From Microbacterium sp. AZCO (GTDB lineage: Bacteria > Actinomycetota > Actinomycetes > Actinomycetales > Microbacteriaceae): a DNA stretch of 64,000 bases. Shown here one piece after another: positions 1-64,000 of the stretch. The stretch spans positions 4,092,001 through 4,156,000 of the forward strand of contig NZ_CP154857.1 of NCBI RefSeq assembly GCF_039614715.1, in the 5' to 3' direction. Both the position numbers and the translations under genes were made by a program. The notes below the pieces were generated by a model. The model was given only the letters and a program-made list of their open reading frames with translations. It did no database searches and was not told where the DNA came from. The first letter of the stretch is position 1, and each line of letters starts with the position of its first letter.

Positions 1-310
1 GCTGCAGCGTGCGGCTGACGACCGCCCACTGCTGCCGCTGCTCGCTGAACGCGGCCTCGCCCGAGCTGCTCAGCCGGTAGTGCTTGCGCGGCCGGCCGTT
101 GGGCGCCGAGCCCCAGGTCGACTCCACGTGCCCGAGACGCTCCAGGCGGTGCAGCAGCGGGTACAGCATCCCGTCGCTCCACTCCAGCTCGCCCCCGGAC
201 AGCTCACCGATCCGCCGCAGGATCGCATACCCGTACGACTCGCCCTCGGCGAGGATGCCGAGCACGAGCGGTGTCGCGGTCGCCGCGACGAGGTCCTTGC
301 CGATGCGCAT
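1..310 (-). CDS. PadR family transcriptional regulator (3' end cut by window)
   Basis: About 103 N-terminal residues are visible; the gene runs off the left edge. It starts MRIGKDLVAATATPLVLGIL and carries the PadR winged-helix pattern: a TPLVLGIL helix, ESYGYAILRRI, then DGMLYPLLHRLERLGHVES followed by the wing residues GRPRKHYRLSSSGE. PadR proteins are usually repressors that bind palindromes in their own promoter, often controlling membrane or efflux genes. The C-terminal dimerisation helices are outside the window. Upstream (313-352) are nested inverted repeats that could be its operator. The target genes are not visible. Confidence 0.9.
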   Translation of the reverse strand, partial: MRIGKDLVAATATPLVLGILAEGESYGYAILRRIGELSGGELEWSDGMLYPLLHRLERLGHVESTWGSAPNGRPRKHYRLSSSGEAAFSEQRQQWAVVSRTLQ

Positions 311-312
311 CC

Positions 313-352
313 GATACCTCGCAGTTCTATGTACCTAGAACCACAAGGTATC
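313..352. promoter_or_regulatory. Candidate PadR operator, nested inverted repeats
   Basis: Immediately upstream of the padR start, GATACCT (313-319) and AGGTATC (346-352) form an outer inverted repeat. Inside it GTTCTA (324-329) and TAGAAC (336-341) form a second one with a 6-nt spacer. The position over the start-proximal promoter suggests autoregulation. The assignment to PadR is inference from location. Confidence 0.5.
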
Positions 353-370
353 ACTCCCCACCTCTCGCGA

Positions 371-448
371 CGAGACCCTAGGGAGTCGTCGAGACCACAC
401 GTTCCCGGCGTCGACGACGTATGCACTCGGCGAGACCCTAGGGTCTCG
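371..448. repeat. Two copies of a CGAGACCCTAGGG palindrome, 60 bp apart
   Basis: Positions 431-448 are a perfect 18-bp palindrome, CGAGACCCTAGGGTCTCG. Positions 371-388 hold a second copy with a degraded right half (CGAGACCCTAGGGAGTCG). The copies start exactly 60 bp apart in the 246-bp gap between padR and the aminotransferase 3' end. They could be a paired binding site or a small repeat element; no other copy was noticed in the window. Confidence 0.65.
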
Positions 449-556
449 TCCGATCGGGGTCGGCGGGAGAGCGTGCGCGATCGGAGGGGATGGCGTCTCG
501 GGAGGTGGATGCTGCGCTCCGGCATCCTCCCGGAGCGCCATCTCCTCCCGGGGTGA

Positions 557-1933
557 TCAGGCGATCGCGTCGTCGGCCGCGTCGAGCGCGCGGTCGATCA
601 CGTCGAGGCCGCGCACGAGCTCGTCCTCCGTGATCACGAGAGGAGGCGCGACGTGCACGCGGTTGAAGTGCGTGAACGGCCATACGCCGCCCTTCTTGCA
701 CGCCGCGGCGACGGCGGCGACGGGCGCGGCATCCGCTCCGCTCGCGTTGAACGCGACGAGCGGCTCGCGCGTCTCGCGGTCGCGCACGAGCTCGATCGCC
801 CAGAAGAGCCCGAGTCCGCGCACGTCTCCGACCGAGGGATGCCGCTCCTTCATGCGCTGCAGCGCGGGCTCGACGACGCGGGGGCCGAGGTCGCGCACGC
901 GCTCGAGGATGCCGTCGCGCTCGAACACCTCGAACGTCGCGACGCCGGCCGCGCACGCGAGCGGGTGGCCCGAGTAGGTGAGGCCGCCGGGGAACGAGAC
1001 GGTGTCGAAGTGCGCCGCGATCCGGTCGGAGATGACGACGCCGCCGAGCGGGACGTATCCCGAGTTGACCCCCTTCGCGAAGGTGATGAGGTCGGGCGCG
1101 GCGTCGAAGGCCTGGAACGCGAACCACTCGCCGACGCGTCCGAAGCCGACCATGACCTCGTCTGCGATCCATACGATGCCGTACTTGTCGCACAGCGCCC
1201 GGACGCCCGCGAGGTAGACCGGCGGCGGCACGAGCACGCCGTTCGTCCCGACGATCGTCTCGAGCACGATCGCCGCGATCGTCGACGCCCCCTCGAGCAC
1301 GATGACCTGCTCGAGGTGCTCGAGCGCGCGCTGCGCCTCGTCCTCGGGGGTCGTCGCGTGGAACGCCGAGCGGTAGGGGTAGGGGCCGAAGAAGTGGGCG
1401 ACCGATCCGTCGCCGGGCTCGTTCGCCCAGCGCCGGGGGTCGCCGGTCAGCGAGATGGCCGTCGTGGTGTTGCCGTGGTAGCTGCGGTAGGCCGAGAGCA
1501 CCTTCCGCCGGCCGGTGACCGCGCGCGCCATGCGCACGGCGTTCTCGTTCGCGTCGGCGCCCCCGTTCGTGAAGAAGACCTTCTCGAAGCCGTCGGGCGC
1601 GACCCCGGCGATGCGCCGGGCGAGCTCGCCGCGCACGTCGCTGGCCATCGACGGCTGGATCGTCGCGAGCCGGCCCGCCTGCCGCTGGATGGCCGAGACG
1701 AGGTCGGGATGCTGATGCCCGAGGTTGAGGTTCACGAGCTGCGACGAAAAGTCGAGGTAGGCGTTGCCGGCGTAGTCCCAGAACGTGGACCCCTCGCCCG
1801 CCGCGACCGGCATCGGATCGATCAGCGCCTGCGCGCTCCACGAGTGGAAGACGTGCGCGCGGTCGTCGGCGCGGACGCGGGCATCGCCGTCGAGGTCGGG
1901 AAGGGCGGCGCTGCGCGTGAGTGTGTCGGTCAT
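557..1933 (-). CDS. Class III PLP-dependent aminotransferase
   Basis: A 458-residue omega-aminotransferase of the GABA/beta-alanine/putrescine aminotransferase type, which transfers an amino group from an omega-amine to a keto acid using PLP. Visible features are the substrate/PLP region FFTNGGADANENAVRMAR (about 120-137), the YHGNT segment, the DEV motif with PLP-binding Asp258, and the Schiff-base lysine Lys287 in TFAKGVNSG. The ATG at 1933 was chosen because GAGGG lies just upstream and the coding pattern begins there; an open frame extends further but overlaps the divergent promoter. The divergent neighbour is a PucR regulator, which commonly activates such genes. The substrate cannot be told from sequence. 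Confidence 0.93.
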   Translation of the reverse strand: MTDTLTRSAALPDLDGDARVRADDRAHVFHSWSAQALIDPMPVAAGEGSTFWDYAGNAYLDFSSQLVNLNLGHQHPDLVSAIQRQAGRLATIQPSMASDVRGELARRIAGVAPDGFEKVFFTNGGADANENAVRMARAVTGRRKVLSAYRSYHGNTTTAISLTGDPRRWANEPGDGSVAHFFGPYPYRSAFHATTPEDEAQRALEHLEQVIVLEGASTIAAIVLETIVGTNGVLVPPPVYLAGVRALCDKYGIVWIADEVMVGFGRVGEWFAFQAFDAAPDLITFAKGVNSGYVPLGGVVISDRIAAHFDTVSFPGGLTYSGHPLACAAGVATFEVFERDGILERVRDLGPRVVEPALQRMKERHPSVGDVRGLGLFWAIELVRDRETREPLVAFNASGADAAPVAAVAAACKKGGVWPFTHFNRVHVAPPLVITEDELVRGLDVIDRALDAADDAIA

Positions 1934-2046
1934 GGTCCCTCGTCGTTGTCGGAACGGAGTGCATGTGGACGAGCGTCGGACAGATCGACCGGCATCGTCT
2001 AGGCTGTGCGAAATCCCAGTGTGACAGAGCAGAAGAGGCCAACCCG
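1934..2046. promoter_or_regulatory. Divergent promoter region, aminotransferase/pucR
   Basis: The 113-bp gap separates two divergent genes. On the plus strand TAGGCT (1998-2003) is a plausible -10 for pucR, leaving a leader of roughly 35-40 nt. No clear palindrome was seen here, so the binding site of the PucR protein is not identified. Confidence 0.4.
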
Positions 2047-3690
2047 ATGGCTGATCGTCGCGAAGTGCAAGTGATCCAGACGGAACGTCCGACCGGTCAC
2101 GACAGTCTTCCCACCGTCCGGGAGGTGCTGCAGCTCGACGCCTTCCTGACCGGCGTGCCCGAGGTGCTCGTGGGCGAGGGCGCCCTCGACGCCCGAGTGC
2201 GGTGGGTGCACACGTCCGACAGTCCGGGCGTCGCCCGGCTGCTCGACGGCGGCGAGCTGCTGCTGTCGACCGGGTCGGGCTGGCCCTCCGAGCCGCACGA
2301 CCTCGAGGCCTTCGTCGAGGCACTCGTGTCGGCGGGGATCGCGGGGCTCGTCCTCGAGCTCGGCACGCATTACCGATATGCGCCGGCGATCATCGTCGCC
2401 GCCGCCCGCACGCACGGCCTCGCGTTCGTCGTGCTGCACCGCGAGCTCAAGTTCGTCGCCCTCACCGAGGCCGTGCACAGCCGCATCATCTCCGAGCAGA
2501 CCGCCGCCCTCCGCGCCCGCGACGAGGTGCGCGAGCGTTTCACGGCCCTCGCGCTCCGCGGCTCGCCGGCCGACTTCATCGTGCATCAGCTGGCGCAGAC
2601 GCTCGGCTCGCCCGTCGTCCTGGAGAACCTCGCCCACGAGGTCGTCGCCGCCGAGGTGCCGCCCGCCACGGAGGAGGAGCTCTTCACGCGGTGGGAGGTG
2701 CGCTCGCGCGCAGCCCACCGGCAGCACCTCGTTCCTGTGCCGCGCCGGGCCGACGACTGGCTCATCGTGCCGGTCGAGGCGCGCGGCATCCGCTGGGGGC
2801 ACCTCATCGCCCTCCCCGGTCCCGACCATCCCGCCGGACGCGCCGGCGTGCTCGAACAGGGAGCGATCGCCCTCGCCCTCGGCCGACTCGCCGACGGCCC
2901 GACCGACGAATGGGCGCGCATCGGCCGACGCCGCCTCGTCGACGGCCTGCTCGCCGGTCGCTACGCCGCGGTCAGCGGTGCCGCCGCACGCGTCGAAGCC
3001 GCGGGGCTCCCCCTCGAGGGGCAGCAGGTCTTCGGCGTCGTCGTGTCGGGTCCGGGTCTGCCGCCCACGGCGGCGGAGTCGATGGATGCCGCGGCTCGCG
3101 CGCTCGGCGGCCGCGCGCTCGCCGGATCGGGGCCTGCCGTCGTGGACGCGCCCGCCGTCGCGGTGCTCGTGTCGCTCCCGCCGCGCACGCCCTTCGACGA
3201 TGCCGCGGCGCTCGCGTTCCTGCGCGGGTTCGCGCCGGGGGAGCCCGCTCTCACGCTGTCGATCGGCTCGGCCGCCGAGGGCCTCGAGGCCGGGCTCGTC
3301 TCGCTGCAGGAGGCGATCGACCTCGCGCGCGGCCGCAGCGCCGGCCGCGCCCGCGGACCGCAGGTGCGCCGCGCCGAGCAGCGCCCGCTCGTGCGCCTCG
3401 TGACGACGCTCCGCGACGACCACCGCCTGCTCGATCACGGCGAGCGGATGCTGGCGCCGCTCATCGACCACGACCTCGCGCGCGGCGGCGACCTGCTCGA
3501 CGTGCTGGGCGCGATGCTGAGGCATCCCGGCAATCGCACGGCCGCGGCATCCGCCTCGCATCTGTCGCGCTCGGTGTTCTACCAGCGCCTCGCGCTCATC
3601 CAGGAGCTCCTCGGCGTCGACCTGGACGACGGCGAGACCCAGACGGCGCTGCATCTCGCTCTCCTCGTCCGTCGCTCCGCGGGCCGCTGA
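2047..3690 (+). CDS. PucR family transcriptional regulator
   Basis: 547 residues. The N-terminal PucR domain is recognisable (VREVLQLDAF, then LTGVPEVLVGEGALDARVRW and LLDGGELLLSTG, residues about 20-90). A long GGDEF-like linker region follows. The C-terminal HTH_30 domain (about 480-547) has the typical pattern LLDVLGAMLRHPGNRTAAAS followed by LSRSVFYQRLALIQELLG. PucR proteins activate purine, GABA or amine catabolic genes in response to a pathway metabolite. It is divergent from the class III aminotransferase, the most likely target; the cupin/oxidase pair lies on its far side. The ATG at 2047 begins the conserved region; in-frame codons upstream give non-homologous sequence. Confidence 0.93.
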   Translation: MADRREVQVIQTERPTGHDSLPTVREVLQLDAFLTGVPEVLVGEGALDARVRWVHTSDSPGVARLLDGGELLLSTGSGWPSEPHDLEAFVEALVSAGIAGLVLELGTHYRYAPAIIVAAARTHGLAFVVLHRELKFVALTEAVHSRIISEQTAALRARDEVRERFTALALRGSPADFIVHQLAQTLGSPVVLENLAHEVVAAEVPPATEEELFTRWEVRSRAAHRQHLVPVPRRADDWLIVPVEARGIRWGHLIALPGPDHPAGRAGVLEQGAIALALGRLADGPTDEWARIGRRRLVDGLLAGRYAAVSGAAARVEAAGLPLEGQQVFGVVVSGPGLPPTAAESMDAAARALGGRALAGSGPAVVDAPAVAVLVSLPPRTPFDDAAALAFLRGFAPGEPALTLSIGSAAEGLEAGLVSLQEAIDLARGRSAGRARGPQVRRAEQRPLVRLVTTLRDDHRLLDHGERMLAPLIDHDLARGGDLLDVLGAMLRHPGNRTAAASASHLSRSVFYQRLALIQELLGVDLDDGETQTALHLALLVRRSAGR

Positions 3691-3696
3691 TGGGGC

Positions 3697-4077
3697 TCAG
3701 CCTTCGACGTAGACCTTCCGCAGCGTCTCGCGCACCGTCCAGACGGTGCGCATGCCCGCGGCCAGCCGCACCACGGCGCCCGCCCGCAGCTCGATGGCCG
3801 GCAGTGGGGGCTCCTCGAACTCGACCGTCGCGGCGCCCGTGAGCACGACGAAGACCTCATCGGATTCGACGTCGCGCATCGTCCCCGGGGTCATCTCCCA
3901 CACGCCGATGCCGGCGGCATCGTCGAGCGACGCCCATCCCGTCGACGGAGCGCCGGCGACCGTCTGCTCTGCGGACACCGGCTCGTGCGCGAGCGCGAGC
4001 GCCGCGGCATCCACCCTGGCTCCCGGGGTCAGCGCGGGGCCTGCCGCATCCGCGCTCCCTCCCGGCGCGGGCGTCAC
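3697..4077 (-). CDS. Cupin domain protein (DUF861-like)
   Basis: 126 residues with a single cupin fold toward the C-terminus: DEVFVVLTGAATVEFEEP followed by IELRAGAVVRLAAGMRTVW. The GTG start (4077) overlaps the stop codon of the upstream FAD oxidoreductase in a GTGA arrangement, so the two are translationally coupled. Small DUF861 cupins are frequent partners of amine oxidases and aminotransferases in putrescine/GABA catabolism; their biochemical role is generally unproven. It converges on pucR with only 6 bp between the stop codons. Confidence 0.85.
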   Translation of the reverse strand: MTPAPGGSADAAGPALTPGARVDAAALALAHEPVSAEQTVAGAPSTGWASLDDAAGIGVWEMTPGTMRDVESDEVFVVLTGAATVEFEEPPLPAIELRAGAVVRLAAGMRTVWTVRETLRKVYVEG

Positions 4078-5510
4078 GAGTCGAAGCCCAATCCGAGGGC
4101 GTCGAGCGTCTTGAGCAGGACGTTGCGGCGACCCCGGTCGTGGTCGGCGCGATCGAGCGACCAGCGCGTGGCCTGGATGCCGATCGAGGCGGCGGGCTCG
4201 GGTGGGAAGGGCAGGCCGCGCTCGCGCACCATCTTCAGCTGCGTGCGCTCGGTCTCGCGGCCCTCGAGGAAGTCGAGCATGACGTCGCCGGCGAAACGCG
4301 TCGAGCCGACGCCGAGCCCCGTGAACCCCGAGGCGTATGCCACGCGCCCCTCGCGAGCGACTCCGTAGAAGGCGCAGAACCGGGTCGAGGTGTCGATCGC
4401 GCCGGCCCAGCGGTGCGTGAAGCCGAGGCCCTCGAGCTGCGGGAACGTCGTGAAGAAGTGGCTCGCGAGGTCGTTCCAGACGCGCGGGTTGTTCTCGTAG
4501 CCCGGCCGCACGCGTCGGCCCCAGTGGTACAGGGCGGCGTAGCCGCCGAAGAGGATGCGGTCGTCGGCGCTGAGCCGGTAGTAGTGGAACTGGTTGGCGA
4601 GGTCGCTGATGCCCTGCCGGTCGCGCCAGCCGATCTCGTCGAGCTGATCCGCGTCGAGGGGCTCGGTCATGAGCGCGTAGTCGTACACGGGCACCGTCAT
4701 GAGCCGGTTGCGCCGCAGCAGCGAGGGGAAGACGTTCGTCGCGAGAGCGGCCTTGTCGGCCGCGATGTCTCCATCCGCCGTCACGACCCGCACGCGCCCC
4801 TGCTCCGACGTGTCGATGCGCTTCACGAGCGAGTGCTCGAAGATCTCGACGCCCTGCTGCTCGGCGGCGCGGGCGAGCTCCGCCGCGAGCTTCGCGGGGT
4901 GCACGAGAGCGGCGGCGCGCGTGTCCCACACGGCCCCGAGATAGGTCGGAGAGGCGACGGATGCCTGGATCGCCGGCTCGTCGAGCCGCCGGACGTCCTC
5001 GCCGCGAGCCTGCGCCTCGGCCGCCCACTCGTCGAGCCACTCGAGCTGGTGGGGCTCGGTCGCGACCGACAGGGTCCCGGTGCGCTCGAAGTCCGCGTCG
5101 AGACCCCACGCGGCGACGTCCGCCTCGATGCCGTCGAGGTTCTCGTGCCCGAGCCGCTCCAGCACGTCGATCTCGTCCGGCCAGCGGCTCACGCCGTTCT
5201 CGCGCCCGTGGGTGAGGCTCGATTCGCAGAATCCGCCGTTGCGGCCCGAGGCGGCCCACCCGACGGTGCGCGCCTCGACGATCGCGACACGGCGGCCGGG
5301 GTCGCGCCGCTTCGCCAGGAGCGCCGTCCAGAGCCCCGTGTAGCCGCCGCCGACGATGACGAGGTCGGCCGTGTGCGACCCCGCGAGGGTCGGCCGCGCC
5401 GGCTGCTGCGGCAGGTCGTCGAGCCAGAAGACGGAGTGTCGGGAGCCTGCCAGACTCTCGCGGACGAGGGATGCCGGGGGTCGGTGCCGTTCGAAGACCG
5501 TGGTGCCCAC
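4074..5510 (-). CDS. FAD-dependent oxidoreductase, PuuB/DadA type
   Basis: 478 residues. The N-terminal dinucleotide-binding motif is VIVGGGYTGLWTALLAKR, followed by an acidic end of strand two (IVEART), GRNGGFCESS, and a C-terminal FAD segment (ASGFTGLGVGSTRFAGD). This is the DAO family, closest in pattern to gamma-glutamylputrescine oxidase, which oxidises amines to aldehydes and releases H2O2. The GTG at 5510 was chosen because AAGGAAG lies 8 nt upstream; an upstream in-frame GTG would overlap that site. No glutamate-putrescine ligase is in the window, so the substrate could equally be a free secondary amine or amino acid. Confidence 0.88.
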   Translation of the reverse strand: MGTTVFERHRPPASLVRESLAGSRHSVFWLDDLPQQPARPTLAGSHTADLVIVGGGYTGLWTALLAKRRDPGRRVAIVEARTVGWAASGRNGGFCESSLTHGRENGVSRWPDEIDVLERLGHENLDGIEADVAAWGLDADFERTGTLSVATEPHQLEWLDEWAAEAQARGEDVRRLDEPAIQASVASPTYLGAVWDTRAAALVHPAKLAAELARAAEQQGVEIFEHSLVKRIDTSEQGRVRVVTADGDIAADKAALATNVFPSLLRRNRLMTVPVYDYALMTEPLDADQLDEIGWRDRQGISDLANQFHYYRLSADDRILFGGYAALYHWGRRVRPGYENNPRVWNDLASHFFTTFPQLEGLGFTHRWAGAIDTSTRFCAFYGVAREGRVAYASGFTGLGVGSTRFAGDVMLDFLEGRETERTQLKMVRERGLPFPPEPAASIGIQATRWSLDRADHDRGRRNVLLKTLDALGLGFDS

Positions 5511-5667
5511 GGCTATCACTTCCTTGTGCTGTGTCGGTGGTCGGGCAGTCCTGCCCGTCCCGCCAGTCAATCGGCCATACGGCGAGGTCGGCAATCCCGC
5601 ATCCCCGAAACGGACGATCCCTCGGCCGGCCTGTGCGCGCCCGACACTCTGTCCGACGCCTCGTGGC

Positions 5668-5680
5668 TACGCTGAGCCTC
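5668..5680 (+). promoter_or_regulatory. Leaderless-type promoter of SLC13 permease
   Basis: TACGCT (5668-5673) lies 7 nt before the GTG at 5681, so transcription would begin at or next to the start codon. No ribosome binding site is present. The same arrangement recurs across the window. Confidence 0.55.
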
Positions 5681-7240
5681 GTGGACCCCATCGTCGCGAC
5701 CCTGGTGATCCTCGTCCTGGCGGTCATCGCGTTCGTCACGAACCGCGTGCCGCTCGGCATCGTCGCGATCGGGGTGTCGCTCGCGCTCTTCTTCACGGGC
5801 GTGCTGACGCTCACGGAGGCGCTCGCAGGGTTCGGGGATCCCACCGTCCTCTTCATCGCGGGCCTCTTCGTCGTGAGCGAGGCGCTCGACGCGACCGGCA
5901 TCACCGCGTGGGCGGGACAGAAGGTCATCGCCCGCGCAGGTACGAAGCGCCGTACGCTGCTGCTCGTCGTCGGCCTGCTCGTCGCCGTGGTTGCGGCGGT
6001 CATCAGCGTCAACGGCGCCGTCGCCGCGATGCTCCCGCTCGTCGTGGTCGTCGCGGCGCGCGCCGAGATCGTGCCGTCGCACCTGCTCATGCCCCTCGCC
6101 TTCGCGGGGAGCGCGGGGTCGATGCTGCTCCTGACCGGCACCCCGGTGAACATCATCGTGTCGGAGTTCGCCGTCACGAGCGCGGGCCGGGAGTTCGGGT
6201 ACTTCGAGTTCGCGCTCGTCGGCATCCCGCTCGTCATCGGGACCGTGCTGTATCTCACGCTCTTCTCGCACCGGCTCCTGCCCCGGCGGGAGGGCGCCGC
6301 GATGCCGATGGACCTCGTGCGGCACGCGCGCATCCTCCGTCAGCAGTACTCGCTGAGCCTCGAGACCTCGCTCCTCGTCGGCCCGAAGAACGGCGTGACC
6401 GAGGTCGTCGTCGCCCCGCGCTCGCCGCTGATCGGCGAGAAGATCTTCCCCGGCATGGCGACGCCGACGGGCGATCTGGTCGTGCTCGCCGCACGCCGCG
6501 GCGAGACGCTCCTGAAGGGCGACATCGTCGTGCAGGCGGGCGACGCCCTGCTCATGCAGGGCCGATGGGACGACCTCGCCCGTCACGCTGAGGATCAGGG
6601 CGTGCTGCCCGTGCATTCGCCGCAGGAGCTGCGGCGCGCCGTGCCGCTCGGCAAGGGGGCGAAGCGCACGCTCTGGGTGGTCGCCGGCATGATCGTGCTG
6701 CTCGCGACGGGCGTCGTGCCGCCGGCCGTCGCGGCGCTGCTCGCGGCGTGCGTGCTCGTGCTGCTGCGGGTCGTGCGCGTCGAGCAGGCGTACCAGTCGA
6801 TCTCGTGGACGACGATCGTGCTGATCGCCGGCATGATCCCGCTGTCGACGGCCTTCACGAAGACGGGCGCGGCCGACCTCCTCGCGAACGGGCTGCTGCG
6901 GCTCATCGGCGATGCCGGTCCGTCGGTGGCGCTCCTCGTGCTGTGCCTCCTGACGCTCGTGCTCGGCCAGCTCATCAGCAACTCGGCGACGGTGCTCATC
7001 GTCGCGCCCATCGCGCTGTCGCTCGCGGCAACGCTGGGAGTCTCGCCGCTGCCGTTCCTCATGGCGCTCGCCGTCGTCGCGGCGGCGGCATTCCTCACGC
7101 CCGTCGCGACGCCCGCGAACCTCATGGTCATGGAGCCCGCCGGCTACCGTTTCGGCGACTACTGGAAGCTGGGCCTGCCGCTCGCCCTGTTCTTCCTCGT
7201 CGTCGGCGTCTTCTACGTCCCGCTCATCTGGCCGTTCTGA
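5681..7240 (+). CDS. SLC13/DASS family anion permease with central TrkA-C domain
   Basis: 519 residues with about 11 predicted membrane helices in two repeats. Each repeat carries a family signature: LTGTPVNIIVSEF in the first half and NSATVLIVAPIA followed by LTPVATPANLMV in the second. Between them (about 225-295) is a soluble RCK_C/TrkA-C segment (VTEVVVAPRSPLIGEKIF, then GDALLMQG). SLC13 proteins import sulfate or di/tricarboxylates with sodium or protons; the TrkA-C insert is typical of the sulfate/unknown-anion branch. The start is GTG at 5681, preceded by a -10-like box and no Shine-Dalgarno. It shares a strong terminator with the convergent SDR gene. Confidence 0.9.
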   Translation: MDPIVATLVILVLAVIAFVTNRVPLGIVAIGVSLALFFTGVLTLTEALAGFGDPTVLFIAGLFVVSEALDATGITAWAGQKVIARAGTKRRTLLLVVGLLVAVVAAVISVNGAVAAMLPLVVVVAARAEIVPSHLLMPLAFAGSAGSMLLLTGTPVNIIVSEFAVTSAGREFGYFEFALVGIPLVIGTVLYLTLFSHRLLPRREGAAMPMDLVRHARILRQQYSLSLETSLLVGPKNGVTEVVVAPRSPLIGEKIFPGMATPTGDLVVLAARRGETLLKGDIVVQAGDALLMQGRWDDLARHAEDQGVLPVHSPQELRRAVPLGKGAKRTLWVVAGMIVLLATGVVPPAVAALLAACVLVLLRVVRVEQAYQSISWTTIVLIAGMIPLSTAFTKTGAADLLANGLLRLIGDAGPSVALLVLCLLTLVLGQLISNSATVLIVAPIALSLAATLGVSPLPFLMALAVVAAAAFLTPVATPANLMVMEPAGYRFGDYWKLGLPLALFFLVVGVFYVPLIWPF

Positions 7241-7244
7241 CCTT

Positions 7245-7281
7245 CGCCCCGCCCCTCGTCGCGAGACGAAGGGGCGGGGCG
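7245..7281. terminator. Bidirectional terminator, SLC13 permease / SDR
   Basis: CGCCCCGCCCC (7245-7255) pairs perfectly with GGGGCGGGGCG (7271-7281), and the inner TCGTC/GACGA extends the stem past a one-base bulge. It lies between the convergent stop codons at 7240 and 7292. The loop is short and there is no U-tract, as is common in high-GC actinobacteria. Confidence 0.75.
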
Positions 7282-7291
7282 GGGGTGTGCG

Positions 7292-8365
7292 TCAGGTGGC
7301 GGACCAGCCTCCGTCGCTCGCGAGCACGACACCCGTGACGTTCACGCCGTCGTCGCTCAGGAGGAAGGTGATGGATGCCGCGAGCGCCTCCGCCTCCGCG
7401 GGCTCGGGGAGGATCGCCATGGCGCCCTGCACCCGCTGTGCGCCGAGCGGCGACGCGAAGCTCGCCTCGATGTTCGTGATGGTGGGGCCGGGGGCGACCG
7501 CGTTGACGCGGATGCCGTTCGGCGCGTACATGAAGGCCGTCGACTTCGTCAGGCCGACGACGGCGTGCTTGGAGGCCGTGTATGCGGCGCCGGCGGCGGA
7601 GCCGCGGAGGGCCGCCTCGGATGCGGTGTTGACGATCGAGCCGCCGCCCTGCGCGAGCATCGCGGGGATGACGGCGCGCATGAGCTTCATCGTGCCGGTG
7701 ACGTTGACGCGCATGACGCGCTCCCACACGGCGTCGCTGAGCTCGCCGACGGGCGTCATGTCGTCCATGATCCCGGCGATGTTGGCGAGGCCGTCGATCG
7801 TGTCGCCCGCGGCCTCGACGATCGCGGCGACGCCCGCGTCGTCGGTGATGTCGGCGACGATCGGCACGACGTCGGCCCCGGGGTGCTCGGCGGCGAACTC
7901 GTCGAGGCGGTCCCTGCTGACGTCGACCGCGACGACGCGGCCGCCCTCGCGGGCGACGCGGGAGGCGGTGGCGCGGCCGATGCCGGAGCCGGCTCCGGTG
8001 ACGATGACGGTCTGGCCGGTGAAGCGGCCCTGGTCGAGGCGCTCCGTCCACTCCCGCAGCGTCACCGCATCGGACTCCCCGTCGGCCGCAGGCTCGGGGG
8101 CCGCGGCGCCAGCGGTGGCCGGAGACGCGCCGGCGGGCACGTCGCCCGAGGCGGCGCGCGCGACGAGGTCGTCGAGCATCTCCTGCGTGAACGCGCCGCG
8201 GCTCATCTTCACCAGGCGCTTGATGGCGAGCTTGCTCACGGGGCGGAAGACGTCGGGAGACTGGCCGCCCTGAGCGAGCAGATCGGTCAGGATGGCGCCG
8301 CCGACGGGGTCGGCCAGCCAGGTCGAAATGGAGGAGTCGCCGGTGAGCGGCGTGGTGGTAGCCAT
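7292..8365 (-). CDS. SDR family oxidoreductase with N-terminal extension
   Basis: 357 residues. The C-terminal 245 residues are a classical short-chain dehydrogenase: cofactor motif VTGAGSGIGRA, NIAG, and the catalytic YTASK segment (YxxxK) preceded by a serine in NTASEAALRG. The N-terminal 110 residues (LADPVGGAILTDLLAQGG and a basic helix, then an Ala/Pro-rich linker) are outside the SDR fold and were not recognised. The reaction is presumably NAD(P)-dependent alcohol/ketone interconversion on an unknown substrate. It is divergent from a TetR repressor with a perfect 22-bp operator between them, so it is probably induced by that TetR's ligand. Confidence 0.9.
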   Translation of the reverse strand: MATTTPLTGDSSISTWLADPVGGAILTDLLAQGGQSPDVFRPVSKLAIKRLVKMSRGAFTQEMLDDLVARAASGDVPAGASPATAGAAAPEPAADGESDAVTLREWTERLDQGRFTGQTVIVTGAGSGIGRATASRVAREGGRVVAVDVSRDRLDEFAAEHPGADVVPIVADITDDAGVAAIVEAAGDTIDGLANIAGIMDDMTPVGELSDAVWERVMRVNVTGTMKLMRAVIPAMLAQGGGSIVNTASEAALRGSAAGAAYTASKHAVVGLTKSTAFMYAPNGIRVNAVAPGPTITNIEASFASPLGAQRVQGAMAILPEPAEAEALAASITFLLSDDGVNVTGVVLASDGGWSAT

Positions 8366-8384
8366 GGTTCGGGTCCTTTCTGCA

Positions 8385-8406
8385 TACCGGACAGCATTGT
8401 CCGGTA
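8385..8406. promoter_or_regulatory. TetR operator, perfect 9-4-9 inverted repeat
   Basis: TACCGGACA (8385-8393), spacer GCAT, TGTCCGGTA (8398-8406). It lies between the divergent SDR and tetR genes, directly upstream of the TAGGTT -10 box of tetR (8408-8413), so binding would cover the -35 region of both genes. Confidence 0.85.
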
Positions 8407-8419
8407 CTAGGTTATACCC

Positions 8420-8998
8420 GTGCCCAACGTCGTGGAACCGTCCCTTCGCGTCAATCGCGGACCGGCCGCCGGACCCGAGAACCGCCGGGCCCTCATCGCC
8501 GCCGCCCGCGAGGTCTACGCCGAGGCGGGGCTGAGCGCTCCGTTCAGCCAGGTCGCCAAGCGCGCCGGCGTCGGCCAGGGCAGCCTCTACCGGCACTTCC
8601 CCGATCGCACGGCGCTCGCCGTCGCGGTCTTCGAGGAGAACATCGCCGACCTCGAGGCCTTCGCGTCCGACCCGGCGAACACCGTCGATGACTTCCTCGA
8701 CCTCGTCGCCGATCAGGCCGTCGTCTCGACGGCCTTCATCGAGCTGGTGACCGCCGACCCGGCCGATCCGCGCGTCCACCACATCGGCGCGCGCTACCGC
8801 GAGACGGTCGAGCTGCTGCTCGAGCGGCAGCCGGCGAGCACGAGTGGGGAGCCGCACTTCGACGTCGATGACGTCCTGGTCGCCACCGAGATGGTCGCGG
8901 TCGTCATCTCCCGCACTCCGACCGAGGGCCGGGCAGCGGTCGCGGCGCGCGCGCGGCGGCTCGTGCATAATGCCTTCCGGGCGACGGATTCGCGGTAG
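8420..8998 (+). CDS. TetR/AcrR family regulator
   Basis: 192 residues. The N-terminal HTH is clear: NRRALIAAAREVYAEAGLSA, then QVAKRAGVGQGSLYRHFPDR (about residues 20-62). The C-terminal ligand domain is unremarkable. The GTG start at 8420 sits 6 nt after TAGGTT, consistent with leaderless translation. It probably represses itself and the divergent SDR through the operator at 8385-8406. Ligand unknown. Confidence 0.9.
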   Translation: MPNVVEPSLRVNRGPAAGPENRRALIAAAREVYAEAGLSAPFSQVAKRAGVGQGSLYRHFPDRTALAVAVFEENIADLEAFASDPANTVDDFLDLVADQAVVSTAFIELVTADPADPRVHHIGARYRETVELLLERQPASTSGEPHFDVDDVLVATEMVAVVISRTPTEGRAAVAARARRLVHNAFRATDSR

Positions 8999-9025
8999 CC
9001 TCCGAACTGAGGAAGGAGAACGTCA

Positions 9026-9346
9026 ATGGGGCGGTTCATCTACGACACGATGGCGAACTCGGTCGACATCGACGACCGGACGCTCGCGCACCTGCGCATC
9101 GTGGTGATGAACAAGCTGAGACGCTCCGAAGGCTTCATGTTCGACGTCGAGGTGGGCGACGGCAGCGGTCGCCGCAGCTTCTGGATCCACCCGTCGGTGC
9201 CGCTCCAGTTCCACTTCTTCGGCAGCCGTCCGCCGCGCATCAACCGCCTCTGGATCGAGGACCTCATGCAGGCGGCTTCCGGGCCCAGCGGGCTGCAGAT
9301 CGTTCCCGAGCCCGAAGAGCCGAGCGGCGGCCCCGACGAATCATGA
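9026..9346 (+). CDS. DUF7882-type small protein, copy 1
   Basis: 106 residues, preceded by a good ribosome binding site (GGAAGGAG). The core reads MGRFIYD, DIDDRTLAHLRIVVMNKLRR, FWIHPSVPLQFHFF, RLWIEDLMQAA. This type of small actinobacterial protein has no assigned biochemical function and is sometimes mislabelled as an ATP-dependent DNA ligase in databases. It converges on a diverged paralogue (9356-9721) with 9 bp between stop codons. It also follows the tetR gene by 27 bp, so co-transcription with it is possible. Confidence 0.8.
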   Translation: MGRFIYDTMANSVDIDDRTLAHLRIVVMNKLRRSEGFMFDVEVGDGSGRRSFWIHPSVPLQFHFFGSRPPRINRLWIEDLMQAASGPSGLQIVPEPEEPSGGPDES

Positions 9347-9355
9347 GCGCGTCGG

Positions 9356-9721
9356 TCAGTCCTCGGAGTCGCTGACCTCGACCACCTGCGGCGAGGCGTC
9401 GACGATCGGGATGGGACCCGTCTCGAGGTGCTCGGGGACGAGCATGATGCCCCCCGACGAGTTGGCCGAGTTCGCCAGCTCCTCGATCCAATCGCGGCTG
9501 AGCTCCGTCGGCTCCGGGTCGTCGAAGACGAACCGCAGCGGAATCGACGGATGCAGCCAGATCGTGCTGCGTCCGCGAGGCTGATCGTCGGGGTGGCGCC
9601 ACGACACGGTGAAGGCCTCGCCCCGGCGCAGCTTGGTCGCGATGACGACCTTCAGATGCGCCAGGGCACGGTCCTCGATGTGGATGGGGGTCGCGGAGCC
9701 GCCGTAGTAGATCGTGCCCAT
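9356..9721 (-). CDS. DUF7882-type small protein, copy 2
   Basis: 121 residues, clearly paralogous to the facing gene: MGTIYYG versus MGRFIYD, IEDRALAHLKVVIATKLRR versus IDDRTLAHLRIVVMNKLRR, IWLHPSIPLRFVF versus FWIHPSVPLQFHF, and DWIEELANSA versus LWIEDLMQAA. The C-terminal tail is acidic and serine-rich. No catalytic motif is evident. The gene starts 20 bp from the 3' end of the next gene on the same strand and may be transcribed with it. Confidence 0.8.
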   Translation of the reverse strand: MGTIYYGGSATPIHIEDRALAHLKVVIATKLRRGEAFTVSWRHPDDQPRGRSTIWLHPSIPLRFVFDDPEPTELSRDWIEELANSANSSGGIMLVPEHLETGPIPIVDASPQVVEVSDSED

Positions 9722-9740
9722 GCGGCCACCCTAATCCCGC

Positions 9741-10376
9741 TCAGCGCTGGGCGCGCGTCAGGTTCTCGACGAGTTCTTCCTTGTTCTGACGGACGACGTA
9801 GGCGGGCTGATCGCGTTCCACGCGCCAGCTCTCTGCGAGCGGCCCGACGTTGACGGTGTCGAAGCCGAACTCGTCGTAGAGCTCCGTCACGAGGGTGGAT
9901 GCCTCATCGAAATCGCTCGCCGTCGCGAGGGCGCGGCGGTCCGGCGTGCCGGCGGGCGTGCCGTCGGTGTTGATCTGCAGGGCCTGGATGTGGTTGAAGG
10001 CCTTCGCGACCTTGGACGAGGGGAGGTGCTCCTGCAGGAGACCGCTCGTCGTGGCCTTCTTCTCGTCGAGCTCGGCGATGTGGCCGTCGCGCTCCCAGTA
10101 GTAGTTGTTGGTGTCGAGCACGATCTTGCCGGCGAGCTCCTCGACGGGGATGTCGCGGTACGCCTTGAGCGGCACGGTCACGACCACCCACTCTCCCGCG
10201 GCCGCCGCCTCGGTCGACGTTCCGGCCGTCGCCTTCGGGCCGAGCTCGTCGACGAGGCCCGAGAGCGACTCGGGCCCGCGCGAGTTGGCGATCACGACGT
10301 CATAGCCGCGGTCGACGAGGCCGCGCGCGACGGCCGATCCGATGTGTCCTGCTCCGATGATTCCCACAGTGGTCAT
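9741..10376 (-). CDS. F420-dependent NADP reductase-like dinucleotide-binding protein
   Basis: 211 residues. The N-terminal Rossmann motif GIIGAGHIGSAVARGL is followed by IANSRGPESL, where the Ser-Arg pair favours NADP(H). The central region VVVTVPLKAYRDIP and KIVLDTNNYY matches the NAD-binding F420-reductase/prephenate-like fold. Proteins of this group reduce F420 or act on small imines; the specific substrate is not readable. It lies just downstream of a class III aminotransferase on the same strand (about 55 bp gap) and upstream of DUF7882 copy 2. Confidence 0.82.
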   Translation of the reverse strand: MTTVGIIGAGHIGSAVARGLVDRGYDVVIANSRGPESLSGLVDELGPKATAGTSTEAAAAGEWVVVTVPLKAYRDIPVEELAGKIVLDTNNYYWERDGHIAELDEKKATTSGLLQEHLPSSKVAKAFNHIQALQINTDGTPAGTPDRRALATASDFDEASTLVTELYDEFGFDTVNVGPLAESWRVERDQPAYVVRQNKEELVENLTRAQR

Positions 10377-10431
10377 GCGGGGGTGGAACGTCTGACCGTG
10401 GCGGGTATTCCGCGTTACGCCGCGAGTCGCG

Positions 10432-11829
10432 TCAGAGCCGCGACCAGGCCTCGGTCAGGACGCCCCGGAGGATCTGCTCGATCTCGTCGAACTCCGCCGG
10501 TCCGGTCGTGAGCGGCGGTGCGAGCTGGATGACCGGGTCGCCACGGTCGTCCGCGCGGCAGTAGAGGCCCGCGTCGAACAGCGCCTTGGAGAGGAAGCCG
10601 CGCAGCAGTCGCTCGGACTCGGCGTCGTCGAACGTCTCGCGCGTCGCCTTGTCCTTCACGAGCTCGATGCCGAAGAAGTACCCGTCGCCGCGCACATCGC
10701 CGACGATCGGGAGGTCGTTCAGGCGCTCGAGGGCCGACCGGAAGAGGGGCGAGTTCTCGCGCACGCGCTCGTTGAGCCCCTCCTCTTCGAAGATGTCGAG
10801 GTTCTCGAGTGCGACGGCGGCCGACACCGGATGCCCCGCGAACGTGTAGCCGTGCGGGAAGCTCACGTGCCCGTGCGCGAACGGCTCGTGGATGCGGTCG
10901 CTCACGATCGTCGCGCCGATGGGCGAGTAGCCGCTCGTCATGGCCTTCGCGCACGTGATCATGTCGGGCACGTAGCCGTACGCGTCGCACGCGAACCACT
11001 CGCCGATGCGGCCGAACGCGCAGATGACCTCGTCGCTCACGAGCAGCACGTCGTATTTGTCGCAGATCTCGCGGACGCGAGGGAAGTAGCCGGGCGGCGG
11101 GGGGAAGCATCCACCCGAGTTCTGCACGGGCTCGAGGAAGACCGCCGCCACCGTTTCGGGACCTTCGAAGAGGATCATCTCCTCGATCCGGTCGGCGGCC
11201 CAGCGGCCGAACTCCTCCTCGGTGCCCCGGAAGCCCATCTCGGCGGCGCGGTAGTAGTTCGTGTTCGGCACGCGGAACCCGCCGGGTGTGACGGGCTCGA
11301 ACATCTCCTTCATCGCGGGGAGGCCGGTGATCGCCAGCGCCCCCTGCGGTGTGCCGTGGTAGGCGATGGCGCGCGAGATGACCTTGTGCTTCGTGGGCCG
11401 GCCCTGGAGCTTCCAGTACTGCTTGGCGAGCTTGAACGCCGTCTCGACCGCCTCGCCTCCGCCCGTCGAGAAGAAGACGCGGTTGAGGTCGCCGGGAGCG
11501 TAGGCGGCCAGACGGTCGGCGAGCTCGATCGCGGACGGGTGCGCGTAGGACCAGATGGGGAAGAACGCGAGCTCCTCCGCTTGGCGCGCGGCCGCTTCGG
11601 CGAGGCGCCGGCGACCGTGTCCGGCGTTGACCACGAAGAGGCCCGACAGCCCGTCGATGTAGCGCTTGCCCGAGGCATCCCAGATGTGATGCCCCTCGCC
11701 GCGCACGATGATGGGGACGCCGTCGCCCTCCGTCATGACCGACTGGCGCGCGAAGTGCATCCAGAGGTGGTCGCGGGCCTTCTCCTGCAGCGCCTGCTGG
11801 TCGCGGACGAGGGCGGTGTCGATCGACAT
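10432..11829 (-). CDS. Class III PLP-dependent aminotransferase (second copy)
   Basis: 465 residues, resembling putrescine/beta-alanine:pyruvate aminotransferases. The features are STGGGEAVETAFKLAKQYW (about 121-139), AYHGTPQGALAITG, DEV with PLP Asp266, and the Schiff-base Lys295 in ITCAKAMTSGYSPIG. It is only distantly similar to the copy at 557-1933, so it is an ancient paralogue rather than a recent duplication. The ATG at 11829 has GGGAGGTCCACC just upstream. Together with the FAD amine oxidase it suggests use of polyamines or omega-amino acids as nitrogen source; that link is inferred from gene content. Confidence 0.92.
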   Translation of the reverse strand: MSIDTALVRDQQALQEKARDHLWMHFARQSVMTEGDGVPIIVRGEGHHIWDASGKRYIDGLSGLFVVNAGHGRRRLAEAAARQAEELAFFPIWSYAHPSAIELADRLAAYAPGDLNRVFFSTGGGEAVETAFKLAKQYWKLQGRPTKHKVISRAIAYHGTPQGALAITGLPAMKEMFEPVTPGGFRVPNTNYYRAAEMGFRGTEEEFGRWAADRIEEMILFEGPETVAAVFLEPVQNSGGCFPPPPGYFPRVREICDKYDVLLVSDEVICAFGRIGEWFACDAYGYVPDMITCAKAMTSGYSPIGATIVSDRIHEPFAHGHVSFPHGYTFAGHPVSAAVALENLDIFEEEGLNERVRENSPLFRSALERLNDLPIVGDVRGDGYFFGIELVKDKATRETFDDAESERLLRGFLSKALFDAGLYCRADDRGDPVIQLAPPLTTGPAEFDEIEQILRGVLTEAWSRL

Positions 11830-11970
11830 GGGTGGACCTCCCGGGCGGTGTGCCTCGACACTATCCCCGCCCCGCGGCCGCGACCAGGCGCGGGCGGCGC
11901 CGGAATGACCGGACAACGCCGCGCGGCCCGACAGGTCGTCGGGCCGCGCGGAGGTCGCGTTGAGGCGTCG

Positions 11971-14271
11971 TCAGGCGCGCACGGCGTCCGACACGGTGAC
12001 GCCGACCAGCCGGCCGTCGGCGGCGGTCACCTCGTGCACGGCGCCCGTGAGCCGGATCGTGGCCTCGGTCTCGCGGACGTCGCACGAGGCACCGACCCAC
12101 AGCTCGATGTCGCCGGGCTCGACGATCCGGACGCCGCGCCGGTCGGTGAAGGCGAGCCGCGCGGAGGGCACCGCGAACTCCACGCTCGCGCCCGCCCCGG
12201 GCTCCAGCTCGACCCGCGCGTAGCCCACGAGCTGCGCGACCGGACGAGTGACGCTCGCGTACACGTCGCGGGCGTAGAGCTGCACGACGTCGACGCCCGC
12301 CCGGTCGCCCGTGTTGCGGACCTCGACCGACACCGTGAACGCGGCACCCGTCGGGGACTCCGCCGGTGCCCTCAGCGCGGCACGCTCGAACGTCGTGTAG
12401 GTCAGGCCGTGTCCGAAGGGCAGTGCCGGTGTGCTGTCGGCGCTCGTGATCTCGGAGGGTCCGCCGAGGATGGGATGCAGGTAGCTGAACGGCTGCGCCC
12501 CCGCCGAGCGCGGCAGCGAGACCGGGAGCCGTCCCGAGGGAGCGGCACGCCCCGACAGGATCTCGGCGATGGCGGCACCGCCCTCCTCGCCGGGGAAGAA
12601 GGCCTGCAGGACGGCGGCGGGCGCCGACCGGCCGTCGAGCGCCCAGCCGATCGCGTACGGCCGCCCGGAGAGCACCACCAGCACCGTCGGGGTGCCGGTC
12701 GCGACGACCGCTTCGACGAGGCGGCGCTGGACGCCGGGCAGCTCAAGGTCGTCGACATCGTTGCCCTCGCCCACCGTGCCGCGGCCGAAGAGCCCCGCGC
12801 GGTCGCCCACGACGACGATCGCGACGTCGGCGCCCGCTGCTGTCGCGGCCGCCGCCGGGATGCCGCTCTCGTCGGCGCCCTCGACATCGCAGCCCGTCAC
12901 CACCTCGATGGCGGCATCCGGCAGCTCGGTGCGAAGCGCGTCCGCGAGGCTCGGCAGCTCGATCCCGAGGGGCACCTCGGGATGGTGCGCGAGCACATGG
13001 TTCACGAACGAGTAGCAGCCCATGAGGGCCTCGGACGAGTCGGCGTTCGGGCCGACGACGGCGATGCGCGCTCCCGCGCGGGGTCCGAGGGGGAGCAGTC
13101 CGTCGTTGGCGAGGAGGACGACCGACTCGCCCGCGAGCCGGCGCGCGAGCTCCCGATGCGCGGGGGAGTCCAGATCGATCTCGGTGGGCGGCTCGGCGAA
13201 GCGCTCGTCGAGGAGCCCGAGCTCCTCCTTCTCGGCGAGCACGCGCAGGACGGCGCGGTCGATGAGCGCCTCCTCGACCCGGCCCTCGCGGACGGCCGCG
13301 GCCAGCGGCTCGGCGAACGCGTCGCCGGTCGGCAGCTCGACGTCGATGCCGGCGGCCAGCGCGAGCGCCGCGGCCTCGCCGAGGTCGGCCGCGACGGCGT
13401 GCATCGTGTGGAGGAACGCGACGGAGAAGTAGTCCGAGACCACGACGCCGTCGAAGCCCCACCGCTCGCGCAGCACCTCGGTGAGCAGCTCCTCCGAGGC
13501 CGCGACGGGCACGCCGTCGATCTCGGCGTAGGAGTTCATGACCGAGCGCACCCCGCCGTCGCGGATGGCCATCTCGAACGGCGGCAGCAGCACGTCGGCG
13601 AGCTCGCGCGGGCCTGCGTGCACGGGCGCGTGGTTGCGCCCCGCCTGTGACGCCGAGTAGCCCGCGAAGTGCTTGAGGGTCGCGTGGATGCCGGCATCCT
13701 GAAGCCCCCGCACGTAGGCCGTGCCGATCGTTCCGACGACGTACGGATCCTCCGAGATGCACTCGTCGACGCGTCCCCAGCGGGGGTCGCGTATGACGTC
13801 GAGCACGGGTGCGAGCCCCTGATGGATGCCGAGCTCCCGCATCGACCCGCCGATGAGGCGTCCGACCTCCTCGACGAGGGCGGGGTCGAACGACGCGCCC
13901 CACGCGAGCGGCGTGGGGAAGGTTGCCGCCTTCCACGCGGCGAGTCCCGTCAGGCACTCCTCGTGCACGAGGGCCGGGATGCCGAGCCGGGTCTCCTCGC
14001 GGAGACGCCGCTGCTCGCCCCACAGCCAGGCGGCGCGTTCGACCGGCTCGACGGGCCGGGTGCCGTAGACGCGGGTGAGGTGCCCGATGCCGTGGGCGAC
14101 GGCATCCTCGTACCTGGTGGAGGTGACCATCTCCCCGGCCATGGGGGCCACGACCTCGTCACCCTGGTCGACCCAGTAGCCGACCAGCTGCGCGAGCTTC
14201 TCGTCCAGCGTCATCCGGGCGTGGAGAGCCCGCACCCGCTCGGAGACCGGCGGGAGTCCGATGTCGCTCAT
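11971..14271 (-). CDS. Glycoside hydrolase family 3 (beta-xylosidase/beta-glucosidase type)
   Basis: 766 residues without a signal peptide, so probably cytoplasmic. Domain order is the GH3 N-terminal barrel (about 1-330), the GH3 C-terminal sandwich (about 370-620), and a C-terminal fibronectin III-like domain (about 660-730, VEVRNTGDRAGVDVVQLY). The KHF motif is at 200-202 and the nucleophile is probably Asp280 in VVVSDYFS. The ATG overlaps the stop of the upstream permease (ATGA), making it the last gene of a sugar-ABC operon. It would hydrolyse imported oligosaccharides; nearby xylA and xylB make xylo-oligosaccharides a reasonable guess. Confidence 0.93.
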   Translation of the reverse strand: MSDIGLPPVSERVRALHARMTLDEKLAQLVGYWVDQGDEVVAPMAGEMVTSTRYEDAVAHGIGHLTRVYGTRPVEPVERAAWLWGEQRRLREETRLGIPALVHEECLTGLAAWKAATFPTPLAWGASFDPALVEEVGRLIGGSMRELGIHQGLAPVLDVIRDPRWGRVDECISEDPYVVGTIGTAYVRGLQDAGIHATLKHFAGYSASQAGRNHAPVHAGPRELADVLLPPFEMAIRDGGVRSVMNSYAEIDGVPVAASEELLTEVLRERWGFDGVVVSDYFSVAFLHTMHAVAADLGEAAALALAAGIDVELPTGDAFAEPLAAAVREGRVEEALIDRAVLRVLAEKEELGLLDERFAEPPTEIDLDSPAHRELARRLAGESVVLLANDGLLPLGPRAGARIAVVGPNADSSEALMGCYSFVNHVLAHHPEVPLGIELPSLADALRTELPDAAIEVVTGCDVEGADESGIPAAAATAAGADVAIVVVGDRAGLFGRGTVGEGNDVDDLELPGVQRRLVEAVVATGTPTVLVVLSGRPYAIGWALDGRSAPAAVLQAFFPGEEGGAAIAEILSGRAAPSGRLPVSLPRSAGAQPFSYLHPILGGPSEITSADSTPALPFGHGLTYTTFERAALRAPAESPTGAAFTVSVEVRNTGDRAGVDVVQLYARDVYASVTRPVAQLVGYARVELEPGAGASVEFAVPSARLAFTDRRGVRIVEPGDIELWVGASCDVRETEATIRLTGAVHEVTAADGRLVGVTVSDAVRA

Positions 14272-15137
14272 CCCTTGACCGCCCCCGTGAGACCGCCGAC
14301 GATGCGCCGCTCGAAGAGGCTGAAGAACGCGAGCGCCGGGATCATCGAGAGCGAGGTGAACGCGAGCACCTTCGCCGTGTCCTGGGAGTACTGCGACGAG
14401 AACGCCTGGACGCCCAGCGGCAGGGTGAAGTTGGCGTTGTCGTTGAGGAGGAACAGGGGGAGGAGATAGCTGTTCCAGCTCGCGATGAAGGCCAGGATGC
14501 CGACGGTGATGACTCCCGGGACGGCGAGGGGGAGCACCATCCGCCAGAAGAAGCCCAGCCGGCTGCAGCCGTCGATGAAGGCGGCCTCTTCGATCTCGTC
14601 CGGAATCGCGCGGAGGAACGGCACCAGGATGATGATCGTCGTCGGCAGTGCGAACGCGATCTGGGGCAGGATGACGCCCCCGAGCGAGTTGATGAGCCCG
14701 ATGTCGCGCACGACGATGTAGAGCGGGGTGATCGCGACGGTGATCGGGAACATGAGCCCGGCCGCGAACAGGGCGTACAGGGCGCCCCGTCCGCGGAACT
14801 TGTAGCGCGCGAGCACATAGCTCGCCATGAGGCCGAGGATGATGACGCCCGCCGTCGTGGCGATCCCGACGATCGTCGAGTTGAGCACGAGCTGCCAGAA
14901 GACGCCGCCCGTGAGCACGTCCAGGTAGTTCGTGAAGACCCACGGGTCGGGGAGACCGCCGGGATCCGTCGTGATCTGGGAGTTCGAGCGGAACCCGCCG
15001 AGGATGATGTAGATGACGGGCCCGAGCATCAGCGCGATCACGACGAGCGCGACGAACCAGACGGCGGGTGTCGCGCGCCGCATGCGCTGGCGTCGGGGCG
15101 GCGGCAGCTCAATGGTCGCCAGTGCGGCGGTGGTCAT
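14268..15137 (-). CDS. Sugar ABC transporter permease, MalG type
   Basis: 289 residues with six predicted membrane helices. The cytoplasmic EAA loop reads EEAAFIDGCSRLGFFWRMVLP, with the conserved G, followed by LAVPGVITVGILAF. It is the second inner-membrane subunit of a CUT1 carbohydrate importer. It overlaps the upstream permease by 4 bp and the downstream GH3 gene by 4 bp. No ATPase is encoded in this operon, so a shared MsiK-like ATPase elsewhere is likely, as is common in actinobacteria. Confidence 0.93.
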   Translation of the reverse strand: MTTAALATIELPPPRRQRMRRATPAVWFVALVVIALMLGPVIYIILGGFRSNSQITTDPGGLPDPWVFTNYLDVLTGGVFWQLVLNSTIVGIATTAGVIILGLMASYVLARYKFRGRGALYALFAAGLMFPITVAITPLYIVVRDIGLINSLGGVILPQIAFALPTTIIILVPFLRAIPDEIEEAAFIDGCSRLGFFWRMVLPLAVPGVITVGILAFIASWNSYLLPLFLLNDNANFTLPLGVQAFSSQYSQDTAKVLAFTSLSMIPALAFFSLFERRIVGGLTGAVKG

Positions 15138-16159
15138 CGGGCGTTCCTTTCGGTGAGCGCGCCGGCGGTGTCGCGGCGCAGCACGAAGCGCTGGTAGATC
15201 AGGGCGACGATGAGGGAGATGACGAAGATGACGACCGCGACGGCGTTGCCGTAGCCGAAGTTGCCGGCGTTGCGACCGTTGGCGACCATGTACGTCGCCA
15301 TCGTGGAGGTCCCCGCGATGGGAGCGACGTACTGGCCCCAGATGATGTAGACCAGGTCGAACAGCTGCAGGGCGCCGATGATCGACAGGAACGCCCAGAT
15401 GCGCAGGGTGGGGCCGAGCAGCGGGATCGTGATCCTGCGCTGGATCTGCCAGTAGGTGGCGCCGTCGATCGCCGCCGCCTCGTAGAGCTCGTCCGGGATG
15501 CCCTGGAGGCCGGCGAGGAAGAGGATGACCGCGAACCCGACGTACTTCCAGGTGAGGATCGCGACGAGCGTCCAGATCGCGATGCTCGGGTCGGCGAGCC
15601 AGTCGTGGACGAGACCGTTCAGGCCCCACTTCTCCAGCACCCCGTTCAGGCCGCCGTTCGTGGCCAGGAGCAGGCTGAATCCCGTTCCCACGACGACCTC
15701 TGCGATGACGTAGGGCACGAAGATGAGCACGCGGATGACGGACTGCCCGCGCATCTTGCGGTTGAGGAGGAGGGCGAGCAGCAGGGCGATCGGGCCCTGG
15801 ATGAGGATCGACGTGACGACGATGAAGGCGTTGTGACCGAGTGCTTCCTGGAAGTCCGGGTCGGTCAGGATCGTGACGTAGTTCTTCAGCCCGATGAAGT
15901 CGGTCGCCGGCCCGTAGCCGTGCCAGTTGAAGAAGCCGTAGTACGCCGCCATGATCACGGGGAAGATGACGAACCCGATGAAGACGAGCATCGCCGGGCC
16001 GGCGAGGACCGCGATCTCCAGTCGGCCCTTCCAGCCGAGTCCTCGGGGTCGGCGGCGCCGCGATGCCGAGGACGGCGGTGTGACGCCGCCGCCCCCGGAA
16101 CGCTGCGCGAGATCCGTCTCCGGGCGATCGTCCGTCTTCGGGGTCTCGCTTGTCTGCAT
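15134..16159 (-). CDS. Sugar ABC transporter permease, MalF type
   Basis: 341 residues. A hydrophilic N-terminal tail (about 45 residues, ending RRRRPRGLGWKGR) precedes six helices. The EAA loop is YEAAAIDGATYWQIQRRITIP. It forms the membrane channel with the MalG-type partner encoded immediately downstream (ATGA overlap). The start is at 16159, 11 bp after the stop of the solute-binding protein gene. Confidence 0.93.
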   Translation of the reverse strand: MQTSETPKTDDRPETDLAQRSGGGGVTPPSSASRRRRPRGLGWKGRLEIAVLAGPAMLVFIGFVIFPVIMAAYYGFFNWHGYGPATDFIGLKNYVTILTDPDFQEALGHNAFIVVTSILIQGPIALLLALLLNRKMRGQSVIRVLIFVPYVIAEVVVGTGFSLLLATNGGLNGVLEKWGLNGLVHDWLADPSIAIWTLVAILTWKYVGFAVILFLAGLQGIPDELYEAAAIDGATYWQIQRRITIPLLGPTLRIWAFLSIIGALQLFDLVYIIWGQYVAPIAGTSTMATYMVANGRNAGNFGYGNAVAVVIFVISLIVALIYQRFVLRRDTAGALTERNAR

Positions 16160-16170
16160 GAGAGGTGTTC

Positions 16171-17460
16171 CTAGCCCTTGGCTCCGGCCTTGCTGGCCTC
16201 GTCGATCATCTGCTGGGGCGTGCTCTGACCGGAGAGCATCGATACGACGGCCACGTTGAGGGCGTTGCCGACGCTCTGGCCGAGCACCGTGTCGAGCCAC
16301 TGCGAGACGAACGGAGCCTTGTTGTAGGCCTCGAGGATCTGCTTCAGGTAGGGCTCGGTGACGGCCTTCTGGGCCTCTTCGTTGACGGGCGGCGAGTTGT
16401 ACGCCTTGTAGTAGGCCGTCTGCTGCGCGTCGCTCGCGACGAAGTTGAGGAAGTCCACGCACTCCTTGGGAGCCTTCGCCGAGCACGAGTACCCGTCGAT
16501 GCCGCCCATGATCGAGCCCGGCTCACCCTTGCCGCCCTTCACCTCGGGGAAGGGGTACCACGCGAGATCGGGGAGAGGCTTCTCGTCCGGCGTGAGCGAG
16601 GCGATCACACCCGGGTCCCACGCGCCCATCAGCTCGCCGCCGGCCTTGTGGTTGGCGACGAGGCCGGCCGAGCTGCCGGCGCCCTGCTGTGCGGAGGTGG
16701 TGAGGAAGCCGTCGTTGAACGGCTTGGTCTTGGCGAAGGCGTCCAGATCCTCGGCCGCCTTGAGCCAGCACGGGTCGCTGAAGTCCTTCGAGTCGCCTGT
16801 CTCCTCCATGGTCTTGGGGGCGCACTCGCGCAGGGCGAACCAGTAGAACCAGTGGGCTGCCGGCCACGCGTCCTTCGCGCCGAGCGCGAGGGGGGCGACG
16901 CCGGTCGCCTTGAGCTTGTCGTTCGCGGCGACGAGCTCGTCGATCGTCGTCGGGGTCTCGGTGACGCCGGCCGCGTTGTAGAGGTCCTGGCTGTAGAAGA
17001 TGCCGCCCGGAAGCACGGAGAGGGGCATCGCCCACACCTTGTCCTGGTAGCTCGTGCCCTTGAGCGAACCCGCCGAGATGTGCTCCTTGGCCTCGCCCTC
17101 GATCTTGCCGGTGAGGTCCATGAGCTGGCCGGCCTGCACCATCGCGGCCATCTTGCCGCCGCCGCGCTGAAGGAAGATGTCCGGCGGGTCGCCGGCGTTC
17201 AGCGACGTCTGCAGCTTTCCGTCCAGGTCCTCGTTCTGGATCGACTGCATCTTGATGGTGACGTTCGGGTTCTCCTTCTCGAACGCGGCGATGGCGTCCT
17301 TCCAGAACTGCTGGCCGGGGCCCGTCGTGGAGTTCTGCCACAGGGTCATCTCGACCTTGCCGTCGCTGTTGCCGCTCGATCCGCCGGCGCTGCAGCCGGC
17401 CAGCGCCATAGCGCCGACCACGAGTGCGGCGGAACCGGCGAGGATCCTCTTGCCCTTCAT
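16171..17460 (-). CDS. Extracellular sugar-binding lipoprotein of ABC importer
   Basis: 429 residues. The signal peptide ends in a lipobox, ALAGC, with the lipidated Cys23. The mature part is a family 1 solute-binding protein: VEMTLWQNSTTGPGQQFW, then KDAIAAFEKENPNVTIKM, and later GGIDGYSCSAK. It is the first gene of the operon binding protein - permease - permease - GH3. The LacI operator at 17593-17606 lies between it and the divergent lacI-type gene, so repression lifted by a sugar ligand is the expected control. Confidence 0.94.
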   Translation of the reverse strand: MKGKRILAGSAALVVGAMALAGCSAGGSSGNSDGKVEMTLWQNSTTGPGQQFWKDAIAAFEKENPNVTIKMQSIQNEDLDGKLQTSLNAGDPPDIFLQRGGGKMAAMVQAGQLMDLTGKIEGEAKEHISAGSLKGTSYQDKVWAMPLSVLPGGIFYSQDLYNAAGVTETPTTIDELVAANDKLKATGVAPLALGAKDAWPAAHWFYWFALRECAPKTMEETGDSKDFSDPCWLKAAEDLDAFAKTKPFNDGFLTTSAQQGAGSSAGLVANHKAGGELMGAWDPGVIASLTPDEKPLPDLAWYPFPEVKGGKGEPGSIMGGIDGYSCSAKAPKECVDFLNFVASDAQQTAYYKAYNSPPVNEEAQKAVTEPYLKQILEAYNKAPFVSQWLDTVLGQSVGNALNVAVVSMLSGQSTPQQMIDEASKAGAKG

Positions 17461-17592
17461 GTGATTCCCGTTCTCTTCTTCGAGGAGCACCTCTGCTCCG
17501 GGGTGCGGTGGTGGCGCGATGTTCGGATGTCGCGCACTCTCGGATCAGTCCGAGCAGGAAAAGTCTGTGCGCACAACAAATCGAATGTCAAA

Positions 17593-17606
17593 CGTTTTCG
17601 AAAACG
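17593..17606. promoter_or_regulatory. LacI-family operator, perfect palindrome
   Basis: CGTTTTCGAAAACG is a perfect 14-bp palindrome with the central CG typical of LacI/GalR operators. It lies 29 bp upstream of the lacI-type gene and 133 bp upstream of the divergent sugar-ABC operon, in an AT-richer patch. Confidence 0.88.
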
Positions 17607-17634
17607 GTTTCTATGACGTTATGCTTTCGAGATC

Positions 17635-18630
17635 ATGAAGCGCCGACCCACCATCACCGACGTCGCCGAAGCCGCCGGCGTCTCCGTCTCCACCGTCTCC
17701 AAGGCGGTGAACGGCCGCTACGGAGTCGCGAGCGAGACCGTCGATCACGTGCTCGCCGTCGTGGCCGAGATGGGCTACGAATCCAGCCTCATCGCGAGCA
17801 GCATGCGCTCGCGCACGACGGGTGTCATCGGCGTGCTCGTCGCGGATTTCGAGCCGTTCAGCGCCGAGATCCTCAAGGGCGTGGGGCAGGCGCTGCGCGA
17901 CTCCGCCTACGACCTGCTCGCCTATTCGGGCACCCACGGCACCGCCGAGGGCTGGGAGCGGCGCTCGCTCTCGCGCCTCAGCGGCACCCTCATCGACGGC
18001 GCCATCATGGTGACGCCGACCGTCGTCAACGTCGGCACCGAGGTGCCGCTCGTCGCGATCGATCCGCACACGGGTCCGGCCGACCTTCCGACGGTCGAGG
18101 CGGACAGCTTCGGCGGTGCGCTGCAGGCGACGCGTCACCTCATCGACCTGGGCCACAGCCGCATCGGCTTCATCGCGGGTCGACCCGATCTGCGGTCGTC
18201 GATCGCGCGGGATGCCGGCTACCGCCGGGCGCTCGCGGACGCGGGCATCGCCGTCGATCCTCACCTCGTCGGGTCGGGCAGCTACCGGCAGGATGCCGTC
18301 CGCGTCGCCGCCCTCGAGATGCTCGAGCGCTCGGATCGACCCACGGCGATCTTCGCCGCCAACGACATCTCCGCGATCGAGATCGTCAAGGTGGCCGGTG
18401 AGCTCGGGCTCGACATCCCGAACGATCTGTCGGTGATCGGCTTCGACGACGTGCCCGAGGCGTCCAAGGCGACGCCGGCGCTCTCGACCGTCCGCCAGCC
18501 GATGCAGACGCTCGGCGCCGAGGCCGCGCGCCTGCTCCTGGCGCTGATGCAGGGGGAGACGCCGCCGGCGACCCACCTGACCCTGCCGACGCGGCTCGTT
18601 CCGCGGGGGACGACGGCACCGCCGCGCTGA
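17635..18630 (+). CDS. LacI family transcriptional regulator
   Basis: 331 residues. The N-terminal HTH is textbook (TITDVAEAAGVSVSTVSKAV, then the hinge), followed by a periplasmic-binding-like ligand domain (GVIGVLVADFEPFSAEILKG; later FAANDISAIEIVKV and IPNDLSVIGFDDV). It very probably represses the divergent sugar ABC/GH3 operon and itself through the palindrome at 17593. The inducer is presumably a mono- or oligosaccharide imported by that system. Confidence 0.95.
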   Translation: MKRRPTITDVAEAAGVSVSTVSKAVNGRYGVASETVDHVLAVVAEMGYESSLIASSMRSRTTGVIGVLVADFEPFSAEILKGVGQALRDSAYDLLAYSGTHGTAEGWERRSLSRLSGTLIDGAIMVTPTVVNVGTEVPLVAIDPHTGPADLPTVEADSFGGALQATRHLIDLGHSRIGFIAGRPDLRSSIARDAGYRRALADAGIAVDPHLVGSGSYRQDAVRVAALEMLERSDRPTAIFAANDISAIEIVKVAGELGLDIPNDLSVIGFDDVPEASKATPALSTVRQPMQTLGAEAARLLLALMQGETPPATHLTLPTRLVPRGTTAPPR

Positions 18631-18640
18631 GCCCTTCGCC

Positions 18641-18735
18641 GGCTCAGGCCGGCTCGACGCCGGCGGGGTCGCGGGGGCGCAGCCCCGCCGTGAGATGCCG
18701 CCGGTTCAGGCGGGCTCGACGCCGGCGGGGTCGCG
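18641..18735. repeat. Partial tandem duplication over the end of the ROK gene
   Basis: A 33-bp block at 18641-18673 recurs at 18703-18735 (offset 62 bp) with two mismatches. The second copy covers the last codons and stop of the ROK gene (PAGVEPA), so the first copy is a detached duplicate of that 3' end. It fills the gap between the convergent lacI and ROK genes. Confidence 0.8.
18671..18688. terminator. Possible terminator between lacI-type and ROK genes
   Basis: GGGGC (18674-18678), loop GCA, GCCCC (18682-18686), with an alternative GCGGGG/CCCCGC pairing over the same bases. It lies between convergent genes and inside the duplicated block. The stem is short, so confidence is moderate. Confidence 0.45.
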
Positions 18736-19881
18736 CAGCAGCTCGTCGAAGGCCGCCTCGGCGGCGCCGATGAGCAGCCGATCCTGTGCGAGCTCGGCGG
18801 AGCGGATCTCGAGCTCCTCGACGTTCGCCGACATCGCCTGGCGGGCGACGAGCTCGCGCAGCTCGTCGGGGTCGTGCTCGGCGATCGTCGCGAGGAATCC
18901 GCCGAGCACGACGGCGGACGGGTTGAGCACGTTCACGGCGTTCGCGAGGGCGGTCGCGAGGATGCGACGCTGCCGTGCGAGCTCCTCGGCGGCCTCGGGG
19001 CTCGACGACTCCTTCAGGGCGGTCGCGAGCGTGGCGTCGTCGGCGGTGGTGAGCCGGGCGACGCTCAGGAGGCGGGCGCGGCTGACCTCGTCTTCGAGCA
19101 CGCCGTCGTGGGCGCGTCGGTCGACCTCCGCGGCGATGCCGGGACGGTTCTGCCCGAACTCGCCGGCGTAGCCGCCCGCGCCGGCCACCGGTGCGCCGTT
19201 CACGATGAGGCCGCCGCCGATGCCGCTCGCGCCGCCGTTGAGGTAGACGACGTCATCGAGGCCTCGCGCGGCACCGAACAGGTGCTCCGCCATCGTGCCG
19301 TAGGTGGCGTCGTTGCCGATGACGGTGGGAAGTCCCGTCGCCTCGGCGACGAGGTCGCGCAGCGGCTCGTCCCGCCAGCGCAGGTGGGGCGCGTTGCGCA
19401 CGAGCCCGTCCGACGCGCGGACGAGTCCGGGGACGGCGACGCCCGCGGCGGCGATGCGCGCGTCGGCGAGCGCGCCTTCCCGCCACGCCGCGATCGTGGA
19501 GGCGATGAGCTCGGCCGTCTTCTCCGGCGTGAGCAGGTGGGTCACCTCGATGCGCTCACGCACCGGGATGCCGCGGTCGAGGCCGACGGCGGCGATCTCG
19601 AGCGCGTCGACCTCGGGGTTCGCCGCGATCGCGACGACCGAGGATGCGGGGGCGACGACGGGCGACGGCCGGCCGACCCGGCGCGAGGGGTCGGGCGCGC
19701 GCTCCTCGACCAGGCCGCGGCGCACGAGCTCGCCGACGAGGTCGGCGATCGTGGACCGGTTGAGCCCGGTCGTCTCGGTGAGGGCCGCACGCGACTGGGG
19801 GCCGTCGAGGTGGACGAGCCGGAGGAGGCGCGCGAGGTTGCGCTGACGCACGCCCTCGATGGAGCCCCCGTTGTCGGTCAC
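18706..19881 (-). CDS. ROK family repressor, XylR-like
   Basis: 391 residues. The N-terminal winged helix has NLARLLRLVHLDGPQSRAAL followed by TGLNRSTIADLVGELVRRGL. It is followed by the ROK ASKHA domain (AGVAVPGLV, VIGNDATYGTMAE, GGASGIGGGLIVNG). The zinc-binding CxCGxxGC block of ROK proteins is missing: after GAGGYAGEFG the chain reads QNRPGIAAEVDRR, and the usual His is Gln. The gene is divergent from xylA with a 6-3-6 inverted repeat between them, so it most likely represses xylA (and possibly xylB) in the absence of xylose. Confidence 0.92.
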   Translation of the reverse strand: MTDNGGSIEGVRQRNLARLLRLVHLDGPQSRAALTETTGLNRSTIADLVGELVRRGLVEERAPDPSRRVGRPSPVVAPASSVVAIAANPEVDALEIAAVGLDRGIPVRERIEVTHLLTPEKTAELIASTIAAWREGALADARIAAAGVAVPGLVRASDGLVRNAPHLRWRDEPLRDLVAEATGLPTVIGNDATYGTMAEHLFGAARGLDDVVYLNGGASGIGGGLIVNGAPVAGAGGYAGEFGQNRPGIAAEVDRRAHDGVLEDEVSRARLLSVARLTTADDATLATALKESSSPEAAEELARQRRILATALANAVNVLNPSAVVLGGFLATIAEHDPDELRELVARQAMSANVEELEIRSAELAQDRLLIGAAEAAFDELLRDPAGVEPA

Positions 19882-19989
19882 GCCCCCACCCTATGAGATC
19901 GGGGCTGATTCATCGGGGATTTGTTGGGGCAGGTGACGAAAATCCAATGCCTCGACGAACGGCTGGACACCGCATCCCTTCTGCTATAC

Positions 19990-20004
19990 GTTGTCTCTGA
20001 CAAC
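19990..20004. promoter_or_regulatory. Operator upstream of xylA, perfect 6-3-6 inverted repeat
   Basis: GTTGTC-TCT-GACAAC lies 33 bp before the xylA start and 109 bp before the divergent ROK gene. It probably overlaps the xylA promoter: TATACG, just upstream at 19984-19989, is a possible -10. The site is a good candidate for binding by the ROK/XylR-like protein. Confidence 0.8.
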
Positions 20005-20036
20005 AATTCACCCACGGTCGTTCGCAAAGGAGCGCC

Positions 20037-21224
20037 ATGCCCACCCCCACCCGCGCCGACAAGTTCTCGTTCGGTCTCTGGACCATCGGCTACAACGGCA
20101 CCGACCCGTTCGGCGGCCCGACGCGGCCCGCGCTCGACGTCGTCCACGCTGTCGAGAAGCTCGCGGAGCTCGGCGCCTACGGCCTGACCTTCCACGACGA
20201 CGACCTGTTCGCCTTCGGCTCGACCGACGCCGAGCGCCAGACGCAGATCGACCGCCTGAAGGGCGCGCTCGCCGACACCGGCCTGATCGTCCCGATGGTC
20301 ACGACCAACCTCTTCTCGGCACCCGTCTTCAAGGACGGCGGATTCACCTCGAACGACCGTCAGGTGCGTCGCTTCGCCCTCCGCAAGGTCTTCCGCCAGC
20401 TCGACCTCGGTGCCGAGCTCGGCGCCAAGACGTTCGTCATGTGGGGCGGCCGCGAGGGCGCCGAGTACGACTCGGCCAAGGACATCCGCGCGGCGCTCGA
20501 GCGCTACCGCGAGGCCGTGAACCTCCTCGGCGACTACGTGACCGACAAGGGCTACGACATCCGCTTCGCCATCGAGCCCAAGCCGAACGAGCCCCGCGGC
20601 GACATCCTGCTCCCGACGCTCGGCCACGCGATCGCCTTCATCGACTCGCTCGAGCGCCCCGAGCTCGTCGGCCTCAACCCCGAGGTCGGCCACGAGCAGA
20701 TGGCGGGCCTGAACTTCGCCGCCGGCATCGCCCAGGCGCTCTACCACGGCAAGCTCTTCCACATCGACCTCAACGGTCAGCGCGGCATCAAGTACGACCA
20801 GGACCTCGTCTTCGGCCACGGCGACCTGCACAACGCGTTCGCGCTGGTCGACCTGCTCGAGAACGGCGGCCCCGGCGGCGTCCCCGCGTACGACGGCCCC
20901 CGTCACTTCGACTACAAGCCGAGCCGCACCGAGGACGAGACCGGCGTCTGGGACTCGGCCGCCGCGAACATGCGCACGTACCTCCTGCTCAAGGAGCGCG
21001 CCGCGGCCTTCCGCGCCGACCCCGAGGTGCAGGAGGCGCTCGAGGCCGCCCGCGTGCCGGAGCTCTCGCAGCCGACGCTCAACGAGGGTGAGACGTACGA
21101 CGACTTCCTCGCCGACCGCTCGGCCTACGAGGACTTCGACCCCAGCGTCTACCTCGGCGGCAAGGGCTTCGGCTTCGTGCGCCTGCAGCAGCTCGCGACC
21201 GAGCACCTGCTCGGCGCCCGCTGA
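20037..21224 (+). CDS. xylA: Xylose isomerase
   Basis: 395 residues, the length of group I actinobacterial xylose isomerases, which convert D-xylose to D-xylulose. The active-site features are catalytic His53 in FHDDDLF, the metal-ligand region [22 protein letters not shown], and the second metal cluster [19 protein letters not shown] lies 6 nt before the ATG. The divergent ROK repressor and the operator at 19990 suggest xylose-inducible expression. xylB follows after 170 bp with a hairpin between. Confidence 0.97.
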
Positions 21225-21236
21225 CAGACGACGGTT

Positions 21237-21280
21237 CGGGATGCCGCGCCCCCGCCTTGCGCGTGGGCCGCGGCATCCCG
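21237..21280. terminator. Hairpin after xylA built from inverted GGGATGCC words
   Basis: CGGGATGCCGCG (21237-21248) pairs perfectly with CGCGGCATCCCG (21269-21280). It lies 13 bp after the xylA stop and before xylB. Its arms contain the genome's over-represented word GGATGCC. It probably attenuates xylA readthrough into xylB or ends the transcript. Confidence 0.75.
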
Positions 21281-21394
21281 TTCCCATGCCGGCTCGGCGG
21301 TGCATGTCCCACTTTCCGCTCTATGCAAGGCGTTCAGCGGTGGAAATCGGGACATGAAGAGCAACAACTGGGACACGAAGGAAGGTCGGAAGCG

Positions 21395-22747
21395 ATGACG
21401 CTCGTCATGGGAGTCGACTCGTCGACGCAGTCGTGCAAGGTCGTGGTGATGGATGCTTCGACGGGGCTCAGCACAGGTGCTTCGACGGGGCTCAGCGCAG
21501 GTGCCGCAACCGGCGCCGTCGTGAGGCAGGGGCGTGCGTCGCATCCCGACGGCACGGAGGTCGACACCGCGGCATGGTGGACTGCGCTGCAGGCGGCGAT
21601 CGCCGAGGCCGGCGGTCTCGACGATGTCGCCGCGTGGGCGATCGGCGGGCAGCAGCACGGCATGGTCGCGCTCGACGCCGACGGCCGGGTGATCCGCGAC
21701 GCTCTTCTCTGGAACGACACCCGCTCCTCGGGAGCGGCGGCGGACCTCATCGCCGAGTTCGGCGCCGACGAGCTCGCCCGCCGCACGGGCCTCGTTCCCG
21801 TCGCATCCTTCACCATCACGAAGCTCCGCTGGCTGCGCGACCACGAGCCCGACAACGCCGCCCGCGTTGCGGCGGTCGCACTGCCGCACGACTGGCTGAC
21901 GTGGCGCCTGCGCGGCTTCGGCCCGCCGGACGAGTCACCGCGCGGCCCCGTGCTCGAGGAGCTCGTCACCGACCGCTCGGACGCCTCGGGCACCGGGTAC
22001 TGGAACCCCGAGACCGACGGCTACGACCGCGACCTCCTCGTGGCGGCACTCGGCCACGACGCGGTGCTCCCGCGCGTGCTCGCGCCCGATGAATGGGTGC
22101 TCGACGACGAAGGACGCCGGGTCGGACCCGGTGCCGGCGACAACGCGGGTGCCGCACTCGGCCTCGGCGCGGGACCGGGCGACGTCGTCGTGTCGATCGG
22201 CACGTCGGGCACCGTCTTCGCCGTGAGCGAGACGCGCACGGTCGACCCGACGGGCACGGTCGCCGGCTTCGCGGACGCCGACGGACGGTTCCTCCCGCTC
22301 GTCGCGACGCTCAACGCCGCGCGCGTGCTGGACGCGATCGGCCGCGTGCTCGGCGTCGACCACGCCGAGCTGTCGCGACTCGCGCTCGCCGCCGAGCGGG
22401 GCGCCGCGGGCCTGTCACTCGTGCCGTACTTCGAGGGCGAGCGCACCCCCAACCTCCCCGACGCGACGGCGTCGCTCACCGGCATGACCCTCGCCTCGAC
22501 GACGCGTGAGAACCTCGCGCGTGCCGCCGTCGAGGGGATGCTCTCCGGCCTCGGCGCCGGCCTCGACGCTCTGCGTGCGCTCGGCGTGCCCCTCGAGCGC
22601 GGCCTGCTGGTCGGCGGGGGAGCGCAGTCCGAGGCGGTGCGCGCGATCGCGCCGCTCGTGCTCGGCATCCCGGTCGAGGTGCCCGCGCCCGGCGAGTACG
22701 TCGCCCTCGGCGCCGCGCGCCAGGCCGCCCGCGTCGCCGCCGTCTGA
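21395..22747 (+). CDS. xylB: Xylulokinase
   Basis: 450 residues of the FGGY kinase family, phosphorylating D-xylulose to xylulose 5-phosphate. Visible signatures are [14 protein letters not shown] (phosphate 1), [33 protein letters not shown] (phosphate 2) and [13 protein letters not shown] (adenosine). Residues about 21-36 are an unusual insertion of two near-identical octapeptides ([16 protein letters not shown]) encoded by a 24-bp tandem repeat at 21455-21502, placed in a beta-hairpin of the N-terminal domain. GAAGG upstream of the ATG acts as ribosome binding site. Confidence 0.95.
21455..21502 (+). repeat. 24-bp tandem repeat inside xylB
   Basis: Two copies (21455-21478, 21479-21502) differ by one base. 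The unit contains CTTCGACGGGGCTCAGC, resembling the CCCCGAGCxTGTCGAGGGG repeat family found in lhr and downstream of the ABC-F gene. The repeat keeps the reading frame and adds 16 residues. Confidence 0.85.
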
Positions 22748-22796
22748 TCCGGCGCGCGGCTGCGGCGGGCCGCTGCGCTCCGGCGGCGCCCGCCTC

Positions 22797-22889
22797 GGCC
22801 GTGCGCAACTCCGGCTCGCTGTGACGACACGCCGGCGACACGCCGACGCGCCCCCCACCGGCCCCGACGAGCCGGAGTTCCGCACGGCC
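22797..22889. repeat. Palindromic element of the GTGC-AACTCC family, intergenic copy 1
   Basis: A 22-nt left arm (22797-22818, containing GTGCGCAACTCCGG) pairs with a 22-nt right arm (22868-22889, containing CCGGAGTTCCGCAC) with a single mismatch, enclosing 49 nt. The total is 93 bp in the gap between xylB and the alarmone synthetase gene. Related elements occur at 39567-39653 (inside ABC-F) and 53114-53200. Confidence 0.85.
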
Positions 22890-22969
22890 AGCATCACCGA
22901 ACCCGCCCGCCCGGGCGTCCTGGGACGTTTCACAGGACTCGCCTAGGCGGCCGCCGTAGGTTCGACGGC

Positions 22970-23650
22970 ATGGCGCTCCCCGCGGAAGACACGTCCTTCA
23001 CGATCTCCGCGTCCGAGCTCCGCACGGCGCGGGACGAGATGCAGCGCTTCCTCCTCGAGTACCGCTTCGGCATGCAGGAGATCGAGACGAAGATCGCGAT
23101 CCTCCGCGAGGAGTTCGAGCACACGCACGCGTACAACCCGATCGAGCACGTCTCGAGCCGCCTGAAGTCGCCTGACAGCCTCGTCGACAAGGTCGCGCGC
23201 AAGGGCGTCGAGCCCGATTTCGAGACGATCCGCGCACGCATCACCGACATCGCGGGCGTGCGCGTGACGTGCAGCTTCGTGACCGACGTCTATCGCCTGT
23301 TCGACCTGCTGTCGCACCAGGACGACGTCACGGTCCTGCACGTCAAGGACTACATCGCCGAGCCGAAGCCGAACGGCTACCAGAGCCTGCACGCGATCGT
23401 CGAGGTGCCCGTCTTCCTCTCGACCGGCCGGGTGCCAGTGCCGGTCGAGGTGCAGTTCCGCACGATCGCCATGGACTTCTGGGCGAGCCTCGAGCACAAG
23501 ATCTACTACAAGTACGACAGCCAGGTGCCTGAGCGTCTGCTCGAGGAACTGAAGGACGCCGCCGACTCCGCCGCGGCGCTCGACCACCGCATGGAGCGCC
23601 TGCACCGCGAGCTGCACGGCCCCAGGACGAGCCCCGTCGTCGCCGTCTGA
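22970..23650 (+). CDS. Small alarmone synthetase, RelA/SpoT-domain GTP pyrophosphokinase
   Basis: 226 residues, only a RelA_SpoT synthetase domain with no hydrolase or TGS/ACT domains, so a RelP/RelQ-type enzyme making (p)ppGpp from ATP and GDP/GTP. Motifs are SRLKSPDSLVDKVARKG, ITDIAGVRVTCSFVTDVYRL, KDYIAEPKPNGYQSLHAIVE, and VEVQFRTIAMDFWASLEHK. The ATG at 22970 lies 7 nt after TAGGTT, a leaderless arrangement. It is isolated between the palindromic element and a convergent tetR gene. Confidence 0.92.
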   Translation: MALPAEDTSFTISASELRTARDEMQRFLLEYRFGMQEIETKIAILREEFEHTHAYNPIEHVSSRLKSPDSLVDKVARKGVEPDFETIRARITDIAGVRVTCSFVTDVYRLFDLLSHQDDVTVLHVKDYIAEPKPNGYQSLHAIVEVPVFLSTGRVPVPVEVQFRTIAMDFWASLEHKIYYKYDSQVPERLLEELKDAADSAAALDHRMERLHRELHGPRTSPVVAV

Positions 23651-23671
23651 TCTCGACGTCTCACGTCGAGA
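23651..23671. terminator. Perfect 9-3-9 hairpin between convergent genes
   Basis: TCTCGACGT, loop CTC, ACGTCGAGA immediately follows the alarmone synthetase stop and overlaps the stop codon of the convergent tetR gene. It is well placed as a bidirectional terminator. Confidence 0.6.
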
Positions 23672-24251
23672 GGATGGATGCCGCGGCCGCGACGTACTCG
23701 GCGGGCTTGCGCGGTCCGAACACGGCGCTGTTCGCGATGTAGCCCTGGGCGAGCGCGGCGATCGACCGCGCCGACTCCTGCGCGAGCGCGAGCGCCTCGT
23801 CGTCCGATCCGGTCCGCGTGCGGGCCCACGGCAGCGTCGCGGCCGCCAGCGCGTGGAAGAGCCGGGCGGCGGTCGTGGTCATCTCGGTCTTGAGACCGGC
23901 ATCCACCATCGCCTCACCCCAGAACTGCACGACGAGCGCGGGGGACAGGCCCGCCCCCTCGAAGACCGCGAGCATCGACTCGAGCGCCTGCCGCGGCGGG
24001 ATCACCTCGCCCGCGTGGCCGCGGGCCTCGAGCGCGTCGAGCCGCACGATGAGGAACCGCCCGACGATGTACCGGGCGAGCTCGGCCTTGTTCGAGAAGT
24101 GCGAGTAGATCGCACCCGTCGACAGACCCGACTCCGTGACGATGTCGGCGATCGACGTCTCGCGCACGCCCTGCCGCTCGAGGCACCGGATCGCCGCCTG
24201 GGCGATCTCGTCGCGGCGAGCTTCCCGATACTCCTCCGACACCTTGGGCAT
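23661..24251 (-). CDS. TetR/AcrR family regulator
   Basis: 196 residues. The HTH is YREARRDEIAQAAIRCLERQ followed by TSIADIVTESGLSTGAIYSHFSNKAELARY (about 8-62). It is divergent from a membrane protein gene, and the 65-bp gap holds two AGAA-N6-TTCT sites, so it likely represses both genes. The hydrophobic ligand domain suggests a drug or lipid-like inducer, but this is not readable. Confidence 0.9.
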   Translation of the reverse strand: MPKVSEEYREARRDEIAQAAIRCLERQGVRETSIADIVTESGLSTGAIYSHFSNKAELARYIVGRFLIVRLDALEARGHAGEVIPPRQALESMLAVFEGAGLSPALVVQFWGEAMVDAGLKTEMTTTAARLFHALAAATLPWARTRTGSDDEALALAQESARSIAALAQGYIANSAVFGPRKPAEYVAAAASILST

Positions 24252-24257
24252 GGAAAA

Positions 24258-24300
24258 AGAATAGGCGTTCTGTTATTGTCGCAAAAAGAACACTCATTCT
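24258..24300. promoter_or_regulatory. Paired TetR operator sites AGAA-N6-TTCT
   Basis: AGAATAGGCGTTCT (24258-24271) and AGAACACTCATTCT (24287-24300) share the AGAA-N6-TTCT core, start 29 bp apart, and flank an AT-rich promoter segment between divergent genes. The two sites together also form a larger imperfect inverted repeat. Confidence 0.75.
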
Positions 24301-24316
24301 CTTTCAGGAGGACGCC

Positions 24317-25450
24317 ATGAGCGACCGCATCGGCTCGACGCCGCGACCCACCCGCTGGAGCATCGCGGCCGTCTTCGGACTCGTCGCGGCCGTCGCGGTG
24401 GGCATCATCGTGATGGCCTTCGTGTGGCCCGCCGCCACCGCGAAGCCGCAGAACCTGCCCGTCGGGATCAACGGTCCGAAGGACGCCGTCGCGGCGATCG
24501 AGGACAAGCTCGCCGACCAGGACCCGTCGCCCTTCGCGTTGCAGACCGTCGATTCGCGCGACGACGCCGTCGACCTCATCAAGACCCGCGAGATCTACGG
24601 CGCGATCCTTCTCGGAGACAAGCCCGAAGTGCTGGTCGCGGCGGCGGCCGGCGCCGCACCGGCGGCGGCGCTCAAGGCCGTCGCGACGCAGCTGCAGCTG
24701 CAGATCGACACGACGGTGCAGAAGGCGCTCAAGGATCAGCTGACCGCGATCGTCGGCGCCCTCCAGTCCGGCCAGCGGCCGCAGCTTCCCGCCGGCGCCT
24801 CCGGATCGGCCGCCGTGCCCACGGTGACCGTGACCGATGTCGTGCCGCTCGCGGACGGCGATCCGACCGGCGCGGGCCTCGCCGCCGCATCCTTCCCGCT
24901 CGTCCTGGGCGGCATGCTCGGCGGCATCCTGCTCACCCTCCTCGTGCAGGGGGCCGTGCGCCGCCTCATCGGCCTCGTCGTTTTCGGCGCGGCCGCGGGC
25001 GCCGCGATCGTCTTCGTGATGCAGACGTGGTTCGGCATCCTCGAGGGCGATTGGCTTCTCAACGCGGCGGCCGTCGGGGTCGGCGTGACGGCGACGTCGG
25101 CCTTCATCGTGGGACTCGCGGCGCTCATCGGCCCCGCGGGAATCGGTGTCGGCGCGGCCATCACGATGCTCATCGCCAACCCGATCTCGGGCGCCGCGCT
25201 GCCCCCGCAGTTCCTGCCCGAGCCGTGGGGCGTGGTCGGCCAGTGGTTCGCGCCCGGCGCCGCCTCGACGCTCCTGCGGTCGGTGAGCTACTTCCCGGAG
25301 GCATCCACCATCGCGCAGTGGCTCGTGCTCGCTGGCTGGATCGTGCTCGGCGTCATCCTGACCCTCATCGGGCACCGCCGCACGGCGGCCGAGATCGCTC
25401 CCCGGGCGTCTGAGCTCGAGGCGCCCGTCGCGGAGCCGGCGACCGTCTGA
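24317..25450 (+). CDS. Membrane protein, ABC-2/YhgE-like exporter component
   Basis: 377 residues with AGGAGG upstream. One N-terminal membrane helix (about 16-36) is followed by a large extracytoplasmic segment (about 40-190, with NLPVGINGPKDAV and IYGAILLGDKPEVLVA), then about five helices to residue 355 and a short cytoplasmic tail. The topology and the VGINGP/YGAILL pattern resemble ABC-2-type membrane proteins of the YhgE/DUF3533 group. No ATPase is adjacent. Control by the divergent TetR suggests a role in efflux or envelope stress; that is inference. Confidence 0.7.
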   Translation: MSDRIGSTPRPTRWSIAAVFGLVAAVAVGIIVMAFVWPAATAKPQNLPVGINGPKDAVAAIEDKLADQDPSPFALQTVDSRDDAVDLIKTREIYGAILLGDKPEVLVAAAAGAAPAAALKAVATQLQLQIDTTVQKALKDQLTAIVGALQSGQRPQLPAGASGSAAVPTVTVTDVVPLADGDPTGAGLAAASFPLVLGGMLGGILLTLLVQGAVRRLIGLVVFGAAAGAAIVFVMQTWFGILEGDWLLNAAAVGVGVTATSAFIVGLAALIGPAGIGVGAAITMLIANPISGAALPPQFLPEPWGVVGQWFAPGAASTLLRSVSYFPEASTIAQWLVLAGWIVLGVILTLIGHRRTAAEIAPRASELEAPVAEPATV

Positions 25451-25484
25451 CCCGGCGGTGTCCGGGCCTGTCGACGATCGGTCC

Positions 25485-25566
25485 CCAGGCCCGGAGCCCC
25501 GCGCCGGTCGAGGGTTCGCAGTGCCCCGACCGGCGGCCGCCCAGGCCCGGAGCCCCGCGCCGGTCG
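25485..25566. repeat. 26-bp exact direct repeat, intergenic
   Basis: The 26-bp block beginning CCAGGCCCGGAGCCCCGCG occurs at 25485-25510 and again at 25541-25566 (offset 56 bp), in the gap between the membrane protein and the coiled-coil protein. No inverted symmetry or coding sense is obvious; it may be a local duplication. Confidence 0.8.
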
Positions 25567-25602
25567 GCGCGTCGAGCGCCGGGTGACGGCAGAATGATCG
25601 GG

Positions 25603-26469
25603 ATGCCGCACGCCAGCGACGAGGACGAGCTCGACACCATCGCGGTCGAGCTCTACGGCCTGCCGCCGGGCGAGTTCACGGCGGCGCGCGATGCGCGGGC
25701 CGCGGCATCCCCTCGCCCTCTCGGCGCCCGGGTGAAGAAGCTCCCGAAGCCCGCGGTCGCGGCGTGGGCCGTGAGCCTGCTCGCGCGCGAGGGGCAGCTC
25801 GGTGACGCGCTCGAGCTGGCCGCGGCGCTGCGCGAAGCGCAGGACGACCTCGATGCGGCGGAGCTGTCCCGCCTCGGCGGTCAGCGCCGCGCGCTCGTCG
25901 CCGCGCTCACGAAGCAGGCCGTGGCCCTCGCCGGCGAGCGGGGGGTGACGGTCGGCGCGTCGCCCCGCGAGGACGTCGAGAAGACGATCAATGCGGCGGT
26001 GATGGATGCCGCGGCCGCCGCCGCGGTCATGACGGGCCGGCTCGTCCGGCCCCTCGAGGCGACGGGGTTCGAGCACGTCGACCTGACCGACGCCCTCGGC
26101 GGCTCCGCCCCCGACGGCAGCGCCGCGCCGCCGCCCCCGAGCCGCGACGACCTCGCCGAGCGCCGAGCGCGCAAGGAGGCGGAGAAGGCCGCGCGCGAGG
26201 CCGAGCGGGCGGCCTCCGAGGCGGCGCGCGAACTCACGCACCTCGAGACGCGCCTCGCCAAGGCGCGCGAGCGCGCCGACCTCGTCCACGAGCGCCTCGA
26301 ACAGCTGCGCGCCGATCTCACGCGGGTCGAGTCCGACGCATCCGACGCCGACGCCGAGGTCGACCGCCTCGACGCCGAGCGCGGGGAGGCGGCATCCCGA
26401 TCCCGAGCCGCCGACAAGAGAGCCGAGCAGGCGCGAGCCGTCCGCGACGCGCGGGGCGTCACGACCTAG
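25603..26469 (+). CDS. Conserved hypothetical coiled-coil protein
   Basis: 288 residues from the ATG at 25603; an in-frame ATG at 25594 is possible, but a -10-like CAGAAT lies 7 nt before 25603, the leaderless spacing seen elsewhere. The N-terminal half has a conserved-looking globular part (LYGLPPGEFTAARDARA, LGARVKKLPKPAVAAWAVSLL). From about residue 185 to 280 it is a long charged coiled coil rich in Ala, Glu and Arg. No catalytic motif or membrane segment was found. Function unknown. Confidence 0.75.
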   Translation: MPHASDEDELDTIAVELYGLPPGEFTAARDARAAASPRPLGARVKKLPKPAVAAWAVSLLAREGQLGDALELAAALREAQDDLDAAELSRLGGQRRALVAALTKQAVALAGERGVTVGASPREDVEKTINAAVMDAAAAAAVMTGRLVRPLEATGFEHVDLTDALGGSAPDGSAAPPPPSRDDLAERRARKEAEKAAREAERAASEAARELTHLETRLAKARERADLVHERLEQLRADLTRVESDASDADAEVDRLDAERGEAASRSRAADKRAEQARAVRDARGVTT

Positions 26470-26548
26470 GGCCGCGGGGTCGCCCGGGTGCGGTGAGCCG
26501 TGCATCCCGATGATGGGCGCGGAGTCGCGCCGTCGCTACCCTGATCCC

Positions 26549-27748
26549 GTGAGCACCCAGCAAACGACGATCCTCGTCATCTTCGTCCTGGCGGTGCTCG
26601 CGCCCCTCGCGGCGAGGTTCATCGGCCGTTGGGTGCGCGTGCCCATCGTCGTCTTCGAGCTTCTGCTCGGCATCCTGGTCGGCCCATCCCTTCTCGGCTG
26701 GGCGCAGCAGTCGGACTTCGTCGAGATCCTGTCGAACTTCGGGCTCGCGATGCTCTTCTTCATGGCGGGCTCCGAGATCGAACTCACAGCTCTTCAGGGC
26801 CGCACGGGGCGGCGGGCGGTGGGCGGCTGGCTCATCAGCCTCGCGCTCGGCATCGCGGCGGGCTTCCTCATCGCGCCGGGACAGGGGGCGATCGTCGTCG
26901 GCGTCGCGCTGTGCTCGACGGCGCTCGGCACGCTCCTGCCGATGCTCCGCGACGAAGGCGAGCTGAAGACCCCGTTCGGCAAGTCGATCTCGGCGATCGG
27001 CGCCGTCGGCGAGTTCGGCCCGCTCATCGCGATCTCGCTCTTCCTCGGCGGTCGTGATCCCGGGATCGCGACGATCGTCCTCCTGCTCTTCGTCACGCTC
27101 GCCGCCGTCGCCATCTGGTGGGCCTTCCGCGTGCCGCAGGGCGCACTGCACCGCGCGGTGAACGCGTCGCTGCACACGTCGGGACAGTTCGCCGTCCGCT
27201 TCGTCGCGTTCGCTCTCGCGGTGCTCGTCTCCCTCAGCATCGTGCTCGACCTCGACATGCTCCTCGGCGCGTTCACGGCGGGCGTCGTGTGGAAGCTCAT
27301 CATGCGCGATGCGAAGGAGGAGGACCGCGAGATCGTCGAGAGCAAGGTCGAGGCGGTCGCCTTCGGATTCCTCGTGCCGTTCTTCTTCATCTACACCGGC
27401 GTCACGTTCGACCTCCAGGCCCTCCTCGACGAGCCTGTGCTCTTCCTGCTGCTGCCGGTCGGCCTCGTGCTGCTGCTCGTCATCCGCGGCCTCCCGTCGA
27501 TGCTCGCCGCCCCGGAGCGCGCGTCGCGTCGCGACCGCGCCGCCGTCGCCCTGTTCGGCGCGACGGGACTTCCGATCATCGTCGCCGTGACGGCGATCGG
27601 CGTCGACGAGAAGCTCATCTCCAGCGGCGCCGCCTCGGCGCTCGTGGGCGCCGGGATGCTCTCGGTGCTGCTCTATCCCCTCATCGGGACGATCGTGCGC
27701 CGCGAGCCGGTGAAGACGTCCACCGAGTTCGAGGATGACATGGCGTGA
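26549..27748 (+). CDS. Cation:proton antiporter, CPA2/KefB type
   Basis: 399 residues, about 12 membrane helices, with family features LGILVGPSLLGW, FMAGSEIEL, and a central helix region GVALCSTALGTLLPML and AIGAVGEFGPL. No C-terminal TrkA-N domain is present, so it is the membrane unit only. The GTG at 26549 is 6 nt after TACCCT (26537-26542), a leaderless start. Its last codon overlaps the next gene (GTGA). It probably exchanges K+ or Na+ for H+. Confidence 0.9.
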   Translation: MSTQQTTILVIFVLAVLAPLAARFIGRWVRVPIVVFELLLGILVGPSLLGWAQQSDFVEILSNFGLAMLFFMAGSEIELTALQGRTGRRAVGGWLISLALGIAAGFLIAPGQGAIVVGVALCSTALGTLLPMLRDEGELKTPFGKSISAIGAVGEFGPLIAISLFLGGRDPGIATIVLLLFVTLAAVAIWWAFRVPQGALHRAVNASLHTSGQFAVRFVAFALAVLVSLSIVLDLDMLLGAFTAGVVWKLIMRDAKEEDREIVESKVEAVAFGFLVPFFFIYTGVTFDLQALLDEPVLFLLLPVGLVLLLVIRGLPSMLAAPERASRRDRAAVALFGATGLPIIVAVTAIGVDEKLISSGAASALVGAGMLSVLLYPLIGTIVRREPVKTSTEFEDDMA

Positions 27749-28233
27749 GCCTCGATGCGCTGTTCGACGCCGCGCGCGCGCGGCTGCGCACGCTGCCGCG
27801 CGAGGCGCTCGGCGAACTCGTGCAGCCGAGGAGAGTGCTCGGGATGCCGCGGGCCCCGCGCATCGTGTCGCGGGGCGACGCCTGGCACCTCGGCGTGCTC
27901 CTCGTGACCGAGGACGCCGTCCTCGCGACGGGCGACATCGTGCGGGCGCGCACGGAAGCACGGCGCGGCTATGCGGCCGAATCGCAGCGCCGGCGTGCGG
28001 AACTGGCCGCGGCGGCGCGTCGCGGAGGCTTCGCCGAGGGTCAGACGGTCCACATCGGGTGGAGCGTCGTCGATCTCGGCGCGGTCGCGGCGGGCGCGGC
28101 ATCCGGTCCCCTCTCCCTCGTCGACGGGGTGCCGAGCGTCCGGTGGAGCTCCTCAGGAGGATGGATGCCGCTCTCGGCATACCTCGACGAACGGATTGCT
28201 CTGCTCGAGCAGCCTCCCCTCGGCGCCACCTGA
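27745..28233 (+). CDS. Hypothetical protein coupled to the antiporter
   Basis: 162 residues, GTG start overlapping the antiporter stop (GTGA), hence translational coupling. It is soluble, with a helical Arg/Glu-rich middle (ARTEARRGYAAESQRRRAELAAA) between two beta-rich segments (IVSRGDAWHLGVLLVTEDAVLATGD and GVPSVRWSSSGGWMPL). No family was recognised. An accessory or glutaredoxin-unrelated regulator of the antiporter is possible but unproven. Confidence 0.75.
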   Translation: MSLDALFDAARARLRTLPREALGELVQPRRVLGMPRAPRIVSRGDAWHLGVLLVTEDAVLATGDIVRARTEARRGYAAESQRRRAELAAAARRGGFAEGQTVHIGWSVVDLGAVAAGAASGPLSLVDGVPSVRWSSSGGWMPLSAYLDERIALLEQPPLGAT

Positions 28234-28284
28234 CGCATTGTCAAGACCGGGCCCGGACGCGGGGTCGCCTCTAACCTGGGCGGC

Positions 28285-29103
28285 ATGACAGCGGCAGCTC
28301 ACCCCCACGCCAGTTCCGCAGCATCCCGCCCCCTCGACCTCGGCCGGCAGATCGCCGTGATCGCCGCGACGTGCTTCATGATCGTCGCGGCCGCCGTGGG
28401 CACCGGCGCGCTCGGCGGCACGCCCGTTCAGGACCTGCAGGGCGGGTCCCTCGACAGCGACGGCTCGTTCCTCGCGCCGGCGCGTCCCGCGTTCTCGATC
28501 TGGAGCGCGATCTACCTCCTGCTCATCGCGTACACCGTGTGGCAGGCGCTCCCCGGCCAGCGGGCGGACCGGCGCCAGCGCGCCCTCGGATGGTGGATCG
28601 CGCTGACAGCCGTGCTCAACGGCGTGTGGCTCGTGACCGCGCAGTACGCGAACCTGCCGCTCACCGTCCTCTCGATCTTCGTGCTGCTCGCCGCACTCGC
28701 GGCGACCTTCCAGCGCACGGTCGCCGTGCCCGCCGAGCGGCCCGTCGACGCGATCCTCATCGACGCGACGACGGGTCTGCACCTCGGCTGGGTGACGCTC
28801 GCGTCGGTCGCCAACACCGCCGCGTGGCTCACGAACGCGCGTCTCGACGTCTCCGCGCCGGCGGCGTGGGGGATCGGCGTGCTGGTCGTCGTCGCCGTGA
28901 TCGGCGTCGCGATCCCGCTCGCGAGCGGGGGCCGCTTCGCTCCCGGGCTCGCGATCGCGTGGGGACTCGTCTGGGTCGCCGTCGGGCGTCTCACGGGCGA
29001 GCCCGCGAGCGTGCCGATCGGTGTCGCGGCGCTCGTCGTCGCCGCGATCGTGCTCGCCGTGCCGACTGCGATGAGCGTGCGGCGGCGCGAGTTCCGGCCC
29101 TGA
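28285..29103 (+). CDS. TspO/MBR-like tryptophan-rich membrane protein
   Basis: 272 residues with about seven membrane helices. The segment FLAPARPAFSIWSAIYLLLI and WWIALTAVLNGVWLVTAQY matches the tryptophan-rich sensory/TspO-related group, although it is longer than classical TspO (about 160 residues). TAACCT (28272-28277) is 7 nt before the ATG. Ligand and role are unknown; porphyrin or lipid-related sensing is known for the classical family only. Confidence 0.7.
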   Translation: MTAAAHPHASSAASRPLDLGRQIAVIAATCFMIVAAAVGTGALGGTPVQDLQGGSLDSDGSFLAPARPAFSIWSAIYLLLIAYTVWQALPGQRADRRQRALGWWIALTAVLNGVWLVTAQYANLPLTVLSIFVLLAALAATFQRTVAVPAERPVDAILIDATTGLHLGWVTLASVANTAAWLTNARLDVSAPAAWGIGVLVVVAVIGVAIPLASGGRFAPGLAIAWGLVWVAVGRLTGEPASVPIGVAALVVAAIVLAVPTAMSVRRREFRP

Positions 29104-29173
29104 CCGTCCGCGTTCGCCTGACCCTCACCGGACCGCACCTCCCCCGACCTCCTCGCCCGTCTCGACGGGAATC

Positions 29174-29196
29174 GCCCGCCGGGGCGGGGCGGGCGC
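29174..29196. terminator. GC-rich hairpin between convergent genes
   Basis: CGCCCGCC (29174-29181) pairs with GGCGGGCG (29189-29196), loop 7 nt, between the stops of the TspO-like gene and the convergent amidotransferase gene. Confidence 0.5.
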
Positions 29197-29212
29197 GGGG
29201 GCCGGGGCAGGT

Positions 29213-29956
29213 TCAGGCCTCGGGACCGAAGGTGCGCGCGAACGCGCGGAGCAGGCGCACCGGCTCGGTGACCGACGCGGCGAGCACCTGCGCGGCGATG
29301 CGGTCGTACTCGTTCGCGGCGAAGTACCCGTCGTCGCGGTAGACCGCCATGCGCTGCGTGAACGCCTTCGTCGTCGGCTCGGGGTGGAACTGCGTCGCGT
29401 ACAGCGTGTCGCCGACGCGGTAGGCCTGCACGGGGCACGCGTCGTTGCTCGCGAGCAGCACCCCGCCCGGCGGCGGCGCGGCCGACCCCTCCTTGTGCGC
29501 CGTGAGCGCGGCGAAGCGGGTGGCGAGCTCCCCGAAGAGCGGATCCCTGCGCCCCTCCTTCGTGAGGCTGACGACGGTCGCCCCGGTGTCCTCGGGGAAC
29601 GCGCGGCTGACCTCCCCGCCGAGGAACCGGGTCACGACCCCGATCCCGTAGCACGTGAAGAGCGCAGCCACCGTCCCGGTGACCGCGCGCTCGGCGATCC
29701 GCTCGAGGTCGCGTTCGAGGCGGCGCTGCACATCGGTCTTCGACGATTCGGGGTCCGTCGTGTTGAAGGGGCTGCCGCCCACGAGGAATCCGCCGTACCG
29801 GTCGAACGCGTCGTCGGGGAGCGGATCGCGCACGAGGTCGTGCTCGTGGAGCATCGTCTCGTCGAAGCGCGTCGCGAGCCGGAAGGACTCGTACTCCGCG
29901 GCCGCGGCGCCCTGCTGCGGGCGCACGCAGACATACAGCAGCGGGGCGCGCGTCAT
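29213..29956 (-). CDS. Class I glutamine amidotransferase-like protein
   Basis: 247 residues. It has the class I GATase architecture: YGGFLVGGSPF, the nucleophile elbow FTCYGIGVV (Cys near residue 102) and QFHPEPTTKAF with the catalytic His. A GMP-synthase-like stand-alone amidotransferase domain is indicated; the acceptor enzyme and substrate are unknown. Leaderless promoter: TAGAAT lies 7 nt before the ATG on the minus strand. Confidence 0.85.
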   Translation of the reverse strand: MTRAPLLYVCVRPQQGAAAAEYESFRLATRFDETMLHEHDLVRDPLPDDAFDRYGGFLVGGSPFNTTDPESSKTDVQRRLERDLERIAERAVTGTVAALFTCYGIGVVTRFLGGEVSRAFPEDTGATVVSLTKEGRRDPLFGELATRFAALTAHKEGSAAPPPGGVLLASNDACPVQAYRVGDTLYATQFHPEPTTKAFTQRMAVYRDDGYFAANEYDRIAAQVLAASVTEPVRLLRAFARTFGPEA

Positions 29957-30023
29957 GGCGCCGATTCTAGGCGGCGAGCGGCGTCCGGCGCCGCTTCGCC
30001 GTCATCCGGCGCCGTCGGACCCG

Positions 30024-30809
30024 TCAGCCGCGGGACGAATTCGACGTGCGCCCGCGGACGATCCCGACGAACGTCTCGACATGCGGCGTGGTCCGGTCGG
30101 CCTGCCACGCGAGCGCCACCTCCGACATTGGTCCCTCGCGAAGGGGGATGGATGCCACGTCCCGCCGCTGATGCAGCCGCGCGAGCGACATCGGCACGAC
30201 CACGAGGCCGACGCCGGTCGCAACCGTCGCGATCGCGTCGGCCGTCGTCTCGGGCGGGTCGAAGACCGGCGCGACGGCGCCCGGCACCTCGAACGCGAGG
30301 ACGTCGTCCGCCGGAACGATCACGATCTCGCCCGCCAGGTCGGCGAGGTCGAGTTCGTCGGCCGCGGTCAGGTGGGAGTCCTTCGACACGACGACGACCG
30401 GAAGCTCCTCGTAGAGGGGGATGACGTGCAGTCCCTCCCGGTCGATCGGCAGCCGCACGAGCGCGGCGTCGATGGGAGGGACGCGGGTCGCGGCATCCCG
30501 ATCCTCGGCAGGCGTCGCGAGCAGCTCGTTCCGCTGCGTTGCGACGGCGATGGTTCGCAGCTCGAGCCCGACGTGCGGCATCCGCTCCCGCCAGACGTCG
30601 ATCCACTTGCCGGGAGTCGCACCGGGAACGGCGCCGAGCACGAATGTGCCCGGCTCGGAGGTGGTCCGCTCCTGCGGCTTCTCAGCCGGGGGCCCGGTCC
30701 GCGACCGCTGCGCCGACCGACCGGCCGGTGAGGCACCCGTTCGCCGGGGAGCGGCATCCCTCCCCGTCCGCCTTTTCGGCGCGCCGCGCGAACCACCGCT
30801 CTTCGCCAT
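30024..30809 (-). CDS. LysR-type substrate-binding domain protein lacking a DNA-binding domain
   Basis: 261 residues. The first 60 are basic and disordered (KSGGSRGAPKRRTGRDAAPR). The remainder is a LysR substrate-binding fold (FVLGAVPGATPGKWIDVWRE, ALVRLPIDREGLHVIPLYEE, VATGVGLVVVPMSLARLHQR). No HTH is present, and the basic region does not look like one, so this is probably a ligand-binding protein derived from a LysR regulator. TACGCT lies 6 nt before the ATG. It is divergent from the DUF1304 gene with only 33 bp between start codons. Confidence 0.8.
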   Translation of the reverse strand: MAKSGGSRGAPKRRTGRDAAPRRTGASPAGRSAQRSRTGPPAEKPQERTTSEPGTFVLGAVPGATPGKWIDVWRERMPHVGLELRTIAVATQRNELLATPAEDRDAATRVPPIDAALVRLPIDREGLHVIPLYEELPVVVVSKDSHLTAADELDLADLAGEIVIVPADDVLAFEVPGAVAPVFDPPETTADAIATVATGVGLVVVPMSLARLHQRRDVASIPLREGPMSEVALAWQADRTTPHVETFVGIVRGRTSNSSRG

Positions 30810-30842
30810 GCCGCCAGCGTAGCGGGGCGCTATCGTTCGCTC

Positions 30843-31241
30843 ATGGTGGCCATCATCGCGACGGTGTTCGCGGCCCTCGCAGCCCTCCTGCACGTGTACA
30901 TCTTCGTGATGGAGAGCGTGCAGTGGACGCAGCCACGGGTCTGGAAGCGCTTCAGCGTCCCCGACCAGGCGACCGCCGAGGCGACGAAGGCCATGGCGTA
31001 CAACCAGGGCTTCTACAACCTCTTCCTCGCGATCGGCGCGACGATCGGGCTCGTGCTGTTCTGGGCCGACGGCTCGGGAACCGCGGCAGACGTCGCGGGC
31101 CGTACGCTCGTGCTCTTCACGCTCGGGTCGATGGTCGCGGCGGCACTCGTGCTCCTGACCACGGGACGCCGATATCTGCGGGCCGCGCTCCTGCAGGGCA
31201 CGCTGCCGCTCGTGGGCTTCGTGCTGCTGCTCTTCTCCTGA
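30843..31241 (+). CDS. DUF1304 family membrane protein
   Basis: 132 residues, four membrane helices. Family hallmarks are LHVYIFVMESVQW and MAYNQGFYNLFLAIGA. DUF1304 proteins are small inner-membrane proteins of unknown function. The start follows TATCGT by 6 nt, leaderless. The pairing with a divergent LysR-type ligand-binding protein may be regulatory, but that protein lacks a DNA-binding domain. Confidence 0.88.
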   Translation: MVAIIATVFAALAALLHVYIFVMESVQWTQPRVWKRFSVPDQATAEATKAMAYNQGFYNLFLAIGATIGLVLFWADGSGTAADVAGRTLVLFTLGSMVAAALVLLTTGRRYLRAALLQGTLPLVGFVLLLFS

Positions 31242-31250
31242 CGACGCGCA

Positions 31251-31808
31251 TCACGGACAGCCGCCCCACTGACCGGCGCCGGCGGCACGGGCGCGCGCCT
31301 CGTCCGCTGCGAACAGGGCGGCGTACGCGTCGTTGGGTGCGATCGTCATGGTCTCGGCGGAGCCTGTCGCGACGAGCTCGTGGTTGATGAACCGTCCGTC
31401 CTCGGTCCAGAGGTAGAGGAGGAGCCGGTCGTACCGGTCGCGCGGATCGTCGTCGAACGCGGCCCACAGCCTCGTGCCCACCGGGGCGAGCGTCGTGAGC
31501 TGCGCCTTCGCCTCCGCCGACCAGCATTCGGCCGGGTCGGAGACCTCGGGGGTGTCGATGCCGATGAGTCGCACACGCACGTCGTCGCTCGCCGCGACGC
31601 CGGGGTGCGAGGAGTCCACATCGGCGTGGAGGGTGTCGCCGTCCCACACCGACACGACGGTCACGGGGAAGGCGTCGTCGGGACGCGCCGGCACCTCGGA
31701 GGCTCCTAGCTGGATGGCCTCGTCGCTCGGTGTCTCCGGACGGGTCACGATCAGCCAGACGCCCACGAGCACGCACGGCACGATCACCACGCCGAGCGCT
31801 CGCTTCAT
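31251..31808 (-). CDS. Thermonuclease-like (SNase) secreted or membrane-anchored protein
   Basis: 185 residues. An N-terminal hydrophobic segment (about 4-22) is a signal anchor without a clear cleavage site. The SNase fold follows: VSVWDGDTLHADV, RVRLIGIDTPEVSD (Arg and Asp/Glu positions of the active site), and DRYDRLLLYLW with the second conserved Arg. It would cleave nucleic acids outside the membrane. TAGCGT lies 6 nt before the ATG. It converges on the DUF1304 gene with 9 bp between stops. Confidence 0.85.
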   Translation of the reverse strand: MKRALGVVIVPCVLVGVWLIVTRPETPSDEAIQLGASEVPARPDDAFPVTVVSVWDGDTLHADVDSSHPGVAASDDVRVRLIGIDTPEVSDPAECWSAEAKAQLTTLAPVGTRLWAAFDDDPRDRYDRLLLYLWTEDGRFINHELVATGSAETMTIAPNDAYAALFAADEARARAAGAGQWGGCP

Positions 31809-31848
31809 GCCCCGACGCTATCGGCGCCCTCCGACACTCCGGTCCAGG

Positions 31849-32256
31849 TCAGGCCGCCAGGCGCAGCCCTCGCCGATCCGTCGCGACGCGCTCGCCGTCG
31901 CCGATCGTCTCGTCATCGCCGATGAGCGAACCCACCGCGACCCGGGCATCCCGTCCGACCTGGGTGCGCACGCCGATCTTCGCTCCCGCTCCGATCGCGG
32001 CTCCCGAACCGATGTGCGCGTGCGGTGCGATGTCGGCGTCGGGCCCGATGACGGCATCCGACTCCACCCACACACCGCGTCCGACATGCGCGCCCGCGGC
32101 GATCTGCACACCAGGTTCGACATACGCGCCCGCTTCCACGACGGCACTCGGGTGCACCTTGGCCCCGTGCGCGATCAGACCTCGCCCATTGGCGTGCTTC
32201 CGATAGCGCAGCGTCTCGCCGTGGTCGTTCTCGATGTCGATGTAGTTCTTGCCCAC
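31849..32256 (-). CDS. Hexapeptide-repeat (left-handed beta-helix) protein
   Basis: 135 residues. From about residue 30 the sequence is an almost uninterrupted hexapeptide repeat ([IV]xxxxx pattern: KVHPSAVVEAGAYVEPGVQI, AAGAHVGRGVWVESDAVIG), forming a left-handed beta helix as in acyl- and nucleotidyl-sugar transferases. A catalytic His or cofactor site typical of acetyltransferases is not evident, so the role may be structural. The GTG at 32256 was chosen over an upstream ATG because AGGAGG sits 6 nt before it. The gene is 40 bp upstream of the nuclease gene. Confidence 0.75.
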   Translation of the reverse strand: MGKNYIDIENDHGETLRYRKHANGRGLIAHGAKVHPSAVVEAGAYVEPGVQIAAGAHVGRGVWVESDAVIGPDADIAPHAHIGSGAAIGAGAKIGVRTQVGRDARVAVGSLIGDDETIGDGERVATDRRGLRLAA

Positions 32257-32410
32257 TGTCCCCTCCTGCGGCACCACTGGATGCCGAGTACAGGAATAAC
32301 CTCGCCGCGCTCGGATTCATTCCCGTGCATGGCCTTCCATCTATCTCCTCTTATGAGGGATTCGGAACCTAGACGCTTGCGGATTGGTCGGGCGTATGGC
32401 AGGGGTGGGA

Positions 32411-33025
32411 TCAGCTCTTCCCCGTGGCGCGCGGGCGGCGCGCGATGAGGTAGATGACGGCGGCGACGATGCCCGCGACGACGAGTCCGACGACCCATGG
32501 CACCCAGCCCGCCACGGCCGTATCGGAGGCGGATGCTTCCCCGGTCGGCGATGGCGTGGGCGTCGGTGTGACCGTCGGAGTGGGGGTGGGCGTCGGTGTC
32601 GGAGTGGCGGTCGGCGTCGGGGCGACGGTCGGCGTCGGCTCGGGCACGACGGGGGGTTCCGGAGCCGTCGTGGGCGCGGGCGCCGTCGTGGGCTCCGGCG
32701 CCGTCGTGGGCTCCGGCGCCGTCGTCGGCGCGATGGTCGGCTCCGGTTCGGGCGTCACGATCGGCGCTTCGGCGGTCGGCTCGGCGTCGGGCGTCACGAT
32801 CGGCAGCTCGACCGTCGGGGTCGGCTCCGACACCGTGAACGTCGGCTCCGGCACCGTGCGCGTCGGCGTGGGAAGGGTGCGCGTCGGCGACGGCAGCGTG
32901 GCGGTCGGGGACGGCAGATTCAGAGGCAGGATGCCGCAGCCCGCCAGCAGCATCACGGATGCCGCGAACCCGAGGATGATCGCGATCGGCCGCCGGGGTC
33001 CACGGGGTCTCGGAGCTGTGGTCAT
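32411..33025 (-). CDS. PT-repeat lipoprotein with C-terminal membrane helix
   Basis: 204 residues. The signal sequence ends MLLAGC (Cys30), a lipobox. Residues about 38-165 are a low-complexity linker made of PTPT, EPTTAP and SPTxT units, encoded in part by an 18-bp tandem array near 32660-32720. A hydrophobic helix ([21 protein letters not shown]) and a basic tail ([10 protein letters not shown]) end the chain. The layout would span the cell wall, and it is odd in having both a lipid anchor and a C-terminal helix. No sortase motif was found. Function unknown. Confidence 0.75.
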
Positions 33026-33117
33026 GTCGGTCCATCCTGCGAGGTGACGGGTGACAGCACGCTATCGGCGCTGCTCCCGGATTCGCCGGCGCCTCGTCCG
33101 CGGGGAATGAGGACGAT

Positions 33118-33891
33118 TCAGCGCTGACACGACGGGCACCAGAACACGATTCGCTCTCGCGTGGGGTGCGCGCCGAGCGCGCCGCCCTCGATCCGCGTGC
33201 CGCATCGGCGGCACGGCCGGCCCTCGCGCCCGTAGACCCAGGTCGTGCGTCCGGGGCGGGCGTCTCCCGTGAAGGTGCGGTCGCGGCGATCGCGGTTGGC
33301 CCGGATCATGCGCGCGCCGAGATCGACGAGTGCCGCGGCATCCGTCTCATCGGCAGGTCTCGTGGGCAGGATGCCGCGCACGAACAGGATCTCGTTGGCG
33401 TATTCGTTGCCGAACCCGGCCACATTGCGCTGATCCTGCAGTGCGACGTGGGCGGCGCGATGGTCGGCCCCGAGCCGGCGAGCCGCCTCCGCGGCATCCC
33501 ACGACTCCGACAGCGGGTCGGGGCCGAGGTAGTCGACGAGGCGGCCTTCGTCGCGGGTGCGCACGACGTCGATGTCGGCGAGGTCGAACCCGACAGTCTC
33601 CCACCCGTCCACGCCGATGACGGCTCGGGCCTTGAACCCCGGCTTCCGCCATCGCTCGCCGGCCCGGTACACATGCCACTCGCCCTCCATCTTGAGGTGC
33701 GAGTGCAGCGTCCACTCGCCGATGTGGTGCAGCAGGTGCTTGCCCCGGGAGACGACCTCGTGCACCGTCTCTCCGCGGAGATCGGCGGTCGCCACCTGCG
33801 GGACGCGAAGCTCGAACCGCCGCACCTCCCGGCCCGCCAGCACGTCGTTCAGTCGCCGCGCCGTGCGGAAGACGGTGTCGCCCTCGGGCAT
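33118..33891 (-). CDS. nei: Endonuclease VIII/Nei-type DNA glycosylase
   Basis: 257 residues. It begins MPEGDTVFR: the Pro2-Glu3 pair is the catalytic N-terminus of the Fpg/Nei family, and GDTV is Nei2-like. The helix-two-turn-helix region (LQDQRNVAGFGNEYANEILF) and the C-terminal zinc finger (CRRCG ... FWCPSCQR) are intact. It excises oxidised pyrimidines and cleaves at abasic sites. It lies 12 bp downstream of lhr on the same strand; in many actinobacteria lhr and this glycosylase form an operon. Confidence 0.94.
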   Translation of the reverse strand: MPEGDTVFRTARRLNDVLAGREVRRFELRVPQVATADLRGETVHEVVSRGKHLLHHIGEWTLHSHLKMEGEWHVYRAGERWRKPGFKARAVIGVDGWETVGFDLADIDVVRTRDEGRLVDYLGPDPLSESWDAAEAARRLGADHRAAHVALQDQRNVAGFGNEYANEILFVRGILPTRPADETDAAALVDLGARMIRANRDRRDRTFTGDARPGRTTWVYGREGRPCRRCGTRIEGGALGAHPTRERIVFWCPSCQR

Positions 33892-33903
33892 GCCGAACCT
33901 CCG

Positions 33904-36900
33904 TCAGGCGCGCGCGGCTTCGCGCGCCGCGTCGCCCGCTGTGAGCCGTCGCAGCGTGAGCCCGCGCGGCGACTCGACGAATCCGGCATCCCGCAGCGCC
34001 TTGCCGACCGGGCTGCTGTAGACGAATTCGCCGTTGATCTGCTCGATGGTGAGGGTGTCGAGCCGGCGGCTGCGGGCGGTCGCCGCGAGGTCGCGGGCCG
34101 CCGCGGCGAGCCGCTCGTCGTCGTCGGTGAACACCAGGGCCGACTTGCCGCCGCGCTCCAGGTAGAGGGTCAGGGCGCCGTCGACGAGCACGACGAGTCC
34201 GCCCGCCTTGCGGCCCGGACGGTGACTCACGCCCTCGAGAGCGGGCCAGGTCAGCGCCGCACCGTAGGGGTTCGCGGGGTCGGTGGCCGCGAGCGTCACG
34301 GCGCGCAGCGGCGGTGGATCGGGCAGCGCCGCGAACTCGCGCAGGCGATCGACGGTCGCCGAAGCCGCGAACTGCGCCGCGCCGAGCTTCTCGATGACGT
34401 AGCCGCGGCGGCAGTGGCCGGCCTCCTCGAAGCCGGCCAGGATGCGATAGGCCTGCGCGAACCCGCCCGGCACGCCCTCGGACTGCACGGCGCCGCGCGT
34501 GACCACACCGTACCGATCGAGCAGGAGGCTCGCGGTCGCCGTGGCGCGGAGCGCCGCATCGGGCTCGACCGCCGGCAGCAGCGACCAACGTCCGCCGATC
34601 GAGGGCGGCCGAGGGGGCACGGATGCCGCGACCGTCCGCGCCGCGGCGCCTCGGTAGAGTCGCGCGCGCGGCGCGCGCCGCGCCACGCGGTGCGCCTGCG
34701 AGCCGCCCGTCAGCAGCGTGCGCACGGGAGCGAAGGTGTCGTTCGTGACCCGACCGCTCCACGTCAGGTTCCACAGGGCCTCGACCACCGACAGCTCGTT
34801 CTCGGCGCCGGTGAGCTGCCGCAGCTGGGCGGCGAAGTACGCGCCGCCGGCCGCGAGCGCCTCGAGCAGCCGGGCCTCCAGGCTGCCGGGGGCCGGTTCC
34901 TGAGCCGGTCGGAGGGCGTCGTCGGGCGGCGCGAGGGTCAGGGGAGCGACCTCCGCGGGATGCAGGGCGATCCAGCCGTCCCGTCCCGGAAGCGACCCGT
35001 GCCCCGACCAGATCACCTCGCCGGTCGCAGTGAGCTCGTCGAGCATCGAAGGGGTGTAGTCGGACACGCGAGCGGGGAGCACGAGCGACTCCCATGCGCT
35101 CGCCGGAATCGGAACCCCGGCGAGCTGCTCGATGACGGCCGCGACTCCGTCGATGCCCTCGAGCGGGCGCGCCAGGTGCTGCCAGGCGGGAAGGAAGCGC
35201 GCGTACGCCTCCTGCGAGACGGGCTCGACACTCCCGCGGATCGCCGCGAGCGACCGCATCCGAAGGCGCCGCAGCACCTCGGTGTCGCACCACTCGATGT
35301 CGTCGCCGCGGGTCATCGCCGCTCCCGTCGGCGGGTCGGGCAGGAAGAACCCGCTCGACACGCGCCCCTGCGACTCGAGTCGCTGCAGCGTCTGCCGCAC
35401 GACGGCGATTCCGACCCCGAACCGGGTCGCGACGTCGTCGGCGACGAACGGCCCGTGGGTGCGGGCGTGCCGGGCCACGAGATCGCCGAGCGGATCGGCG
35501 AGCGGATCGACGAAGGCGGTCGGGATGCCGACGGGCAGCGCGACCCCGAGCGCATCGCGCAGTCGCCCGGCGTCTTCGATCGCGGCGACGCGGGACACCC
35601 CGGCGATGGTGACCGGGATCGCACGCCGCGCGGCGATGAGGGCCTCGAGATGAGTGGATGCCTCACCCGCCGTCGCGGCCCCCGCGGCGGTGCCCGATTC
35701 GCTTCCCGAGCGTGTCGAGGGGTTGGTCCCCACCGGTTGGACGGTCCCCGAGCCTGTCGAGGGGTCGAGTCCCGCCGCTCCGCCGGTCCCCGAGCGTGTC
35801 GAGGGGTCGAGGCCCGCCGTCTCGGCACCGGGCGGTGCCTCCGAGGCTTGCAGCCGCGCCGCCACCTCGGCCGCGTCGAGCGGCCCCAGCATCCTCAACA
35901 GATCCGCGACGCCCTCGAGCCCTCGCGCCCGGCGCTCGGGGTCGAGTCGCTGCGCCTCGCGCTCGAACTGCGCGATGACGGCGGGGTCGAGCAGCTCGCG
36001 CATCTCGACCTTGCCGAGGAGCTCCGAGAGGAGTGCGGGGTCGACCGAGAGCGCGGCGGCGCGGCGCTCGGCGAGCGGAGAATCGCCCTCGTACATGAAG
36101 GCGCCGACGTAGCCGAACAGCAGATCGCGCGCGTACGGCGACGGCTGGGCGGGCTCGGTCTCGACGAGCCGGATGCGCCGCTCGCCGATGCCGCGCGCGA
36201 TGCGGAGGAGTGACGGCAGGTCGTAGACGTCCTGCAGCACTTCGCGCAGCGTCTCGAGGATGATCGGGAACGTCGGATACCGGCGTGCGACCTCCAGCAG
36301 CGCCGCGGAGCGCTGGCGCTGCTGCCAGAGCGGGCTGCGGCGGTTCGGGTTGGTCCGCGGCAGGAGCAGAGCGCGGGCCGCGCACTCGCGGAAGCGTGAC
36401 GCGAACAGGGCGGACCCGCCGACCTCGTCCGTGACGATCTGATCGAGCTCGTCGGGATCGAACACGAACAGCTCGGCGCCGGGCGGCTCTGCCGTGGCAT
36501 CCGGAATCCGCGCGATGATGCCGTCGTCGCTCGCCACGGCCGACCCGTCGACCCCGAGCCGCTCGCGGATGCGCGCATTGACCGCGAGGGCCCACGGCGC
36601 GTGCACGGGCATGCCGTAGGGGGAGTGCAGGATGACGCGCCAGTCGCCCACCTCGTCGCGGCCGCGCTCGACCGTGAGCGACTTGTCGGTCGGCAGGGTG
36701 CCGGTCGCTTCGCGCTGCTCGGCGAGGTAGGCCATGAGATTTCCTGAGGCGTTCGCGTCGAGGCCCGCCTCGCGGAGCCGCGCATCCGAGGCTTCGGGCT
36801 TGGCCGTCGACACCTCTCGGGCGAAGGCGCCGAGCGCCTCACCCAGCTCTGCGGGGCGGCCGAGGCCGTCGCCGTGCCAGAACGGCACCTTGCCGGGCTG

Positions 36901-38850
36901 CCCGAACGCGGGCACGACGTTGACGCGGTCGTGCGTGATCTCGACGATGCGCCAGCTGGTCGTGCCGAGCGTGAAGACGTCGTTGACCCTCGACTCGTAG
37001 ACCATCTCCTCGTCGAGCTCGCCGACGCGGGCGTTCGACGACTCGCCCGCGACGAAGACGCCGAAGAGCCCGCGGTCGGGGATCGTGCCGCCGCTCGTCA
37101 CGGCGATCCGCTGGGCACCGGGACGGCCGGTGAGCACGCCGAGGTCGCGGTTCCACACGACGCGCGGTCTCAGCTCGGCGAACTCGTCGGAGGGGAAGCG
37201 GCCGGCGAGCAGGTCGAGAGTCGCCTCGTATGCGGAGCGCGGCAGCGATCGGAACGGCGCGCTGCGCTTGACCGTCTCGTACCAGCCCTCGACGTCGACC
37301 GGGCCGACGGCGCACGCGGCGACGGTCTGCTGGGCGAGGATGTCGAGCGGGTTCTGCGGCACCGCGATCGCCTCGATCTTGCCCGCCAGCATCCGCTCCG
37401 TGACGATCGCCGTGTGGAGCACGTCGCCACGGTGCTTCGGGAAGAGCGCCGCGCGACTGATCTCGCCGACCTGGTGGCCGGCGCGACCGATGCGCTGCAG
37501 GCCCGACGCCGCGGACGGGGGAGCCTCGACCTGGATCACGAGGTCGACGGCGCCCATGTCGATGCCGAGCTCGAGGCTCGACGTCGCGACGACGCAGCGG
37601 AGGACGCCCGACTTCAGCTCCTCCTCCACCTGAGCCCGCTGCTCCTTCGAGACCGAGCCGTGATGCGCCTTCGCCAGCACGGCGGCCGCGCCGGCCGTCG
37701 ATCCGGCCTGTGCCATGGTGGCGGCAGGCATTCCCCCGGTCCCCGAGCCTGCCGAGGGGCCCGGCAGATCGAGGCCGAGGCGCTCCGAGTAGATCTCGTT
37801 GAGCCGGGCCGTGAGGCGCTCGCCGAGCCGGCGGGAGTTGACGAACACGATCGTCGACGTGTTCTGCAGGATGCGGTCGACGATCGCCTCTTCGACGTGC
37901 GGCCAGAGCGAGCCCGTCACCTCGGTGTACTCCGCCCGGGGCGGAGCGAACCAGTCCTCGCCCTCGGCATCCGCCACTTCGACGGGCTCGTCGGCGGGAG
38001 CCGGTTCTCCCGGCGGGGGCGGCGGGTTGAGCATGTCGTCGACGGGCACGACGACGGAGAGGTCGAACGTCTTCGACGCCTTCGGCGCGACGATCTCGAC
38101 CGGTGCGGCGCCCCCGAGGAAGCGCGCGACCTCGTCGATCGGCCGCACGGTGGCGGACAGGCCGATGCGCTGCGCCGGGGTCGAGCCGGGCTGCAGCGAC
38201 TCGCGGAGGGCGTCGAGCCGCTCGAGGCTCACCGCGAGATGCGCGCCGCGCTTGGTCGCAGCGACCGCGTGGACCTCGTCGATGATCACCGTGTGCACGC
38301 CCGCCAGCGTCTGCCCCGCCTGGCTCGTGAGCATGAGGTAGAGCGACTCGGGTGTCGTGATGAGGATGTCGGGGGGTGCGCTGACGAGCTTGCGGCGATC
38401 GCTCGACGTCGTGTCGCCCGAGCGCACGCCGACCGAGACGTCGGGGACGGTGATGCCCAGCCGCCGCGCGGACTGCCCGATGCCGACGAGCGGCGATCGC
38501 AGGTTGCGCTCGACGTCGACGCCGAGGGCCTTGAGCGGGGAGATGTAGAGGATACGGGTCGGGGATGCCGCGGCCTCCGCCTGCTTCTTCTTTCCGCGGG
38601 CGGGCGGCGGCGCGGCGCTGACGGGCGCCTTCTCGCGGAACACCCGGTCGATCGCCCAGAGGAAGGCGGACAGCGTCTTGCCCGATCCCGTCGGCGCGAC
38701 GACGAGGGCGTGCTTGCCGGCGGAGATCGCATCCCACGCGCCGACCTGCGCCGTCGTGGGCTCTGCGAACGCCCCCCGGAACCAGTCCTGCGTGGCAGGA
38801 CCGAACCGCTCGAGCACACGACGTGCTGATCCGGACGACGCGTCGCTCAT
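33904..38850 (-). CDS. lhr: Lhr-type ATP-dependent DNA helicase (long form)
   Basis: 1,648 residues, at the long end for actinobacterial Lhr. Walker A is APTGSGKT (52-59); a DEVH box follows (VIIDEVHAV, about 200). A second RecA domain contains ATSSLELGIDMGAVDLVIQ and QRIGRAGHQVGE. The C-terminal half is the Lhr-specific winged-helix and beta-barrel region. Lhr unwinds RNA:DNA hybrids 3' to 5' and acts in DNA repair. Two stretches look foreign: residues about 364-370 and about 1015-1049, where CCCCGAGCxTGTCGAGGGG repeats encode DPSTRSGT-like peptides in a probable linker. It is transcribed toward the Nei-type glycosylase. Confidence 0.95.
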   Translation of the reverse strand: MSDASSGSARRVLERFGPATQDWFRGAFAEPTTAQVGAWDAISAGKHALVVAPTGSGKTLSAFLWAIDRVFREKAPVSAAPPPARGKKKQAEAAASPTRILYISPLKALGVDVERNLRSPLVGIGQSARRLGITVPDVSVGVRSGDTTSSDRRKLVSAPPDILITTPESLYLMLTSQAGQTLAGVHTVIIDEVHAVAATKRGAHLAVSLERLDALRESLQPGSTPAQRIGLSATVRPIDEVARFLGGAAPVEIVAPKASKTFDLSVVVPVDDMLNPPPPPGEPAPADEPVEVADAEGEDWFAPPRAEYTEVTGSLWPHVEEAIVDRILQNTSTIVFVNSRRLGERLTARLNEIYSERLGLDLPGPSAGSGTGGMPAATMAQAGSTAGAAAVLAKAHHGSVSKEQRAQVEEELKSGVLRCVVATSSLELGIDMGAVDLVIQVEAPPSAASGLQRIGRAGHQVGEISRAALFPKHRGDVLHTAIVTERMLAGKIEAIAVPQNPLDILAQQTVAACAVGPVDVEGWYETVKRSAPFRSLPRSAYEATLDLLAGRFPSDEFAELRPRVVWNRDLGVLTGRPGAQRIAVTSGGTIPDRGLFGVFVAGESSNARVGELDEEMVYESRVNDVFTLGTTSWRIVEITHDRVNVVPAFGQPGKVPFWHGDGLGRPAELGEALGAFAREVSTAKPEASDARLREAGLDANASGNLMAYLAEQREATGTLPTDKSLTVERGRDEVGDWRVILHSPYGMPVHAPWALAVNARIRERLGVDGSAVASDDGIIARIPDATAEPPGAELFVFDPDELDQIVTDEVGGSALFASRFRECAARALLLPRTNPNRRSPLWQQRQRSAALLEVARRYPTFPIILETLREVLQDVYDLPSLLRIARGIGERRIRLVETEPAQPSPYARDLLFGYVGAFMYEGDSPLAERRAAALSVDPALLSELLGKVEMRELLDPAVIAQFEREAQRLDPERRARGLEGVADLLRMLGPLDAAEVAARLQASEAPPGAETAGLDPSTRSGTGGAAGLDPSTGSGTVQPVGTNPSTRSGSESGTAAGAATAGEASTHLEALIAARRAIPVTIAGVSRVAAIEDAGRLRDALGVALPVGIPTAFVDPLADPLGDLVARHARTHGPFVADDVATRFGVGIAVVRQTLQRLESQGRVSSGFFLPDPPTGAAMTRGDDIEWCDTEVLRRLRMRSLAAIRGSVEPVSQEAYARFLPAWQHLARPLEGIDGVAAVIEQLAGVPIPASAWESLVLPARVSDYTPSMLDELTATGEVIWSGHGSLPGRDGWIALHPAEVAPLTLAPPDDALRPAQEPAPGSLEARLLEALAAGGAYFAAQLRQLTGAENELSVVEALWNLTWSGRVTNDTFAPVRTLLTGGSQAHRVARRAPRARLYRGAAARTVAASVPPRPPSIGGRWSLLPAVEPDAALRATATASLLLDRYGVVTRGAVQSEGVPGGFAQAYRILAGFEEAGHCRRGYVIEKLGAAQFAASATVDRLREFAALPDPPPLRAVTLAATDPANPYGAALTWPALEGVSHRPGRKAGGLVVLVDGALTLYLERGGKSALVFTDDDERLAAAARDLAATARSRRLDTLTIEQINGEFVYSSPVGKALRDAGFVESPRGLTLRRLTAGDAAREAARA
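35705..35806. repeat. Three CCCCGAGCxTGTCGAGGGG repeats inside lhr
   Basis: Copies at 35705-35722, 35746-35764 and 35788-35806 have starts 41-42 bp apart. On the coding strand they read as in-frame DPSTRSGT, DPSTGSGT and NPSTRSGS peptides separated by Ala/Gly/Pro-rich spacers. The unit is an imperfect palindrome. One more copy is at 37741-37759 in the same gene and one at 41108-41126 outside genes. Confidence 0.88.
37741..37759. repeat. Single CCCCGAGCCTGCCGAGGGG repeat inside lhr
   Basis: A fourth in-gene copy, encoding GPSAGSGT in the coding frame, within a Gly/Ala-rich stretch (about residues 360-385) that interrupts the second RecA domain between the EIYSERLGLDLP segment and the KAHHGSVSKEQR motif. 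Confidence 0.8.
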
Positions 38851-38893
38851 CCCTCCATCCTTCCCGACCCCACCGACATCGGGGCGGGTCGGA

Positions 38894-39079
38894 TCAGTCG
38901 CGGACTTCGGGGATCAGCAGCCAGAGCAGCAGGTAGAGCCAGATCGACAGTCCGAAGAACACGACCGAGCCGACCATCACCACCCGCACGACGATGGGGC
39001 TCATGTCGAAGCGGTTCGCGATCGCGAGGCAGACGCCACCGATGACGCGACCGGAGCGGGGACGGATGAGCTCGGCCAT
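38894..39079 (-). CDS. PspC-domain small membrane protein
   Basis: 61 residues from the ATG at 39079 (AGGA 7 nt upstream); an in-frame ATG at 39097 would add six residues. The whole protein is a PspC domain: LIRPRSGRVIGGVCLAIANR, then VVRVVMVGSVVFF and a second hydrophobic stretch ending LLIPE. PspC proteins act in envelope-stress responses. It lies between lhr (43 bp) and the ABC-F gene (39 bp), all on the minus strand. Confidence 0.88.
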   Translation of the reverse strand: MAELIRPRSGRVIGGVCLAIANRFDMSPIVVRVVMVGSVVFFGLSIWLYLLLWLLIPEVRD

Positions 39080-39118
39080 GCGGCCATCCTGCTCCATCCG
39101 CCCCCGCTCCGGTAGCCC

Positions 39119-40801
39119 TCAGGGCAGGCCGACGCCGGGCGCCTCGGTGAGCGTCCCGTCCCGATCGAGCTCGAGGACGAGGTCCACCCCGAGGCGCGCG
39201 AGGAACCCGTCGTCGTGACTCACGACGAGCACGGCGCCCCGATACGACGAGAGAGCGTCGACGAGCTGAGTGACCGTGTCCAGGTCGAGATTGTTCGTCG
39301 GCTCGTCCAGCACGAGGAGCTGCGGCGGCGGGTCGGCGAGCAGCAGCCGGGCGAGAGCGACGCGGAACCGCTCGCCGCCCGACAGCGTCGAGACGGGCCG
39401 GGTCACGGCATCCCCTCTGATGAGGAAGCGCGCGAGCCGGTTGCGCAGCTCGGGGATCGGCACGGCCGGCGCACCCGCCGCGACGTTGTCGAGGACGGTG
39501 GCCGCGTCGTCGAGCCCGTCGACGCGCTGCGGCAGGTAGCCGATGCGGTCGGTGTGCGCCTCGGCCGTGCACGAACTCCTCAAGATCGTGCCCGATTCGG
39601 CTTGCTCGGGCGCAGAGGGCCCGAAGCGGCGTGACTTTGAGGAGTTGGTGCCCGCCGCGCCGACGAGCCGCTCGAGCAGCGTCGTCTTCCCCGCACCGTT
39701 CGGCCCCGTGAGCGCGACGCGCTCCGGCCCCTGCACGACCCACGACCGCGTGCCGTCACCGAGAGTCGCGATGCGGCGCCCGGCCGGCACGCCGGGATCG
39801 GGGAGGTCGATGCGCACGGAGTCGTCGTCGCGCACGCGCCGCTCCGCCGCATCGAGCGCCGCGCGCGCGGACGCCTCGCGGTCTGCCTTCTCGCCCCGGA
39901 GCCTCCCGGCCGACACCTGTGCGGCGCTCGCGCGATTGCCCGCGACGATGCCCGGCACGCGCTTCTCGTGCTGCGCCTTGCGTCCCATCGCCGCGCGCTG
40001 GGCGAGCTTGGACTCGGCCTCGATCCGCTGGCGCTTCTCGCGCTTGACGGCCGCTTCGGCCGCGCGCTCGGCCTGCTTGGCGGCGCCCTGCTCGGCGTCC
40101 AGCCACGCGCGCCACTCCGAGTACGCCCCGCCGAACGTCGACAGCTCGCTCTCGTACAGCTCGGCGGTCTCGTCCATCAGCTCGAGCAGGGCGGTGTCGT
40201 GGCTCACGACGACGAGCGATCCCCGCCAGCCGCGCACCATCTCGTACAGCCGTGCCCGCGCGTCGCGGTCGAGGTTGTTGGTCGGCTCGTCGAGCAGCGC
40301 GATGGGCGCGCCGCGCAGCCGGATCCCGGCGATCGCGGTCAGCATCGCCTCGCCGCCCGACAGCTCGCCGACCGACCGCTCCAGCATCTCCGGCGCGAGG
40401 CCCGCCTCGGCGAGGGCTGCGTGGGCGCGCGCCTCGATGTCCCAATCCGAGCCGACGGCGTCGAAATGGGTGGGGTCGACGTCGCCGGACTCGATCGCGC
40501 GCAGGGCGCGCAGAGCCGGGGCGACGCCGAGCAGCTCGGCGACCGGCCGGTCGACGTCGAGCGTGAGCTGCTGCGGCAGGTAGGCGGCGTCCGCCTGCCG
40601 CACGACGCTGCCGTGATCGGGCGCGAGCTCGCCCGCTATGAGACGCAGCAGCGTGGACTTTCCCGAGCCGTTCCGGCCGACGAGGCCCGTGCGGCCGGCG
40701 CCGAAGGCGCCCGAGACGCCCGAGAGGGCGACCGAGCCGTCCGGCCAGGTGAAGCGGACGTCGTCGAGGACGACGGAGGGCGTGAAGGTATGAGCGGGCA
40801 T
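39119..40801 (-). CDS. ABC-F family ATPase with in-frame repeat insertion
   Basis: 560 residues, two ABC domains without membrane segments. The first has Walker A LVGRNGSGKST, signature LSGGE and DEPTNNLD; the second has TGPNGAGKTT, LSGGE and DEPTNNLD. The linker is a charged helical arm (about 240-320). ABC-F proteins act on the ribosome, as translation factors or antibiotic-protection factors. Residues about 383-412, right after the second Walker A helix, are an insertion (TNSSKSRRFGPSAPEQ ... TILRSSCT) encoded by a palindromic element. A 210-nt leader precedes the gene. Whether it confers resistance cannot be read. Confidence 0.92.
   Translation of the reverse strand: MPAHTFTPSVVLDDVRFTWPDGSVALSGVSGAFGAGRTGLVGRNGSGKSTLLRLIAGELAPDHGSVVRQADAAYLPQQLTLDVDRPVAELLGVAPALRALRAIESGDVDPTHFDAVGSDWDIEARAHAALAEAGLAPEMLERSVGELSGGEAMLTAIAGIRLRGAPIALLDEPTNNLDRDARARLYEMVRGWRGSLVVVSHDTALLELMDETAELYESELSTFGGAYSEWRAWLDAEQGAAKQAERAAEAAVKREKRQRIEAESKLAQRAAMGRKAQHEKRVPGIVAGNRASAAQVSAGRLRGEKADREASARAALDAAERRVRDDDSVRIDLPDPGVPAGRRIATLGDGTRSWVVQGPERVALTGPNGAGKTTLLERLVGAAGTNSSKSRRFGPSAPEQAESGTILRSSCTAEAHTDRIGYLPQRVDGLDDAATVLDNVAAGAPAVPIPELRNRLARFLIRGDAVTRPVSTLSGGERFRVALARLLLADPPPQLLVLDEPTNNLDLDTVTQLVDALSSYRGAVLVVSHDDGFLARLGVDLVLELDRDGTLTEAPGVGLP
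39567..39653. repeat. Palindromic element of the GTGC-AACTCC family inside the ABC-F gene
   Basis: The left arm GCACGAACTCCTCAA (39569-39583) pairs with TTGAGGAGTTGGTGC (39637-39651) with one mismatch, at the same arm position as in the copy at 22797. The element (about 87 bp) keeps the reading frame of the ABC-F gene and contributes about 29 residues. Confidence 0.88.
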
Positions 40802-41145
40802 GGAGTCTCCTGGTGTCGTGGATGCACTGACACCGAGGAGCCGCGAAACGCTCGGGCGGAGAGGTCGGAGCCGGGAAAGCGGCGGAGGTCGACGGGTCAG
40901 CGCGGATCGGTGCGCGGACTCGCGTCGAGATGTCCGGGTGACGGACAGAGGGGTCGACGGATCAGCGCGTGGTCACAGCGCGGTCGCGACGATCTCCGTC
41001 AACGTCTTTCCTCACACTCGGGACAAGGACCGAGCCAGCATAGCGAAGGAGCGCTGAGAAGAGAATGGATGCTGCCGAGCCGGCGCTCCTCGCGGGTTCG
41101 GGGTCGACCCCTCGACAAGCTCGGGGACCGGGGCGGCGCCGGGGA
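40802..41145. other. 344-bp non-coding leader region of the ABC-F gene
   Basis: Reading on the minus strand from the esterase stop: a CCCCTCGACAAGCTCGGGG repeat (41108-41126), a TATGCT box near 41036-41041, then about 200 nt of leader before the ABC-F ATG. The leader contains a 17-bp direct repeat with one mismatch (GTCGACGGGTCAGCGCG at 40888-40904, GTCGACGGATCAGCGCG at 40953-40969) and a 10-codon ORF (41012-41041, MLARSLSRV). No conclusive terminator/antiterminator pair was found by eye. Confidence 0.5.
41108..41126. repeat. Intergenic copy of the CCCCGAGCxTGTCGAGGGG repeat
   Basis: It reads CCCCTCGACAAGCTCGGGG on the plus strand, the reverse complement of CCCCGAGCTTGTCGAGGGG, 20 bp from the esterase stop codon. 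It is identical to the lhr copies except at the variable central base(s). Confidence 0.85.
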
Positions 41146-41817
41146 TCAGCGGGCGAGCGACTCGAGCTGCTTGTCGAGGAAGACCCGCACGTCGGCGAGC
41201 TCGGGCTCGGAGACGCTGTGTGTGAGGCCCTGATAGACCCGGCCGCTCAGCTCGGCGTGCGCGGGGAGCCAGTCGGTCGTGTGCGCCACGAGGTGTTCGG
41301 GGATGACGTCGTCGTTCGTGCCGCGGCCCCAGAAGACGGGCGGCCTGCGCGCGGCGAGGTCCGCGTCGCCGGGAAGTTCGCCGGGTGTCGCATACCCCGA
41401 GAGGGTGACGGCGAACGCGAACCGGTCGGGTGCGAGGCGCATGGCCTGCAGCGACACCGCGGCGCCCTGCGAGAAGCCGAGGAGGCCGACCGGGGTCGGG
41501 GCGGGGGCGACGGCGTCGATCCAGTGCAGGAGCCGGGATGCCGCATCCGTCGTCTTGGCAGGACTCTGGCCGTCGAGCCCCTCGATGGGGTACCAGGAGT
41601 AGCCGGGGGCAGGCCACGGCGGGGTGAGCGGAGCGCGCACGGCGGCGACGGCGAACTCGGCCGGGAGGTAGGGCACGAGCCCGAAGAGGTCGTTCTCATC
41701 GGCCCCGTAGCCGTGCAGCAGCACGAGGAGCGGGCGACCGGCGCGGGTCGAGGCATCCATCGACCACAGCACGATCTCGGGATCCAGGTGAGGGGTCTCG
41801 CGTGCCGGGTCGCTCAT
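41146..41817 (-). CDS. Phospholipase/carboxylesterase (alpha/beta hydrolase)
   Basis: 223 residues. It follows the Abhydrolase_2 pattern: LLVLLHGYGADENDL (oxyanion hole), nucleophile elbow GFSQGAAVSL (Ser near residue 128), FWGRGTNDDVIP (Asp) and LTHSVSEPEL (His). It hydrolyses carboxylic or thioesters; the natural substrate is unknown. It lies between the ABC-F leader and a tetR gene on the same strand, separated from tetR by 75 bp holding a 21-bp tandem duplication (about 41837-41878). Confidence 0.9.
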   Translation of the reverse strand: MSDPARETPHLDPEIVLWSMDASTRAGRPLLVLLHGYGADENDLFGLVPYLPAEFAVAAVRAPLTPPWPAPGYSWYPIEGLDGQSPAKTTDAASRLLHWIDAVAPAPTPVGLLGFSQGAAVSLQAMRLAPDRFAFAVTLSGYATPGELPGDADLAARRPPVFWGRGTNDDVIPEHLVAHTTDWLPAHAELSGRVYQGLTHSVSEPELADVRVFLDKQLESLAR

Positions 41818-41892
41818 GCCCCCATCGTGCCAGCACCCGCCGACACCCGGACAGCGCCCGCCGACACCCGGACAGCGCCCGCGGCCGGCGGA

Positions 41893-42570
41893 TCAGGGAT
41901 GCCGCGCCGCGGTGCGCTCCGCCGAGTCGAGGATCATGTCGACGCCGGCGAGGAAGATCTCCTCGTCGCGGATCTCGGACAGCAGCGGGATGTGCGCAGC
42001 GACCAGCGGGTATTCGCGCGGGTCGACGAGGATCGGCGCGTCGAGCCACAGCCCGCCGGCGGCCTCGCCCCGATCCGCGCGCGCTCGTGCGATGTTCGAA
42101 GCGGTGGACAGGATGTGCGCCGCGAGGAGGGCGTAGTGACGCACGAGATCGTCGCCGGAGAGCCCGGCGCGGGTGAAGCCGTCGAGCATCAGCTCGATCG
42201 CGCGATGCTCGCCCGGTCCGTTCGTCGTGAGCACGACCGCCTCGACGCCGATCGCGGGATACCGCTCGAACTGCCGGAGCGTCGCGAGGCCGAGTGCCCG
42301 CAGCCGTTCGCGCCACTGCTCCGGCGGCACCTCGATCTCGTCGATCCCGAGCAGTGCGAGGTGATCGAGCAGCGCTCGCATGAGCTCGTCCTTGCTGCGG
42401 AAGTGCCGGTAGACGGCCGTCGGGTCCACTCCCAGATGCCCGCCGAGCTCGCGGAAGGAGATCGTCGTCACCCCGGGTGCCGACGCGAGCTCCAGCGCCG
42501 CCGCGATGATCGTCTCACGGTCCAGGCGCGCCTTTCCGGTGCGTAGGGACGGCGCTCGCTCGCTCGACAT
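41893..42570 (-). CDS. TetR/AcrR family regulator
   Basis: 225 residues. The HTH is LDRETIIAAALELASAPGVT followed by FRELGGHLGVDPTAVYRHFRSKDELMRAL (about 16-66), with a TetR_C_1-type ligand domain. It faces the amidohydrolase/ABC operon; the perfect 7-3-7 inverted repeat at 42635-42651 is the likely site through which it represses both directions. Confidence 0.92.
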   Translation of the reverse strand: MSSERAPSLRTGKARLDRETIIAAALELASAPGVTTISFRELGGHLGVDPTAVYRHFRSKDELMRALLDHLALLGIDEIEVPPEQWRERLRALGLATLRQFERYPAIGVEAVVLTTNGPGEHRAIELMLDGFTRAGLSGDDLVRHYALLAAHILSTASNIARARADRGEAAGGLWLDAPILVDPREYPLVAAHIPLLSEIRDEEIFLAGVDMILDSAERTAARHP

Positions 42571-42634
42571 CGTCGGCCTCCTGGCAGTCGAAGTGTTCGG
42601 TGGGACTCCACTGTAAGACTGAATGTCACAGTCC

Positions 42635-42651
42635 TGTCAACACCGTTGACA
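42635..42651. promoter_or_regulatory. TetR operator, perfect 7-3-7 inverted repeat
   Basis: TGTCAAC-ACC-GTTGACA lies 57 bp before the amidohydrolase start and 64 bp before the divergent tetR. TTGACA within its right arm (42646-42651) can serve as a -35 hexamer, so operator and promoter overlap. Confidence 0.85.
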
Positions 42652-42708
42652 GCGTCGTTGTCATCGACGTAGCCTCACCTCGTTCCCCGACACGGAAGCG
42701 AGGCGACT

Positions 42709-44379
42709 ATGGCAGTCGCAGATGTCCTGTTCACCGGCGGCCGGATCTTCACCGGCGCCGGTCGACCCCTCGAGGCCCACGCGGTCGCGGTCATCGGAGA
42801 CCGCATCGCCGCCGTCGTGCCCGACGACCAGATCGCGGGCCTGATCGGCCCGCGCACGGAGGTCGTCGACCTCGCAGGCGCCCTGCTGAGCCCCGGCTTC
42901 CAGGATGCCCACATCCACCCGGTCGCGGGCGGCATGGAGCTCCTGCAGTGCAATCTCGCCGGGTCGGCGGATGCCGCCGACTCGGTGGCGCGCGTCAAGG
43001 AGTACGCGGCCGCGAACCCCGACGAGGAGTGGATCCTCGGCGGCGGCTGGTCGATGGACCACTTCCCGGGCGGCGCCCCGAGCCGTGCGCTCCTCGACGA
43101 CATCGACCGCCCCGTGCTGCTGCTCAGCCGCGACCACCACAGCACGTGGGTCAACACCGCAGCCATCCGGCTCGCGGGCATCGACGCGTCGACGCCGAAC
43201 CCCGTCGACGGCTGGATCGAGCGCGAAGCCGACGGCCACCCGGCCGGCACCTTCCACGAGGGCGCCGGCGACCTGTTCAGCCACGTGCGCCCGCCGCACA
43301 GCGACGAACTGGCGTTCCGCGGACTGCTCGCCGCGCAGGAGGAGCTCATCGCCCTCGGTGTCACCGGATGGCAGGACGCGATGGTGGGCGCCGCCAGCAT
43401 CATCGCCGACCCCATCGAGGCGTATCGCCGCGCGATCCGCGAGGGTCTGCTGCAGGTGCACGTGAACGGCGCCCAGTGGTGGGAGCGCGACGGCGGCCTC
43501 GAGCAGGTGGCGCGCATGACGGCGCGCCGCGACGCGCTCGCCGCGGAGATCCCGGCCGATCGGTTCACCGTCACGACGACGAAGATCATGGTCGACGGCG
43601 TCGCCGAGAACCAGACCGCCGCGATGCTGACGTCGTACAAGGACGCGCACGGCCACGAGACCGGTCAGGCGGGGCTCTCGTTCATCGACCCGGCCCTGTT
43701 GCGCGACGCCGTCACGGCCCTCGACGCCGCGGGGATGCAGGTGCACTTCCACGCACTCGGCGACCGTGCCGTGCGGGAGGCGCTCGACGCCGTGGAGGCC
43801 GCCCGCGCCGCCAACGGTCCGAGCGACGGGCGCCACCACCTCGCCCACCTCCAGGTGGTCGACGAGGCGGAGGTCCCGCGCTTCGCCGCGGCCGGCGCCG
43901 TCGCCAACCTGCAGGCGCTGTGGGCGACGCACGAGCCGCAGCTCGACGAGCTGACGCTGCCCTTCCTCCGCGACGGGGCCGAAGCGCGGCACTACCCCTT
44001 CGGCGACCTCGTGCGGGCGGGCGTCGCGCTCGCCGCGGGAAGCGACTGGCCCGTCTCGAGCGCCGACCCGATGGACGCCATCCACGTCGCCGTCAACCGC
44101 ACCTTACCCGGTTACGACGGCGAGCCGCTCGGCGGCGAGGCGCAGCGCATCGACCTCGCGACGGCCATGGCCGCGTACACCTCGGGCAGCGCGTACGTGA
44201 ACCACCGCGACCACGACACCGGGTGGATCCGCGAGGGCTATCTCGCGAACCTCGTCGTGCTCTCACCTGACCCCTTCGCGGTCCCGGCGAAGGAGATCCA
44301 CACGTCCACCGTCCTGTCCACCTGGATCGAGGGACGCCCCGTCTACCTCGCCTCCGACACCGCAGAGGAAGCAGCATGA
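42709..44379 (+). CDS. YtcJ-like metal-dependent amidohydrolase
   Basis: 556 residues. The amidohydrolase family 3 pattern is clear: ADVLFTGGRIFTGAG, metal site SPGFQDAHIHPVAGG, WILGGGWSMDHFPGG, HFHALGDRAVREALD, HHLAHLQVVD, and SDWPVSSADPM. These enzymes hydrolyse amides or esters with one or two metal ions; substrate unknown. It is the first gene of a tight operon: its stop overlaps the start of a peptide-type binding protein (ATGA). Together with the importer it suggests uptake and cleavage of an amide-containing compound, controlled by the divergent TetR. Confidence 0.92.
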   Translation: MAVADVLFTGGRIFTGAGRPLEAHAVAVIGDRIAAVVPDDQIAGLIGPRTEVVDLAGALLSPGFQDAHIHPVAGGMELLQCNLAGSADAADSVARVKEYAAANPDEEWILGGGWSMDHFPGGAPSRALLDDIDRPVLLLSRDHHSTWVNTAAIRLAGIDASTPNPVDGWIEREADGHPAGTFHEGAGDLFSHVRPPHSDELAFRGLLAAQEELIALGVTGWQDAMVGAASIIADPIEAYRRAIREGLLQVHVNGAQWWERDGGLEQVARMTARRDALAAEIPADRFTVTTTKIMVDGVAENQTAAMLTSYKDAHGHETGQAGLSFIDPALLRDAVTALDAAGMQVHFHALGDRAVREALDAVEAARAANGPSDGRHHLAHLQVVDEAEVPRFAAAGAVANLQALWATHEPQLDELTLPFLRDGAEARHYPFGDLVRAGVALAAGSDWPVSSADPMDAIHVAVNRTLPGYDGEPLGGEAQRIDLATAMAAYTSGSAYVNHRDHDTGWIREGYLANLVVLSPDPFAVPAKEIHTSTVLSTWIEGRPVYLASDTAEEAA

Positions 44380-46013
44380 CTCGCCGCACTCTTCCCCGCG
44401 CGCTCGCCGCCACGGCGGCCGCCGCGGCCATCGCGCTCGTCGCCGGCGGATGCGCAGCATCCGACACCCCCGAGAAGAAGCCCGTCGAGTGGAAGCTCTC
44501 CGCCACGACGCCGGCCCCCGCGGGCGATATCGACTCCTTCACGTGGGCGTCGTACGCCGAGCCGTTCTCGCTCGACTACGCCTACGCGTTCGACTACGCC
44601 GACAACCAGATCCTGTCCAACGTGTGCGAGTCCCTCCTGCGGCTCAACCCCGACTTCACGCTCAGCCCGGGCCTCGCCGAGTCGTACGAGCACCCGACGC
44701 CCGAGACGTTCGTCTATACGATCCGCGAGGGCGTGACCTTCCACGACGGCACGCCGCTCACGGCCGCCGACGTCGTGGCGTCGATGAACCGCCACCTCGA
44801 CCCCGCCGTCGGTTCGTTCTGGTACTCGGCGTACCAGAACGTCACCTCGATCGAGCAGACCGGCGACCGCCAGGTCACCGTGACGCTCGCGGTGCCCGGC
44901 GAGCAGTTCAACCTCGCGATGGGGAGCTCGGCCGGCGTCATCGAGTCGGCCGCGACGCTCGCGGCGAAGGGCGCCGACTACGGCAACTCCACCGGCGGCG
45001 TCAACTGCACGGGCCCGTTCGAGCTCGCCGACTGGAAGTCGGGGGAGTCGATCACCCTGAAGCGCTACGACGGCTACTGGGACGCCTCGCTCAAGGCGAA
45101 GGCGGCGGAGGTGACCTTCGTCTTCATGGCCGACCCGACGGCGCGCGTCAATGCGCTGGCGTCGGGCGACGTCGACGGCTCGTGGCTCGTCCCGTCGTCG
45201 GCGGTGCAGCAGCTGCAGAACTCCAAGGCCGGCGACATGTACTTCGGCCTCACCTCGGCCGTCGGCAGCCTCGTCGTCAGCAACCTGCAGGGCCCCCTCG
45301 GCGACCTGAAGGTGCGCCAGGCGCTCATGATGGCGCTCGACCGCAAGGGGATCCTGGATGCCGCGGGCAGCGGCATCGGCGAGGTGACGAACGTGCTCAC
45401 CACGAAGTCGGTCTGGGTCGGCGCGGATGCGGGCGCGGTCGACAGCGCCTTCACCGACGTCGAGCCGTACGACTACGACCTGGCCGCCGCGAAGAAGCTC
45501 GTGGAGGACGCCGGCGTCGCCGGCGAGGAGGTCACGATCGTGACGGCACCCATCTCGGGCGAGTTCGCCGTCATCTCGCAGGCCACCGCCGCGGCGCTGG
45601 AGTCGATCGGGCTCAAGGCGAAGATCGAGTCGATCACCCCGGGTGCGTACACGACGATGTTCTCCGACCCCAGCGCGCGCGAGGGCGTGGACCTCTTCTA
45701 CACGAACTGGTACCTGTCCAGCCCCGACCCGCTCGAGATGTACGGCGTGCTCCGGACGGGCGAGTTCAGCAACTACGGCGGCTGGAGCGACCCCGAGTTC
45801 GACGAGGTCGTCAACACCGCGATGGCCATCGACGATCCCGCCGCGCGGAGCGCCGAGACGGCGAAGGCGCAGCAGATCGCGAACGCCCAGCTTCCGTGGC
45901 TGCCGCTGTACACGGCTCCCACGACGCTGTTCCTGGGCACGCGCATCACGGGCGCGGCCCCCTCGATCGCGTACCTCTATTACCCGTGGGCGGCGACCAT
46001 CGGCGCGCGGTAG
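44376..46013 (+). CDS. Peptide/nickel-type ABC solute-binding lipoprotein
   Basis: 545 residues. The lipobox VAGGC places the lipidated Cys near residue 26. The SBP_bac_5 fold is evident: VCESLLRLNPDFTLSPGLAE, YTIREGVTFHDGTPLTAADV, then GTGPFEL-like NCTGPFELADWKSGES and RQALMMALDRKGIL. It binds an oligopeptide-like or opine-like ligand for the permeases encoded downstream. It starts inside the amidohydrolase stop codon. Confidence 0.95.
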   Translation: MTRRTLPRALAATAAAAAIALVAGGCAASDTPEKKPVEWKLSATTPAPAGDIDSFTWASYAEPFSLDYAYAFDYADNQILSNVCESLLRLNPDFTLSPGLAESYEHPTPETFVYTIREGVTFHDGTPLTAADVVASMNRHLDPAVGSFWYSAYQNVTSIEQTGDRQVTVTLAVPGEQFNLAMGSSAGVIESAATLAAKGADYGNSTGGVNCTGPFELADWKSGESITLKRYDGYWDASLKAKAAEVTFVFMADPTARVNALASGDVDGSWLVPSSAVQQLQNSKAGDMYFGLTSAVGSLVVSNLQGPLGDLKVRQALMMALDRKGILDAAGSGIGEVTNVLTTKSVWVGADAGAVDSAFTDVEPYDYDLAAAKKLVEDAGVAGEEVTIVTAPISGEFAVISQATAAALESIGLKAKIESITPGAYTTMFSDPSAREGVDLFYTNWYLSSPDPLEMYGVLRTGEFSNYGGWSDPEFDEVVNTAMAIDDPAARSAETAKAQQIANAQLPWLPLYTAPTTLFLGTRITGAAPSIAYLYYPWAATIGAR

Positions 46014-46045
46014 CGCTCGGTGGTCCCTGAAGGAAAGGCGAGCGC

Positions 46046-47002
46046 GTGATCGCCGTCCGTCGCGTCGCGGGGAAGCCGGGTGGGCTCCTGCTCACCCTCT
46101 TCCTCGCGTCGCTGCTCATCTTCTTCTCCCGCTTCCTCGTCCCGGGAGACCCGGTCGACTTCCTCCTGCGCGGGCGCAAGCCCAGCCCCGAGGCGATCGC
46201 CGAGGTGACGGCGCAGTACGGCCTCGACCTCCCGCCATGGCAGCAGTACCTCGACTGGGTGGGCGGCATCCTGCAGGGCGACTTCGGACGCTCGCTGCAG
46301 TACCGCCAGGACGTCACGACCGTCATCGGCGACCGCCTCCCGGTGACGCTCGGACTCGTCGTGATGGCGGGACTCATGATCGCGATCGCGGGGCTGGGCT
46401 TCGGCACGATCGCCGCGCTCAACCGCGGCCGCTCCGGCGACCGGCTCGTGCTCATCGCCCTGACGGTCCTCGCCGCCATCCCGTCGTTCGTCGGGTCGAT
46501 CGTGCTCATCGCGGTGTTCTCGGTGCAGCTCGGCTGGTTCCCGTCGTTCGGGTCGGGCGAGGGGTTCTGGGACACGGTGTACCACCTCGTCCTGCCGTCG
46601 GTCGCGCTCGCGATCGTCTTCACGGTGCTGGTCGCCAAGGTCACACGCTCCGCGATGGTCGAGCAGCTCGTCCGCGAGCACGTCGAGGTCGCGACGAGCC
46701 GCGGCCTCTCCCGCGGCGCGGTCGTGGGTCGCCACGTGTTCCGCAATGCGCTGTGGCCCATCGTCACGGTGAGCGGCATCCTCGTGGCGGGACTCCTCGT
46801 CGCGAGCGCGATCGTCGAGTCCGCGTTCGGGCTCGCCGGTATGGGCTCGCTCCTCGTGCAGTCGGTCGATCGCCTCGACTTCCCCGTCGTGCAGGCGATC
46901 GTGCTCCTGGTCGTGACGGCGTTCGTCGTCGTCAACGCGATCGTCGACGTGCTCGAGCCGTGGATCGATCCGCGGACGGCGGCGGGGGCGGGTGCGCGAT
47001 GA
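46046..47002 (+). CDS. Peptide-type ABC permease, DppB family
   Basis: 318 residues, six helices. Signature segments are VPGDPVDFLLRG (N-terminal), QYGLDLPPWQQYLDWVGGILQGDFGRSL, and the EAA region MVEQLVREHVEVATSRGLSR followed by LWPIVTVSGILVAGLL. The GTG start has GAAGGAAAGG upstream. Its end overlaps the next permease start (ATGA). Confidence 0.94.
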   Translation: MIAVRRVAGKPGGLLLTLFLASLLIFFSRFLVPGDPVDFLLRGRKPSPEAIAEVTAQYGLDLPPWQQYLDWVGGILQGDFGRSLQYRQDVTTVIGDRLPVTLGLVVMAGLMIAIAGLGFGTIAALNRGRSGDRLVLIALTVLAAIPSFVGSIVLIAVFSVQLGWFPSFGSGEGFWDTVYHLVLPSVALAIVFTVLVAKVTRSAMVEQLVREHVEVATSRGLSRGAVVGRHVFRNALWPIVTVSGILVAGLLVASAIVESAFGLAGMGSLLVQSVDRLDFPVVQAIVLLVVTAFVVVNAIVDVLEPWIDPRTAAGAGAR

Positions 47003-47856
47003 CCTCTCCCACGATCGCCGTGCGGGTGCTGCGCATGCCCCGTGCGACGCGGACGGATGCCTTCCTGCTGATCGCCGTCGCCGTGCTCGTGCTCTTCGCG
47101 CTCGCGGCGGTCTTCGCGCCGCTCGTCGCGCCGTAGGATCCCGAGGCGGTCGATCTCGGCGCCGTGTACGCGTCGCCGAGCCCGGCGCACTGGCTCGGCA
47201 CAGACGCGCTGGGGCGCGACATCCTGAGCCGCATCATCTACGGAGCCCGGACGGCGCTGCTCGGTCCGCTCCTCGTCGTGATCCTCTCGACGGCGCTCGG
47301 CGCCCTCCTCGGCCTGCTCGCGGGGTGGCGGAGCGGATGGCTCGACGCGACGCTCGGGCGTCTGTTCGACGTCGTGTTCGCCTTCCCGTCGCTCCTCATC
47401 GCCATCATGGCCGTCGCGCTCTTCGGCAAGGGGCTCGTCGCTCCCGTCATCGCGATGAGCATCGCCTACATCCCGTTCGTCGCGCGGCTGACCCGCACGC
47501 TCGTGACCGCCGAGCGCAACCGCTCGTACGTCTCGGCGTATCGCGTGCAGGGGTTCGGCGGGGCGTGGATCGCGCTGCGCCGCGTGCTGCCGAACGTCAC
47601 GCCCGTCGTCGGGGCGCAGTCGACGCTCAACTTCGGCTACGTCCTGGCCGAGCTCGCTGCACTGTCGTTCCTCGGACTCGGCGTGCAGCCGCCGACGCCG
47701 GATTGGGGATCCATGATCAACGAAGCGCAGGCGGGCCTCGCCGGCGGCCACTTCCTGCCGGCCATCGCCCCCGCCGTCGCGGTCGTGCTCGTCGTCGTGG
47801 CGGTCAACATCATCGGCGAGGAGCTCCCCCGCCGGGTCGGAGGCGGATCGCGATGA
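46999..47856 (+). pseudogene. Peptide-type ABC permease, DppC family, interrupted by TAG
   Basis: The reading frame from the ATG at 46999 codes for a DppC N-terminus with the first membrane helix (FLLIAVAVLVLFALAAVFAP), then codon 46 at 47134-47136 is TAG, where the family has Tyr (LVAPYDPE). The frame continues intact after it (DPEAVDLG ... HWLGTDALGRDILSR) to the stop at 47854-47856, including an EAA-like loop (SYVSAYRVQGFGGAWIALRRVLPN). A single C-to-G change of TAC would explain it. A restart at GTG 47164 would give a 230-residue protein lacking helix one. All other operon genes are intact. Confidence 0.85.
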
Positions 47857-49457
47857 CCCTGCTCGACATCCAGGGCCTCACGCTGGACCTGCCCGACGGC
47901 ACGGAGCTCCTGCGCGGCATCTCGCTGTCGGTCTCCGCCGGCGAGACGGTCGGGCTCGTGGGCGAGTCCGGCTCGGGCAAGTCGCTCACCGCGCGGTCGG
48001 TGCTCGGTCTCCTTCCCGATCGGGCGCGCACGACCGGCTCGGTGCGCGTCGACGGGCTCGAGGTGCTCGGCGCCTCCCGCCGGGACCTCCTCGAGGTGCG
48101 CCGTCGCCGCGCGGCGATGATCTTCCAGGATCCGCGGGCGGGCATCAACCCGATGCGCACGATCGGCGACCACATGACGGAGTCGCTGCGGCTGTGCCAG
48201 GGCGTCAGCCGCGCCGCCGCGAAGGACCGTGCGCTCGAGCTTCTGGCAGCCGTGCGCCTGCCGCGGCCGGACGACCACTTCGACCAGTACCCGCACGAGC
48301 TGTCGGGCGGCATGCTGCAGCGCGTCATGATCGCGGGCGCCCTCACGAGCGATCCGAAGCTGCTCGTGTGCGACGAGCCCACGACCGCCCTCGACGTGAC
48401 GACGCAGGCCGACATCGTCGCGCTCCTGCAGGAGCTCCGGGATGCCCGGGCCATGGGCCTGCTGTTCATCACGCACGACCTCAACCTGGCCGCCTCGCTC
48501 TGCGACCGACTGGTCGTGATGCGCGCGGGGGCCGTCGAGGAGGAGGGCCCGGCGCGCACGGTGCTCCTCGCGCCGCAGACCGCCTACGCCGAGCGGCTGG
48601 TCGCCGCGACGCCGTCGCTCACGGCTCCTCTCGCCGAGCCGCCGGGCGCCGTCGACGCCGGGTCACTGGCCGCCGCCGAGCCGATGCTCACGGTGCGGGG
48701 CCTCGGCAAGACGTACGCCTCGCGGGGGAAGGAGCCGGTCGTCGCGGTTCGGGATGCCTCGCTCGAGGTTCCCGCCGGCGGCTCCCTCGCCATCGTCGGC
48801 GAGTCCGGTTCGGGCAAGTCGACGCTCGCGCGGATGATCGTGGGCCTCGAGCAGGCCGACGCCGGCGACATCCGCATCGCCGGCCGCGAGCGGACGACCG
48901 TTCCCCGGACACGTGCGGAGCGACGCGCGCACGCGCGCAGCGTCCAGATGGTGTTCCAGGACCCCTACCTCTCACTCGATCCGCGCATCACGGCGGGCCG
49001 CGCCATCGAGGACGCGCTCCGCCTCCACGGACGCGCGAGCGCGAAGGACGCGCGGGCGCGCGTCCTCGAGCTCCTCGCGGCGGTCGGCCTCGAGGAGAAG
49101 CACGCGGCCGCCCGCCCGCGCACCCTCTCGGGCGGGCAGCGCCAGCGCGTCGCGATCGCCCGGGCGCTCGCGATCGAGCCGGATGTGCTGGTGATGGACG
49201 AGGCGACCAGCGCCCTCGACGTGTCGGTGCAGGCGCAGGTGCTCGACCTCGTCGCGCGCATCCGCGCCGAGCGCGGTCTGACGCTCGTGTTCATCAGCCA
49301 CGACCTGGCCGTCGTGCGGCGCGTGTGCGACCGCACGCTCGTGATGAGCAGGGGCGAGATCGTCGAGCAGGGCCGGACGTCGGAGCTTCTGGCCGACCCG
49401 CAGCATCCCTACACCCGCCGTCTCCTCGCCTCCGTGCCGGAGCCCCTGCACCGGTGA
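47853..49457 (+). CDS. Fused DppD-DppF type ABC ATPase
   Basis: 534 residues with two complete ABC domains in one chain: first Walker A GESGSGKSLTARS, signature LSGGMLQRVMIAGAL, DEPTTALD; second GESGSGKSTLARM, LSGGQRQRVAIARAL, DEATSALD. Each has a C-terminal peptide-transporter-type tail (YAERLVAATPSL and PYTRRLLASVPEP). It would energise the preceding permeases as a single polypeptide replacing DppD and DppF. It starts in the stop codon of the interrupted permease (ATGA). Confidence 0.95.
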   Translation: MTLLDIQGLTLDLPDGTELLRGISLSVSAGETVGLVGESGSGKSLTARSVLGLLPDRARTTGSVRVDGLEVLGASRRDLLEVRRRRAAMIFQDPRAGINPMRTIGDHMTESLRLCQGVSRAAAKDRALELLAAVRLPRPDDHFDQYPHELSGGMLQRVMIAGALTSDPKLLVCDEPTTALDVTTQADIVALLQELRDARAMGLLFITHDLNLAASLCDRLVVMRAGAVEEEGPARTVLLAPQTAYAERLVAATPSLTAPLAEPPGAVDAGSLAAAEPMLTVRGLGKTYASRGKEPVVAVRDASLEVPAGGSLAIVGESGSGKSTLARMIVGLEQADAGDIRIAGRERTTVPRTRAERRAHARSVQMVFQDPYLSLDPRITAGRAIEDALRLHGRASAKDARARVLELLAAVGLEEKHAAARPRTLSGGQRQRVAIARALAIEPDVLVMDEATSALDVSVQAQVLDLVARIRAERGLTLVFISHDLAVVRRVCDRTLVMSRGEIVEQGRTSELLADPQHPYTRRLLASVPEPLHR

Positions 49458-49485
49458 GAACAGGGGTGTGCGGTATACAGGAGGC

Positions 49486-50154
49486 ATGCCGGTCCGCACG
49501 CCAGACCCCGATCCGAACGAGAGCGACGACCAGGGCACGCCCCGCGATCCTCTCGGCGGCATCGGCGCGTCGTTCGGGGTCCCGGGTCGTCCCCTCGGGG
49601 ACGGCACGTTCGGATCGCCCGCCCCGGGCAACGCCGCGAACCCGGGATGGCTCACCGACATCGAGCTGGCCGAGGCGCGGCGCCGCCTGCCGATGCTCTA
49701 CGTCGAGGCGATCCCCGTCCGCACCGACGGCGTCGGCGCGGTCACGCAGGTCGGCATCCTGCTGCGCGCGACGCCGCTCGGCGAGATCACGCGCTCGATC
49801 GTGTCGGGCCGCATCCGCTACGGCGAGACCGTGCGCGACGCGCTCTTCCGTCACCTCGAGAACGATCTCGGGCCCATGGCCTTCCCGCTGCTGCCGCCGC
49901 AGCCCGTGCCCTTCACGGTCGCCGAGTACTTCCCGATCCCCGGTGTGAGCGCGTTCCACGACGACCGTCAGCACGCCGTGTCGCTCGCCTTCGTCGTGCC
50001 CGTGACGGGCACGTGCGAGCCGCGCCAGGACGCGCTCGAGGTCACGTGGCTCTCACCGGAGGAGGCGGCATCCGATTCCCTCGCCGCCGAGATGGAAGGC
50101 GGCCGCGGCACGCTCGTCCGCCTCGCGCTCGCGAGCGTCGGCGCCCTCCGCTGA
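49486..50154 (+). CDS. DUF4916/Nudix-like protein
   Basis: 222 residues. TATACA (49474-49479) is 6 nt before the ATG at 49486, so it is probably leaderless; a GTG at 49468 is less likely. A disordered Pro/Gly-rich N-terminus (about 55 residues) precedes a Nudix-type fold: RLPMLYVEAIPVRTDGVGAV, GRIRYGETVRDALFRHLEND, SLAFVVPVTGTCEPRQDALE. The Nudix box is degenerate, which is typical for DUF4916. Catalytic activity is uncertain. Confidence 0.82.
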   Translation: MPVRTPDPDPNESDDQGTPRDPLGGIGASFGVPGRPLGDGTFGSPAPGNAANPGWLTDIELAEARRRLPMLYVEAIPVRTDGVGAVTQVGILLRATPLGEITRSIVSGRIRYGETVRDALFRHLENDLGPMAFPLLPPQPVPFTVAEYFPIPGVSAFHDDRQHAVSLAFVVPVTGTCEPRQDALEVTWLSPEEAASDSLAAEMEGGRGTLVRLALASVGALR

Positions 50155-50381
50155 CCCCTCTCGGCGCCGCTGCAGCGGGGTCGTGCACAGGCCCGCCGCC
50201 GCGGGCCGGATCTCCCAGGCGCGAGAGGTAGAGTTCTCACACCCGAGGCACGGTTCGCCGTGCCGAATCCCCCCACCTGTCGACGCGGAGCGCGACGTTC
50301 CTCCTCCGCCGACCCCTCGCATCCGCGCGGTCGGCGCGGTCCGAGCGCGCGCTCCTGACCCTCGTCCGAACGGAGACACAG
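50155..50381. other. Promoter and leader of the DivIVA-like gene
   Basis: The 227-bp gap contains GGTAGAGTTCTCAC near 50226-50240, with TAGAGT as a possible -10 that would give a leader of about 140 nt. No Shine-Dalgarno stronger than GGAG (50371-50374) is seen. No ORF or palindrome of note was found in the rest. Confidence 0.4.
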
Positions 50382-51941
50382 ATGTCCGACCAGCCCTCGC
50401 CGGAGCGCCCGACCGACGCCGACGGCATGTCGCCGTTCCAGGAGCTCATCGACGGCGGCACGCCCGCCGCCGAGGCCGCCGTCTTCACGACCGCCTTCCG
50501 CGGATACGACAAGGACGAAGTGGATGCCGCCGTGGCCGGCCTCAACGCCCGCGTCCGGTCCGCCACCGAGCAGGTGTCGGTGCTCAAGCAGCACCAGCGC
50601 CGCGCCGGCGCCGCGCTCGCGCAGAGCCGCGAGAAGGTCGAGCGCCTCGAGGCCGAGCTCGCCACGGCCGACCAGCAGCGCCGCGAGGCCGTCGAGCGCG
50701 TCGAGGCCGAGATCAAGGCCGCGCAGGCGCAGGGCCGCGACGCCGTCGAGCGCGCGCAGGCCGAGGCGACCGCCGCGTCGGCGCAGGAGCGCGACGAGGT
50801 CGAGCGTCTGCGGGCCGAGCTCGCCGCCGCCGAGGCGCGCGCGACCGAGGCCGAGAAGCGCGTGCAGACCCTCAGCGACGAGCTCGTCGGCGCAGCGGCC
50901 GACACCCCGAACCGTCCCCAGTTCGAAGAGGTGCTTCGCGTCGCCGAGGAGCAGGCGGGCGTCCTCATCCGCAACGCGACGGTCCAGGGCGAGCGCCTCC
51001 TCATCGTCGCCCGCGAAGAGATCGACAAGCGCCACAAGGATGCCCGTGCCGAGGCGGAGTCGATCATCGGCCAGGCGCAGCACGACGCGCAGCAGGCGCG
51101 TCTGCGCATCGAGACCGAGCTGACGGCCCACGAGGCGCGCCTCGAGCGCGAGGCCGCGCACGCCGCCGAGAAGATCTCGCAGGCCGAGCGCGAGGCCGCC
51201 GCCATCCGCTCCGAGGCGGAGAAGGGCGCCGCGGCGCTGCGCACGATGGTCGCCCGCGAGACCGACCTCGCGCGTGCCGAGGCCGACGAGGCCGTGCGCG
51301 AGCAGCGCATGCGCGCGCTCGAGTTCGAGGCATCCCTCACCCGCCGTCAGGACGACGCGCAGCAGGAGTTCCTCATGCTGCACAACCAGGCCGTCGCGCA
51401 CGCCGAGCGCATCACGCTCGACGCCAACGAGCAGGTCGCGGCGTCGCTCGAGCACGCCCAGCGGGTCGCGTCGAAGGCCGAGGACTTCGAGCGCCTCATG
51501 CGTGCGCAGGCGCAGCAGATCGAGGCCGACGCCAACCTCCGCGCCCGCGAGACGCTCGAGAAGTCGCGCGACAAGGCGCAGCGCATCCTCGACCTCGTCA
51601 CCGACCACTCGCAGTCGGTGCTGCGCGACGCCGAGGACCGCACGCGCCAGCTGCGCTGGCAGCAGCACCAGCTCGTGAGCTTCATGGCCGAGGTGAAGGA
51701 GCTCATCCGCCCCGGCACGCCGCTCGACGAGGCCGCCGCCGCGATCGGCGAGCAGGTTCCCGGCGCGCAGGACGCGGACCGCGGCGAGGACTCCGGCTAC
51801 GCCGACGACGTCGACGCCGAGCTGGCCGAGCTCGTCGAGCACGGCTCCGACGACGCGGGCGAGGAGGCCGTCGAGGGCGAGCACGTCGAGGCTTCCGAGG
51901 GCGACGGCCAGGCCGAGGAGCTCTCGCACGCCGAGAACTGA
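50382..51941 (+). CDS. DivIVA-like coiled-coil cell-division/polar-growth protein
   Basis: 519 residues. A short N-terminal region with FTTAFRGYDKDEVDAAVAGL (about 36-56) matches the DivIVA-type membrane-targeting motif (F/Y-x-RGYDxxEVD). Residues about 60-430 are continuous coiled coil rich in Ala, Glu, Arg and Gln. The C-terminus is acidic (EDSGYADDVDAELAEL). Such proteins scaffold polar growth or division in actinobacteria. This one is longer than typical Wag31 and may be a paralogue with filament-forming character. A strong terminator follows. Confidence 0.8.
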   Translation: MSDQPSPERPTDADGMSPFQELIDGGTPAAEAAVFTTAFRGYDKDEVDAAVAGLNARVRSATEQVSVLKQHQRRAGAALAQSREKVERLEAELATADQQRREAVERVEAEIKAAQAQGRDAVERAQAEATAASAQERDEVERLRAELAAAEARATEAEKRVQTLSDELVGAAADTPNRPQFEEVLRVAEEQAGVLIRNATVQGERLLIVAREEIDKRHKDARAEAESIIGQAQHDAQQARLRIETELTAHEARLEREAAHAAEKISQAEREAAAIRSEAEKGAAALRTMVARETDLARAEADEAVREQRMRALEFEASLTRRQDDAQQEFLMLHNQAVAHAERITLDANEQVAASLEHAQRVASKAEDFERLMRAQAQQIEADANLRARETLEKSRDKAQRILDLVTDHSQSVLRDAEDRTRQLRWQQHQLVSFMAEVKELIRPGTPLDEAAAAIGEQVPGAQDADRGEDSGYADDVDAELAELVEHGSDDAGEEAVEGEHVEASEGDGQAEELSHAEN

Positions 51942-51950
51942 TCCCGCACA

Positions 51951-51993
51951 CGAACGCGGGGCCGGCGCCGTCAGGCAGCCGGCCCCGCGTTCG
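51951..51993. terminator. Perfect 16-bp stem terminator
   Basis: CGAACGCGGGGCCGGC (51951-51966) pairs perfectly with GCCGGCCCCGCGTTCG (51978-51993), loop 11 nt. It lies between the convergent DivIVA-like and threonine aldolase genes and so can end both transcripts. Confidence 0.9.
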
Positions 51994-52008
51994 CGTTTCA
52001 GGTCGAGA

Positions 52009-53082
52009 TCAGCGCGTCGTCTCCCGCGCGATCGCTGCGAGGAACGCGTCGATGTCGTTCTCGCTCGTGTCGAACGAGCACATCCACCGCACCTCGTTGC
52101 GCGCGGCATCCCAGTCGTAGAAGCGGAACGACTCCCGGAGGCGGTCGGCGACGCCGTCCGGCAGGGTCGCGAAGACGCCGTTGGCCTGCGTCGGCTGCGT
52201 GAACGCGACACCGCGGATCGAGCCGTCCGCGAGTCCCGCCTCGATGCCCGCCCGCAGGCGCTGCGCCATGGCGTTCGAGTGCCTGGCGTTCCGCAGCCAC
52301 AGGTCGCCCTCGAGCAGCGCGACGAGCTGCGCCGAGACGAAGCGCATCTTCGACGACAGCTGCATGTCGAGCTTGCGGAGGTACGTGATGCCCGACGACG
52401 CCTCGGGGTCGAGCACGACGACGGCTTCGCCGACCATCGCGCCGTTCTTGGTGCCGCCGAAGCTCAGGACGTCCACTCCCGCGTCGCGCGTGAAGGCGCG
52501 GAGCGGCAGGTCGAGGGATGCCGCGGCGTTGGCGATCCGCGACCCGTCGAGGTGCAGCCGCATCCCGAGCGGGTGGATGTGGTCGGCGATCGCGCGGATC
52601 TCGTCGGGCGTGTAGAGCGTCCCCAGCTCGGTCGACTGCGTGATGGAGACGACGAGCGGCTGCGCGCGGTGCTCGTCTCCCCAGCCCCACGCCTCGCGGT
52701 CGATGAGCTCGGGGGTGAGCTTGCCGTCCTCGGTCGGGACGTTCAGGATCTTGATGCCCGCGACGCGCTCGGGAGCCCCGCCCTCGTCGGTGTTGATGTG
52801 GGCGGTCGAGGCGGAGACGACGGCGCCCCAGCGCGGGAGCATCGACTGCAGGCCCACGACATTGGCGCCGGTGCCGTTGAAGACGGGGAACGCCTGCACG
52901 CCCTCGCCGAAGTGGCGGGCCATGACCTCCTGCAGGCGCTCGGTGTAGACGTCCTCGCCGTACGCGACCTGGTGGCCCTCGTTGGCGGCCGCGATGGCGG
53001 CGAGGATCTCGGGGTGGATGCCCGAGTAGTTGTCGGACGCGAAGCCGCGCACATTCGGATCGTGGATCGTGGTCACGGTCAT
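52009..53082 (-). CDS. Low-specificity L-threonine aldolase-type PLP enzyme
   Basis: 357 residues of the beta-eliminating lyase/threonine aldolase family, cleaving threonine or allo-threonine to glycine and acetaldehyde. Motifs are FASDNYSGIHPEI, AFPVFNGTGANVVGLQS, HLDGSRIANAAASL, and the PLP lysine in SFGGTKNGAMVGE. The ATG at 53082 starts the conserved region; the extra frame upstream runs into the palindromic element at 53114-53200. Confidence 0.92.
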   Translation of the reverse strand: MTVTTIHDPNVRGFASDNYSGIHPEILAAIAAANEGHQVAYGEDVYTERLQEVMARHFGEGVQAFPVFNGTGANVVGLQSMLPRWGAVVSASTAHINTDEGGAPERVAGIKILNVPTEDGKLTPELIDREAWGWGDEHRAQPLVVSITQSTELGTLYTPDEIRAIADHIHPLGMRLHLDGSRIANAAASLDLPLRAFTRDAGVDVLSFGGTKNGAMVGEAVVVLDPEASSGITYLRKLDMQLSSKMRFVSAQLVALLEGDLWLRNARHSNAMAQRLRAGIEAGLADGSIRGVAFTQPTQANGVFATLPDGVADRLRESFRFYDWDAARNEVRWMCSFDTSENDIDAFLAAIARETTR

Positions 53083-53113
53083 CCAATCTAGTTCGGGGGC
53101 AGGAGGTCGCCGC

Positions 53114-53200
53114 GTGCACGAACTCCTCAAGAATCCGCTCGGAGAGCCCCGACACGCCGTCATCCGGTGCCCGCCGGGTCGGCGAGTGAGGAGTTGGTGC
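53114..53200. repeat. Palindromic element of the GTGC-AACTCC family, intergenic copy 2
   Basis: The left arm GTGCACGAACTCCTCAA (53114-53130) is identical to that of the copy inside the ABC-F gene; the right arm TGAGGAGTTGGTGC (53187-53200) is also shared. The interior differs, so arms rather than interior are conserved. It lies between two minus-strand genes. Confidence 0.87.
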
Positions 53201-53208
53201 CCGCCGGG

Positions 53209-53880
53209 TCAGGAGAGTTCGACGATGGTGTCGTTGACGTCGGCGGCGTCCGCATCCCAGAGGTCTGCGAAGGCGTCGGCGAGGGTCTGCTCGAGTCCGT
53301 CGAGGGCCTTCACGCGGAACACGACGGAGGCCGCTGTCAGCGGGCGCCCGGCGTCCCGTGCGTCCTTCGCGAAGCCCTGGGCGACGGCGCGCGTCCAGGC
53401 CTCGCTCGCCGCCTTGATCGCGGCGTAGTTCGCCCCGCCGGCGAGCGGCCGCGCGACGGCGGTCGACGAGACCATCGCGAAGCGTCCGGCCGGGGACGCG
53501 CGCAGGTCGTCGTCGAACGCGCGCGTGACGTGGCGCAGGGCTGTGAGCGAGCGCTCGAGGAAGCGGTAGTCGTCGTCGCTCTGTCCGGCGAGACCGCCGC
53601 CGCCGCGCCAGCCGCCGACGAGATGCAGGATGCCGTCGACCCGGCCGACCAGGCTGTGCGTGCGATCTGCGAGCCCTCGCACGGAGGTCTCGTCGGTGAG
53701 GTCGCAGGTCTGGGTCATGAGGCGCGGCAGTGCGTCCGCGAGCTCGGCGAGCTTGTCCGGGTCGCGGCCCGCCACCACGACCCTCGCGCCGCGATCGAGC
53801 AGCGTTCGTGCGGCGACGGCGCCCGCGGCGCTCGTCCCTCCCGCGAGCAGCACGAGTCGGCCGTGCAGTGCTGACGTCAT
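53209..53880 (-). CDS. SDR family protein
   Basis: 223 residues. The N-terminal motif LLAGGTSAAGAVAARTLLDR is a divergent SDR cofactor loop (GGTSxxG), then VVVAGRDPDKLAEL, LHLVGGWRGGGGL, and an active-site-like SSTAVARPLAGGANYAAIKAA (YxxxK). The short length and the loop suggest an atypical SDR, possibly with weak catalytic function. Substrate unknown. The start is 53 bp from the IS110 left end. Confidence 0.85.
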   Translation of the reverse strand: MTSALHGRLVLLAGGTSAAGAVAARTLLDRGARVVVAGRDPDKLAELADALPRLMTQTCDLTDETSVRGLADRTHSLVGRVDGILHLVGGWRGGGGLAGQSDDDYRFLERSLTALRHVTRAFDDDLRASPAGRFAMVSSTAVARPLAGGANYAAIKAASEAWTRAVAQGFAKDARDAGRPLTAASVVFRVKALDGLEQTLADAFADLWDADAADVNDTIVELS

Positions 53881-53900
53881 GGGTTCATCCTTCCATCGGC

Positions 53901-53929
53901 TTCCGGGTGTCGGAGGGGCGGACTAGCCT
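53901..53929 (+). promoter_or_regulatory. Probable original MFS promoter, left of the IS110 element
   Basis: TTCCGG (53901-53906), 17-bp spacer, TAGCCT (53924-53929). If the IS110 element is removed at the inferred junctions, this -10 lies about 9 nt before the MFS ATG, close to the leaderless arrangement used elsewhere in the window. In the present sequence it points into the IS element. Confidence 0.55.
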
Positions 53930-53950
53930 CGCATCAGTGTCAGGGTGACA

Positions 53951-54125
53951 GTGCCGCGTTGCGGTGGTTGGATCCTGATCACCTGGCGTCTGGCTCTTAG
54001 CCTCGCTGCCGCCTTCGGGTTGGCGTGCATGCGTTTTGCCGGCGTCTGGTGTGATGGACCGGCCGGCGTGACTTGATAGGAGCGTGGCATCGCCCCCCGA
54101 CTGAGGTTTGTCCGCCGACCGGCCC
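53951..54125 (+). ncRNA. IS110 bridge RNA (target loop and donor loop)
   Basis: About 175 nt by inspection. A 5' hairpin (CCGC-GTT-GCGG, 53954-53964) is followed by the target loop: closing stem ATCAC (53978-53982)/GTGAT (54051-54055) plus CTGGC/GCCGG, left guide TAGCCTCGC (53998-54006, identical to the left flank 53924-53932), and right guide CATGCGTTT (54028-54036, complementary to AAACGCATG at 55238-55246). The donor loop has closing stem GGCCGGCG (54061-54068)/CGCCGACCGGCC (54113-54124), left guide TTGATAGGAG (to 54082; RE ends ATAGGAG), and right guide ACTGA (54100-54104; complement of TCAGT at 53934). Exact transcript ends are not known. Confidence 0.8.
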
Positions 54126-54163
54126 AACCTGTCCCATTCGGATTCAGGAAGGAGACGATTCCC

Positions 54164-55222
54164 ATGGTGATCGTCATCGGCGCGGATGTCCACAAGGCCA
54201 CACACACCTTCGTTGCGGTCGACGAAGTCGGCCGCAGACTCGGCGAGAAGACCGTGAGAGCCACGACTGGCGGCCACGAGGCGGCGTTGCGGTGGGCCAG
54301 GCGCGAGCTTCCCGGCGAGTTGCGGTGGGGTATCGAGGACTGCCGTCACCTGTCGGCGCGGCTCGAGCGTGACCTGCTCGCGGCGGGGCAGGACGTGGTG
54401 CGGGTGCCGCCGAAGCTGATGGCCCAGTCCCGCGCATCCAGCCGGGAGCGGGGCAAGTCCGACCCGATCGACGCGATGGCCGTGGCCCGCGCGGTGCTGC
54501 GTGAGCCCGGTCTCCCGGTCGCGTCGCACGACGAGTCGACCCGCGAACTGAAGCTGCTGGTCGACCGCAGAGAAGACCTGGTCAGCGAAAGGACCCGTCA
54601 GATCAACCGGCTCCGCTGGCATCTGCACGAACTGGATCCTGAGTTCGATGTTCCGGTGAAGGGGTTCGCGATCGGCAAGCAACGGCGACGGGTCGCTGAC
54701 TGGCTGGACGGCCGCACCGGCCTGGTCGCTGAGCTGGCGCGTGACATCCTCGCCGATATCGGGCAGGGCAGCATCCGGATCGACGATCTCGAGAAGAGGA
54801 TCACCGCGCTGGTGCAGGACCGCTACCGGCACCTTCTCGCGATCCCCGGCTGCGGGCCCCTCACCGCCGCGAAGATCGCCGGGGAGACCGCGAACGTCAA
54901 CCGGTTCCGGTCCGAAGCATGCTTCGCGATGAACGCAGGCGTCGCACCGCTCCCGGTCTGGTCAGGGAACACCCGCGGCAGAGTCCGGATGAGCCGCACC
55001 GGCAATCGACAACTCAACGCAGCCCTTCACCGCATCGCAGTCACCCAGATCCGCCTCGACGGCCTCGGCCGCGCGTACTACCGCAAACGCCTCGACCACG
55101 GCGACTCCACCGTCGAAGCCCTCCGCTGCCTGAAACGCCGCCTCTGCCGCATCGTGTTCCACGCCCTTCACGCCGACCAACGACCCGCCCACATTCCCTC
55201 CAGCCTCCCCCTCACGGCCTGA
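54164..55222 (+). CDS. IS110 family transposase (DEDD/serine recombinase)
   Basis: 352 residues. The N-terminal RuvC-like DEDD domain has IGADVHKATHTFVAV (first Asp), RWGIEDCRHL (Glu) and RGKSDPIDAMAVARAV (Asp pair); a coiled linker follows. The C-terminal Transposase_20 domain has LLAIPGCGPLTAAKIAGE and GVAPLPVWSGNTRGRVRMSR, where the Ser of WSG is the likely nucleophile. It uses the bridge RNA to pair donor and target DNA. AGGAAGGAG precedes the ATG. The frame is intact, so the element may be active. Confidence 0.95.
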   Translation: MVIVIGADVHKATHTFVAVDEVGRRLGEKTVRATTGGHEAALRWARRELPGELRWGIEDCRHLSARLERDLLAAGQDVVRVPPKLMAQSRASSRERGKSDPIDAMAVARAVLREPGLPVASHDESTRELKLLVDRREDLVSERTRQINRLRWHLHELDPEFDVPVKGFAIGKQRRRVADWLDGRTGLVAELARDILADIGQGSIRIDDLEKRITALVQDRYRHLLAIPGCGPLTAAKIAGETANVNRFRSEACFAMNAGVAPLPVWSGNTRGRVRMSRTGNRQLNAALHRIAVTQIRLDGLGRAYYRKRLDHGDSTVEALRCLKRRLCRIVFHALHADQRPAHIPSSLPLTA

Positions 55223-55243
55223 AACTTGACATAGGAGAAACGC

Positions 55244-56623
55244 ATGGCCGACGAGACCGGTGCCTCGGACCAGCCGACGACAGACGTGATCGCTCCGCCC
55301 GGCGGCATGCGCGTTTTCGTGCAGGTGCTCGTCAACACGGCGGTCGCCAACATCACGACGAGCTTCCTGTGGTTCGCCCTCACGTTCTGGGCCTATCTCG
55401 AGACGAAGTCGGTCCTCGCGACGGGCGTCATCGGCGGCGTCTACATGCTCCTGATCGCACTGTTCGGGATGCTGTTCGGCACGCTCGTCGACCGTCACCG
55501 CAAGCACCGCGTCATGGTGCTGTCGGGCTTCGTGACGCTCGCGGCGTTCCTCGTCGCCGGCGCGCTGTGGGTCGCGCTCGGCGAGCAGACGCTCATCGAC
55601 CTCGGCCAGCCCTGGTTCTGGATCTTCTCCGGCATCATCCTCGTGGGCGCGGTGGTCGAGAACCTCCGCAGCATCGCGCTGTCGACGACGGTGACGCTGC
55701 TCGTCCCCGTCGAGCGGCACGCCAACGCCAACGGCCTCGTCGGCACGGTGCAGGGCATGGCCTTCATGGTCACGAGCATCTTCAGCGGCCTCGCGATCGG
55801 CATCCTCGGCATGGGGTGGACCCTCGCGATCGCGCTCTTCCTGACGATCGCCGCCCTCGTGCACCTGCTCTTCCTCCGCATCCCCGAGAGTCGTCCCGCG
55901 ACGACCGAGAAGCTGCCGCTCATCGACCTGCGCGGCAGTGTGCGGGCGGTCGCGGCCGTCTCCGGGCTCTTCGCCCTCATCGTCTTCTCGACCCTCAACA
56001 ACCTCATCGGCGGCGTGTACATGGCCCTCATGGACCCGTACGGCCTCACGCTCTTCCCCGTCGAGTGGTGGGGGATCGTGCTGGGTGTGACGGCGACCGG
56101 GTTCATCATCGGCGGCGCACTCGTGGCGAAGTTCGGCCTCGGCCGCAATCCGATCCGCACGATGCTCGTCTTCGTCATCGCGATGGGCGTGCTCGGTGCG
56201 CTCTTCACGATCCGCGAGTGGTGGTGGCTGTACGCCCTCGGCATCTGGCTGTACATGTGCATCATCCCGGTCGTCGAGGCATCGGAGCAGACGGTCATCC
56301 AGAAGGTGGTGCCGTACCGCACGCAGGGCCGCGTGTTCGGCTTCGCCCAGGCCTTCGAGGCTGCCGCGGCGCCCATCACGGCGTTCCTCATCGCTCCGAT
56401 CGCGCAGTTCTGGGTCATCCCGTACATGAATTCCGATGCGGGTCAGGAGACGTGGGGCTGGCTGCTGGGCGACGGCGAGGCGCGCGGCATCGCGCTCATC
56501 TTCCTCGTCTCGGGCCTCGTGATGGTCGTGCTGGCGCTCCTCGCCTTCACGACGAAGGCGTACCGCACGCTGTCGGCCGAGTACGAGACAGCGGAGCCGG
56601 CCCCGGCCGACCCCGCTGTCTGA
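55244..56623 (+). CDS. MFS transporter
   Basis: 459 residues, 12 predicted helices. The loop 2-3 motif is FGTLVDRHRKHRVMVLSG, and VQGMAFMVTSIFSGLAIGILG and QGRVFGFAQAFEAAAAP match drug-efflux-type MFS permeases (MFS_3-like). The substrate is unknown. The ATG at 55244 is 21 bp after the transposase stop; AGGAG (55233-55237) 6 nt upstream belongs to the IS right end. Expression now probably depends on transcription from the IS. Confidence 0.9.
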   Translation: MADETGASDQPTTDVIAPPGGMRVFVQVLVNTAVANITTSFLWFALTFWAYLETKSVLATGVIGGVYMLLIALFGMLFGTLVDRHRKHRVMVLSGFVTLAAFLVAGALWVALGEQTLIDLGQPWFWIFSGIILVGAVVENLRSIALSTTVTLLVPVERHANANGLVGTVQGMAFMVTSIFSGLAIGILGMGWTLAIALFLTIAALVHLLFLRIPESRPATTEKLPLIDLRGSVRAVAAVSGLFALIVFSTLNNLIGGVYMALMDPYGLTLFPVEWWGIVLGVTATGFIIGGALVAKFGLGRNPIRTMLVFVIAMGVLGALFTIREWWWLYALGIWLYMCIIPVVEASEQTVIQKVVPYRTQGRVFGFAQAFEAAAAPITAFLIAPIAQFWVIPYMNSDAGQETWGWLLGDGEARGIALIFLVSGLVMVVLALLAFTTKAYRTLSAEYETAEPAPADPAV

Positions 56624-56627
56624 CGCG

Positions 56628-58058
56628 TCAGTCCGTGCCGCGGATCCCCGCGGTCGACTCGATGACGGGGCGCATCTTCTTCTCGAGCGCCTCGTAGAAC
56701 ATCGAGAGCGGGAACTCGTCGTCGAGCACGGCGTCGGTGTAGCCCTTCGGCGCACCGGCGAGCACCTCGTCGGAGAGGCCTCGAGCCCAGATAGATGCCG
56801 GGTTCGGCGTCAGCGTGCCGCGCACGAGGTCGTACGCGGCGAGCCAGTGCGCCGTCTTCGGACGGTCGATCGAGCGCCAGTAGAGCTCGTCGATCGCGTC
56901 GGCGAGCGCGACGACCGCCGCCGGCACGTCGTCCCAGTCGAACGCGAGCGAGGTGTCGGTCCAGTGCAGCACGTTGCGCTGGTGCAGCCACGCGAACAGC
57001 AGCTGGCCGCCGAGTCCGTCGTAGTTGCGCACGCGGGAGCCGGTGATCGCGAAGCGGAAGATGCGGTCGAAGATCACGGCGTACTGCACGAGCTTCGCGT
57101 GCTTCAGCATCGCCGCCTCTGCCGCATCCAGGCCCACCGTCTCGCGGGCCGCGAGCCGGCGCTCGATGGCGACGCACTCCCGGAACGCGGTGAGGTCGCA
57201 CCGCAGCTCTTCCAGCGAGTACAGGAAGTACGGCATCCGCTGCTTGATCATGAACGGGTCGAACGGCAGGTCGCCGCGCATGTGGGTGCGGTCGTGGATG
57301 ATGTCCCACATCACGAACGTCTGCTCGGTGAGCGCCTGATCGTCGAGCATCGCGGCGGCCTCGGCCGGGAGCTCGAGCTTCGTGATCTCGGCGGCGGCGC
57401 GCACGACCCGGCGGTAGCGCGCGGCCTCGCGGTCCTGGAAGATCGCGCCCCACGTGAACGTCGGGATCTCGCGCATCGCGACGGTCTCGGGGAACAGGAC
57501 GGCGGAGTTGGTGTCGTAGCCCGGCGTGAAGTCGACCAGCCGCAGCGAGACGAAGAGCTTGTTGCCGTAGTCGCCGGCCTCGAGCTGCGCGATGAACTCC
57601 GGCCAGATCACCTCGACCAGCAGAGCCTCGACGAAGCGGCTCCGCGAGCCGTTCTGCGTGTACATCGGGAAGACGACGAGGTGACGGATGCCGTCGATCC
57701 GGTGCTGCTGCGGCTGGAAGGCGACGAGCGAGTCGAGGAAGTCGGGCACGCCGAACCCTTCCCGCGCCCAGCGCTCGAAGTCGCGGACCGAGGCGCGGAG
57801 GTACTCGTCATCGTGCGGGAAGAGGGGCCGCAGCTCCTCGATCGAGGTGATGATCGCGGCGACGTGCTCCTCGGCGATCGCGCGGTGCGCGGCATCCTGA
57901 ATCGATCCGTCCTGCGCCTGCAGAGCCTGAAGCGCCGTCGCGGCGTCCTTGAGCGACAGCCAGGCGAGGGAGCGCTCGACACCGCGCACGTCCTCGACGA
58001 CCTCGGGTTCGCCGACGATCGCCTGGGTCGCACCGGAGTGGGCGTGGCTGATGGACAT
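56628..58058 (-). CDS. DUF6421 family protein
   Basis: 476 residues, soluble, matching in length and pattern the actinobacterial DUF6421 group: VFPMYTQNGSRSRFVEALLVEVIW, RLVDFTPGYDTNSAVLFPE, FTWGAIFQDREAARYRR, DIIHDRTHMRGDLPFDPFM, QLLFAWLHQRNVLHWTDTSL. The HDRTHMRGD segment with two His and an Asp looks metal-binding or catalytic, but no function is established. It is divergent from an Lrp/AsnC regulator, with a long perfect inverted repeat between them that is likely that regulator's site. Confidence 0.85.
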   Translation of the reverse strand: MSISHAHSGATQAIVGEPEVVEDVRGVERSLAWLSLKDAATALQALQAQDGSIQDAAHRAIAEEHVAAIITSIEELRPLFPHDDEYLRASVRDFERWAREGFGVPDFLDSLVAFQPQQHRIDGIRHLVVFPMYTQNGSRSRFVEALLVEVIWPEFIAQLEAGDYGNKLFVSLRLVDFTPGYDTNSAVLFPETVAMREIPTFTWGAIFQDREAARYRRVVRAAAEITKLELPAEAAAMLDDQALTEQTFVMWDIIHDRTHMRGDLPFDPFMIKQRMPYFLYSLEELRCDLTAFRECVAIERRLAARETVGLDAAEAAMLKHAKLVQYAVIFDRIFRFAITGSRVRNYDGLGGQLLFAWLHQRNVLHWTDTSLAFDWDDVPAAVVALADAIDELYWRSIDRPKTAHWLAAYDLVRGTLTPNPASIWARGLSDEVLAGAPKGYTDAVLDDEFPLSMFYEALEKKMRPVIESTAGIRGTD

Positions 58059-58110
58059 GGGGAAACCTCCGATCGGTGGATCCGTGACTGCGAGCAGACC
58101 CGAGTCTACG

Positions 58111-58152
58111 GGAAGGATTCCGGCGATATCGACCTGAGGCAGGAATCCTTCC
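58111..58152. promoter_or_regulatory. Lrp/AsnC operator, 11-bp perfect inverted arms
   Basis: GGAAGGATTCC (58111-58121) and GGAATCCTTCC (58142-58152) are exact inverted copies with a 20-nt spacer; each arm is itself near-palindromic (GGAA-N3-TTCC). The region lies between DUF6421 and the divergent lrp gene. Arms one and a half helical turns or more apart suit an octameric Lrp-type protein. Confidence 0.82.
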
Positions 58153-58187
58153 GGTGCGGGCGAAGCGGGCGCTGGTATTTTCGAGAC

Positions 58188-58691
58188 ATGAGCGCCACCG
58201 ATCCGCCGATCGACGACCCCCACGGCCCCCGCCTCGATGACCCTGTCGACGGCGCGATCGTGCGGGAGGTCTCGCGGGATGCGCGAGCGACCCTCGCCGA
58301 CATCTCGAAGGCTGTCGGGCTCTCGGTCTCGGCCGTGCAGGCCCGGCTGCGCCGCCTCGAGGCGCGCGGCGTGATCGTCGGGTATCGGGCGCTCCTCGAC
58401 CCCGAGGCCGTCGGCCGGCCGCTCTCCGCCTTCATCGAGATCACGCCGCTCGATCTCGCGCAGCCCGACAACGCGCCGGAGCTGCTCGAGCATCTGACCG
58501 AGATCGAAGCGTGCCATTCCGTCGCGGGGGCGGCGAGCTACATGCTCTTCGTGCGTGTCGCCTCGCCGCGCGCGCTCGAGGAGCTGATCCGCGACATCCG
58601 CCTCGCGGCATCCGTCAGCACCCGGACGACCGTCGTGCTGCAGACCTTCTACGAGAACCGGCCGATCGTGCCGGCGCAGGGCGTCGCATGA
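58188..58691 (+). CDS. Lrp/AsnC family transcriptional regulator
   Basis: 167 residues. The HTH is IVREVSRDARATLADISKAV followed by GLSVSAVQARLRRLEARGVI, with a C-terminal RAM domain (LSAFIEITPLDLAQP, EACHSVAGAASYMLFVRV). TATTTT (58176-58181) is 6 nt before the ATG, leaderless. It probably responds to an amino acid and controls the divergent DUF6421 gene. Its stop overlaps the start of the kinase-like gene (ATGA). Confidence 0.93.
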   Translation: MSATDPPIDDPHGPRLDDPVDGAIVREVSRDARATLADISKAVGLSVSAVQARLRRLEARGVIVGYRALLDPEAVGRPLSAFIEITPLDLAQPDNAPELLEHLTEIEACHSVAGAASYMLFVRVASPRALEELIRDIRLAASVSTRTTVVLQTFYENRPIVPAQGVA

Positions 58692-59686
58692 GCGAGTCTC
58701 CGGTCCCCGCCCCCGGCACCGCAGGGCCGACGCTCCGGCTCGATCCGCATCCGAGGGGCGCCGGCGTGCTCATCGTCCGCAACCCGCGCTCGGGTCGGGA
58801 CGTCATCCGCTCGGACCCGTCCGACCTCCTCGCCGAGCGCCTCCCCGACGCCGACATCCGCGAGCTCGTGGAGGGGGAGTCGCTCGACGACGTCGTGGAT
58901 GCTGCGATCCGGGGTCCTCAGCCGCCGGAGGTCCTCGGGGTGCTGGGCGGCGACGGGTCCGTCGCGCGCATGGCACACCTCGCGCGCAGGCACGACCGCC
59001 CCCTCCTCGTGCTGCCCGGCGGGACGTTCAACCACTTCGCCCGCGCGGTGGGGATCGACGGCGTCGATGCGGCGATCGACGCGCTCGAGGCGGGGACGGG
59101 TGTGAGCGTGACCGCGGCGGAGGTGTCCGCCGACGGCGAAGAGCCGAAGACTGTGCTCAACGCCGTCTCGATCGGCACCTACCCGCTCGTCGTGTCGGAG
59201 CGCGAGGACCGCATGGACGACCTCGGCAAGTGGCTCGGCGGAGTCGCGGCGATCAGAAGAGCGCTGCGGGATGCGGCACCGGTCACGGTCTCGCGGGAGG
59301 GGCGCCGGGCGCGGGTGTGGTCTGTCTTCGTGAGCGTCGGCCGCAACGATCCCGAGAGGCTCGCCACGATGCAGCGGCAGACGATCGACGACGATCTGCT
59401 CGACGTGCGGCTGCACCACGCACGCGGGTCGCGGCTGCGCGCCGTCGCCTCACTCGCCTTCGGCCACAAGACGATCGCGGTGCTCCGGGCGGTCGGACTG
59501 ATGCCGCCCGAGTCCGATGTCGAGCGTCTCGTCGTGCGCGAGCTGAAACTCGCCGTCACGCCCGCGCCGGGTGCGCCGTCGGTGTACGTGCACGACGGCG
59601 AGCTCGAGGAGGAGGCCCTCGACGGGTTCACCCTCCGGTGCGTCGTCGTGCCCGATGCCGTGCGGGTCTACGCGCCCCGCGCGTAG
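58688..59686 (+). CDS. Diacylglycerol/lipid kinase-like protein
   Basis: 332 residues. It carries the DAGK catalytic signature: VLIVRNPRSGRDVI, VLGVLGGDGSVARMA (the GGDG motif), and LLVLPGGTFNHFARA. The C-terminal part (SVFVSVGRNDPERL, VYVHDGELEEEALDGF) completes the LCB5-type fold. It would phosphorylate a lipid such as diacylglycerol. It is translationally coupled to lrp. No membrane helices. Confidence 0.9.
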   Translation: MSESPVPAPGTAGPTLRLDPHPRGAGVLIVRNPRSGRDVIRSDPSDLLAERLPDADIRELVEGESLDDVVDAAIRGPQPPEVLGVLGGDGSVARMAHLARRHDRPLLVLPGGTFNHFARAVGIDGVDAAIDALEAGTGVSVTAAEVSADGEEPKTVLNAVSIGTYPLVVSEREDRMDDLGKWLGGVAAIRRALRDAAPVTVSREGRRARVWSVFVSVGRNDPERLATMQRQTIDDDLLDVRLHHARGSRLRAVASLAFGHKTIAVLRAVGLMPPESDVERLVVRELKLAVTPAPGAPSVYVHDGELEEEALDGFTLRCVVVPDAVRVYAPRA

Positions 59687-59703
59687 GCCGCACGTCGGCA
59701 TCC

Positions 59704-59743
59704 ATATCTTCCTATTGACAATGGGAAGATATCTGCCGATACT
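59704..59743 (+). promoter_or_regulatory. padR promoter with overlapping operator
   Basis: TTGACA (59715-59720), 17-bp spacer, GATACT (59738-59743), and the ATG 6 nt later at 59750. The inverted repeat ATATCTTCC (59704-59712)/GGAAGATAT (59724-59732) encloses the -35, a direct autorepression design. Confidence 0.88.
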
Positions 59744-59749
59744 TTCACC

Positions 59750-60103
59750 ATGAGACGTCGCGCCGGAACCCTCCTGCCGCTCGAGGCCGAGATCCTCGAC
59801 GCCGGACTGCGCCTGCGGCGCTCCGGCGACGAGCACTTCCACGGCTTCGCGCTGGCGAAGGTGCTCGCGGGCGACGGGTCGACGCTCACGGCGCACGGCA
59901 CCCTCTACAAGGCGCTCGGCAGGCTCGAGAAGGCGGGCCTGCTCGAGAGCGAGTGGGAGGATGCCGAGGCAGCCGGCGACGAGGGGCGCCCGCGTCGGCG
60001 TCTCTACAGCGTGACGGGCGCGGGTCAGCTCGCGCTCGCCGCACATCGGGCCGAGACCGCACGCAGCGCTCCCGTCGGGCGCGCCGCGTGGGAGGCGCTG
60101 TGA
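59750..60103 (+). CDS. PadR family transcriptional regulator
   Basis: 117 residues, complete. Winged-helix pattern: LLPLEAEILDAGLRLRRSGD, HGFALAKVLA, AHGTLYKALGRLEKAGLLES, GRPRRRLYSVTGAGQLAL. It lacks the long C-terminal helical domain, so it is a short (s2-type) PadR. It is followed by a membrane protein gene with a GTGA overlap, and very likely represses this two-gene operon through the inverted repeat at 59704-59732. Confidence 0.92.
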   Translation: MRRRAGTLLPLEAEILDAGLRLRRSGDEHFHGFALAKVLAGDGSTLTAHGTLYKALGRLEKAGLLESEWEDAEAAGDEGRPRRRLYSVTGAGQLALAAHRAETARSAPVGRAAWEAL

Positions 60104-60957
60104 GCGCCCTGGTCCCCGGCCGCACAGCCGGAGGCGATCGCGCGGCCGAGGCCGCCGCGGACGTCGCCCGGCGCTGGGTGCGCTGGTACGCAGGACTCGT
60201 GGGCACGGAGGCGGCCGAGCGTCGCCGTGCCGAGATCGAGTCCGATCTGTGGGAGCAGCGCGCCGACGCGCGAGAGAGCGGGAGCCGGCCATCGGCCGTC
60301 GCCGCCTCGATCGCGTGGCGGGTGGTCGCCGGCATGCCGGACGACCTCCTGTGGGTACGAACACAACGCCTGGCGATGCGGGGTCTGCAGGCCGACCGAA
60401 AGGCATCCGCCATGAACACTCTCGGACACACCCTCGCGCGCTGGTGGTGGGCCGCCGGCGCGGCCGTCCTCGCCGCGTTCCTCCTCTATGCCGGGATCGA
60501 CAACCTCGTCGGCGAATATGCGCCGCTGCCGGAATCCGCCACGCAGTGCTTCGTCGCCCTCGCGTTCCTCGTCGCCGGCATCGCGGTGCGGGCGAAGGTG
60601 CCACGACTCTCCGCGGTCCTCATCGCCGCCCCTGCTCTGCCTCTGACGGGCATCTGGTGGGCCTGGCCCGTCGCCGTTCTGGCAGGTCTCGTCGCACTCG
60701 GCGCGATCGTCGAGATCGTCCGGCTCAGCGCACCCGGCGTCCCAGCCCGAGCAGGTGCTGTGCTCGGCGCTCTGCTCCTGGGCGCCGCGTTCATCGCCCC
60801 CGCACTCGGATGGGGGCCCGGTGCCATCGGCGCCCCCGCCGTGTTCTTCGGGCTTGCTCTGCTGCTCGCCGCGGTCGGCGTCACCCTCCTCGTGCTGACC
60901 CGCGCCCGCGCTCCCCACCCGGTCGAGGCGCCGAAGGCGCCGACCCTCGTCGCCTGA
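60100..60957 (+). CDS. Membrane protein in padR operon
   Basis: 285 residues. The N-terminal 110 residues are soluble (WYAGLVGTEAAERRRAEIESDLWEQ; a helix-rich region of the type found in PadR-associated permease-like proteins). About six hydrophobic helices follow (WWWAAGAAVLAAFLLYAGI onward), and a short tail. No transport signature was recognised. Translational coupling to padR (GTG at 60100) suggests an envelope or efflux role. Confidence 0.8.
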   Translation: MSALVPGRTAGGDRAAEAAADVARRWVRWYAGLVGTEAAERRRAEIESDLWEQRADARESGSRPSAVAASIAWRVVAGMPDDLLWVRTQRLAMRGLQADRKASAMNTLGHTLARWWWAAGAAVLAAFLLYAGIDNLVGEYAPLPESATQCFVALAFLVAGIAVRAKVPRLSAVLIAAPALPLTGIWWAWPVAVLAGLVALGAIVEIVRLSAPGVPARAGAVLGALLLGAAFIAPALGWGPGAIGAPAVFFGLALLLAAVGVTLLVLTRARAPHPVEAPKAPTLVA

Positions 60958-61019
60958 CCCGCGACCTTCCTCGAACCCCGGCACGTCCGCGGCACCGCCG
61001 CGACCCCGTGCGTGCCGGC

Positions 61020-61060
61020 CGCGGTCCGGGATGCCCCTCGGCACGGCATCCCGGACCGCG
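61020..61060. terminator. Perfect 16-bp stem terminator with GGGATGCC arms
   Basis: Bases 61020-61035 (CGCGGTCCGGGATGCC) pair perfectly with 61045-61060, loop 9 nt. It ends the padR operon. Like the hairpin after xylA it is built on an inverted GGGATGCC pair. Confidence 0.88.
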
Positions 61061-61204
61061 TATGTCTGCCCGGATGGCGTCCGGGTTCGTTCAGGATGCC
61101 GCGCCGCGGCGTCTCCCCGACCGCACCGACATCGGCGTGACGGATGACCCGGATACATCGCCCGACGGATGCCGCGGCATCCGCTCTCCCGTAGCGTGAA
61201 GGCG

Positions 61205-62359
61205 ATGTTCCGTCCGCTCACGCCCGTCCAGATCGTCGTCGACGTCGTCGTGGCGGGCGTCTTCGCCGCCCTCATCGCGCCGGTCGAGTTCGCCCTCGGA
61301 CGCGCCGCCGACAGCAATGCCCTGAGCACGACGCTCGTGACGGTGATCTTCGCCGGGGCGCTCGCCGTCCGGAGGCTCTCACCCGGCCTCGCGCTGGCGC
61401 TCGCCTGGCTCGGAGCCGTCGTGCAGATGGGGTTCTCGCGCCCGCCGGGGCTCGTCGACGTCGCGATCTTCGGGGTGCTCTACGCGACCGCCGCCTACGG
61501 GTCGCGGCTCGTCTTCTGGCTCGGGTTCTCGTCGGCCATCGTGGGTGCCGCGGTCATCACGTTCTACCTCGTCGCGGTGATGGCGATCCTCTCTGCCGGT
61601 CAGACCTGGCAGAGCATCACGTACGCGGCCGCGGTCCTCGTCGCGGCGCTCTTCGCGCTCCTCCTCGCGTGGACGGTGGGCGCGCTCGTGCGCACCGGCA
61701 TCCGCGCTCGCGAGAACCGCGCCGCCCAGGTGCGCGCGGAGGCCGACACGGCGACGGAGCAGGAGCGCGTCCGCATCGCGCGCGACATGCACGACGTCGT
61801 CGCGCACTCGCTCGCGGTCGTGATCGCGCAGGCCGACGGCGCGCGGTATGCCGCGGCATCCGACCCCGCCGCCGCCACCGAGGCCCTCGGCACCATCTCC
61901 TCGACGGCGCGTTCGGCGCTCGCCGATGTCCGGCTGCTCCTCACCCAGCTCCGGCACAGCCAGGGCGACGGCCCGCAGCCCACCCTCGCCGACCTCGAGG
62001 AGCTCTACGCCCAGGTGCGCGCGGCCGGCGTCGACCTGCGCGTCGATGTCGACCCCGCACCTCCCGGAGAGCCGCCCGCCGCCGTGCAGCTCGCGATCTA
62101 CCGCGTCCTGCAGGAGGCGCTCACGAACGCCCTGCGCCACGGCGACGGCGGAGTCGTGAGTGTGCGGCTCTCGTGGCTGCCCGACCGTGTCGACCTCGCG
62201 GTGCGCAACGGGACGGGGATGGATGCCGCGCCCGGCGCCGGGCACGGGCTCATCGGCATGCGCGAGCGGGCCCAGCTCGCGGGTGGCACGCTCTTGGCGG
62301 AGGCGGTCGACGGAGCCTTCCTCGTCCGCGCGACGATCCCGGTCGGGAGCCCCGCATGA
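61205..62359 (+). CDS. Sensor histidine kinase, NarX/LiaS/DesK-type
   Basis: 384 residues. About five N-terminal membrane helices (to about residue 165) replace a large extracellular sensor. The HisKA_3 domain has RVRIARDMHDVVAHSLAVVI with the phospho-accepting His in DMHD. The HATPase_c part has VLQEALTNALRHGDGG and GHGLIGMRERA. The ATG at 61205 follows TAGCGT by 8 nt. Its stop overlaps the response regulator start (ATGA). The ligand is unknown; membrane stress is typical for this architecture. Confidence 0.94.
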   Translation: MFRPLTPVQIVVDVVVAGVFAALIAPVEFALGRAADSNALSTTLVTVIFAGALAVRRLSPGLALALAWLGAVVQMGFSRPPGLVDVAIFGVLYATAAYGSRLVFWLGFSSAIVGAAVITFYLVAVMAILSAGQTWQSITYAAAVLVAALFALLLAWTVGALVRTGIRARENRAAQVRAEADTATEQERVRIARDMHDVVAHSLAVVIAQADGARYAAASDPAAATEALGTISSTARSALADVRLLLTQLRHSQGDGPQPTLADLEELYAQVRAAGVDLRVDVDPAPPGEPPAAVQLAIYRVLQEALTNALRHGDGGVVSVRLSWLPDRVDLAVRNGTGMDAAPGAGHGLIGMRERAQLAGGTLLAEAVDGAFLVRATIPVGSPA

Positions 62360-62994
62360 TCCGCGTCGTGCTGGTCGACGACCAGGCGCTCTTCCGCGCC
62401 GGCATCTGGATGCTCGTCGGCTCGCAGCCGGACCTCGAGGTCGTGGGCGAGGCGTCGGACGGTAAGGAGGCGATCGAGGTCGTTCGCGCGACGAAGCCGG
62501 ACGTCGTGCTGATGGACATCCGCATGCCCGTCCTCGACGGCCTCGCCGCAACGGCGGAGCTGCTGCACGACGCCGATCCGCCGCGGATCGTCATGCTCAC
62601 GACCTTCGACCTCGATGAAGCCGCAGCCCGCGCGATCCGTCAGGGGGCGAGCGGCTTCCTCCTCAAGGACGCCGATCCCGAGTTCCTGCTCGCCGCCATC
62701 CGCACCGTGCACTCCGGTTCGGCCGTCATCGCGGCATCCGCCACTCGCGACCTGTTCGAGCGGTTCACGGATGCCGCTCCCCGGCCCGTGCCGCCGGCGT
62801 ACCGGGGGCTGACGGAGCGCGAGCGCGAGATCTTCGCGCTCGCCGCACGGGGTCTGTCGAACGCCGAGATCGCGGCGCGCGAGTTCCTCTCCGAGGCGAC
62901 GGTGAAGACGCACATCAGCCGCATCCTGACGAAGCTCGGGCTGCGCGACCGCGTGCAGCTCGTGGTCTTCGCCTTCGAGCACGGGCTGGCCTGA
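62356..62994 (+). CDS. NarL/LuxR-type response regulator
   Basis: 212 residues. Receiver domain: VVLVDDQALFRAGIWMLV, phospho-Asp in VVLMDIRMPVLDG, TTFDLDEAA and the conserved Lys in GFLLKDADPE. LuxR HTH: LTEREREIFALAARGLSNAE, then EFLSEATVKTHISRILTKLGL. It is the partner of the preceding kinase. Targets are not visible; the ABC ATPase at 63837 is a candidate because such pairs often control adjacent exporters. Confidence 0.95.
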   Translation: MIRVVLVDDQALFRAGIWMLVGSQPDLEVVGEASDGKEAIEVVRATKPDVVLMDIRMPVLDGLAATAELLHDADPPRIVMLTTFDLDEAAARAIRQGASGFLLKDADPEFLLAAIRTVHSGSAVIAASATRDLFERFTDAAPRPVPPAYRGLTEREREIFALAARGLSNAEIAAREFLSEATVKTHISRILTKLGLRDRVQLVVFAFEHGLA

Positions 62995-63005
62995 GCGGCG
63001 CCGGG

Positions 63006-63692
63006 TCAGCGCCCCTCGAGAGCCGCGCGGTGCTTCTCGTACTTCGGCTTGCCGACCCACCGCCAGACGAGTCGCACGGGGCCGGGGAGGCTCTTGCGCA
63101 TCCAGGCGTCGCCGCCGTCGGGCTGCGCCTCGAGGATGAGGCCGAGCGAGTTCCAGGTCTGCCCCTTCGGAGTCGCCTTGCGGCCGTGCTCCGAGAACCA
63201 CTCGACCTCCTTCTGCGTGATGACGGTCTCCATGACGGGGACGATGTTCGCCTCCTCGTCGGGCAGGTGCACGTCGAGCGCGGCGTTGACACCGTCGAGG
63301 GCCGCGAGGACGGGCTCGGCATCCACCGCCTTCGCCGACCGCCGCCACGCGGGGAGCGCCGCGTCGAGCGCCGTCAGCTGCACGAGCATCGCCGCATGCT
63401 GCTGCTTCATGCGCTCGACGTGGACCGCGCACGCGGGCGCCCGCTCCTCGAGCGGCGCCCACAGCCGCGCGTCCTCTCCCTCGTGGTGGGCGTGCAGTGC
63501 GACCGACAGCAGGTCGAGCTGCTGCGCGACGACCTCGGCGTGCGCGGAGTCGCGCTCGGCGACGCCGCGGACGAGCGCGGGCCCCTCCCCGAAGCCCGCC
63601 TTGTACATGCGATGGATGTCGGCCATTCCGCTCGCGTCGCACGTCTTGGCCGTCGGGACGTCGCCGCTCGGCGGCAGAGGGGTGGCGGGCAT
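63006..63692 (-). CDS. Hemerythrin-like domain protein
   Basis: 228 residues. The helical bundle carries the metal-ligand pattern HHEGEDARLWAPLEER, HVERMKQQHAAML, and HLPDEEANIVPVMET, i.e. the H-HxxxE-HxxxH-HxxxxD/E arrangement of bacterial hemerythrins, which bind a di-iron centre and sense or store O2 or NO. Soluble, no signal peptide. It converges on the response regulator and is divergent from the ABC ATPase. Confidence 0.9.
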   Translation of the reverse strand: MPATPLPPSGDVPTAKTCDASGMADIHRMYKAGFGEGPALVRGVAERDSAHAEVVAQQLDLLSVALHAHHEGEDARLWAPLEERAPACAVHVERMKQQHAAMLVQLTALDAALPAWRRSAKAVDAEPVLAALDGVNAALDVHLPDEEANIVPVMETVITQKEVEWFSEHGRKATPKGQTWNSLGLILEAQPDGGDAWMRKSLPGPVRLVWRWVGKPKYEKHRAALEGR

Positions 63693-63836
63693 CGTCGCTC
63701 CTTCATCGGCTCCCGCCCGACGCTAGCCCCGACCGCCGACAGGCGGAAGAGCCGCCGCCCGGATCATCCTCGAGATGTACGCGGATGCCTCTCCCGGCCG
63801 ACGCGCGGACGCCTCCGGGATTCCTACCGTCGAAGC

Positions 63837-64000
63837 ATGCACATCTCCTCCACCGACCTCGGGCTCGCGGCCCGGGTGCAGCAGCTGACCAAGTCCTACG
63901 GCTCGGGCGAAGGCGCGGTCACCGCGCTCGACGGCGTGAGCGTCGGCATCCGCCGCGGCGAGTTCACGGCGATCATGGGACCGTCGGGCTCGGGCAAGTC
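63837..64000 (+). CDS. ABC transporter ATPase, MacB/LolD type (cut by window end)
   Basis: The first 54 residues are visible: ARVQQLTKSYGSGEGAVTAL, DGVSVGIRRGEFTAIMGPSG, ending in Walker A SGSGKS. TACCGT (63825-63830) is 6 nt before the ATG, leaderless. The LTKSYG...EVTALDGV-like opening and IMGPSGSGKS place it in the MacB/LolD/BceA group of exporters; the permease should lie to the right of the window. Confidence 0.9.
   Translation, partial: MHISSTDLGLAARVQQLTKSYGSGEGAVTALDGVSVGIRRGEFTAIMGPSGSGK

What the first reader, a model, noticed from the sequence alone, without database searches (positions are those of the whole stretch)
53934..54163. Complete IS110 bridge RNA readable from sequence, with both guide loops matched
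The non-coding left end of this IS110 element contains, in order, a 5' hairpin, a loop whose two short segments match the two genomic flanks (TAGCCTCGC identical to the left flank top strand; CATGCGTTT complementary to AAACGCATG of the right flank), and a second loop whose segments match the element's own ends (TTGATAGGAG versus RE CATAGGAG; ACTGA complementary to LE TCAGT). Each loop is closed by a complementary stem. The order target loop then donor loop, and the strand sense of left and right guides, are those described for IS621. This is a specific, apparently undescribed bridge RNA/recombinase pair with an intact transposase.
Basis: partly seen in the sequence, partly recalled or inferred. 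Interest (0 to 1): 0.92.

Follow-up and report, generated by a model that had tools for sequence, protein, structure and literature searches.

The report
Jumping gene aimed at gene starts
A small bacterial jumping gene appears to carry a guide RNA that spells out a promoter's -10 box and a start codon, so that it lands exactly between the promoter and the first codon of genes whose messages have no leader, and its own right end brings a ribosome-binding site that could keep the hit gene working.

Summary
The finding is real: 53935-55240 is an intact IS110-group element with a two-loop bridge RNA (about 53947-54129). The genome holds three identical copies, all at TAGCCTC-n(2-3)-core-|element|-core-CATG. 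Correction: AAA of the "right flank" AAACGCATG belongs to the element.

New: of 31 group-A insertion sites with readable flanks, 30 read, once joined, TANNNT, 5-8 nt (21 of 30: 6 nt), ATG/GTG, the signature of a leaderless gene start; the miss, L083, has another guide. In those 30 (22 guides) left guides agree with their own sites at 231 of 270 bases (permuted guides: mean 164, maximum 199 in 20,000). Uninserted sister-species sites show the junction. A written prediction on gene starts held for 11 of 12 new elements; its guide clause held strictly for 5 of 11, tied for 6. Sixteen RNAs support the fold by covariation.

Inferred: the orphaned host promoter transcribes bridge RNA and recombinase, and the right end's AGGAG, 6 nt before the start codon in 29 of 30, makes the leaderless gene Shine-Dalgarno-led. 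Nearest precedent: IS900, Shine-Dalgarno plus start codon, opposite orientation. New variant of a known kind.

The parts
53924..53929 (+). host -10 box TAGCCT, left behind by the insertion
   Evidence: TANNNT 5-8 nt before the RTG of the joined site in 30 of 31 group-A sites, miss L083
53924..53932 (+). left target (LT), TAGCCTCGC
   Evidence: 9 of 9 identical to the left target guide
53933..53934 (+). left core dinucleotide AT
   Evidence: second base T in 29 of the 30 fitting sites
53935..54163 (+). left end, non-coding
   Evidence: identical in three genomic copies
53941..53946 (+). -10-like CAGGGT; 17 nt after TTGACA of the right end in the predicted circle
   Evidence: spacing 17 in 21 of 21 loci, with the core drawn as NN
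53947..54129 (+). bridge RNA as modelled (ends not measured)
   Evidence: consensus fold and pair counts on alignment A2
53954..53964 (+). 5' hairpin CCGC-GTT-GCGG
   Evidence: read from sequence; poorly aligned in A2 and not among the pairs counted
53966..53971 (+). outer stem, pairs with 54124-54129
   Evidence: 100% of cells paired, 5 of 6 pairs never vary
53980..53994 (+). target-loop stem 5' side, pairs with 54038-54051
   Evidence: 14 pairs, 6 with changes on both sides
53998..54006 (+). left target guide TAGCCTCGC
   Evidence: guide-site covariation
54008..54024 (+). apical hairpin of the target loop
   Evidence: 7 pairs, 4 with changes on both sides
54028..54036 (+). right target guide CATG, core complement CG, handshake guide TTT
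54059..54072 (+). donor-loop stem 5' side, pairs with 54110-54122
   Evidence: 99.5% of cells paired but 11 of 12 pairs never vary
54076..54082 (+). left donor guide ATAGGAG
   Evidence: identical to the right end 55231-55237
54100..54105 (+). right donor guide ACTGAG, complementary to CTCAGT (core CT plus left end)
54164..55222 (+). IS110 recombinase, 352 aa, intact
   Evidence: PF01548, PF02371; NF033542; E58, D100, D103, S267 aligned with IS621
55226..55231 (+). TTGACA, -35-like box in the right end
   Evidence: 21 of 21 loci
55231..55240 (+). right end / left donor ATAGGAG-AAA; contains AGGAG (55233-55237), a Shine-Dalgarno-like site 6 nt before the ATG
   Evidence: AGGAG-N6-RTG in 29 of the 30 fitting sites, N7 in one
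55241..55242 (+). right core dinucleotide CG
   Evidence: first base C in 29 of the 30 fitting sites
55243..55246 (+). right target CATG, holding the start codon
55244..56623 (+). interrupted gene: MFS transporter, 459 aa; start codon kept, own -10 box cut off
   Evidence: PF07690; 11 of 11 uninserted orthologous sites examined have TANNNT 6-7 nt before RTG

Best explanation
53935-55240 is an IS110-group insertion sequence whose bridge RNA is programmed for leaderless gene starts. [quoted passage not shown] the right target guide (CATG plus core) pairs with the top strand at the start codon; the donor loop reads the element's own ends. Recombination at the core puts the element, running with the gene, between -10 box and start codon. 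Shown by sequence comparison: ends, fold, guide-target covariation, the nature of the target, the uninserted sites. Inferred: that the RNA is made and guides the recombinase; that in the circle TTGACA-N17-CAGGGT drives it; that in the chromosome the orphaned host -10 box drives it, starting at the A of CAGTG; and that read-through plus the right end's AGGAG lets the interrupted gene be translated as a Shine-Dalgarno-led gene.
For: Three identical copies, three TAGCCTC sites. 30 of 31 group-A sites have TANNNT 5-8 nt before RTG (spacing 6 in 21, 7 in 7, 5 and 8 once each), against 18 of 3339 RTG triplets in the window; no locus held that meets the end criterion was left out of this tally other than duplicates, L017 and L065. 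In the 30: guide-site identity 231 of 270, permutation mean 164, maximum 199 of 20,000; the three variable -10 positions 83 of 90, mean 36. Uninserted sites: copy-1 gene 11 of 11, L011 gene 5 of 8, copy-2 gene 4 of 6 with TANNNT 6-7 nt before the start codon; the L011 site is uninserted in G003 as TAGGGTCGC-CC-CATG. Hold-out: gene-start prediction 11 of 12. Fold: 99.4% of cells paired, 11 pairs changed on both sides (shuffles 4.3), slid versions 23-48% paired. Handshake bases TTT/TAT/TTG tend to go with element ends AAA/ATA/CAA (57 of 66 over 22 elements, permutation mean 49, 0 of 20,000 as high). Of 18 ORFs starting at the RTG that were scanned, 16 have a Pfam match at E <= 0.001, 14 of them above Pfam's cut-off.
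Against: No expression, TSS or transposition data. One hold-out element (L083) has group-A ends but another target, and L094/L095 (outside the stated criterion) another still, so the target is a habit of a clade, not fixed. One by one the guides are less telling than in sum: in the first 19 sites the element's own guide is the strictly best of 22 in 9, tied in 5 and beaten in 5; in the hold-out strictly best in 5 and tied in 6 of 11. L018 matches its guide at only 4 of 9. L009 opens only a 24-codon ORF; L020's ATG overlaps another IS110. Of three GTG sites only L004 has a changed right guide. Related elements with other targets also end in GGAG, so the Shine-Dalgarno may be incidental. Sites from one genome are not independent (30 sites from 20 genomes or records, my count).
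Confidence: 0.85

Rival explanations
1. Ordinary IS110 element with an arbitrary target; the overlap with promoters and start codons is incidental to a target word.
For: Known IS110 elements each have their own target; L083, L094 and L095 have unrelated targets.
Against: The word differs between elements (22 guides at the fitting sites) and only T1, A2 and T6 stay fixed throughout, exactly the -10 consensus; spacing to RTG is that of leaderless genes; 16 of 18 scanned ORFs have a Pfam match.
Confidence: 0.06
2. Survivorship: insertion is broader, and only insertions at leaderless starts, where the brought Shine-Dalgarno rescues the gene, persist.
For: The right end supplies AGGAG 6 nt before the start codon in 29 of 30; only persisting insertions are seen.
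Against: The guides themselves spell TANNNT and CATG and in sum match their own sites, so targeting explains the sites; survivorship may add to it.
Confidence: 0.07
3. The non-coding left end is an attenuator or regulatory leader of the recombinase gene and the flank matches are fortuitous.
For: It lies upstream of the gene; single-sequence folding is not unusual.
Against: Guide-flank covariation and base-pair covariation.
Confidence: 0.02

Closest known systems
IS621 and other IS110-group bridge-RNA elements (PMC11208160: abstract, five sections and passages read; PMC11208158: two sections and passages read)
   Same: Recombinase domains and catalytic residues; RNA in the left end; target loop then donor loop; strand sense of the guides; core dinucleotide with T second (here on the left side); circle promoter split between the ends; handshake guides.
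   Different: Target is a -10 box plus start codon of leaderless genes (IS621: REP elements). About 7 guide bases are kept on the left with 1-4 bases between them and the core, and AAA/ATA lies between the donor guide match and the core, where IS621 pairs into the core. Left and right cores often differ.
IS900 of Mycobacterium avium subsp. paratuberculosis (passages of PMC8141618)
   Same: IS110 family, actinobacterial; target motif CATGNNNNNNTCTCCTT reads, backwards, as Shine-Dalgarno plus start codon (my reading); a 1997 title in that paper's reference list says IS900 targets translation initiation signals.
   Different: IS900 meets a Shine-Dalgarno, in the opposite orientation; this element meets the -10 box of leaderless genes, runs with the gene and brings a Shine-Dalgarno-like site of its own. 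No bridge RNA of IS900 was examined here.
seekRNA elements ISEc11 and ISEc21 (PMC11187229; passages and one section read)
   Same: RNA from the non-coding end matches both target strands; natural reprogramming among relatives.
   Different: Other targets; most IS1111 members carry the RNA at the right end.

Membership tests
IS110 family, IS110 group | DEDD RuvC-like N-terminal domain and Transposase_20 C-terminal domain | tested here: met
   PF01548 E 3.3e-29, PF02371 E 1e-21; NF033542 203.9 bits, cut-off 140
IS110 family, IS110 group | catalytic D/E/D/D and serine | tested here: met
   E58, D100, D103, S267 align with IS621; D8 aligns with ISCro4; IS621 residue numbers, with an offset of 2 to the chain inferred by me
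IS110 family, IS110 group | long left and short right non-coding end | tested here: met
   229 and 18 bases
IS110 family, IS110 group | bridge RNA with target and donor loops in the left end | tested here: met
   comparative fold and covariation, weak for the donor stem, which hardly varies; expression not testable here
IS110 family, IS110 group | target guides covary with the target | tested here: met
   in sum; singly less clear
IS110 family, IS110 group | promoter across the ends of the circle | tested here: inconclusive
   TTGACA-N17-[CG]AGNNT in 21 of 21, but the -10 box lacks its first T, and no circle was seen
IS110 family, IS110 group | RNA binds the recombinase and directs recombination | not testable with these tools
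   needs purified parts
IS1111 group | bridge RNA in a long right end | tested here: not met
   the right end is 18 bases and the RNA is in the left end
IS1111 group | long subterminal inverted repeats (7-17 bp) | not tested
   no repeat search was run on the ends
IS900-like targeting of translation signals | Shine-Dalgarno in the target, opposite orientation | tested here: not met
   30 of 31 sites hold TANNNT where it would lie, and the RTG reads in the element's direction
Rfam families | match to a curated RNA family | tested here: not met
   0 matches in the window at gathering score

The most novel reading that the evidence does not exclude
A clade of RNA-guided transposons has evolved a semi-degenerate 'gene-start' programme: the RNA fixes T1, A2 and T6 of the -10 box and the start codon and lets the rest drift to follow particular promoters. 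The pairing span (about -12 to +4) is roughly the stretch that RNA polymerase melts (recalled), so the RNP may use the open bubble. Insertion rewires rather than breaks: the host promoter becomes the promoter of the bridge RNA and recombinase, and the host gene passes from leaderless to Shine-Dalgarno translation in an element-host operon.
Probability: 0.35. Interest if true: 0.9.

Novelty: new variant of a known kind. Interest (0 to 1): 0.77.

Why it matters
It ties an RNA-guided recombinase to a functional signal, the leaderless gene start, instead of to a repeat or an arbitrary word, and gives a natural series of 22 guides with known targets in which reprogramming can be followed base by base. 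It suggests a way for a mobile element to live in promoters with little harm, gives a natural leaderless-to-leadered switch to study translation, and supplies a recombinase lineage with a looser geometry between guide and core.

Tried and rejected
Single-sequence folding did not help. Rfam has no model that matches. A genome pattern with AAAC taken as target (TAGNNTN{3,10}AAACNCATG) gave 0 hits in the own genome, an early sign that AAA is the element's; the corrected pattern TAGCCTCN4CATG gave one other site, by my reading of L077 also at a gene-like start. The viral-contig scan found no relative; genome contigs gave 4. A protein search found 7869 relatives at E <= 1e-60 among the 7999 candidates scored, 120 listed; it gives no context and was not used in any count. 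Fourteen plasmid stretches were fetched; apart from L020 none of those displayed showed the leaderless target by eye (which failed on three: L026, L028, L029); their own targets were not worked out and they are not in the counts. Rows left out of the tally: L065 (no left flank), L017 (left neighbour is another right end), and duplicates of counted loci (L001-L003, L014, L034-L038); one search applied the end criterion to all 96 loci held and found no other. Hold-out L082, L084-L086 and L094-L096 did not meet the written criterion; L083 met it and failed, and is absent from the guide and core statistics because it has no such site (its guide does not read TANNNT). Genome searches score only some candidates per genome, so further copies may have been missed. 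Uninserted sites were examined only for the 25 matching loci that came with DNA and were not copies of the inserted sites; many more matches were listed without DNA. In one search the L066 row was misread by the script (it took CATG in the apical loop); its handshake guide is TTT, so 81 of 90 there understates by three. I considered a target-site duplication of the core and dropped it: left and right cores differ in most copies.

Full report
Check of the observation. The genome holds three copies, the 1304 bp compared being identical in all. Their flanks are TAGCCTCGC-AT|CAGTG...AAA-CG|CATG (window copy), TAGCCTCGA-CT|CAGTG...AAA-CA|CATG and TAGCCTCATC-CT|CAGTG...AAA-CT|CATG.

Boundaries. Sister species that lack the element fix the ends. 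The site of relative L011 (TAGGGTCGC-CT|...|AAA-CC-CATG) is uninserted in genome G003 as TAGGGTCGC-CC-CATG, and the window site corresponds to TAGCCTCGC-CC-CATG in G222 and G210. So ATAGGAGAAA is the element's right end, the core is the two bases before CAGTG and before CATG, and AAA was wrongly counted as flank. In the L011 case the core now on the right is the one seen in the uninserted species, and the left core differs; that is one example only.

What the target is. From protein searches of 1 own, 366 genus, 398 family and 396 order genomes (the sets overlap), genome contigs and plasmids, 21 group-A loci were tabulated and 19 with a usable left flank were counted. All 19 have TANNNT 5-8 nt before an RTG once the flanks are joined. 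The published signature of bacterial leaderless genes is TANNNT around 12 bp before the start codon, counted from its first T (PMC3160421, passages), which is a 6-nt spacer; in M. tuberculosis a TANNNT motif lies 7-12 bp upstream of 73% of primary TSSs (PMC3898074, passages). By contrast 18 of 3339 RTG triplets in the window have TANNNT at 5-8 nt. Uninserted orthologous sites, for the 25 loci with DNA in hand: 11 of 11 for the window copy's gene, 5 of 8 for the L011 gene, 4 of 6 for the copy-2 gene; in the five misses a Shine-Dalgarno-like word or an unaligned start was found. Of the 30 fitting sites, 29 open an ORF of at least 106 codons at the RTG, one of these (L020) overlapping another IS110; the thirtieth (L009) opens 24.

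Hold-out test. Eleven have TANNNT 6-7 nt before an RTG that opens 151-488 codons, one (L083) does not. The third clause, own guide better than the others', held strictly in 5 of the 11 and as a tie in 6. L083's left guide GTAGGCGCATT resembles its own flank GTAGGCACATC, and L094/L095, outside the criterion, have AAACCGACT in both guide and flank: the RNA logic holds, the programme changed.

Guides. Over the 30 fitting sites with 22 distinct guides, left guide and site agree at 231 of 270 bases (permuting guides: mean 164, maximum 199, 0 of 20,000 as high), at 83 of 90 for the three middle bases of the -10 box (mean 36), and by position at 30, 30, 27, 30, 26, 30, 28, 19 and 11 of 30. All 22 of these guides read TANNNT; L083's does not. 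Since T1, A2 and T6 are shared, a single guide often fits several sites: in the first 19 sites the own guide is strictly best in 9, tied in 5, beaten in 5. The worst row is L018, 4 of 9. The right guide reads CATG; in L004, where the gene starts with GTG, it reads CACG, but the two other GTG sites (L066, L092) keep CATG. The three bases after its core complement tend to follow the element's own last three bases (TTT-AAA, TAT-ATA, TTG-CAA), as the handshake guides of IS621 do (PMC11208158, section read). Left cores end in T in 29 of 30, right cores begin with C in 29 of 30; in IS621 and relatives T at the second core position is almost invariant.

Fold. RNAalifold on 16 RNAs finds, unprompted, the outer stem, target-loop stem, apical hairpin and donor-loop stem, with the target guides in the loop. 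For 42 pairs, after I removed six weak inner pairs of the donor loop (three of which touch the left donor guide), 99.4% of cells pair; 11 pairs change on both sides (shuffles 4.3 +/- 1.5) and slid controls pair 23-48%. The shuffles do not remove relatedness, and 11 of 12 donor-stem pairs never vary.

Family. A tree of 35 recombinases sets the 14 group-A rows apart from groups B and C with 100/100 support, but 8 mycobacterial plasmid rows with other left ends nest among them (midpoint root), so the habit seems to have been left as well as kept.

How it probably works. Steps 1-3 are read from sequence, steps 4-6 are inference. (1) Left target guide on the -10 box, right target guide on the start codon. 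(2) Donor guides on ATAGGAG and CTCAGT. (3) Crossover at the core, element running with the gene. (4) In the circle TTGACA-N17-CAGGGT forms a promoter. (5) In the chromosome the host -10 box lies 6 nt before the A of CAGTG, so the host promoter would start an RNA at the element's second base and run through bridge RNA and recombinase. (6) The simple scan finds no terminator-like site in 53700-55500, the recombinase stops 21 nt before the gene's ATG, and AGGAG lies 6 nt before it; read-through would give a Shine-Dalgarno-led message for a gene that was leaderless. Since elements with other targets also end in GGAG, this last point may be a lucky by-product.

Novelty. The held main text of PMC11208160 contains neither 'leaderless' nor 'start codon'; in PMC11187229 the one 'start codon' concerns curation of transposase sequences. 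A library search for IS110 with leaderless gave 6 papers, none about IS110 targeting by title and start of abstract; further searches are. PMC12500396 (passages) reports an IS110 element, ISKrh6, at three places in a Kocuria genome without working out its target. Supplementary files were not open to me, so a target logo of this kind could sit in one of them. IS900 is the nearest precedent. I file this as a new variant of the IS110 bridge-RNA system.

Source. L005 (Microbacterium sp. AK031) has the same printed flanks and ends as L014 of a genome in the window's own genus, so the window is probably Microbacterium.

Noticed in passing
L015, L019, L070, L071, L073, L006, L085, L086 (L016: right side only): A sister group of IS110 elements looks inserted at the orfA/orfB boundary of IS3-family elements: left flanks of L015 and L019 end in RANEILK..ASAFF and match HTH_Tnp_1, the right flank of L015 matches HTH_21; the other loci look alike by eye, with guides resembling TTTCTTCG. 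An RNA-guided IS that may prey on another IS at its frameshift region.
   Followed up: partly
L091, L093, L094, L095 (genome G1286): One genome holds elements with group-A-like ends and two left-guide types: leaderless starts (L091, L093) and AAACCGACT followed by CAATRTTTGG (L094, L095). A possible natural case of retargeting.
   Followed up: no
L017, around 200: The right end of one copy abuts the left end of the next as ATAGGAG-AAA-CT|CAGTG, like the predicted circle junction.
   Followed up: partly
L012, left end: The first 24 bp of the left end are tandemly duplicated, and this is the only counted site with a 5-nt spacer.
   Followed up: no
L005: Copy with a shortened recombinase gene, still open (774 instead of 1059 bp), but with bridge RNA and ends present: possibly moved in trans.
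   Followed up: no
L009, downstream of the element: The start codon hit by copy 3 opens only 24 codons; about 78 bp on begins an ORF that by my reading looks like an NAD/FAD oxidoreductase: perhaps a leaderless upstream peptide.
   Followed up: no
   Followed up: partly
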